A stretch of DNA of 25,804 nt from Alphaproteobacteria bacterium (lineage in GTDB: Bacteria; Pseudomonadota; Alphaproteobacteria; SHVP01): assembly GCA_009694165.1 (NCBI GenBank), contig SHVP01000026.1, positions 1 to 25,804 of the forward strand. Reading direction: 5' to 3'. The notes beneath the pieces are model-generated. The model was given only the letters and a program-made list of their open reading frames with translations, was not told the DNA's origin and searched no databases. Below, one piece after another: positions 1-25,804 of this stretch; position 1 is the first letter of the stretch, and each line of letters begins with the position of its first letter. Position numbers and translations under genes: made by a program.

Positions 1-206
1 ATGGCCGTATCGATGTCGCGCCGCGACGTCGGCGCCCGGCCGTGGCGCTTGTGGAAGGCGGGCTTGGCCTGGCGCTCGAACACCGTGCGGTTGCCCGGTC
101 CGATCCCGGTCAGCACGTGAATCTTGTAGGTGCAAACGAAATCCTGGCGCGCGCGCTCGTCGTGCCGGGCGCCGGGCAGCATGGCGTGGGGGAATTGGCG
201 GATCAT
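1..206 (-). CDS. Partial N-terminus of a probable SAM-methyltransferase paralogue
   Basis: Only the first 68 codons are in the window; the gene runs off the left edge. The start is ATG at 206, with a strong GGGAGG Shine-Dalgarno sequence six bases upstream. No catalytic motif is present in this fragment. Residues 15-24 (HDERARQDFV) closely match residues 20-29 (HDEFARQSFV) of the methyltransferase at 2454-3587, and the following helix-like stretch is also similar. I therefore infer that the two share the same N-terminal cap region. The gene lies 49 bases downstream of the hydrolase at 256-1937 on the same strand, so the two are probably co-transcribed. The methyltransferase assignment rests only on that N-terminal similarity; the gene itself is well supported by its start and its continuous reading frame. 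Confidence 0.55.
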   Translation of the reverse strand, partial: MIRQFPHAMLPGARHDERARQDFVCTYKIHVLTGIGPGNRTVFERQAKPAFHKRHGRAPTSRRDIDTA

Positions 207-255
207 GGCGGGCCTCCCTTGGGGCGCCGATGCTAGCACCATCGGGCGCGCCCGT

Positions 256-1937
256 TCATCCTTGCGCCTTGAGGAAGTCGACGAATTGGGCGGCGCCGGT
301 CGCCGGCGCGTCGGGAAGGTTGTGGACGGTAGCAGCCGGCATCACCTCGGCAGCGTGCTCCCGGCAATGGTGGAACACGTCGGTCGGCGCCGAGGCGAGC
401 AGGGTCGGCACGCGCACCTCGGTCAGCCGGCGGCGCAGGCCATAGGCGAACGCAGCCCGCCAACTGGGCAGGAACGACTCCGGGTGTTTCATCACCTCGG
501 TGACGCGGCGCTGCAGCGAAGCCGGATCGATCTCCGGCGCTGCCTTTCGAGCGGCCGCCTCGGTGCGTCGGAACCACGGCCACCACAGCTGCTCATCCCG
601 CATCATGTGCCAGACCGAGGTCACGTGGCTGCCGTCCCAGCGCGGCGTCGCGTCGAAGGCATAGTGCGGCGCCAGTGCCGCTTGCTCGCGCTCGGGCAGC
701 GCCATCGGTTCGTGCAGCAACAGGCTTTTCACCCGCCCCTCCGATCGCAGCGACAGGGCCACCGCGACGGCGCCGCCGGTGCCGCGACCGTAGACATGGA
801 CGACCCCAGGCCCAACGCATCGAGCAGACGCGACAAGGCGGCGGCATAGGACTCGATTCGATGGTCGTCGGTGGCATCGGAATCGCCGTGCCCGGGCAGA
901 TCGATGGCGATGACCGGCCACTCGCGGCCGATCTCGCGCATCATGTCCTCGTGGAGAGTGGACGATCCCGGGAAAGCATGGAGCAGTACGAGCGGGGTGC
1001 GCCCGCCGCCGCCCACCGGCCCCAAGACCTTGATCATGGACTGCCGGCCCTCGACCGTCCGATAGGTGGGCGTCAGGCGTCCGGCGATCGGCGTCGTCTC
1101 CGGGGCGGCCGGTGGCGTCCCGCCGGCAGGGTGGGTGGACAGCAATTCGAGCTCGCGCACCGTGGCCGCCCGTTTGTCGGCCGGCAGCCGCTCGATCCAG
1201 CAATCCTTCGGCATCAGCTCGAGTATCGGGTAGAGCGAGTCGGAGGGGCGCGAGGTGAAACAGGCGCGGACCTTCAGGGCGTCGAGCGCCTCGCGGCCGA
1301 GGTGGCGGAAGGCCGCCGCGTAACCGACGCGGTAACCGTCGCCGGCAATGAGCATGTCGACCATGCCGCGGTGCAGGAAATCGAGCCCGGGCACGTCCTG
1401 GGTGGCGCGGTTCTTGATCGTGTGCTCATGCCAAGGCCAGAACACATGCTGTTCGCGATAGCGGTACCACAGCCAGGTGAGGTGGCCGGCGTCCCAAGTC
1501 GGCACGATCGGTTTCAGATAGCGGTTGGCATAGTCCTCACGCTCGCTGTGGCTGAACATCGGATAGCTGTCGCACAGCACAAACGCGGTGCGGCCGGGGT
1601 GGCGCCGGCCAATCTCGACGGCGATGGAAGCGCCGGTGTGGCGGCCATAGACGGCACACTGCTCGATCCCGAGGGCGTCGAGAGTCTCCTTGAGCGCGTC
1701 GGCGTAATCCGCGATCTCGGGGTTTTCCTTGGCGAGCGGATCGGACAGGCCGTAGCCGGGGGAATCGAAGGCGAGCGCGGTGAAGCGTTTGGCAAAGATC
1801 CGCGTCTGCATGGTGAAGACCTTGCCCGAACAGGGCGAGGCGTGCACGAGGACGACGGCCGGACCGCTACCGGCCCGGCGATAATGGACGCGACGATGGC
1901 CGACGGTGACGAAATGACGCGAGATGGCGATCGACAT
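256..1937 (-). pseudogene. Double alpha/beta-hydrolase interrupted by a frameshift
   Basis: This encodes two alpha/beta-hydrolase domains in tandem. The first frame starts at ATG 1937 (AGGGAG eight bases upstream) and covers domain 1 plus the start of domain 2, then runs out of frame to a stop at 729. The rest of domain 2 is open in another frame down to the stop at 256. Inserting one base in the C run at 804-807 (GGGG on the coding strand) joins LDALGLG to VVHVYGRGTGG and restores one protein of about 560 residues. That is the same length and layout as the intact gene at 9546-11222. The halves resemble each other (VFWPWHEH versus LWWPWFRR), which supports an internal duplication. The nucleophile elbows read GRHTG (His100) and GRGTG, not GxSxG, so ordinary serine esterase activity is doubtful. 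The change may be true decay or a homopolymer sequencing error. Confidence 0.75.
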
Positions 1938-1993
1938 GCGAAATGCTCCCTGGAACCGGGCGGAACCTTGCCCGAGCGGCAAAGGCTTGTCGA

Positions 1994-2019
1994 CTGACCT
2001 GCATCAATGAGGCGGTCAG
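1994..2019. promoter_or_regulatory. Inverted repeat with an FNR/FixK-like half, possible operator
   Basis: CTGACC (1994-1999) and GGTCAG (2014-2019) form a perfect 6-base inverted repeat in the spacer between the divergent hydrolase and SHOCT genes. Read on the minus strand, 1994-2007 is TTGATGCAGGTCAG, eight of ten conserved positions of the FNR-family box TTGAT-N4-ATCAA. No convincing -10/-35 pair fixes its position relative to a promoter, so this is only a candidate. Confidence 0.25.
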
Positions 2020-2064
2020 GCGGAAGCGGCACGGTGTCAACATGACCGAAGCAGCGAGGATGCG

Positions 2065-2382
2065 ATGACATTGGCAATGGCGGCGGAAGCAGGCGCGCCC
2101 AAAGTGGCTGCCGGAATCATGATGAGTTCGGGCTCGATGTCAGGTGAGATGGGGATGATGCAGGACTTCATTGCGTGGTGGCTGCCGTTCGAAGGCCTGC
2201 TCGCGCTCGCCATCCTGGCTACGCTGATCGTCTGCGTCGTGGTTTTGGCGCGCCAGCACCAGGGCATGGTATTTACCCACCACGAGGCGCTCGACGTTCT
2301 CGATGCGCGCTATGCCAAGGGTGAACTCGACCGCGAGGACTACATGCGGCGCAAGGCAGACATCCTCGGCCAGAAGGCCTAG
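2065..2382 (+). CDS. Small membrane protein with C-terminal SHOCT domain
   Basis: The protein has 105 residues. The N-terminal 30 residues are Met-rich and low in complexity. A single hydrophobic helix spans roughly residues 36-62, and residues 74-101 (ALDVLDARYAKGELDREDY and onward) match the SHOCT domain, a short helical hairpin found at the C-terminus of many small membrane proteins and linked to oligomerisation. No enzymatic role can be assigned. The start ATG is preceded by a GAGGATGCG stretch that can serve as a ribosome binding site. It is transcribed alone, divergent from the hydrolase and convergent with the methyltransferase, and its stop codon lies at the foot of a GC-rich hairpin. 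The domain call is confident; the function is unknown. Confidence 0.8.
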   Translation: MTLAMAAEAGAPKVAAGIMMSSGSMSGEMGMMQDFIAWWLPFEGLLALAILATLIVCVVVLARQHQGMVFTHHEALDVLDARYAKGELDREDYMRRKADILGQKA

Positions 2383-2415
2383 CGCGCCCCTCAGGGACGA
2401 GCCCCCGGGGCGCGC
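2382..2415. terminator. GC-rich hairpin between convergent genes
   Basis: A perfect 9-base inverted repeat, GCGCGCCCC (2382-2390) and GGGGCGCGC (2407-2415), with a 16-base loop, begins at the last base of the SHOCT stop codon. It sits between two convergent genes (SHOCT ends at 2382, the methyltransferase ends at 2454). There is no clear T tract on either side, so it is a possible bidirectional terminator or mRNA-end stabiliser rather than a textbook intrinsic terminator. Confidence 0.45.
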
Positions 2416-2453
2416 CGAGGCTGAACCCGCTCAGGCCGGTGCCGGCGTCAACT

Positions 2454-3587
2454 CTATTTCTGGCCGATCAGCAGGTAGCCGGCGCCGCCGATCACGCGGA
2501 TTTCTTTGCCCTTGGGCGGCCCCTCGTGGGAGTAGTCGTTGCGCACCTTCTTCGGGTCCCAACCAGCTTCGATCGCCCATTTGGTCAGGTCGGTGGCCCG
2601 CAGCGTGGTGATGAACGGTTCGGCGTTGTAATGCGTGTCCCAGTCGGGCACGACGCGACCGAGCGGATCAAGGTCACGGAACGGCGTGCCATCGTTATGC
2701 ACCATCAAGCCGCCCGGCTTTAGAATGCGCAGCGTCTCGGCGAGGATGTGGTGCATCGCCTTGACCGACGTCTCATGAATCATCGCGTGGCTGCAGACGA
2801 TGTCGAAGTAATTGTCGGGATACTTGGTCTTCTCGGCATCCTGCTGGGCGAAATGGACGGGTCGACCGAGTGCCTCGGCGCGGGCATGGGCGTAACGGAG
2901 CACGGGAGCGCCCACGTCGATGCCATAGACCTCGGCCTCCGGAAACTCGTCGACCCAGCCGATCGTCGATGAGCCGATGGTGCAGCCCATCTCGAGAATG
3001 CGCTTTGGCCGCAGTTTTGGATAGTTTCGCTTCACCCACTGCGCCGTATCGCGGCCGAGCCGGTCCTGGATCGGCCCCAATGCGCCGGCCGAATTCATAT
3101 AGGTCGTGCGTTCATACTCGGCGCCGGCGAAGACGTCGTCTGGGCACAGGTCGGTGTGGTACCCGCCCGGCTTGATGTGGATTTCGATCTCGGTGTTGTA
3201 GCGCGGCGCCCTGACGCGCGGGTCGAGTTCGAGCGAGCCGAGCTTGCGGTTGGAGGTACGGTAGCGGCGTGCCTTGTCGATGAGGCCCGATAGCTGCCGC
3301 TCGACCGCCGGCCCGACGACATCGGTGTGCATCTCCCGCCCGATCCGCCGCAGGCTCGACCACATCTGGCCGTAGGGATGGGCGAGAATGCGCTTGCGCT
3401 GGCGGACGACCTGCTCCAGCGAGCCGGGCGTACCTGGCTTGTCGCACAGCGGCCGCAGGCCCTCATGCAGGACCGTGTTCACGTCGCGCATGAAGTTCGA
3501 CACGAACGATTGCCGCGCGAACTCGTCGTGGTTCACCGCGGCCATCATGTCATGTTGCTGCTGTCCGGCGATCGTTCCTATGCGCAC
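2454..3587 (-). CDS. Class I SAM-dependent methyltransferase
   Basis: The protein has 377 residues. The start is GTG at 3587, chosen because a perfect AGGAGG lies six bases upstream. Residues 1-190 form an uncharacterised N-terminal region shared with the partial gene at 1-206. Residues 196-310 carry the Rossmann methyltransferase motifs: motif I RILEMGCTIGSST (the E/DxGxGxG-type SAM loop, here GCTIG), the acidic turn YGIDVGAPVL, motif II YFDIVCSHAMIHE and motif III LKPGGLM. This is the Methyltransf_11/25 type that acts on small molecules, but the methyl acceptor cannot be read from the sequence. It is monocistronic, with its own promoter candidate at 3623-3651. The family is certain; the substrate is unknown. 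Confidence 0.88.
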   Translation of the reverse strand: MRIGTIAGQQQHDMMAAVNHDEFARQSFVSNFMRDVNTVLHEGLRPLCDKPGTPGSLEQVVRQRKRILAHPYGQMWSSLRRIGREMHTDVVGPAVERQLSGLIDKARRYRTSNRKLGSLELDPRVRAPRYNTEIEIHIKPGGYHTDLCPDDVFAGAEYERTTYMNSAGALGPIQDRLGRDTAQWVKRNYPKLRPKRILEMGCTIGSSTIGWVDEFPEAEVYGIDVGAPVLRYAHARAEALGRPVHFAQQDAEKTKYPDNYFDIVCSHAMIHETSVKAMHHILAETLRILKPGGLMVHNDGTPFRDLDPLGRVVPDWDTHYNAEPFITTLRATDLTKWAIEAGWDPKKVRNDYSHEGPPKGKEIRVIGGAGYLLIGQK

Positions 3588-3622
3588 TACAAACCTCCTG
3601 GAGCTTGGGTTTCCTGGCCAGG

Positions 3623-3651
3623 AGTATAGGCGAGAACCAATCTCGTGTGCA
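3623..3651 (-). promoter_or_regulatory. Sigma-70-like promoter of the methyltransferase with a palindromic spacer
   Basis: On the minus strand, TGCACA (3651-3646, four of six to TTGACA) and TATACT (3628-3623, five of six to TATAAT) are separated by exactly 17 bases, about 36 bases before the GTG start. The whole spacer is almost filled by a perfect inverted repeat, CGAGA-ACCAA-TCTCG (3631-3645). A second palindrome, TCCTGGCCAGGA (3612-3623), abuts the -10 box at the expected transcription start. Either could be a repressor operator; this is a prediction from sequence only. Confidence 0.4.
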
Positions 3652-3802
3652 GTAGCTGCGGCGCCGTCCTGGCCGCGTCATGGGCGGGCGGGTCGCGCAA
3701 TCATCAAGTGCCGTTGCAACGCTCGCCAGCGGGATTGTTGCGCTTCCGTAGCGTTCGAGCGAAGTCCATGGCGACCGTCTTCGCCCGCGCTATGATGGAG
3801 AG

Positions 3803-4282
3803 ATGGATCCTGCGTTGGCCAATGGGGAAGCCGCGGTCGCCCGCCTCGAGGCAATCGAGGACATCAAGCAGCTGAAAGCGCGCTACTGCGCCTTTTGCGA
3901 CGTGCCGTTCGACGGCGACAGGATCGCGCCCCTGTTCGTGCCCGAGGGCGTATGGGAAGCGGGCGATCGGCGCGTCGCCGGCCGCGAGGCTATTCGCACC
4001 TTCTTCAACGCCGCCAAACCGCTGTTCATCGCCCACCTGGTGACCAACCCCATCATCACCGTCGACGGCGATCGTGCCACCGGCCATTGGTGGGTTATCT
4101 GCCCGTCGACGCGGCTGGAGCAGGGCCGCAAGGTCGCCTACTGGATTCTCGGCTATTACGACGACGTCTACGTGCGCCAAACCGGGTGCTGGTTGTTCGA
4201 GCACGTCAGGACCGACGTCAAGTTCTGGGCGCCGCACCACGAGGGCTGGGTCGCCGACATGGACAAGCGCGCGGCGCACTAG
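3803..4282 (+). CDS. SnoaL-like (NTF2 fold) protein
   Basis: The protein has 159 residues, which fits the SnoaL_4/NTF2-like family of small cone-shaped alpha+beta barrels (polyketide cyclases, dehydratases and ring-hydroxylating dioxygenase beta-like subunits). Features seen are the N-terminal helix IEDIKQLKARYCAFCD, then LFVPEGVWEAGD, the GREAIRTFF helix, the strand block TNPIITVDGDRATGHWWV and the late strand WLFEHVRTDVKFW. In this superfamily the pocket residues vary, so the reaction cannot be predicted. GGAG sits only two bases before the chosen ATG, which is unusually close, so a slightly different start is possible. It is transcribed alone, divergent from the methyltransferase and convergent with the binding-protein gene that follows. 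Confidence 0.8.
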   Translation: MDPALANGEAAVARLEAIEDIKQLKARYCAFCDVPFDGDRIAPLFVPEGVWEAGDRRVAGREAIRTFFNAAKPLFIAHLVTNPIITVDGDRATGHWWVICPSTRLEQGRKVAYWILGYYDDVYVRQTGCWLFEHVRTDVKFWAPHHEGWVADMDKRAAH

Positions 4283-4325
4283 CCGGCTTCCCCGCGCGGT
4301 CCGGCGGCCGCGCCGCGGAGAAGGG

Positions 4326-4357
4326 GGAGCCCTCTCCCCACAAGGGGAAAGGGCTCC
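4326..4357. terminator. Long hairpin between convergent genes, REP-like
   Basis: A 14-base inverted repeat with one mismatch (4326-4339 and 4344-4357, loop ACAA) lies between the convergent SnoaL-like and binding-protein genes. The arm composition (CCCTCTCCCC with GGGGAAAGGG) resembles the palindromic intergenic repeats scattered in many GC-rich proteobacterial genomes. There is no T tract. It probably acts as a bidirectional transcript end or is a repetitive extragenic palindrome. Confidence 0.5.
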
Positions 4358-4372
4358 GCGCGATGACGGCGG

Positions 4373-5914
4373 CTAGCGCCGTGTCAGCTTCAGTTCGTTG
4401 TACGGGATCCAGAGGTTGGTATGGGAGAAGTTCTGGATCTTCGGGTTGTAGCCCATGGTCTCGTCGAACTCGATCAGGAACAGGATCGGTGCGTTGTCGC
4501 GGTTGATCTTCAAGACCTCGCCCCACAATGCCAACCGCTTGGCCTCGTCGAACTCGCCCTCGGCCTGGGTGATGAGCGGCATTTCGGCCTGGTTGCAGTA
4601 GTAGGGGTCCGGCTTCATGCACGACGTGAGTTGCGTGAAGGCCTGTGAGGCATCCAGCGTCGTCGTGAGGTCGTGGCCGAAGCCGAAGGCTTCATACGGC
4701 CAGTCGCCGGCCAGCCAATACTTGATCCAGTCGGAGAAGGGCTGTGAGATCAGCTTGGCGCGCACGCCCACCTTGTTGAGGTCCTGCAGGGCCGCCTGGT
4801 AGACGAGCGAGATCGCGGTGTCGGTGGTGATCGCCCGAATCTCCATGTCGATGCCGTTCGGATAGCCGGCTTCGCTTAACAGCTTCTTGGCCTTCTCCGG
4901 ATCGTATTCGTAGGGCTTCAAGTTCGGATTGAAGCCGCGAATGGTCGAAGCCGCCGCCTGGCTCGCCGGCCGACCGGCGCCCTGGTAGACGTTCTTGACG
5001 ATCGATTCCTTGTCGACGGCGTAGTTGATGGCCTGGCGCACGCGCACGTCCGCCATTGGGCCCTCGGCCGGTTTCTTGTTGCGATGGCTGACGAACGAGA
5101 TGCCGATCGTCCGGGTCGACGGCTTGGCGTAAATCTTCATGCCGGCCGCCGTCGTCTGCGCCATCGCGTCGCGCGACAACAGAATGTCGACGTCGATCTG
5201 GCTCGATAGAAGCGCCTGCGCCCTCGCCGGCCCCTCCGGCAACTCGATGAACTGGATGCGATCGACGTCGGCGCGGGTCTTCCACGACGTCTGGTTCGGC
5301 CCTGCCAGGGCTTGGTCGGCCTTGAACTCGAGCGTATAGGGTCCGCTGGCGATCGGGTTAAGGGTGAAGGTTTCCAGTCCCCGTTCGCTCCATGCCTTGG
5401 GCGGCACGATGGTGACCGCCTGGACGGTCTTGGAAAAGATAGGATTGGGCCGCTTGGTCTTGAAATCGACCGTCAAGTTGTCGACGACGATGACGTCGTC
5501 GATGAAAGGGCCAGTGGTCTTGCCGGTAGCTTGTAGTTTGCCGGCGTCGGTCTTGAGCAACCAGTCATAGGCCGCCTTGACCGCGGCGGCGTTGAAATCT
5601 TCGCCGTTGGAGAACTTCACGTTCGGGCGCAGCGTGAAGCGCCAGGTGTTCGGATCCATGTTCTTCCAACCGGTCGCCAGGAACGGTTCGGACACGCCGC
5701 CTTCGCCGTTCTTGGTCAATTGCTCAAAGATGGCCGACCACGAGAACAGCCCAGGCGTACCGATGGCGCCCGAGTAGGGATTGCCCTTGCCGCCCGAAAA
5801 TTCGCGCAAGCCAACCTTGAGCAAGTCGGCCGAGGCCGGGCCGCTCAGCACCGTCGCTGCTAGCGCGGCAGCCAAAACTGCACCAAGCGCGGTACTCGAT
5901 TTCAGTCCAGACAT
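4373..5914 (-). CDS. Peptide/nickel-type ABC transporter solute-binding protein (SBP_bac_5), copy 1
   Basis: The protein has about 513 residues from ATG 5914, the usual size for family 5 periplasmic binding proteins (DppA/OppA/NikA type). A signal peptide is clear: after MSGLKSS comes a hydrophobic stretch ending GPASA before DLLKVG. Typical motifs follow: WRFTLRPNVKFSNGEDFNAA near residue 90, and VRQAINYAVDKESIVKNVY in the central domain. The start is uncertain: an in-frame ATG at 5926 is also possible, and neither has a good Shine-Dalgarno sequence. It is paralogous to the gene at 6058-7620 (both contain a YYCNxAEMPLI segment and the same C-terminal pattern). No permease or ATPase adjoins it, so it either serves the transporter at 15071-18967 or is an orphan. 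The ligand is unknown. Confidence 0.88.
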   Translation of the reverse strand: MSGLKSSTALGAVLAAALAATVLSGPASADLLKVGLREFSGGKGNPYSGAIGTPGLFSWSAIFEQLTKNGEGGVSEPFLATGWKNMDPNTWRFTLRPNVKFSNGEDFNAAAVKAAYDWLLKTDAGKLQATGKTTGPFIDDVIVVDNLTVDFKTKRPNPIFSKTVQAVTIVPPKAWSERGLETFTLNPIASGPYTLEFKADQALAGPNQTSWKTRADVDRIQFIELPEGPARAQALLSSQIDVDILLSRDAMAQTTAAGMKIYAKPSTRTIGISFVSHRNKKPAEGPMADVRVRQAINYAVDKESIVKNVYQGAGRPASQAAASTIRGFNPNLKPYEYDPEKAKKLLSEAGYPNGIDMEIRAITTDTAISLVYQAALQDLNKVGVRAKLISQPFSDWIKYWLAGDWPYEAFGFGHDLTTTLDASQAFTQLTSCMKPDPYYCNQAEMPLITQAEGEFDEAKRLALWGEVLKINRDNAPILFLIEFDETMGYNPKIQNFSHTNLWIPYNELKLTRR

Positions 5915-5945
5915 GGGGTCATCCATTTCGTAAATCGGGGGGTCA

Positions 5946-6000
5946 CCTTCGACCAACCGCAAAGGAGCGTCCAGCGTCGGCGACGGGCGATGGTCGAAGG
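5946..6000. repeat. Perfect 10-base inverted repeat in the spacer between two binding-protein genes
   Basis: CCTTCGACCA (5946-5955) and TGGTCGAAGG (5991-6000) are exact reverse complements separated by 35 bases. In the minus-strand transcript this stem would end about 30 bases before the start of the downstream binding protein, which has no good Shine-Dalgarno sequence. It could be a leader-RNA structure controlling translation, or a pair of protein-binding half sites. Confidence 0.55.
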
Positions 6001-6036
6001 AAAAAGAAAGGGCCCGGCACGGCGCCACGCCCTAAG
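6001..6036 (-). terminator. Probable intrinsic terminator after binding-protein copy 2
   Basis: Read on the minus strand, a GC-rich segment starting AGGGC and ending GCCCT encloses a near-palindrome (6016-6031) centred on GGCGCC. It is followed directly by TTTCTTTTT (plus-strand A-rich 6001-6009). The stem is imperfect, with two G-U pairs in the inner part, but the U-rich tail is the best on this strand in the region. It would reduce read-through from copy 2 into copy 1. Confidence 0.45.
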
Positions 6037-6052
6037 CCGCGGAAATCCGCGG
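6037..6052. repeat. CCGCGG hairpin beside the stop codon of copy 2
   Basis: CCGCGG, an AAAT loop and CCGCGG form a compact hairpin five bases beyond the TAA stop of the upstream binding-protein gene. Flanking CTTA/TAAG bases (6033-6036 and 6057-6060) can extend it with an internal bulge. It probably protects the 3' end of that transcript, as intercistronic hairpins do in binding-protein operons. Confidence 0.4.
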
Positions 6053-6057
6053 AAGGC

Positions 6058-7620
6058 TTATTTCTGTAACACCATCTCGTGATAATTGAACACGGTGTTG
6101 GCCTGCTTGAAGTTCTTCAGCTTGCTGGTGAAGGCCGTCGGTTCGCCGACCTCGGCCAAGAATACGATCGGCGCGTTCTCGGCATTGATCTTCAGCAGAT
6201 CCTGCAACAGCTTCTTGCGCTTGTCCTGGTCGAACTCGGACAACGCCGCGTTGATCAGCGGCATCTCCGCCTCGTTGCAGTAGTAGGGCGACTCCTTCAG
6301 ACAGGACGTGTAGTCCTTGAACGACTGGCTGGCGTCCAAGGTCGAGGTCAGGTCGGCCCCGAAGCCGAACAGATCGTAGGGCCAGTTACCGCCGAGCCAG
6401 AACTGCAGCCATTCCGGGAACGGCTGACTGCTGAACTTGACCCTGACACCGGCGGCCTGCAGATCCTGCACTCCGGACTGGTAGATCAAGTCAAAGGTCG
6501 CGTTGCCGGCCGAGGCCCGCGCTTCGAGGTCAAGCCCGTTGGGGTAGCCCGCTTCGGCCAGCAGCTTTTTGGCCAACGGAATGTCGTAGGCATAGGGCTT
6601 GATGTCGGGGTTGAACCCGAACGAGGCCCGCGTCGCCATCTGCCCCACGACCGCTCCGTTGCCTTTGAAGATATTGTCGACGATCGACTGCTTGTTGACC
6701 GCGTGGTTGAGCGCCCGGCGGACGCGGACGTCGGCCATCGGGCCGTTGACCGGCTCGGCCTTGGCATCCTTGTCCTTCTTGCGCATGCTGACGATCGAAA
6801 GCCCAATCGTCCGCGGCGGCGGCGCGATGTCGATCGTGAACCCCGCCCGCCGCAACTGGTCGACCGCGTCGTTCGACGTCTGCACGTCGATATCGACCTG
6901 GCCGCCTTGCAGCGCCGCGACGCGGGCGGGCGGCTCGGGGAGTTCCAGGTAGCGAATGCGATCGATGTTGCCCGTGATCTTGCGCCACGAGCGGGGATAG
7001 GCTTCGACTTCGGCCTCGCCCGGTTTGAATTGGACGATCTTGTAGGGCCCGGCCGTCACCGGGTTCCTGGCGAAGCTTTCGGGTCCCATGTCGGCCCAGG
7101 ACTTCGTCGGTACGACCGCGACCGCACCCATGCGCTTGGGCGTGATCGGGTTGGGCGTCACGGTCTTGATCTCGATCACGAGGTCGCTGACGACGCTGAC
7201 GTCGCGGACGACGGTGATCATGTCGCGACCGGCGACCGAGGTCTTGCCCAGATCGGTTTTGATCAGCCAGTCCATCGTCGACTTGACCGCTGCGGCGTTC
7301 AACTTTTCGCCGTTGGCGTAGGTGACATTCGGCCGCAGCGTGAACTGCCAAGTGTCCTTGTCGATGTTTTTCCAGGATTCGGCGACGCCCGCCAACGGAT
7401 TGCCGCCGGCGTCCATTTCAACCATGTAGTCGAACATCGCCGTCCATACGAACACGTGGGGAATGCCGCGGCCGGTAAAAGGATTGCCCTGCGCTGGCGG
7501 CAGCCCGCGAACGGCGACGCGCAGCGTCTCGGCGCCGGCGGTCGCCGGCAACAGTCCGATAAAAAGGGCCAACGCCGCAACCGCTCCCAGCAGTCGCCGC
7601 ATCGTCATGGAATGGTTCAT
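6058..7620 (-). CDS. Peptide/nickel-type ABC transporter solute-binding protein (SBP_bac_5), copy 2
   Basis: The protein has 520 residues. ATG 7620 is preceded by GGGAGG with a seven-base spacer, so the start is firm. The signal peptide runs from MRRLLGAVAALALF to about ATAGA, with mature protein from ETLRVAV. The mature protein shows SBP_bac_5 motifs: WQFTLRPNVTYANGEKLNAA near residue 91, VRVRRALNHAVNKQSIVDNIF and AKKLLAEAGYPNGLDLEARA. It is the first gene of a two-gene set with the paralogue at 4373-5914, separated by 143 structured bases. This protein binds a solute in the periplasm and hands it to an ABC permease that is not adjacent. The family is secure; the ligand (peptide, opine, sugar or metal chelate) cannot be told from sequence. 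Confidence 0.93.
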   Translation of the reverse strand: MNHSMTMRRLLGAVAALALFIGLLPATAGAETLRVAVRGLPPAQGNPFTGRGIPHVFVWTAMFDYMVEMDAGGNPLAGVAESWKNIDKDTWQFTLRPNVTYANGEKLNAAAVKSTMDWLIKTDLGKTSVAGRDMITVVRDVSVVSDLVIEIKTVTPNPITPKRMGAVAVVPTKSWADMGPESFARNPVTAGPYKIVQFKPGEAEVEAYPRSWRKITGNIDRIRYLELPEPPARVAALQGGQVDIDVQTSNDAVDQLRRAGFTIDIAPPPRTIGLSIVSMRKKDKDAKAEPVNGPMADVRVRRALNHAVNKQSIVDNIFKGNGAVVGQMATRASFGFNPDIKPYAYDIPLAKKLLAEAGYPNGLDLEARASAGNATFDLIYQSGVQDLQAAGVRVKFSSQPFPEWLQFWLGGNWPYDLFGFGADLTSTLDASQSFKDYTSCLKESPYYCNEAEMPLINAALSEFDQDKRKKLLQDLLKINAENAPIVFLAEVGEPTAFTSKLKNFKQANTVFNYHEMVLQK

Positions 7621-7694
7621 GTTGTAGCCTCCCTGGGGTATTGTTCAGCGCGCATCCTGCCCCGCGGGCTTAAGGCCAGCAAGGGGTTTGTTGC

Positions 7695-7991
7695 ATGGCG
7701 GACTTAACAAATCCGCGCGCCGGACGGGCCACGATCGGCCTCTATTTCAGCCGCACCGCGAACGGGCAAAAGGTGGCGATCATGGCTGGCGGTGTTCCAA
7801 TCGCTCGCCATTGCCCTCCATCTCGCCGGCGAGGATTACAGGATCGCCAACGTACCGACCTTTCCCTTGATGGCCACGTCGGTGCAGCGGCTGAAGGCGT
7901 CGGCGCCTATCGGAACATCGCCCACTGGTGCGAGGTGGTCGGCCGCCGGGCTGCCGTGCAACGGGGCATGGCGATCTCGCGGACGCTGTAG
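7695..7991 (+). pseudogene. Decayed glutathione S-transferase remnant
   Basis: Three pieces of a bacterial glutathione S-transferase (about 205-220 residues when intact) survive in about 300 bases and in two frames. Frame 1 (from ATG 7695) gives the beta1-alpha1 start TIGLYFSRTANGQKVAIM at 7731-7784. The next frame (7789 onward) gives AVFQSLAIALHLA, like the helix-3 segment of GSTs (compare the family pattern IFESGAILLYLA). It is joined directly to GEDYRIANVPTFP, the helix-6 N-capping region. Frame 1 then gives the C-terminal NIAHWCEVVGRRAAVQRGM. About half of the domain is missing, including the cis-Pro strand, so it cannot fold as a GST. It fills the 401-base gap between the binding-protein gene and the SDR at 8022. 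Confidence 0.7.
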
Positions 7992-8021
7992 GATGGGCAA
8001 GACCGATAAGAGGAGGGCGCG

Positions 8022-8696
8022 ATGAGCGACGAATTTCGCGGCAAGGTGGCCCTGGTCACCGGCGCGGCGGGTGCCTTGGGGCGAGTGGTCGCCGACCGCT
8101 TCCGCGCCGGAGGGGCGACGGTCATCGCGGTCGACCTACGTGCCCAGCCGGCCATCGTCGCGGTCGATCTCACCGACGCCGCCGCGACCAAGGCGGCGGT
8201 CGACGACGCGGTCGCCACGACCGGGCGACTGGACGTGGTGTGCAACATCGCCGGCGGGTTTGCCATGGGTGAGACAGTGGCCGCGCTCGCCACCGGCGCC
8301 AACTGGCGCGCGATGTTCGATGCCAATGTCACCACTCTTCTCAACGTGTGCGCCGCGACCGTGCCCCATCTCACGCGCCAAGGCGGCGCCATCGTGAACG
8401 TCGGCGCGGCGGCGGCGCTATCCGGCAAGGCGGCGATGGGCGCCTATGTGGCGGCGAAAAGCGCGGTGATCCGTCTCACCGAGAGCCTGGCGGCCGAGTT
8501 GCGCGAACAGGGCGTCAACGTCAATTGCGTGTTGCCCTCGATCATCGACACGCCGGCCAACCGCGCCGACATGCCAAAGGCGAAGTTCGCGCGCTGGGTG
8601 TCGCCGTCCGATCTGGCCGAGGCGATCGCGTTCCTCGCCTCGTCGCGGGCCAAAGCTATTCACGGTGCCGCGCTGCCGGTGGTCGGACTGTCATAG
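8022..8696 (+). CDS. Short-chain dehydrogenase/reductase lacking the usual catalytic Ser
   Basis: The protein has 224 residues, near the normal SDR size of about 250. The NAD(P) loop TGAAGALG is at residues 13-20, the CNIAG strand at 74-78, Asn102 is in DANV, and the YxxxK pair is Tyr142/Lys146 in AYVAAK. The position 13 residues before Tyr, normally the catalytic Ser, is Ala129 in VNVGAAAAL. Many classical SDRs cannot reduce ketones without that Ser, so either the chemistry differs or a neighbouring group substitutes. A GAGGGCGC stretch precedes ATG 8022. The gene lies just after the GST remnant and is convergent with the second SDR; it is not obviously in an operon. The fold is certain, the substrate unknown. 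Confidence 0.88.
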   Translation: MSDEFRGKVALVTGAAGALGRVVADRFRAGGATVIAVDLRAQPAIVAVDLTDAAATKAAVDDAVATTGRLDVVCNIAGGFAMGETVAALATGANWRAMFDANVTTLLNVCAATVPHLTRQGGAIVNVGAAAALSGKAAMGAYVAAKSAVIRLTESLAAELREQGVNVNCVLPSIIDTPANRADMPKAKFARWVSPSDLAEAIAFLASSRAKAIHGAALPVVGLS

Positions 8697-8755
8697 GCCC
8701 AGGCGGGGAATCGGCCCGGGTCAGCCGCGGTGCGATCCGTGGATCTGCGCCTGGC

Positions 8756-8772
8756 GCGCTTCGGTGAAGCGC
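8756..8772. terminator. Hairpin between the two convergent SDR genes
   Basis: GCGCTTC (8756-8762) and GAAGCGC (8766-8772) form a perfect 7-base stem with a GGT loop, directly beyond the stop of the minus-strand SDR at 8774. There is no T tract. It may end either transcript. Confidence 0.35.
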
Positions 8773-8773
8773 C

Positions 8774-9514
8774 TCAGTCGAGATCGAGCCCGGCCGATAT
8801 GTTGATGGCGGCGCCTGTCATCGAACCGGCGGCGCGTGAACAGAGAAAGGCGATCGCCTCGGCGCATTCTTCGGGCGTCGAATAGCGCCCCACCAGCGTG
8901 CGCCCTTCGGTGGCGCGTCGCTGCTCGGGCGTCTGCCAGCCGAGCATCGGCGTGTCGATCGGACCGGGCGACAGCGCGTTGACGCGGATGCGGTCGGGCG
9001 CCCACTCCTTGGCGAGATAGCGCACCAGGTTGGCGACGCCTGCCTTGGCGGCGCCATAGGCGGCGCCGGTGCCGGTGAACCCGCCGTTACGCGCGACGAC
9101 CGAGCCCATCAGCACGACGCTACCCTTTGTCGCCTTGAGCGCCGGATAGGCTTCGCGGCACAGCAGGAACGGCGCCGTCAAGTTAGCCGCGATCAGGCGC
9201 TGCCAATCGGAGAGCGATGTCTGATCGAGACGCGATCCCTTAACCACGCCGGCGCAGTCGACCACGTGATCGATGCGACTAGCCGCGGCGAGCGCCTGCC
9301 CGATCGCATCCTTGGCCGGTCGCTCGTCGGTGAAATCGGCGGCTATCAAGGTGATTCCGCCGCTGTCGCCAAAGGTCGTCCGCAACTTGGCCAGCGTCCG
9401 CCCGGTGGCGACGACCCGCGCCCCGCGTGCGGCAAACAGCTTGACCGTCGCCTGGCCGACGCCGCCGCTCGCCCCGTTGACCAGGACGACCTGATCGGTG
9501 AACTGTTGCGTCAT
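8774..9514 (-). CDS. Short-chain dehydrogenase/reductase (classical type)
   Basis: The protein has 246 residues. The cofactor loop NGASGGVG is at residues 13-20, the DCAG strand (in place of NNAG) at 86-89, Asn111 is in AANL, Ser138 is in MGS, and Tyr153/Lys157 are in YGAAK, so the catalytic tetrad is present. The C-terminal NISAGLDLD corresponds to the normal VDGG-type end of SDRs. It is an NAD(P)-dependent alcohol/ketone oxidoreductase of unknown substrate. It is the last gene of the minus-strand operon that begins at 13243, 31 bases after the double hydrolase. No strong Shine-Dalgarno sequence precedes ATG 9514, which suggests translation coupled to the upstream gene. Confidence 0.9.
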   Translation of the reverse strand: MTQQFTDQVVLVNGASGGVGQATVKLFAARGARVVATGRTLAKLRTTFGDSGGITLIAADFTDERPAKDAIGQALAAASRIDHVVDCAGVVKGSRLDQTSLSDWQRLIAANLTAPFLLCREAYPALKATKGSVVLMGSVVARNGGFTGTGAAYGAAKAGVANLVRYLAKEWAPDRIRVNALSPGPIDTPMLGWQTPEQRRATEGRTLVGRYSTPEECAEAIAFLCSRAAGSMTGAAINISAGLDLD

Positions 9515-9545
9515 CGACTACCGATTGCATCCCCGGTTGCGGGGG

Positions 9546-11222
9546 TCATTCGCGATCGAGAAAATCGCGCAGCAGAGCGCCGACCTCGCGCGGATGGGCG
9601 TCCATGAAATAAAAACCATAGTCCATGAGATCGTGGATCCGTCCCTGACGCATCAGGCCGCGCGCCCGCAATGTGAGCTGCGCCGCGTCGTCGTTGGGGC
9701 GAAGGATCAGGACCGGCTGCGCCACCGCGCCCAGCCGCTCGGCCAGCGGATAGCGGTAGACCGCATAGTGTCCCCAGAACGACACCGGCCCGCCGCGCAT
9801 CGATTCGGCGAAGTTGCGCAAGAACACGTCCTCCGACACGCGCGGACCATAGTTGTCCGCCATGCGACGCCAGCGCTCGACCAGATGCGAGCCGTCCTCT
9901 CGCAATTCCTCCGGGCCATTGCGCCGGAGTCTCACGTCGATCTCATCCTGGGTGAAGATCGGCGCCGAGATCATCACCACTTTGCGAATGCCGCTCGCCC
10001 GCTGCAAGGCTAGTTCGACCGCGATCACCGAGCCGGTGTGGTAACCCATCACGTCGGCCCGGCCGAGTCCGAGGGCGTCGATCGCCGCACCGACGGCGTG
10101 AGCAAAGTCGGCGATGGCGGGTTGCGCCGTCGGCGCTTCGCTCTCGCCGAAGCCCGGCGTATCGACGGCAACGACGATGCGGTCGCGTCCCATCTCGGAC
10201 ATGAGCGCGTCATAGACGCGGCCGGACAACGTGCTGAGATGGAGCAGGATCAGCGGCGGCGCCAGCGCGATCTCGGGCACGCTCATGCGGACATGCACCG
10301 GCCCATTCGGCGTCGGCACGAAGGCCCGGCGGGCGACATAGGGCGCGACCCCTGCGGCGGCCGGCTCGATGTGCGCCGGGTACGAACCGGGACGGCCGGC
10401 GTCGAAATAGTCGCGGACATAGCCGGCAAACTCGGCGGTGCGGGTATCGAGGCGGAAATGAGCCCATTGCGGCAGATCGACATAATCGCCGTGGGTGAGG
10501 TGGGCCTGGATGCGTTGCGTTTGCTGGGTCAGGTCGTCGTCTGGGTTAAGCACCCGATGCGGCTGCGTCAGCCGCGGCACCATCTGCTCGAGGCGGTAGT
10601 CGAAATTGGCGCGGGCGCCCCACCAGGCACGAAAGCCCGGACGCAGCGTTTCGGCCACCGATTTCTGGACGCAGATGAGTGGCACGTCAGGCTTGCGCCA
10701 GGTCGCCGAGAAGCCCCAGCGGCGTTGCAGGAAACTGCCGTCGTAGGTGAAATCCGGGCGCAGGAACGCCGCCCGTGCCCGCGTGCGCTCGGCCTCGTTG
10801 GCGAGCGGCACGCCGGTCAGCAACAGGCGCTTGACCTGCTGTGGGCGCTGCAGCGCCATTTCGACCGCCGTCTTTGTGCCGCCGTGATAGCTGAGGACGT
10901 CGACTTCGCCGATGCCGACGGCGTGCAGGAAATCGATATGTGCTGCCGCCAGGTCGGCCACCGTGGGCGGTGTCGCCGGCGGATCAGATTCGCCGAATCC
11001 GGGGCTGTCCATCGCGAGCACGACGCGCTCGCGTGCCAACTCGGCCATCAGGAGCGCGAACATGCGGCCGGAGAAACCGGTCGAATGCAGGCACAGCAGG
11101 GGACGGCGAGTGGCCTGCTTGGGCAGCGCGACGCGGTAATGCACCTGGCCGTAGCGGCCACCGACGTAGTCGCGGCGCACGCCGGGCGGCGTGCGCCAGA
11201 TCGCCATCGGGTCCGTACTCAT
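9546..11222 (-). CDS. Double alpha/beta-hydrolase fold protein with His at both nucleophile positions
   Basis: The protein has 558 residues and two complete alpha/beta-hydrolase domains (about 1-275 and 295-558), each with an oxyanion-type strand (LLCLHSTGFSG, LILLHLSTLSG) and a DSPGFGESDPP/DTPGFGESEAP loop. The nucleophile elbows are SYHGG (His113) and GYHTG (His395), where serine hydrolases have GxSxG. The C-terminal acid/His regions remain (NPDDD with WAHF; NDD with DAHP). Known alpha/beta hydrolases use Ser, Asp or Cys here, so the catalysis, if any, is unusual. It has the same architecture as the broken gene at 256-1937. The ATG at 11222 overlaps the stop of a mini-ORF (ATGA), and the gene belongs to the 13243-8774 operon. 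The fold is certain; function is not assigned. Confidence 0.9.
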   Translation of the reverse strand: MSTDPMAIWRTPPGVRRDYVGGRYGQVHYRVALPKQATRRPLLCLHSTGFSGRMFALLMAELARERVVLAMDSPGFGESDPPATPPTVADLAAAHIDFLHAVGIGEVDVLSYHGGTKTAVEMALQRPQQVKRLLLTGVPLANEAERTRARAAFLRPDFTYDGSFLQRRWGFSATWRKPDVPLICVQKSVAETLRPGFRAWWGARANFDYRLEQMVPRLTQPHRVLNPDDDLTQQTQRIQAHLTHGDYVDLPQWAHFRLDTRTAEFAGYVRDYFDAGRPGSYPAHIEPAAAGVAPYVARRAFVPTPNGPVHVRMSVPEIALAPPLILLHLSTLSGRVYDALMSEMGRDRIVVAVDTPGFGESEAPTAQPAIADFAHAVGAAIDALGLGRADVMGYHTGSVIAVELALQRASGIRKVVMISAPIFTQDEIDVRLRRNGPEELREDGSHLVERWRRMADNYGPRVSEDVFLRNFAESMRGGPVSFWGHYAVYRYPLAERLGAVAQPVLILRPNDDAAQLTLRARGLMRQGRIHDLMDYGFYFMDAHPREVGALLRDFLDRE

Positions 11223-11317
11223 GCCGGCGCCGGGCGCAAACGGGTCGATTCGACGCCGGCGATGATGTCGGCCTGTTTGAGCGTGAGTTCGGCTATGGTG
11301 GTTCCTGTCGGTGTCAA
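11219..11317 (-). pseudogene. Mini-ORF, possible GlcG/HbpS-like remnant
   Basis: A 32-codon open frame begins at TTG 11317, which overlaps the TGA stop of the oxidoreductase gene, and ends at a TGA overlapping the ATG of the double hydrolase. It includes AELTLKQADIIAGVESTRLR, which resembles the first helix of GlcG/HbpS-type proteins (pattern xLTLAQADAIIxAAxxxARxLGL). An AGGA lies just before an internal ATA codon at 11296, not a usual start. It is either a trimmed relic of a gene or a coupling peptide that keeps ribosomes on the message. This is a tentative call. Confidence 0.35.
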
Positions 11318-12372
11318 GCAGCCGGTCGCGGTTCGTCGCCGACTTTTACCAGCGCCTTGCCGATGTTTTGGCTGCGGAAAAGATCGGCGAAGGCCTTCGG
11401 CGTCTGGTCGATCCCGTGATAGATCTGCTCACGATATTTGAGCGTACCCTCCTTGATCCACCACGCCATCTCGCGAATGCCGTTTTCGTAGTCGTCAATG
11501 TAGTCGTGGACGACGAATTGGCGACGATGATAGGGCCACGGCCAGAACGGTTTGTCCTTGGGGATGGTGTTGTATTCGGAGGCGAGCCCGACCAGACGGT
11601 AGCGGTGGCCGGGCGCGTGCAGCGCCATGATCGTGGCGGCCATCTCGCCGCCGACGTTGTCGTAATGGATATCGACGCCGTTGGGACAGGCTTTGCGCAG
11701 CGCCGCCGTGAGATCGTTGGTCGTGCGGTAGTTGATGCCGACGTCGAAGCCGAGTTCCTCGGTGATGTATTTCACCTTTTTGTCGCTCGAGGTGAGGCCG
11801 ACGACGCGACACCCCTCCATCTTGGCGATCTGTCCGGCGATCGAGCCGCCGGCGCCGGCCGCCGAGGTGATGACGACGGTGTCGCCTTTGCGCGGCCGCA
11901 GTTCCCGCGTCATGCAGTAGTAGGGCGTGAGGCCGGCGCGGCCGAGGACGCTGGCAAAGGCCGACAACGGTACGTTGAGCGAGAGGTCGCATTTGACGAC
12001 GCCGAGCGGATTGTGCCGCTTGTTGATCCAGCCGGTCGTCACGCACTGTGTTTGCCAACCGAGAATGCCCTCGACGATCTCGCCGGGCGAGAAGGTCGGG
12101 TGGTGGGAGGCGACCACCTCGCCGAGGACGCCGCCCGCCATCACCCGTCCGACATCGGTGACGACCCCGTATTTGCGCGACGTCAGGTTCTGCGGCGTGG
12201 TCGGATTCATCTGCATGCGTAGGAATGGATCGACCGACAGATAGATCGAGCGGACGAGGAACTCACCCGGCAGCAGCTCCGGCACCGCCTGCTCGACGAT
12301 GCGGAAATCGCTCTCTTTGGGTGAACCCTCGGCGTAGCGGGCCAGGACTACCTGCTTGTTGTTGGGCGCCAT
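11314..12372 (-). CDS. NADP-dependent medium-chain oxidoreductase (PTGR/curcumin-reductase type)
   Basis: The protein has 352 residues, typical of zinc-free MDR enzymes such as prostaglandin reductase, E. coli CurA (YncB) and leukotriene B4 dehydrogenase. The N-terminal domain holds SVDPFLRMQM (the SxDPxxRxxM family signature). The nucleotide-binding domain carries SAAGAGGSIAGQIAK, then NYRTTNDL and YDNVGGEM. No zinc-ligand cysteines are visible. These enzymes reduce activated C=C bonds of enones with NADPH. The Shine-Dalgarno GGAG lies eight bases before ATG 12372. The gene follows the bicupin by 25 bases and precedes the mini-ORF and double hydrolase in one operon. The family is very likely correct; the specific substrate is unknown. 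Confidence 0.92.
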   Translation of the reverse strand: MAPNNKQVVLARYAEGSPKESDFRIVEQAVPELLPGEFLVRSIYLSVDPFLRMQMNPTTPQNLTSRKYGVVTDVGRVMAGGVLGEVVASHHPTFSPGEIVEGILGWQTQCVTTGWINKRHNPLGVVKCDLSLNVPLSAFASVLGRAGLTPYYCMTRELRPRKGDTVVITSAAGAGGSIAGQIAKMEGCRVVGLTSSDKKVKYITEELGFDVGINYRTTNDLTAALRKACPNGVDIHYDNVGGEMAATIMALHAPGHRYRLVGLASEYNTIPKDKPFWPWPYHRRQFVVHDYIDDYENGIREMAWWIKEGTLKYREQIYHGIDQTPKAFADLFRSQNIGKALVKVGDEPRPAA

Positions 12373-12397
12373 CGTTGGTGCTCCGCGGGTGGCAGGG

Positions 12398-13243
12398 CTA
12401 ATAGTTCTTCGGGCGGACGTAGGGCTTGGCGTACTTCTTCAGTTCCTTGGGCAGGATCGGCCGGTAGGGCGGGTTCCATTTCATCGCCCATTTCTTTTTC
12501 TGGAAGATGTTCACCATCGGACCCTCGATGGTGCGGACCCACAGATTGAAGCCGGCGATCGATCCCGAGGGACCGTGCCAGACGCGTTCGCGCCAATAGA
12601 CGTAGCCGCCCGGCCCCATGACACCGCAATCGCCCCACACATATTCGCCGTCGAGGACGAAGATCTCTTCGATTATCGAATGGGTCCATTTCGGCTTCAT
12701 TTCGCCCTTCGGCACTCGATGGGCCGCCGACGAATAGAGGAACGACGTCTCCTTGGTGTAGGGGTCCGTCCGGAGCGGCTTGATGGCGACGCCCGCCGCC
12801 AGTTGCGGATCGACCAATCCAGGATCCCAGTCCATCGACAGGGTGTCGAGGTGTTCGACCAACAGTTTCTTGTCGAACAGTCCGCGCGGCGGTTTGCCCG
12901 CGCCAAGCGTCGGAGCCCGGTTGAAAGTCTGGAGCAGGACAGCGCCGGTCTTGGACGCCGCCTGGCGCACGTGGCCGGCGGGCAAGAACGCGTAGGCGTG
13001 CTGGCGGTAATCGATGTCGTTGACGCGAATCGTCCCCTCGAGCACGAGAAACTCCTCATGGGCGGTCAGGTACTCGGGCCGACGCTGCTGCCAGCCGGAG
13101 GGGTAGCGGACGATGCAGGTCGAGTCGCCTCTTTTGGCGTCAAGCGATAGCATCTTCGACTGCACGCCGGGGCGGATGCCGTACAGCCCCTTGCGCCAGG
13201 GAACTCCCTGGCTCTGAATGAACAAGCAATGTGGTCTCGCCAT
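12398..13243 (-). CDS. Bicupin protein
   Basis: The protein has 281 residues from ATG 13243, which has GAGGGGG just upstream; a GTG four codons earlier is less likely. Two cupin barrels can be seen. The first, about residues 35-110, contains LTAHEEFLVLEGTIRVN and YAFLPAGHVRQAAS. The second, about residues 165-250, contains THSIIEEIFVLDGEYVWG and YVYWRERVWHGPSG. The patterns HxxEExxVLxG and Pxxx(H/V) match cupin motifs 1 and 2, although the His/Glu metal set is incomplete in each. Proteins of this kind include dioxygenases and sugar-acid isomerases; many are uncharacterised. It is the first gene of the minus-strand operon 13243-8774 and is divergent from the transporter operon, so the two may be co-regulated from the 139-base spacer. 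Confidence 0.85.
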   Translation of the reverse strand: MARPHCLFIQSQGVPWRKGLYGIRPGVQSKMLSLDAKRGDSTCIVRYPSGWQQRRPEYLTAHEEFLVLEGTIRVNDIDYRQHAYAFLPAGHVRQAASKTGAVLLQTFNRAPTLGAGKPPRGLFDKKLLVEHLDTLSMDWDPGLVDPQLAAGVAIKPLRTDPYTKETSFLYSSAAHRVPKGEMKPKWTHSIIEEIFVLDGEYVWGDCGVMGPGGYVYWRERVWHGPSGSIAGFNLWVRTIEGPMVNIFQKKKWAMKWNPPYRPILPKELKKYAKPYVRPKNY

Positions 13244-13382
13244 GGTCCCCCTCACTATGTTGTGTTGTCCGCCGGAGCGCCAGCGACCCAGGCTTTGGAA
13301 TTGCCGGGCTGATTATGCTAAATGTACCAGATCGCGGCGCTCAATGAAGATCGCGAGTGATTGGACCTAGGGAGGCTATTCG
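13244..13382. promoter_or_regulatory. Divergent promoter region of the bicupin operon and the ABC transporter
   Basis: This 139-base spacer must hold both promoters. On the plus strand an extended -10-like TGCTAAAT lies in 13315-13325 and a weak -35 TTGGAA about 18 bases earlier. An 8-base direct repeat, AGATCGCG, occurs at 13329-13336 and 13348-13355, starts 19 bases apart, which is close to two helical turns and could be a pair of regulator half sites just upstream of the binding-protein gene. No regulator gene is next to it. Confidence 0.3.
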
Positions 13383-14954
13383 ATGTTCAAGACTTGGCTC
13401 CGCCCGCCCGGCGTTGCCGTTGCGGCCGTGCTGGCCGTCGCGGCCGCGACATGGGCACCCGCGCAGGCGCAACAGGCGAACCGAACGTTCACCATGGCGA
13501 CGGCGCTCACCGATTCGAAATTCGACCCGGCGCTGCATTTCGCCGAATTCGACGGGGTCGACATCATCAACAGTTACGAGCCGCTGGTGTTCCCGGTGAA
13601 GGGCCAGTTGCCCAAGCCATGGCTGGCGACCTCGTGGACGACGTCCCCGGACGGCAAAAAGTGGACGTTCAAGCTGCGCGGCGACGTCAAGTTCCACGAT
13701 GGCAAGCCGCTGACCGCCAACGACGTTGTCTATTCGATGGATCGCATGCTGACCATCGGCAAGGGCTACGCCTCGTTGTGGGACGGCATTCTGAAGCCGG
13801 GCACGACCAAGGCGATCGACGCCACCACCGTCGAGTTCAACCTCGAACAGCCGTTCGGTCCGTTCACCGAGACGCTGGTACAGTTCTACATCGTCAACAG
13901 CGAACTGCTGAAGGCGAACACTAAGGGCAATGACTGGGGCCAGGCCTACCTGCAGAACAACTCTGCGGGCTCCGGACCCTACAAGCTCGAATCGGTTGTG
14001 CCCGACCGCCGGCGCGTGTTCGTTAAACACGACGACTATCGTGGCGGCTGGACGCCCAACCACTTTGACCGCGTCGTCATCGAGATCATCAAGGAGGGGC
14101 CGACCGCTCGCGCCCTGATGCTCGACGGCAAGGTCGACTTCATCGACCAGTGGCGGACGCCTGACTTCTATCCGAGCATGGCCAAGGAAAAAGGCGTGCG
14201 CGTAATGGAAGCGGCCGACAACAAGCTCTATTACATCCAGTTCAACAATCAGCGGGCGCCGTTCGACGACGAGAACTTCCGCAAGGCGGTGTCGCTGGCG
14301 ATCGATTACGAAACCATCGCCAAGGACATCATGGGCGGGGCCGAAGTCGGCAGTGGGCCGATTCCGAGCGCCATGCTCGGCTACGATTCGTCGACCCCCA
14401 AGGCCAAACGCGACCTAGCCAAGGCCAAGGAGTATCTTGCCAAGTCGAAATACAAGCCCGACCAGTTCGAACTGGAATATTCCTTCCTCAAGGTCAGCAT
14501 CCACGAACCGGTAGGCCTGTTGGTGCAGGCCAACCTCAAGGAGTTGGGCATCCCGGTAAAGATCAAGACCGACCAGTGGCCGGTCCTGGCCGCGGCGGCG
14601 GCCAAGAAAGAGACGGCGCCGCACTTCTTCGCCGTGTTCAACACCGCCAAGTACCCGACGCCCGACGCCTACACCTTCGCCATGTACCACCCGTCAAACC
14701 ACGGCGGCTGGCAGGCGGCGTCGCACTACAACAATCCCGAGACGACCAAGATGCTCGAGACGGCGCGGACGACCATCGACACGGTCGAACGCAACAAGAA
14801 GTATGCCGCCGCGGCGAAGAAGGTGGTCGACGAGGCCGTGTCGGCCTGGGTCGGCTATCCGATGCACCGCACGGTCGTGTCCGAGCGGGTCAAGAATTAC
14901 GAGTCGAAGGGTCTGATGGCCTTCGACCTGTACGTCTACGATCTGCGGATCTGA
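13383..14954 (+). CDS. Dpp/Opp-type ABC transporter solute-binding protein
   Basis: The protein has 523 residues. ATG 13383 has GGGAGG with a seven-base spacer. The signal peptide has a hydrophobic core VAVAAVLAVAAA and a likely cleavage after PAQA before QQANRT. SBP_bac_5 motifs are present: WTFKLRGDVKFHDGKPLTAN near residue 98, AGSGPYKLESV, and FRKAVSLAIDYETIAKDIM. It is only distantly like the pair at 4373-7620. It is the first gene of the transporter operon and is followed by a strong terminator and then the permeases, as expected where binding protein must be made in excess. It captures the substrate in the periplasm; the peptide or small-molecule ligand is not known. Confidence 0.94.
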   Translation: MFKTWLRPPGVAVAAVLAVAAATWAPAQAQQANRTFTMATALTDSKFDPALHFAEFDGVDIINSYEPLVFPVKGQLPKPWLATSWTTSPDGKKWTFKLRGDVKFHDGKPLTANDVVYSMDRMLTIGKGYASLWDGILKPGTTKAIDATTVEFNLEQPFGPFTETLVQFYIVNSELLKANTKGNDWGQAYLQNNSAGSGPYKLESVVPDRRRVFVKHDDYRGGWTPNHFDRVVIEIIKEGPTARALMLDGKVDFIDQWRTPDFYPSMAKEKGVRVMEAADNKLYYIQFNNQRAPFDDENFRKAVSLAIDYETIAKDIMGGAEVGSGPIPSAMLGYDSSTPKAKRDLAKAKEYLAKSKYKPDQFELEYSFLKVSIHEPVGLLVQANLKELGIPVKIKTDQWPVLAAAAAKKETAPHFFAVFNTAKYPTPDAYTFAMYHPSNHGGWQAASHYNNPETTKMLETARTTIDTVERNKKYAAAAKKVVDEAVSAWVGYPMHRTVVSERVKNYESKGLMAFDLYVYDLRI

Positions 14955-14974
14955 CGGCCGGTTGAACGATCGGA

Positions 14975-15006
14975 GAAAGGGCGGTTGCGGCCGCCCTTTC
15001 TTTTTG
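14975..15006 (+). terminator. Intrinsic terminator between binding protein and permease genes
   Basis: GAAAGGGCGG (14975-14984), a six-base loop, and CCGCCCTTTC (14991-15000) form a perfect 10-base stem followed directly by TTTTTG. This is the clearest rho-independent terminator in the window. It lies 20 bases after the binding-protein stop, so only part of the transcription would continue into the permease genes. Confidence 0.9.
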
Positions 15007-15070
15007 TCGGCCGGCCGAAGACGCTCCCGGGCAGCGGGACCAGCCGGTACAATGGCGGCAAGGGGGTGCC

Positions 15071-16081
15071 GTGCGCTTTCTTATCCGCCGCGTGGCCGAA
15101 CTGGCGATCGTCATGTTAGGCCTGTCGATCCTGATCTTCGTCATCTCGCGGGTCATGCCCGGCGATCCGGTGCGATTTGCGCTCGGCCCGGGCGCGACCC
15201 AGGCGCAGATCGACCAGCTCACCCGTGAGATGGGCCTCGACCAGCCGATGGTGGTGCAGTACTGGCTCCTGCTGGTCGGCATCGCCAAGGGCGATCTCGG
15301 CGTGTCGCTGTCGACGTTCCGCAGCATCTCGGGCGACCTCGCCATCTTTCTGCCGGCCTCCCTCGAACTGGCGCTGGTGGCGATGGCCCTGTCGATCGTG
15401 CTCGGCGTGCCGCTCGGCGTCATCACCGCGGTCCACCGCAACCATGTGCGCGACTATGTCGGGCGGGCGCTGGCGTTTTCGGGCGTCGCACTGCCGGTGT
15501 TCTGGCTCGCGCTGCTGCTTCAGACGCTCCTATCGTTCAACCTCAAGCTTTTTCCCGCGGTGGGCCGCATCAGCGCCGACGTCAAGCCGCCGCCCGAGGT
15601 GACGACCTCCTACCTGATCGACAGCCTGCTGGCGTTCGACCTCCCGCTCTTCCTCCACGTCGGCTCCTACCTGATTGTGCCGGCCCTGGTGCTGGCCCTG
15701 TCGCCGACGGCGATGATTCTGCGCCTGTTGCGCGCCAGCATGATCGAGGAGACGGGGAAGGACTACGTTCTCACCGCGCGTGCGAACGGGATGCCGGCCA
15801 ACCTGCTCACCTATAAATACATGCTGCGCAACGCCTTTTCGGCGACGCTTACCATCATTGGCCTGCTGTTCGGCTATTTCATCGGCGGCGCCTTCGTTAT
15901 CGAAACGGTGTTTAGCTGGCCGGGCATCGGCCAGTACGGCGTTCGCGCCCTCCAGCTCAAGGACTTCAACGGCATCATCGCCGTGACCCTGCTAGTTGGC
16001 GTCGGCTATGCCATCGCCAACACGATCGTGACGCTGCTCTACGGCTGGCTCGACCCACGCCTTCGCTTCGCCGGGCGCTGA
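15071..16081 (+). CDS. ABC transporter permease, DppB/OppB type
   Basis: The protein has 336 residues from a GTG start (GGGGG six bases upstream). The N-terminal RFLIRRVAELAIVMLGLSIL helix, the PGDPVRFALGPGAT segment and the binding-protein-dependent transport domain are all characteristic of the first permease of dipeptide/oligopeptide importers. Six membrane helices are expected. The ATPase-coupling EAA loop appears around residues 233-252 (GKDYVLTARANGMPANLLTY; the usual form is EAA...G...P). It forms a heterodimer with the next gene product. The gene starts 117 bases after the binding-protein stop, beyond the terminator. A TACAAT hexamer at 15048-15053 could be a secondary -10 box, but no -35 matches it. 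Confidence 0.94.
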   Translation: MRFLIRRVAELAIVMLGLSILIFVISRVMPGDPVRFALGPGATQAQIDQLTREMGLDQPMVVQYWLLLVGIAKGDLGVSLSTFRSISGDLAIFLPASLELALVAMALSIVLGVPLGVITAVHRNHVRDYVGRALAFSGVALPVFWLALLLQTLLSFNLKLFPAVGRISADVKPPPEVTTSYLIDSLLAFDLPLFLHVGSYLIVPALVLALSPTAMILRLLRASMIEETGKDYVLTARANGMPANLLTYKYMLRNAFSATLTIIGLLFGYFIGGAFVIETVFSWPGIGQYGVRALQLKDFNGIIAVTLLVGVGYAIANTIVTLLYGWLDPRLRFAGR

Positions 16082-16083
16082 CC

Positions 16084-16989
16084 ATGACGGTGACCGTTCC
16101 CGATCAAGCGTTGACGCAGTTGGAGGACGCCCCGGCGAGCGCGCCGGTAAGCCGCTGGCGCGCCGCAATCGAAACGCTGCGCAAGAGTCCGCTGTCGGTA
16201 GCTGGCTTCGTCATCGTTATCGCCGTCATTGCCATCGCCCTGTTGGCGCCCTGGGTGGCGCCCTATCCCGAGGACGGCGGTACCGGGGTGCATTTCGCCC
16301 GCCGGCTGCGCCCACCGTCATGGGACTTCTGGTTCGGCACCGACATCGTCGGCCGCGACGTTCTGTCGCGCATCATCATGGGATCGCGCATTTCGTTGAG
16401 CATCGCCTTGTTCGTCATTCTGCTGGCGGTGTTGATCGGCGTGCCGCTCGGCGTCGTCGCTGGCTATTGGGGCGGCTGGTTCGGCGGCAGCATCATGCGC
16501 GTCAACGAGGTGTTTCTCGCCATTCCCTCGCTGGTATTCGTCATGTGTGTAAGTTCGCTGCTGCGACCGAGCCTGCCGGTGGTCATCGTCGCCATCTCGC
16601 TCGCCTGGTGGACGTGGTACGCGCGACTGGCCTACGGCGAGGTGATCTCGCTCAAGCAGGAACAGTTCGTCGAGGCGGCGCAGGTATCGGGCGCCAGCGC
16701 TTGGCGCATTGCTTTCGGCGAAATCCTGCCCAATTTGTCCTCGGTGCTGATCGTCAAGATCACGCTCGACATCGGCTACGTCATCCTACTCGGCGCCTCG
16801 CTCGGCTTCCTCGGCCTCGGCGTGCAGCCGCCCGACCCTGAGTGGGGCATCATGGTCGCCGAAGGGCGTGAGCAATTGCCTGACGCCTGGTGGCTCACCG
16901 CCTTCCCCGGCCTCGCCATCTTCCTCACCGTCATCGGCTTCAACCTGCTTGGCGACGGCCTCAACGACATTCTCGGGGCGAGGCAGTGA
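16084..16989 (+). CDS. ABC transporter permease, DppC/OppC type
   Basis: The protein has 301 residues. It starts two bases after the stop of the first permease. The first helix and the loop LAPWVAPYPED, then FWFGTDIVGRDVLSRIIMGSRISL, are signatures of the DppC family (GTDxxGRDxxSRxxxGxRxSL). The EAA loop is EQFVEAAQVSGASAWRIAF, and LGASLGFLGLGVQPPDPEWG near the C-terminus is also typical. It is an integral membrane protein with about six helices, the partner of the DppB-like protein. Its TGA stop overlaps the GTG start of the ATPase (GTGA), indicating translational coupling. Confidence 0.95.
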   Translation: MTVTVPDQALTQLEDAPASAPVSRWRAAIETLRKSPLSVAGFVIVIAVIAIALLAPWVAPYPEDGGTGVHFARRLRPPSWDFWFGTDIVGRDVLSRIIMGSRISLSIALFVILLAVLIGVPLGVVAGYWGGWFGGSIMRVNEVFLAIPSLVFVMCVSSLLRPSLPVVIVAISLAWWTWYARLAYGEVISLKQEQFVEAAQVSGASAWRIAFGEILPNLSSVLIVKITLDIGYVILLGASLGFLGLGVQPPDPEWGIMVAEGREQLPDAWWLTAFPGLAIFLTVIGFNLLGDGLNDILGARQ

Positions 16990-18011
16990 CCATCCTGCTC
17001 GAAGTTGCGCAGTTGCAGATCAGCTACAGCGATGCCGATGGCGTGGATGTACGCCTGTTGCGCGGCGTCGATCTCGTCGTCAACGAGCGCGAGGTGGTGG
17101 CTGTCGTCGGCGAATCGGGCTGCGGCAAGTCGATCACCGCCAAAGCGATCCTGGGCGTGCTGCCGCGCCCGCCGCTGCGGATCGAGGGCGGGGCGATCCG
17201 CTATCGCGGTCGCGACCTCCTGCCGCTCGGCGAGGCCGACTACCACGCGCTGCGCGGGAGCGCCTTCACGCTGGTACCGCAGCATCCGCTGTCGTCCCTC
17301 AATCCGGTGTTCACCGTGGCGCAGCAGTTCTTCGACCTGATCTGTTTCCAGGGCAAGGCTCGGGTCAGCCTCGGCCAGTACTGGCGGCCGCGACTCTCGC
17401 GGCGGACGCGGGACGCGGTGCGGGCGCGCACGATCGAGGCGCTGCACGAGGTCAGCCTGCCCGACCCCGAATCGATCCTCGAGCGCTACCCGTTCCAGCT
17501 CTCGGGCGGCATGAGCCAGCGCGTTCTGATCGCCATGGCGCTGCTGTCGCAGCCGGCCATCGTCATTGCCGACGAACCGGGAACCGCGCTCGACGTCACC
17601 ATCGAGTCGCAGATCAACGACCTTCTCCTCGAGCGGGTGCAGGCGCGCGGCATGGCGATGATCTACATCACTCACGACCTTGGCATCGCCAGCCAACTGG
17701 CGGACCGGGTTTACGTCATGTATGCGGGCCGCGTGGTCGAGGAGGGCCCGACCGAGACCGTGTTCACCGCACCGCGGCATCCCTATACGGCCGGGCTGCT
17801 CAAGGCCGTGCCCAAGGTGACCAACGAACCCTTTGCCGGCATCCGCGGCACATTGCCCGATCCCAAGGCCCTCGACGGCGGCTGCGCCTTCCGCTGGCGC
17901 TGCGCGTATGCGACACCCGCGTGCGGCATCGGCGTACCGCCGCTGGCCGAGGTCGGTCCAGGGCGACGGGCGGCCTGCATCCGCGCCGGCGACATCAGCC
18001 TGGCCGCATGA
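16986..18011 (+). CDS. ABC transporter ATPase, DppD/OppD type
   Basis: The protein has 341 residues from GTG 16986, which overlaps the permease stop; the frame remains open further upstream, but that part is only an overlap with the permease gene. Seen in order are Walker A GESGCGKS, Q-loop PQHPLSSLNP, signature LSGGMSQR, Walker B IVIADEPGTALD (Gly where Thr is usual after DEP) and H-loop ITHDLG. The C-terminal oligopeptide/dipeptide extension has HPYTAGLLKAVP and a Cys cluster (CAFRWRCAYATPAC) like that binding an Fe-S cluster in some DppD proteins. It powers import together with the following ATPase, with whose start it shares four bases (ATGA). Confidence 0.95.
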   Translation: MTILLEVAQLQISYSDADGVDVRLLRGVDLVVNEREVVAVVGESGCGKSITAKAILGVLPRPPLRIEGGAIRYRGRDLLPLGEADYHALRGSAFTLVPQHPLSSLNPVFTVAQQFFDLICFQGKARVSLGQYWRPRLSRRTRDAVRARTIEALHEVSLPDPESILERYPFQLSGGMSQRVLIAMALLSQPAIVIADEPGTALDVTIESQINDLLLERVQARGMAMIYITHDLGIASQLADRVYVMYAGRVVEEGPTETVFTAPRHPYTAGLLKAVPKVTNEPFAGIRGTLPDPKALDGGCAFRWRCAYATPACGIGVPPLAEVGPGRRAACIRAGDISLAA

Positions 18012-18967
18012 CCGTCCCCGTCCTAGTCCTCGATCGCGTCTCGCGCCAGTTCGGGACGGCGGCCCGGCCGGTCCTCGCGCTCAACGACGTCAGTCTCAGC
18101 GTGGGCGAGGGTGAGCGCATCGGCATCGTCGGCGAGTCGGGATCGGGCAAGACGACGCTCGCCCGCATCGTGCTCGGCCTGACGCCGCCCACGTCCGGCC
18201 GGGTGACCCTGCTGGGGCGCGATGTCTCGGCGCACCGCGGCGCGGACCGCGCGTTTATCCATCGCCATGCCCAGATGGTTTTCCAGGATCCGCTGTCGTC
18301 GCTCAACCCGCGCAAGAGCGTTCGCCAGATCATCGCCCTGCCGCTCGAGGCGCAACGGATCGGCACGGCGCGCGAGCGCGAGGCGGCGGTGAAGGTGCTG
18401 ATCGAGAGCGTCGGACTGCCGGCCCGCCACCTCGACGCCCGGCCGGCGCAACTGTCGGGCGGGCAACGCCAACGGGTCGGCATCGCCCGCGCCCTGGCGA
18501 TCTCGCCCAAGCTCCTGCTCCTTGACGAGCCGACCGCCTCGCTCGACGTGTCAGTGCAGGCGCGCATCCTCGAGCTCCTCAGCCGCCTCCAGGCCGAGCG
18601 GCGCATCGCCCAGGTGATGGTGTCGCACAATCTCGGCGTCATCCGTCACGCCGCCGACCGTGTCGCCGTGATGTATCTGGGCCAGATCGTCGAACTCACC
18701 TCGACCGCGCGCCTCTATGCCGCGCCGGCCCACCCTTACACCCAGGCGTTGTTTGCGGCCGTGCCGAGCGTTGGCGAGAAGAAACGCGATGCCCCCAAGG
18801 TGCGGGCGAAGGGAGAGGTGGCGAGCGCCACCAACATTCCGGCCGGCTGCGCGTTCCACCCACGTTGTCCGCAGGCGATGGATCGCTGCCGCACCGTCGT
18901 ACCGGGCGTCAGCACAGTGGCCCCCGACCACAGCGTCCGCTGCCACTTGTACTCGGCCCGCGGATAA
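18008..18967 (+). CDS. ABC transporter ATPase, DppF/OppF type
   Basis: The protein has 319 residues. ATG 18008 overlaps the TGA of the DppD-like gene. Motifs are Walker A GESGSGKTT, Q-loop VFQDPLSSLNP, signature LSGGQRQRVGIARAL, Walker B LLLLDEPTASLD and H-loop VSHNLG, all intact. The C-terminal extension has HPYTQALFAAVPS and the Cys segment GCAFHPRCPQAMDRC. Together with the DppD-like protein it forms the heterodimeric cytoplasmic ATPase of the importer. It is the last gene of the operon. In the 115 bases to the convergent TfoX_N gene I see no clear terminator. Confidence 0.95.
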   Translation: MTVPVLVLDRVSRQFGTAARPVLALNDVSLSVGEGERIGIVGESGSGKTTLARIVLGLTPPTSGRVTLLGRDVSAHRGADRAFIHRHAQMVFQDPLSSLNPRKSVRQIIALPLEAQRIGTAREREAAVKVLIESVGLPARHLDARPAQLSGGQRQRVGIARALAISPKLLLLDEPTASLDVSVQARILELLSRLQAERRIAQVMVSHNLGVIRHAADRVAVMYLGQIVELTSTARLYAAPAHPYTQALFAAVPSVGEKKRDAPKVRAKGEVASATNIPAGCAFHPRCPQAMDRCRTVVPGVSTVAPDHSVRCHLYSARG

Positions 18968-19082
18968 GCGCCCAGTGCCGGCGAATTCTCTTCGACGCTT
19001 GCGCCTATGCGCTCGGGAGAGGACGCGGAGCGCGGTCTCGAAAGGTGAGTGGGCGGGCTGCGAACCGCAAGGTCGGCAGCCG

Positions 19083-19457
19083 CTACCGCCGGTTTCTCTT
19101 GGTCTTCGGCGCTTTCTTCTTCGGCGCCTTCTTCTTCGGCAGCGACTCGATATAGGCGAGCCCGAGGGCAATCCACTTTTTCAGCGCCGGGTCGGTCTTC
19201 AGCCCGTCCCGACCAACAAACAGGTAGCCCTTCATCGGCCGGCCGGTGAAGTCCATCGGTCGGGCGTGTGGCCGCTTAACGGCGGCGCTATAGGCATCAG
19301 CGCCGACTCGTACCATGAAATCGCCGCTCGTGATGCCGCAGCACATGCTGCCCGCGACCATGAAACAAAGGCCGCCGAACATCTTCCGCTCGCTGACGTC
19401 GTTGCGCGCCGCCAGCAGACTGCGTACCCGTGCCGCCAGCTTTTCGTCGTAGGCCAT
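19083..19457 (-). CDS. TfoX N-terminal domain protein
   Basis: The protein has 124 residues. The TfoX_N fold is shown by VSERKMFGGLCFMVAGSMCCGI (residues 21-42) followed by FMVRVGADAY and KGYLFVGRDG, all hallmarks of that domain. The C-terminal TfoX_C helix-hairpin domain of the competence regulator TfoX/Sxy is absent, as in the many small alphaproteobacterial TfoX_N proteins, so a competence role should not be assumed. The last 17 residues are Lys/Arg-rich with a KKKAP repeat, probably disordered and possibly nucleic-acid binding. GGAG precedes ATG 19457. The gene begins three bases after the VOC protein stop, forming a two-gene operon. Confidence 0.88.
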   Translation of the reverse strand: MAYDEKLAARVRSLLAARNDVSERKMFGGLCFMVAGSMCCGITSGDFMVRVGADAYSAAVKRPHARPMDFTGRPMKGYLFVGRDGLKTDPALKKWIALGLAYIESLPKKKAPKKKAPKTKRNRR

Positions 19458-19460
19458 GGG

Positions 19461-20324
19461 CTACTCCGCCGCGCGGAATTCGATCACGGTTCCGGCCACA
19501 ACGTCGGGTCGGACCCAGATGCGGTCGACGCCGCCTGACTGGGCAGCAATGCCTTGGCCGGCGAGATAGCTGCGCGTGTGCTCGAGGTCGGCGACGCTGA
19601 TGGTCATGCCGATGTAGCAGGGGAGGGCCGGCGGCACGACGCCGAAATAGCGCTGCGCCAAGCCTTTGGGATCGGTGATCACGACGCGCGATTCGCCCAT
19701 GTCGAAGGCATGACCATAGGGCAGCGGTGTGTTGGGCACGCCGAGGAAGGAGCGGTAATGCCGACAGGCGCTCACCGGGTCGGCCGTGCATAGGGTGGTC
19801 TCGATCACCGCCAGCCCGCCGCTCGGATGATTGGTGACGACATCCTGAAAGACGATCGGCGCCGTTACATGTTCGACGGCGCACACCAGCCCCTCGGGGG
19901 CGATCGCCGGCGGGATGAGAAACCATTTGAAGAGGGCGAGGCCGGGCTTGCCGTAGACGATCTCGCGCCCGGCGTTCTGCACCTTTGGAATGTCGAGGCC
20001 GGCCGCCTTGAGCGCGGCCACCGCCGCTTCGGCATTCGCGGTGTGAAGGGCCAGGATGTGCAGCCCGGCATAACGGGCGATGTAGGGTTCGAGGTGGTTC
20101 TTCGCCGTCGGATCGGTGATGCCGGTCAGCTCCACATAGGTATCGCGAAACACGAAGTGCTGGCTGTCCTGCCCGGTCGGACGCTGTTTGCCGTCGGGGC
20201 CCGGTGCGGTGAGCGGTTTGGGGTCGGTCACGGCGAAGCCGAGGCGTTTGAACGCACGCTCTGTCGCCTTCATGTCGCTGCTGACGACGCCGAGGTGATC
20301 GATACCGGTGATCACTTTGGCCAT
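19461..20324 (-). CDS. VOC-superfamily (glyoxalase-like) protein
   Basis: The protein has 287 residues from ATG 20324, which has GGTGGA just upstream and begins directly with the fold (MAKVITGIDHLGVV). The frame is open further upstream but without homology. The first half has the start of a VOC module (IDHLGVVSSDMKATERAFKRLGF) and YVELTGI. The second half has a second module (AVIETTLCTADPVSACRHYRSFLGV and IGMTISVADLEHTRSYL), ending TVIEFRAAE. The layout resembles Glyoxalase_3-like proteins. Metal ligands would be the His of IDHLG and the Glu in VELTG and VIEFR. Substrates of the superfamily include methylglyoxal-glutathione adducts and catechols, and cannot be told here. It is first in an operon with the TfoX_N protein. 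Confidence 0.85.
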   Translation of the reverse strand: MAKVITGIDHLGVVSSDMKATERAFKRLGFAVTDPKPLTAPGPDGKQRPTGQDSQHFVFRDTYVELTGITDPTAKNHLEPYIARYAGLHILALHTANAEAAVAALKAAGLDIPKVQNAGREIVYGKPGLALFKWFLIPPAIAPEGLVCAVEHVTAPIVFQDVVTNHPSGGLAVIETTLCTADPVSACRHYRSFLGVPNTPLPYGHAFDMGESRVVITDPKGLAQRYFGVVPPALPCYIGMTISVADLEHTRSYLAGQGIAAQSGGVDRIWVRPDVVAGTVIEFRAAE

Positions 20325-20355
20325 GGTTCCACCCTTCCGTTTCTTGTCGTGCTTG

Positions 20356-20375
20356 CGCCCTCTTATAGGAGGGCG
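20356..20375 (-). promoter_or_regulatory. Probable promoter of the VOC/TfoX_N operon within a palindrome
   Basis: CGCCCTC (20356-20362) and GAGGGCG (20369-20375) are a perfect 7-base inverted repeat. On the minus strand its centre reads TATAAG, five of six to the -10 consensus. A TCAACA (four of six to -35) lies 17 bases upstream. Overlap of a -10 box with a palindrome suggests an operator, though an RNA hairpin is the alternative. Confidence 0.35.
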
Positions 20376-20496
20376 TGGCCGCGATGTTGAGGGGAATTTC
20401 CGGTGACGGAACGGGGTTGGCCACGAGATCCGGCGGGCTGGCCCGGCAAAGCCCTCAGACACCTAAGGTTTTTGGCTGCGATTCTCGGCACTTAGT

Positions 20497-20524
20497 TTGA
20501 AAAGCCGAGACGAGGGCGTACATT
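20497..20524 (+). promoter_or_regulatory. Probable sigma-70-like promoter of the Nfu, radical SAM and ATP-grasp operon
   Basis: TTGAAA (20497-20502, five of six) and TACATT (20519-20524, four of six) are separated by 16 bases, 26 bases before the chosen start of the Nfu-like gene. A 6-base inverted repeat, CTCGGC (20484-20489) and GCCGAG (20504-20509), brackets the -35 box and may be a regulator site. Confidence 0.4.
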
Positions 20525-20550
20525 GGATGCAACCCAACCGGAGCCGGCCG

Positions 20551-21375
20551 ATGTTCATCCAAACCGAGGCGTCCCACGATCCCGCCGTCATGCGTTTCCT
20601 GCCGGGGCGCGAGGTGCTGAAGAACGGCATGGTGTCCTTCGCCAGTGCCGAGGAAGCCAGAGGCTCGCCGCTGGCGCGCTCGCTCTTCGCCGTGCAGCAC
20701 GTCGTCCGTGTCGAATTAGGTGAAGGCTATGTCGCGGTGACCAAGAGCGAGGTCATCGAATGGCAGCACCTGAAGCCTTCGATCCTGGTGGCGATCATGG
20801 ATCACTTCACCGCCGAGCGCCCGGTGTTGGCGGACGCGGCGATCCCGGCGGCGGAAGACGACCCGATCGTGCAGCAGATCGTCGATCTGATCGAAACCCG
20901 CATCAAGCCGATCGTGACCAAAGACGGCGGCGAGGTCGTGTTCCACAAGTTCGTCGATGGCGACGTCGTGCTCGAACTGCGCGGTTCGGCCTTGCGGCTG
21001 CTGGGCGGCATTGAGAACATGCTGCGCCACTACGTTCCCGACGTCATCCGCGTGGTCAACCTGATGGACACGCTGCCCAAGCCCGGCATCGACACGCCGG
21101 AGGGCAAGACCATCCAGCAATTGCTCGACGACGAGATTAACCCGAGCGTCGCCTCGCACGGCGGACACATCTCGCTGGTCGACGTCAAAGACAACACCGC
21201 CTTTATCCGGCTTGAGGGCGGCTGCCAGGGCTGCGGCATGGCCGACGTCACCTTGAAACAGGGCGTCGAAGTGGCGATCAAGCGGGTCGTCCCCTCGATC
21301 GTGGCCGTGCTTGATGCCACCGACCATGCGGGCGGCAGCAATCCCTATTTCCAGCCGAGCAAGGGCGGAGCCTAG
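20551..21375 (+). CDS. NfuA-like Fe-S scaffold with duplicated NifU domain, the first lacking its CxxC
   Basis: The protein has 274 residues from ATG 20551 (GGAG seven bases upstream; earlier in-frame ATGs are less well placed). Residues 1-90 are the Nfu N-terminal domain (MFIQTEASHDPAVMRFLPGR). Residues 104-170 are a NifU-like domain (IVTKDGGEVVF, GIENMLRHYVPDV), but the metal loop, normally around GACSGCPSS, is deleted: LRG runs straight to SALRLLGG. Residues 186-260 are a second NifU-like domain with GGCQGCGMADVTLKQG (Cys225, Cys228), resembling the NfuA C-terminus. Usual alphaproteobacterial NfuA is about 185 residues with one NifU domain. One 4Fe-4S cluster shared across a dimer is the expected cargo. 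It lies 29 bases before a radical SAM gene, so it may supply that enzyme. Confidence 0.9.
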   Translation: MFIQTEASHDPAVMRFLPGREVLKNGMVSFASAEEARGSPLARSLFAVQHVVRVELGEGYVAVTKSEVIEWQHLKPSILVAIMDHFTAERPVLADAAIPAAEDDPIVQQIVDLIETRIKPIVTKDGGEVVFHKFVDGDVVLELRGSALRLLGGIENMLRHYVPDVIRVVNLMDTLPKPGIDTPEGKTIQQLLDDEINPSVASHGGHISLVDVKDNTAFIRLEGGCQGCGMADVTLKQGVEVAIKRVVPSIVAVLDATDHAGGSNPYFQPSKGGA

Positions 21376-21404
21376 GCGTCGCCGGTAGTTCCCGGCGTCT
21401 CGAC

Positions 21405-22796
21405 GTGACCGTCCTCCTCGTCTCCACCTACGACCTCGGTCATCAGCCCTTCGCGCTCTCTTCGCTGGCGGCCCGGCTGGATGCCGTCGGGGCGCGCGTC
21501 GTCTGCACCGATCTGGCGATCGAATCCCTCGACGAAGCCAAGGTGCGCTCGGCCCGGGTGATTGGCGTTCACCTCGCCATGCACACCGCAACGCGCATTG
21601 CGGCCGAGATCGTTCCGCGCGTGCGCGTCCTCAATCCGCGGGCGCCGCTGGTCTTCTTCGGCCTATATGCGCCGACCAATCCCGGCCTTCTCCACGATCT
21701 CGGCGCACATCTTGCGATCGGCGGCGAATTCGAGGCACCGTTCGTCGCCTTCTATCAGCGGATCGCGGCCGGCGAGGTGGTGGAGCGCGACGGCGCGGTG
21801 ATCGAACTCGGTAAACAGGATTTCCTCGTGCCCGCGCGGCACGGGCTGCCGGCGCTGGCGCACTATGCCAAGCTGATCGACGGCGCCGGTCGGCGCCACG
21901 TCGTCGCCTATACCGAAGCCTCGCGCGGCTGCAAGCACACCTGCCGGCATTGTCCGGTCGTTCCGGTTTACGGAGGGCGGTTCTTCGTTGTCCCGCGCGA
22001 TATCGTGTTGGACGATATCCGCCAGCAGGTCGCGGCGGGTGCAACCCATGTCTCGTTCGGCGACCCCGATTTTCTCAATGGGCCGGGTCATGCGCTGGCA
22101 GTCGCCCGGGCGCTGCACGACGAATTCCCCGACCTCACCTTCGACGCGGTGATCAAAGTCGAGCATCTGCTGCAACAGGCGGCCATGCTGCTCGAGTTGC
22201 GCCGCCTTGGGTGCATTCTGATCACGACGGCGGCGGAGGCCGTCGACGACGCGATTCTCGCCATCCTGGCCAAGAATCACTGCCGGGCGGATTTCATCCG
22301 CGCCGTCGCGCTGGTGCGCGCGGCCGGCATCACGCTGGCGCCTACCTTCGTGCCATTCACGCCGTGGACCACAGGGGCAGGCTATCGCGATCTTCTCGCC
22401 ACGCTAGTCGACCTTGATCTCCTCGACGATGTCGCGCCGGTGCAACTGGCGATTCGCCTGCTGTTGCCGCGAGGTTCGTTGCTGCTCAACCATCCAGCCA
22501 TGCAGGCCTCGCTCGGCGCCTTCGATGGCGCTGCCTTGAGTTATCGCTGGCGCCACCCCGATGCGGCGATCGACGCCCTGCAGCTCGAGGTCGAGCGTCT
22601 GGCGGGCGAGGGCGAGGAGAGCGGCGCCTCGCGGCGCGACATATTCGCGGCGATCTGGCGGGCGGCCCATGCCGCCGGCCCCACCGTCTTGCCCCCGACA
22701 CTGGCGACGGCCCGGGCGCCGGGGCCGCGCATGAGCGAGCCCTGGTTCTGTTGCGCCGAACCGACATCGCTGCAACGGCAGCGCATCGCGCTCTAG
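21405..22796 (+). CDS. B12-binding-domain radical SAM protein with CCAEP C-terminal tail
   Basis: The protein has 463 residues from GTG 21405 (no clear Shine-Dalgarno; probably coupled to the Nfu-like gene). Residues 1-125 look like a cobalamin-binding-type Rossmann domain, though the cobalamin-ligating DxHxxG is not evident. The radical SAM core starts at SRGCKHTCRHC with Cys176, Cys180 and Cys183 (CxxxCxxC) binding the 4Fe-4S cluster and SAM. TTAAEAVDDAILAILAKN is the typical late-barrel segment. The C-terminus holds CCAEPT (Cys449, Cys450, encoded TGT TGC). From memory this matches the CUAEP/CCAEP-tail radical SAM family, in which some members have selenocysteine at the second position. 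The reaction is unknown. An ATP-grasp gene follows three bases later. Confidence 0.9.
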   Translation: MTVLLVSTYDLGHQPFALSSLAARLDAVGARVVCTDLAIESLDEAKVRSARVIGVHLAMHTATRIAAEIVPRVRVLNPRAPLVFFGLYAPTNPGLLHDLGAHLAIGGEFEAPFVAFYQRIAAGEVVERDGAVIELGKQDFLVPARHGLPALAHYAKLIDGAGRRHVVAYTEASRGCKHTCRHCPVVPVYGGRFFVVPRDIVLDDIRQQVAAGATHVSFGDPDFLNGPGHALAVARALHDEFPDLTFDAVIKVEHLLQQAAMLLELRRLGCILITTAAEAVDDAILAILAKNHCRADFIRAVALVRAAGITLAPTFVPFTPWTTGAGYRDLLATLVDLDLLDDVAPVQLAIRLLLPRGSLLLNHPAMQASLGAFDGAALSYRWRHPDAAIDALQLEVERLAGEGEESGASRRDIFAAIWRAAHAAGPTVLPPTLATARAPGPRMSEPWFCCAEPTSLQRQRIAL

Positions 22797-22799
22797 GGC

Positions 22800-24023
22800 A
22801 TGGCGCGGGTCCTGCTGCTGGTCCCCTCGACGTCCTACCGCGTCAGCGACTTTTTGGACGCGGCGCGTGCCCTCGACGTCGAGGTCGTGGTCGGCACCGA
22901 CCGGGAACAGGTACTGGCCAATTCCGAGGGCCTGCCCTGTTTCGATTTTCGTGACTCCGACCGCGGCGCCGAGGAGATTCGGGCGCATGCGGTGAACCAC
23001 CGGATCGACGCAGTGGTGGCGGCCGATGAAGAGCCGCTGCTGCTCGGCGCCAAGGCTGGAGCGGCGCTCGGCCTGCCGCACAATGATCCCGACGCGGTGC
23101 GCATCGCCATCAATAAGAAGCGGCTGCGCGCGGTCCTATCACAGGCCGGGTTGCCGCAACCGCGGTTTCAATTGCACGGCGTCGATGACGATCCGACGGT
23201 CGCCGCCGGGCAGGCGAGCTACCCGTGCGTGTTGAAACCGTTGTCGCTCTCGGCCAGCCGCGGCGTCATCCGCGCCGACACGCCGGCGCAGTTCGTGGCT
23301 GCGTTTCGCCGCATCAGCGCGCTTCTCGGCCAGCTCGATCCCGACCGGAGGCAGCCGGCGCTGCAGGAAATCCTCGTCGAGACCTTCGTTCCGGGCGCCG
23401 AATTTGCGGTCGAAGGACTGTTGACGGCCGGGCGGTTGCGGGTGCTGGCGCTCTTCGACAAGCCCGACCCGCTCGACGGGCCCTATTTCGAGGAGACGAT
23501 CTATGTCACGCCGTCGCGTCACCCCACGCGCGTACAGGAACGCTTGATCGCCGCCGTGGCCGAGGCCATTGCTGCCATCGGCCTGCGCGAGGGACCGATT
23601 CACGCCGAGGTCCGCCTCCACGGCGATACGCCCTACGTTCTCGAGGTGGCAGCGCGTTCGATCGGCGGCCTATGTGGCCGGACCTTGCGCTTCGGCGCCG
23701 GCATTTCGCTCGAAGAACTAATTCTTCGCCATGCCTTGCGCCTGCCGATCGAAGGATTCGAGCGTGAGCGCCGTCCGGCCGGGGTCATGATGATTCCGAT
23801 CCCTAGGGGCGGCGTGCTGCGCCGCGTTGACGGCTTGCTTGAGGCCCAGGGGGTCGAGGGCGTGGTCGAGCTTTCGATCACCATCGCCCGCGAGGAACGC
23901 GTGGTGCCGCTGCCCGAGGGCAACCGTTACCTCGGCTTTATCGTCGCGCGTGGCCCAACCGCGGCGGAGGTCGAACGGACGCTGCGCGCGGCCCACGCCA
24001 AGCTGTCCTTCGTCATCGAGTGA
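22800..24023 (+). CDS. ATP-grasp ligase partner of the radical SAM protein
   Basis: The protein has 407 residues. ATG 22800 lies three bases after the radical SAM stop. Residues 1-100 are the pre-ATP-grasp Rossmann domain (MARVLLLVPSTSYR). ATP-binding residues include YPCVLKPLSLSASRG (Lys146 and the glycine/serine loop), EILVETFVPGAEFAVEG, and the metal/phosphate site HAEVRL...VLEVAARSIGG. This is the amino-acid/peptide ligase branch (carboxylate activation to acyl phosphate, then amide or similar bond formation), in which EVAAR/EVNPR carries the Mg-binding Glu. The substrate is unknown. Adjacency suggests it conjugates or prepares the substrate of the radical SAM enzyme. The gene's 3' end overlaps the convergent psp activator gene by 11 bases. 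Confidence 0.92.
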   Translation: MARVLLLVPSTSYRVSDFLDAARALDVEVVVGTDREQVLANSEGLPCFDFRDSDRGAEEIRAHAVNHRIDAVVAADEEPLLLGAKAGAALGLPHNDPDAVRIAINKKRLRAVLSQAGLPQPRFQLHGVDDDPTVAAGQASYPCVLKPLSLSASRGVIRADTPAQFVAAFRRISALLGQLDPDRRQPALQEILVETFVPGAEFAVEGLLTAGRLRVLALFDKPDPLDGPYFEETIYVTPSRHPTRVQERLIAAVAEAIAAIGLREGPIHAEVRLHGDTPYVLEVAARSIGGLCGRTLRFGAGISLEELILRHALRLPIEGFERERRPAGVMMIPIPRGGVLRRVDGLLEAQGVEGVVELSITIAREERVVPLPEGNRYLGFIVARGPTAAEVERTLRAAHAKLSFVIE

Positions 24024-25062
24024 CCGTCGCGCCAGAACCGCGGCCCGCAGGGAGAAGTCCGTGCGTGCGGAGCAGGTGGCGAAACTGGTTGTAGGTGAGT
24101 TTCAACTGGGTGGCCGCAGCGCGCTGGTTGTGGCGGGTAGCGGCCAGCGCCTGGATCAGCAGGCGCCTTTCGAAGCGGGCAACGCTGCGGGTGAAATCGA
24201 CCCGTGCACCGAACGGCACCGGGTCGCCGCCCCGTCGTTCGCCCTCGCCGGAGGGCGACGGGGCGAATTCGGCCGCCGGGCGGAACGGCGATTCGAAGGG
24301 ATCAATGACGACCTCGGCGATCTTGCGCTCCGGCCTTTCGGCGCGATAGACCGCGCGCTCGACCACGTTCTTGAGTTCCCGCACGTTGCCGGGCCAATCG
24401 TGACCGGTGAGCAGTCCGAGCGCGGTCTCGGCAAAGCCCGGGAACGTCGTCCAGCCCAATTCGTGACTCATGGCGCGACCGAAATGGTCGGCCAGCAGCG
24501 GGATGTCGTCGGGGCGGGTGCGGAGCGGCGGCAAGGTTAGGACATCGAAACTGAGGCGGTCGAGCAGGTCGGCGCGAAAGCGGCCCATTTCGGCGCGGGC
24601 GCGCAGGTCGACATTGGTGGCCCCGATCAGGCGCACGTCGACCCGGACCGTCGCGTTGCCGCCGACGCGTTCGAACTCGCCATATTCGACCGCGCGCAGC
24701 AATTTCTCCTGCGCTGCCAGGTTGGCCTCGGCGATCTCGTCCAGGAACAGCGTGCCATGGTCGGCTGCCTCGAAGCGGCCGTGGCGCCGGCGGACCGCGC
24801 CGGTGAAGGCGCCCGCCTCGTGGCCGAACAGCTCTGATTCGAGCAATGATTCGACCAGCGCCCCGCAGTTCAGTTTGAAGAAAGGGCGGTTCCAGCGACG
24901 CGACAGGAAATGAAGTCGCGCGGCGATCAGCTCCTTGCCGGTGCCGCGTTCGCCGACGATCAGCACCGGGCGGTCGAGCGGGGCCACGCGCGATACGCGC
25001 TCTAACAGCTCGACGAACGCCGGCGCCTGGCCCACGAGGGCAGGCAGGGAGGATTGCTCCAT
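24013..25062 (-). CDS. pspF: PspF-like sigma-54-dependent activator
   Basis: The protein has 349 residues, close to E. coli PspF (about 325), and lacks an N-terminal sensory domain, as PspF does. The AAA+ domain shows Walker A GERGTGKE (37-44), the sigma-54-contacting GAFTGA loop (84-89), Walker B GTLFLDEI (103-110), the FRADLLDRL arginine-finger region (162-170) and sensor II WPGNVREL (223-230). A C-terminal Fis-type helix-turn-helix lies at 314-336. The linker (about 262-285) contains a Ser/Gly/Glu/Arg-rich insertion encoded by a DNA palindrome (24229-24264). It is divergent from pspA, as in enterobacteria. PspA normally inhibits PspF; envelope stress releases it. No Shine-Dalgarno sequence precedes ATG 25062. 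Confidence 0.9.
   Translation of the reverse strand: MEQSSLPALVGQAPAFVELLERVSRVAPLDRPVLIVGERGTGKELIAARLHFLSRRWNRPFFKLNCGALVESLLESELFGHEAGAFTGAVRRRHGRFEAADHGTLFLDEIAEANLAAQEKLLRAVEYGEFERVGGNATVRVDVRLIGATNVDLRARAEMGRFRADLLDRLSFDVLTLPPLRTRPDDIPLLADHFGRAMSHELGWTTFPGFAETALGLLTGHDWPGNVRELKNVVERAVYRAERPERKIAEVVIDPFESPFRPAAEFAPSPSGEGERRGGDPVPFGARVDFTRSVARFERRLLIQALAATRHNQRAAATQLKLTYNQFRHLLRTHGLLPAGRGSGATVTR
24229..24264. repeat. Palindromic REP-like element inside the pspF-like coding region
   Basis: Two nested stems, GCCCCGTC/GACGGGGC (24229-24236 and 24257-24264) and GCCCTC/GAGGGC (24241-24246 and 24251-24256), with a GCCG loop and a four-base bulge, give 14 base pairs. The minus-strand translation is the low-complexity peptide PSPSGEGERRG in the linker between the AAA+ domain and the DNA-binding domain. 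It looks like an intergenic palindromic repeat captured in frame. Confidence 0.5.
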
Positions 25063-25100
25063 AATATGTAACTATTTCATATATATTATTTAAAATTAAT

Positions 25101-25119
25101 AAATATTGTGACAATATTT
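25101..25119. promoter_or_regulatory. Perfect palindrome, candidate PspF enhancer (UAS)
   Basis: AAATATTGT, a single G, and ACAATATTT form a perfect 9-base inverted repeat centred at 25110, 77 bases upstream of the -24 element of the pspA promoter. That is the distance range expected for the upstream activating sequences bound by PspF. On the minus strand it overlaps a TTGTCA hexamer that could be the -35 box of the activator gene, which would give autorepression as known for E. coli pspF. Confidence 0.6.
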
Positions 25120-25157
25120 TACACACTAATTCCTCTCGATCATTGGAAATATATTTT

Positions 25158-25170
25158 TATCAACAGGTTA
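25158..25170 (+). promoter_or_regulatory. IHF consensus site
   Basis: TATCAACAGGTTA matches the IHF consensus WATCAANNNNTTR at every defined base and has a T-rich tract just upstream (25151-25160). It lies between the palindrome and the -24/-12 promoter, where IHF bends DNA to bring the activator to sigma-54 RNA polymerase. Confidence 0.65.
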
Positions 25171-25186
25171 AATGGTTAACGCCGAT

Positions 25187-25201
25187 TGGCACATCCCATG
25201 C
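25187..25201 (+). promoter_or_regulatory. Sigma-54 promoter of pspA
   Basis: TGGCAC-ATCCC-ATGC matches the -24/-12 consensus TGGCAC-N5-TTGC at nine of ten defined bases, with the invariant GG and GC exactly ten bases apart. Transcription would start about 12 bases further on, near 25212-25214, leaving a leader of about 53 bases before pspA. Confidence 0.8.
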
Positions 25202-25265
25202 GTTGCCTAAGGCCATGGACCGCGACCCCACCCTGAACCGGCCCGCCGCCTCGTAGGAGACCTCG

Positions 25266-25804
25266 ATGGGAATTTTTTCTCGCCTTTCCGACATCCTGCA
25301 CTCGAACGTCAACGCCTTGCTCGATCGTGCCGAGGACCCGGAGAAGATGGTCCGACTGATCATCCAGGAGATGGAAGACACGCTGGTGGAGGTGCGCAGT
25401 CAGGCGGCGCGCACCATCGCCGAGCACAAAGGGATCGAGCGCGAACGCGAGCGACTCGCTGCCGCCATCGACGAATGGGCGCGCAAGGCGGAATTTGCGC
25501 TCAGCCGCAATCGCGATGATCTGGCGCGCGGGGCGTTGGTGGAAAAAGCCCGGTTGGGCGCCGCCCTGGCGGCGCTGGACGAGGAGCGCTCCGCGCTCGC
25601 CGGCGCCCTGGCGCAGAGCGACGAGGACGTCGCCAAGCTGGAAGCCAAGCTCGCCGAGGCCAAGGCGAAGCAGCAGACTATCCGCCAACGTCAGGAATCG
25701 GCTTCGGTACGACTGAGGGTCCGGCGCCGGCTCTACGATCCCCACATCGAGGACGCTTTCGCCCGTTTCGAGCAGGTCGAGAAACGGATCGACCGTGCCG
25801 AGGG
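25266..25804 (+). CDS. pspA: Phage shock protein A (PspA/IM30), truncated by the window end
   Basis: The first 179 residues are present; the full family length is about 220-230. ATG 25266 has AGGAG six bases upstream. The N-terminus MGIFSRLSDILHSNVNALLD is the amphipathic membrane-binding helix of PspA/ESCRT-III-like proteins, followed by EDPEKMVRLIIQEMEDTLVEVR (the family-defining DPxKxxxxxIxEM pattern) and long charged heptad helices up to EDAFARFEQVEKRIDRAE. PspA binds stressed inner membranes to limit proton leakage and inhibits PspF. The promoter architecture just upstream (UAS, IHF, sigma-54) and the divergent activator gene support this identification strongly. Any pspB, pspC or other partners would lie beyond the right edge. 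Confidence 0.95.
   Translation, partial: MGIFSRLSDILHSNVNALLDRAEDPEKMVRLIIQEMEDTLVEVRSQAARTIAEHKGIERERERLAAAIDEWARKAEFALSRNRDDLARGALVEKARLGAALAALDEERSALAGALAQSDEDVAKLEAKLAEAKAKQQTIRQRQESASVRLRVRRRLYDPHIEDAFARFEQVEKRIDRAE

Follow-up and report, generated by a model that had tools for sequence, protein, structure and literature searches.

What joins an iron–sulfur (Fe-S) carrier, a radical SAM enzyme and an ATP-grasp ligase in one row of genes? This question is raised by a locus in the window, by which we mean the whole stretch of 25,804 nucleotides analysed here, from an alphaproteobacterial contig. The tight packing given in a preliminary description, with gaps of 29 bases between the Nfu and radical SAM genes and then 3 bases before the ATP-grasp gene, was found again at the same positions. 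The single promoter proposed upstream fared less well: one promoter-like site was seen, and it is weak evidence (Table 1). Two sets of flanking genes were not taken up as pathway parts, namely the upstream peptide-type ABC transporter genes (13383-18967), of which only the generic ABC ATPase family had members elsewhere (11 loci), and downstream PspF, which was assigned to no neighbour family. The three genes form a real module, and the pathway that they represent is previously undescribed and present in several bacterial phyla.

Table 1. Positions of the three genes, the promoter-like site and the cysteine codons in the window.
Feature	Position	Strand	Remarks
Promoter-like site TTGAAA-16-TACATT	20497..20524	+	9/12 matches; chance expectation 0.3; weak evidence
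Nfu-type Fe-S carrier	20551..21375	+	Nfu_N, degenerate NifU without CxxC, NifU with CxxC
CUAEP/CCAEP-tail radical SAM protein (NF040546)	21405..22796	+	GTG start; ArsL is the sister family
CxxxCxxC codons (C176, C180, C183), radical SAM cluster site	21930..21953	+	Invariant in 40 CUAEP and 4 ArsL rows
C270 codon	22212..22214	+	Conserved in the CUAEP family, not in ArsL
CCAEP tail codons (C449, C450, A451, E452, P453)	22749..22763	+	UGA at C449/C450 in relatives
ATP-grasp L-amino acid ligase with LAL_C2 domain	22800..24023	+	

The radical SAM protein belongs to NCBIfam NF040546, a family named for its CUAEP/CCAEP tail and without an assigned function. It scored 585.9 bits against the whole-protein model (cut-off 500), and the C-terminal C[CU]AEP motif is present as CCAEP at residues 449-453. 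Among 76 relatives with a readable tail, 41 have UGA, read as selenocysteine (Sec), at one or both of the C449 and C450 codons, and the predicted pairs include Cys-Cys, Cys-Sec, Sec-Cys and Sec-Sec, an exchange visible at the DNA level. The window copy is not itself a selenoprotein; its pair is encoded by TGT TGC, with no in-frame UGA. A further cysteine, C270, is kept in all 40 CUAEP rows of one alignment and, in a second alignment, in 119 of 120; none of four ArsL rows has it. C270 begins its barrel strand and may therefore sit away from the cluster. The B12-type N-terminal domain proposed earlier holds in so far as the fold is of the AprD4/B12 class; cobalamin binding is unsupported, as the B12-binding domain PF02310 scored 25.7, below the Pfam cut-off of 32.1. 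The SPASM domain, a feature of RiPP-type radical SAM maturases, gave no match in the window protein at an E value of 0.01.

We found that NF040546 and ArsL are sister families with a C-terminal vicinal cysteine pair common to both. ArsL (NF040542), the arsinothricin enzyme, moves a 3-amino-3-carboxypropyl (ACP) group from SAM onto arsenic, and E. coli expressing arsL alone produced hydroxyarsinothricin from arsenite, according to PMC8552651. The window protein scored 254.3 bits against the ArsL model, below the cut-off of 450, and none of 16 carrier genomes had an ArsL match above the cut-off. A LAL-type ligase lay near ArsL in 15 of 16 plasmid records; these ligases differ from the window type and are only distant relatives of the window enzyme (P0003). 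No paper on this pairing was found in the literature searched. Four ArsL clusters viewed had no Nfu annotation over a distance of at least about 4 kb. The earlier statement that the locus holds no known pathway marker overlooked the kinship with ArsL, as well as the selenocysteine forms of the radical SAM family.

We assign the ATP-grasp protein to the L-amino acid ligases. Both ATP-grasp_4 and LAL_C2 exceeded their Pfam cut-offs, the fold is that of the BL00235/BacD class, and dipeptide synthesis is predicted. Its gene was present in 69 of 70 radical-SAM-positive genomes from two phylum samples, the two genes frequently being far apart; the radical SAM gene was absent from 13 of 82 ligase-positive genomes in the same samples, among them 11 of 49 ligase-positive Chloroflexota. 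Together with the adjoining Nfu genes in several phyla, this co-occurrence bears out the preliminary view of the trio as a functional unit. No fourth gene recurred generally among the neighbours of the relatives' loci; DUF169 was an immediate neighbour of the radical SAM gene at 3 loci and gave weaker matches at 2 others, and peroxiredoxin (3 loci) and YggX (15 loci) recurred in part. No prominent precursor peptide gene appeared among the clustered neighbour families (ORFs of at least 60 aa, or at least 80 aa in one clustering).

The Nfu protein scored 80.6 bits for Nfu_N and 114.4 bits for NifU, the latter split over two stretches, of which the first lacks CxxC and the second retains GGCQGCG. 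With both Nfu_N and a CxxC NifU domain it is an Nfu Fe-S carrier, and it scored 98.4 bits against the NfuA equivalog model (TIGR03341), for which the cut-off is 269. In several phyla, Nfu genes with varying N-terminal parts adjoin the radical SAM gene, the ligase gene or both. Within Acidobacteriota, a NifU match lay no more than about 600 bases from one partner in 14 of the 19 genomes with both a radical SAM gene and a NifU match. No NifU match was found in 13 of the 32 radical-SAM-positive Acidobacteriota genomes or in genome G009, some of which may be incomplete assemblies. Presence was not enriched (19/32 radical-SAM-positive against 117/167 other Acidobacteriota genomes); only position was. 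In Chloroflexota, Nfu adjoined the ligase in 9 of 11 loci from ligase-positive genomes without a radical SAM match. A special Nfu paralogue dedicated to the radical enzyme, as first suggested, was mostly rejected, because the gene is often the only Nfu found in its genome.

Membership of an arsenic operon was also rejected. When 18 ArsL-cluster proteins were compared with the ORFs of 80 CUAEP loci and the window, broad matches came only from the three ligases and ten proteins had no match at all; one MFS protein matched weakly in 6 loci, a match to ArsR was confined to L041, and a few loci gave weak ArsM matches. The window had no ArsB, ArsQ, ArsN1 or ArsR match, and hence no arsenic resistance or arsQML neighbourhood; a weak ArsM-like methyltransferase (33 bits) lies at 2454-3587, far from the trio. 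Among Acidobacteriota, 4 of 32 radical-SAM-positive genomes and 9 of 167 others had a strong ArsM-type match (counts only), none of the 199 genomes had a match above the ArsM family cut-off, and no clear link emerged. A metal(loid) context was seen at one of the 80 loci, L041, which has an ArsP-type permease and an ArsR/SmtB regulator, and SaoD/DsrE in one further locus. Elsewhere, no clear arsenic or mercury gene was found in flanks of up to 10 kb, searched with a query set that did not contain Acr3 or ArsC.

We propose, at a probability of roughly 40%, a small biosynthetic pathway that starts with a non-standard amino acid formed by the radical enzyme, continues with its coupling by the ligase and depends on Nfu for Fe-S clusters. 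The radical SAM enzyme would build this amino acid on an atom X, presumably by ACP chemistry, X being a putative soft atom bound by the C-terminal Cys/Sec pair. The ligase would next join the product to a second amino acid, with Nfu as the putative source or repair factor for the radical enzyme's Fe-S cluster. The observed basis comprises the ArsL sister relationship, the common vicinal pair, the DNA-level Cys/Sec exchange, the ligase class, the strong radical SAM-ligase co-occurrence, the recurring Nfu adjacency and the parallel ArsL-ligase pairing. Counted against it are the ArsL-cluster search beyond ligases, the absence of ArsL matches above the cut-off in 16 carriers, the lack of a clear ArsM link in Acidobacteriota, the metal(loid) context at a single locus of the 80 (plus SaoD/DsrE at another), the 13 of 82 ligase genomes without the radical SAM gene, the distant ArsL-side ligases and the position of C270. 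More tentatively, a peptide may be built around a hetero-atom amino acid in at least six phyla, with ACP transfer from SAM on a pair that ranges from Cys/Sec to Sec-Sec, and arsinothricin synthesis, with a ligase again coming afterwards, may be a specialised branch. The hetero-atom in this wider reading could be a metalloid, a chalcogen or another soft element.

It is unlikely, in our estimate, that the tail pair together with C270 instead ligates an auxiliary Fe-S cluster that donates sulfur in the manner of lipoyl synthase and is reloaded by Nfu, giving a sulfur-containing amino acid or peptide. NfuA repairs LipA, and the placement of Nfu beside either gene across phyla, with differing N-terminal parts, and close to a partner in most radical-SAM-positive Acidobacteriota with a NifU match would suit such an enzyme. 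Tandem cysteines have been discussed as possible cluster ligands for Dph2 as well (PMC11048331). However, the radical-SAM-positive genomes without a NifU match, some of them perhaps incomplete assemblies, and the Chloroflexota loci that keep Nfu beside the ligase without the radical SAM gene argue against it, as does ArsL, which has the same tail pair yet no nearby annotated Nfu in the four clusters.

We consider it still less probable that the ligase acts first, building or tagging a peptide that the radical enzyme modifies afterwards, which was the order first suggested. The sequence of reaction steps cannot be read from the arrangement of the genes, and the Chloroflexota genomes with the ligase and no radical SAM gene indicate that the ligase may act without the radical enzyme. 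Nevertheless, we found no direct evidence for this order, and the ArsL relationship favours the opposite one, since the production of hydroxyarsinothricin by arsL alone (PMC8552651) means that the sister enzyme is independent of a ligated substrate. The missing SPASM domain and the lack of a prominent precursor peptide gene among the ORFs clustered (60 or 80 aa upwards) point the same way. An arsenic pathway proper, in which an arsinothricin-like arseno-amino acid becomes a peptide serving as antibiotic or detoxification product, appears improbable: the kinship with ArsL, the ligases of the ArsL clusters and the genes at L041 speak for it, whereas the other 79 loci, within the flanks and queries given above, and the Acidobacteriota ArsM counts speak against it.

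The pathway that we propose gives a steady partner enzyme to a radical SAM family that has a name but no explanation and contains many predicted selenoproteins, along with a plausible ArsL-like reaction class and testable residues. If that reaction class is true, ACP transfer to a soft atom would extend far beyond the arsinothricin producers known so far, and a consequence would be that ArsL clusters should yield a peptide product, which the literature searched does not mention. For selenium biology, two neighbouring Sec residues predicted at the tail of a natural protein would be of interest too.

Compared with known systems, the window radical SAM protein is 12-19% identical to the AprD4, OxsB, MgmA, TsrM and MiaB class, from which its distinctive tail and the lack of a Pfam-supported cobalamin domain set it apart. 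The Nfu protein resembles NfuA and Nfu1 in its Nfu_N and CxxC NifU domains, but carries an additional degenerate NifU domain and falls under the NfuA equivalog cut-off. The ligase stands apart from BL00235 (PDB 3vot) in a group of its own, which has a nearly invariant ALFDKPDPLDGPFFEETIY stretch and is tied to the radical SAM family. The Sec-assisted organometallic (SAO) selenoprotein system (PMC13188914) likewise has Sec at vicinal Cys sites, and L041 and L075 carry SaoD/DsrE-family genes close to the radical SAM gene, but the proteins of the SAO system differ from the trio; the main text of that review has no match to CUAEP, UAEP or NF040546, and an earlier mention in the Haft selenoprotein papers is possible. 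The closest likeness is to ArsL, with end-to-end homology, common invariant residues, CxxxCxxC, C-terminal vicinal cysteines and, often, a LAL-type ATP-grasp gene nearby. The two differ in the tail, where the CC pair of RCCLKC in ArsL aligns with that of CCAEP and the remainder does not, and in the many relatives of the window protein that are predicted selenoproteins; the window system stands outside an arsenic operon, has a different partner ligase and adds Nfu.

The window genes for an Nfu protein, a radical SAM enzyme and an ATP-grasp ligase have the positions, strands and gaps that the preliminary description had assigned to them. Domain searches found one Nfu_N and two NifU domains in the Nfu protein, with the CxxC kept in the second NifU only. 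The radical SAM protein scored 585.9 bits against NF040546 (cut-off 500), the CUAEP family with a C-terminal CUAEP or CCAEP tail, and the ATP-grasp protein carries an L-amino acid ligase C-terminal domain. The promoter candidate of the trio consists of one weak consensus match. Beyond the trio, a convergent PspF-type activator gene shares 11 bases with the end of the ligase gene, and genes that appear to encode a peptide-type ABC transporter (a binding protein, a pair of permeases and ATPases, assigned by eye) end 1.6 kb upstream of the Nfu gene.

Coordinates of the features discussed in the window and in two related loci
Feature	Sequence	Positions	Strand
Apparent ABC transporter genes	Window	13383-18967	+
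Nfu	Window	20551-21375	+
Radical SAM protein	Window	21405-22796	+
Codon of C270	Window	22212..22214	+
ATP-grasp ligase	Window	22800-24023	+
PspF-type activator	Window	24013-25062	-
Metal(loid) neighbourhood	L041	9764-19413	
YggX-type protein	L099	5620-5955	

Relatives of the radical SAM protein were taken from a scan of genome contigs, and the best 80 of 98 come, going by record titles, mostly from MAGs of Rhodospirillales and other Alphaproteobacteria, Acidobacteria, Chloroflexi, Gemmatimonadetes, Nitrospirales and Calditrichia, plus Actinopolyspora. Among these best 80, a same-strand ligase gene lies directly 3' of the radical SAM gene in 45 loci and Nfu adjoins as well in 25, while 32 have neither neighbour. 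Three loci (L032, L046 and L080) have Nfu and no ligase directly downstream, the L046 ligase sitting beyond Nfu. Less than 1 kb of downstream sequence is present in 7 of the 35 loci lacking an adjacent ligase. Other neighbours were also seen: a YggX-type oxidative damage protection protein shares the locus with a radical SAM or ligase gene in 15 cases, and a DUF169-type protein adjoins the radical SAM gene in L072, L074 and L023 and shares only the locus in L152 and L142.

We searched for the ligase in 20 genomes drawn from those 35 loci. Sixteen held one full-length match (467-547 bits); in two of them the matched stretch contains an in-frame stop, and in two (G009 and G320) the ligase lies 2-8 kb away from the radical SAM gene. 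One further genome had the ligase split into two fragments and one gave a weak match (179 bits); none was found at E 1e-40 in the remaining 2. At E 1e-40, the 199 Acidobacteriota genomes comprised 31 with both genes, 2 with the ligase only, 1 with the radical SAM gene only (a partial match) and 165 with neither; at E 1e-60, the corresponding numbers for 151 Chloroflexota genomes were 38, 11, 0 and 102. Phylum names follow the record titles of the centre genomes. The centre genome of each phylum sample was picked for having the gene, and with it excluded Fisher's test gave p = 5e-32 and 1e-25, respectively, uncorrected for relatedness. Only the centre genome had both genes among 299 from Pseudomonadota and 298 had neither (ligase at E 1e-60, radical SAM at the family cut-off); some weaker radical SAM match, below that cut-off, occurred in 219. 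Tree distances of the two proteins correlated over 47 paired loci (r = 0.83, equalled in 0 of 2,000 permutations), a value to which shared ancestry of the hosts contributes.

Proximity of Nfu was scored when its domain envelope lay within 600 bases of either partner gene, radical SAM or ligase. Of the 81 loci made up of the 80 CUAEP loci plus the window, 29 showed it, as did 12 of 40 additional loci centred on ligase genes and 11 of 15 additional ones from Chloroflexota; ligase-only genomes supply 11 of those 15, with Nfu near the ligase in 9. These nine are L139-L143 and L146-L149, where the ligase adjoins Nfu in a genome without a radical SAM match. The N-terminal part of Nfu is Nfu_N-like, HesB-like or absent, as labelled by eye. 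NifU presence was not enriched in Acidobacteriota (19 of 32 radical-SAM-positive versus 117 of 167 other genomes), and in 14 of the 19 NifU lay about 600 bases or less from a partner gene. Nfu copies were checked in 16 carrier genomes, five of them chosen because Nfu had already been seen there: ten have a single Nfu gene, adjoining a partner, two have such a gene plus a second, two have one elsewhere, and none was found in the other two.

The tail pair (C449/C450 in the window protein) is encoded as Cys-Cys in 35 of the 80 loci, Cys-UGA in 34, UGA-Cys in 4 and UGA-UGA in 3; TAA and TAG were absent at these positions, 4 loci stopping short of the tail. With a threshold of our choosing at 60 bits (the family's own cut-off is 47), 11 of 12 UGA-tail genomes examined had a tRNA-Sec match above it, the twelfth, G012, scoring 47.3; so did 5 of 8 Cys-Cys-tail genomes, and G001 in that group scored 49.6. 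RNA folding directly 3' of UGA was stronger than at Cys-Cys loci (mean z -0.9, n = 40, versus -0.02, n = 35; p = 1e-4), in a comparison of related and hence non-independent sequences. The adjacent in-frame UGA codons in the C-terminal motif of L040, L042 and L065 (Chloroflexi/Anaerolineae) predict, from DNA only, a Sec-Sec tail.

The radical SAM, ligase and Nfu module is real and widespread and, within the literature searched, undescribed. No paper contained 'CUAEP', or 'CCAEP' together with 'radical SAM', and a 2026 review of prokaryotic selenoproteins names neither CUAEP, UAEP nor NF040546 in its main text, though another name may be in use there. The best-supported reading is that the module comprises an ArsL-like radical enzyme and a peptide ligase.

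The closest other family to the CUAEP proteins is ArsL (NF040542), the arsinothricin radical SAM enzyme. Over 44 aligned rows (40 CUAEP and 4 ArsL, with Sec entered as C) there are 36 invariant residues, among them the cysteines of the cluster and the C-terminal pair. Invariant cysteines outside the cluster are three in the ArsL rows, all in the tail, and the tail pair plus C270 in the CUAEP rows. Since C270 is predicted to lie at the start of a barrel strand, we do not claim a three-thiol site. The structure model (mean pLDDT 93.6) resembles AprD4, OxsB, MgmA, TsrM and MiaB.

Searches with ArsL-cluster proteins revealed no clear counterparts near the CUAEP genes except ligases. ArsL exceeded its cut-off in none of 16 carrier genomes, and ArsM showed no clear association with the CUAEP gene in Acidobacteriota. 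The exception is L041 from Actinopolyspora. Downstream of its radical SAM gene come genes for a PLP amino acid decarboxylase, an ArsP-type permease and a SaoD/DsrE protein (the last also in L075), and the vicinity also encodes MerB, a MerA-like reductase (under the MerA cut-off) and an ArsR/SmtB regulator; the family ligase was not found in this genome.

Passages of one report predict that ArsL transfers 3-amino-3-carboxypropyl from SAM to As(III) and describe arsL alone as sufficient for hydroxyarsinothricin in E. coli (PMC8552651); part of a later review gives such transfer onto arsenic as found (PMC12159101). No paper in our search paired 'arsinothricin' with 'ATP-grasp'. Sixteen plasmid records, non-independent and from five genera, encode ArsL-type proteins; a 17th match is a CUAEP protein. 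In 15 of these 16 (for example L087, L088 and L091) the ArsL-type gene has a LAL-type ATP-grasp gene no more than 2.5 kb away, and no annotated ligase lies within 4 kb in the Pseudomonas amygdali cluster. Each of three ArsL and ligase clusters inspected contains ArsM, ArsR or transporter genes. These nearby ligases suggest a peptide-linked arsinothricin. At 26% and 24% they are only distant relatives of the window ligase, and we therefore regard the ArsL-ligase and CUAEP-ligase pairings as two recruitments within one superfamily.
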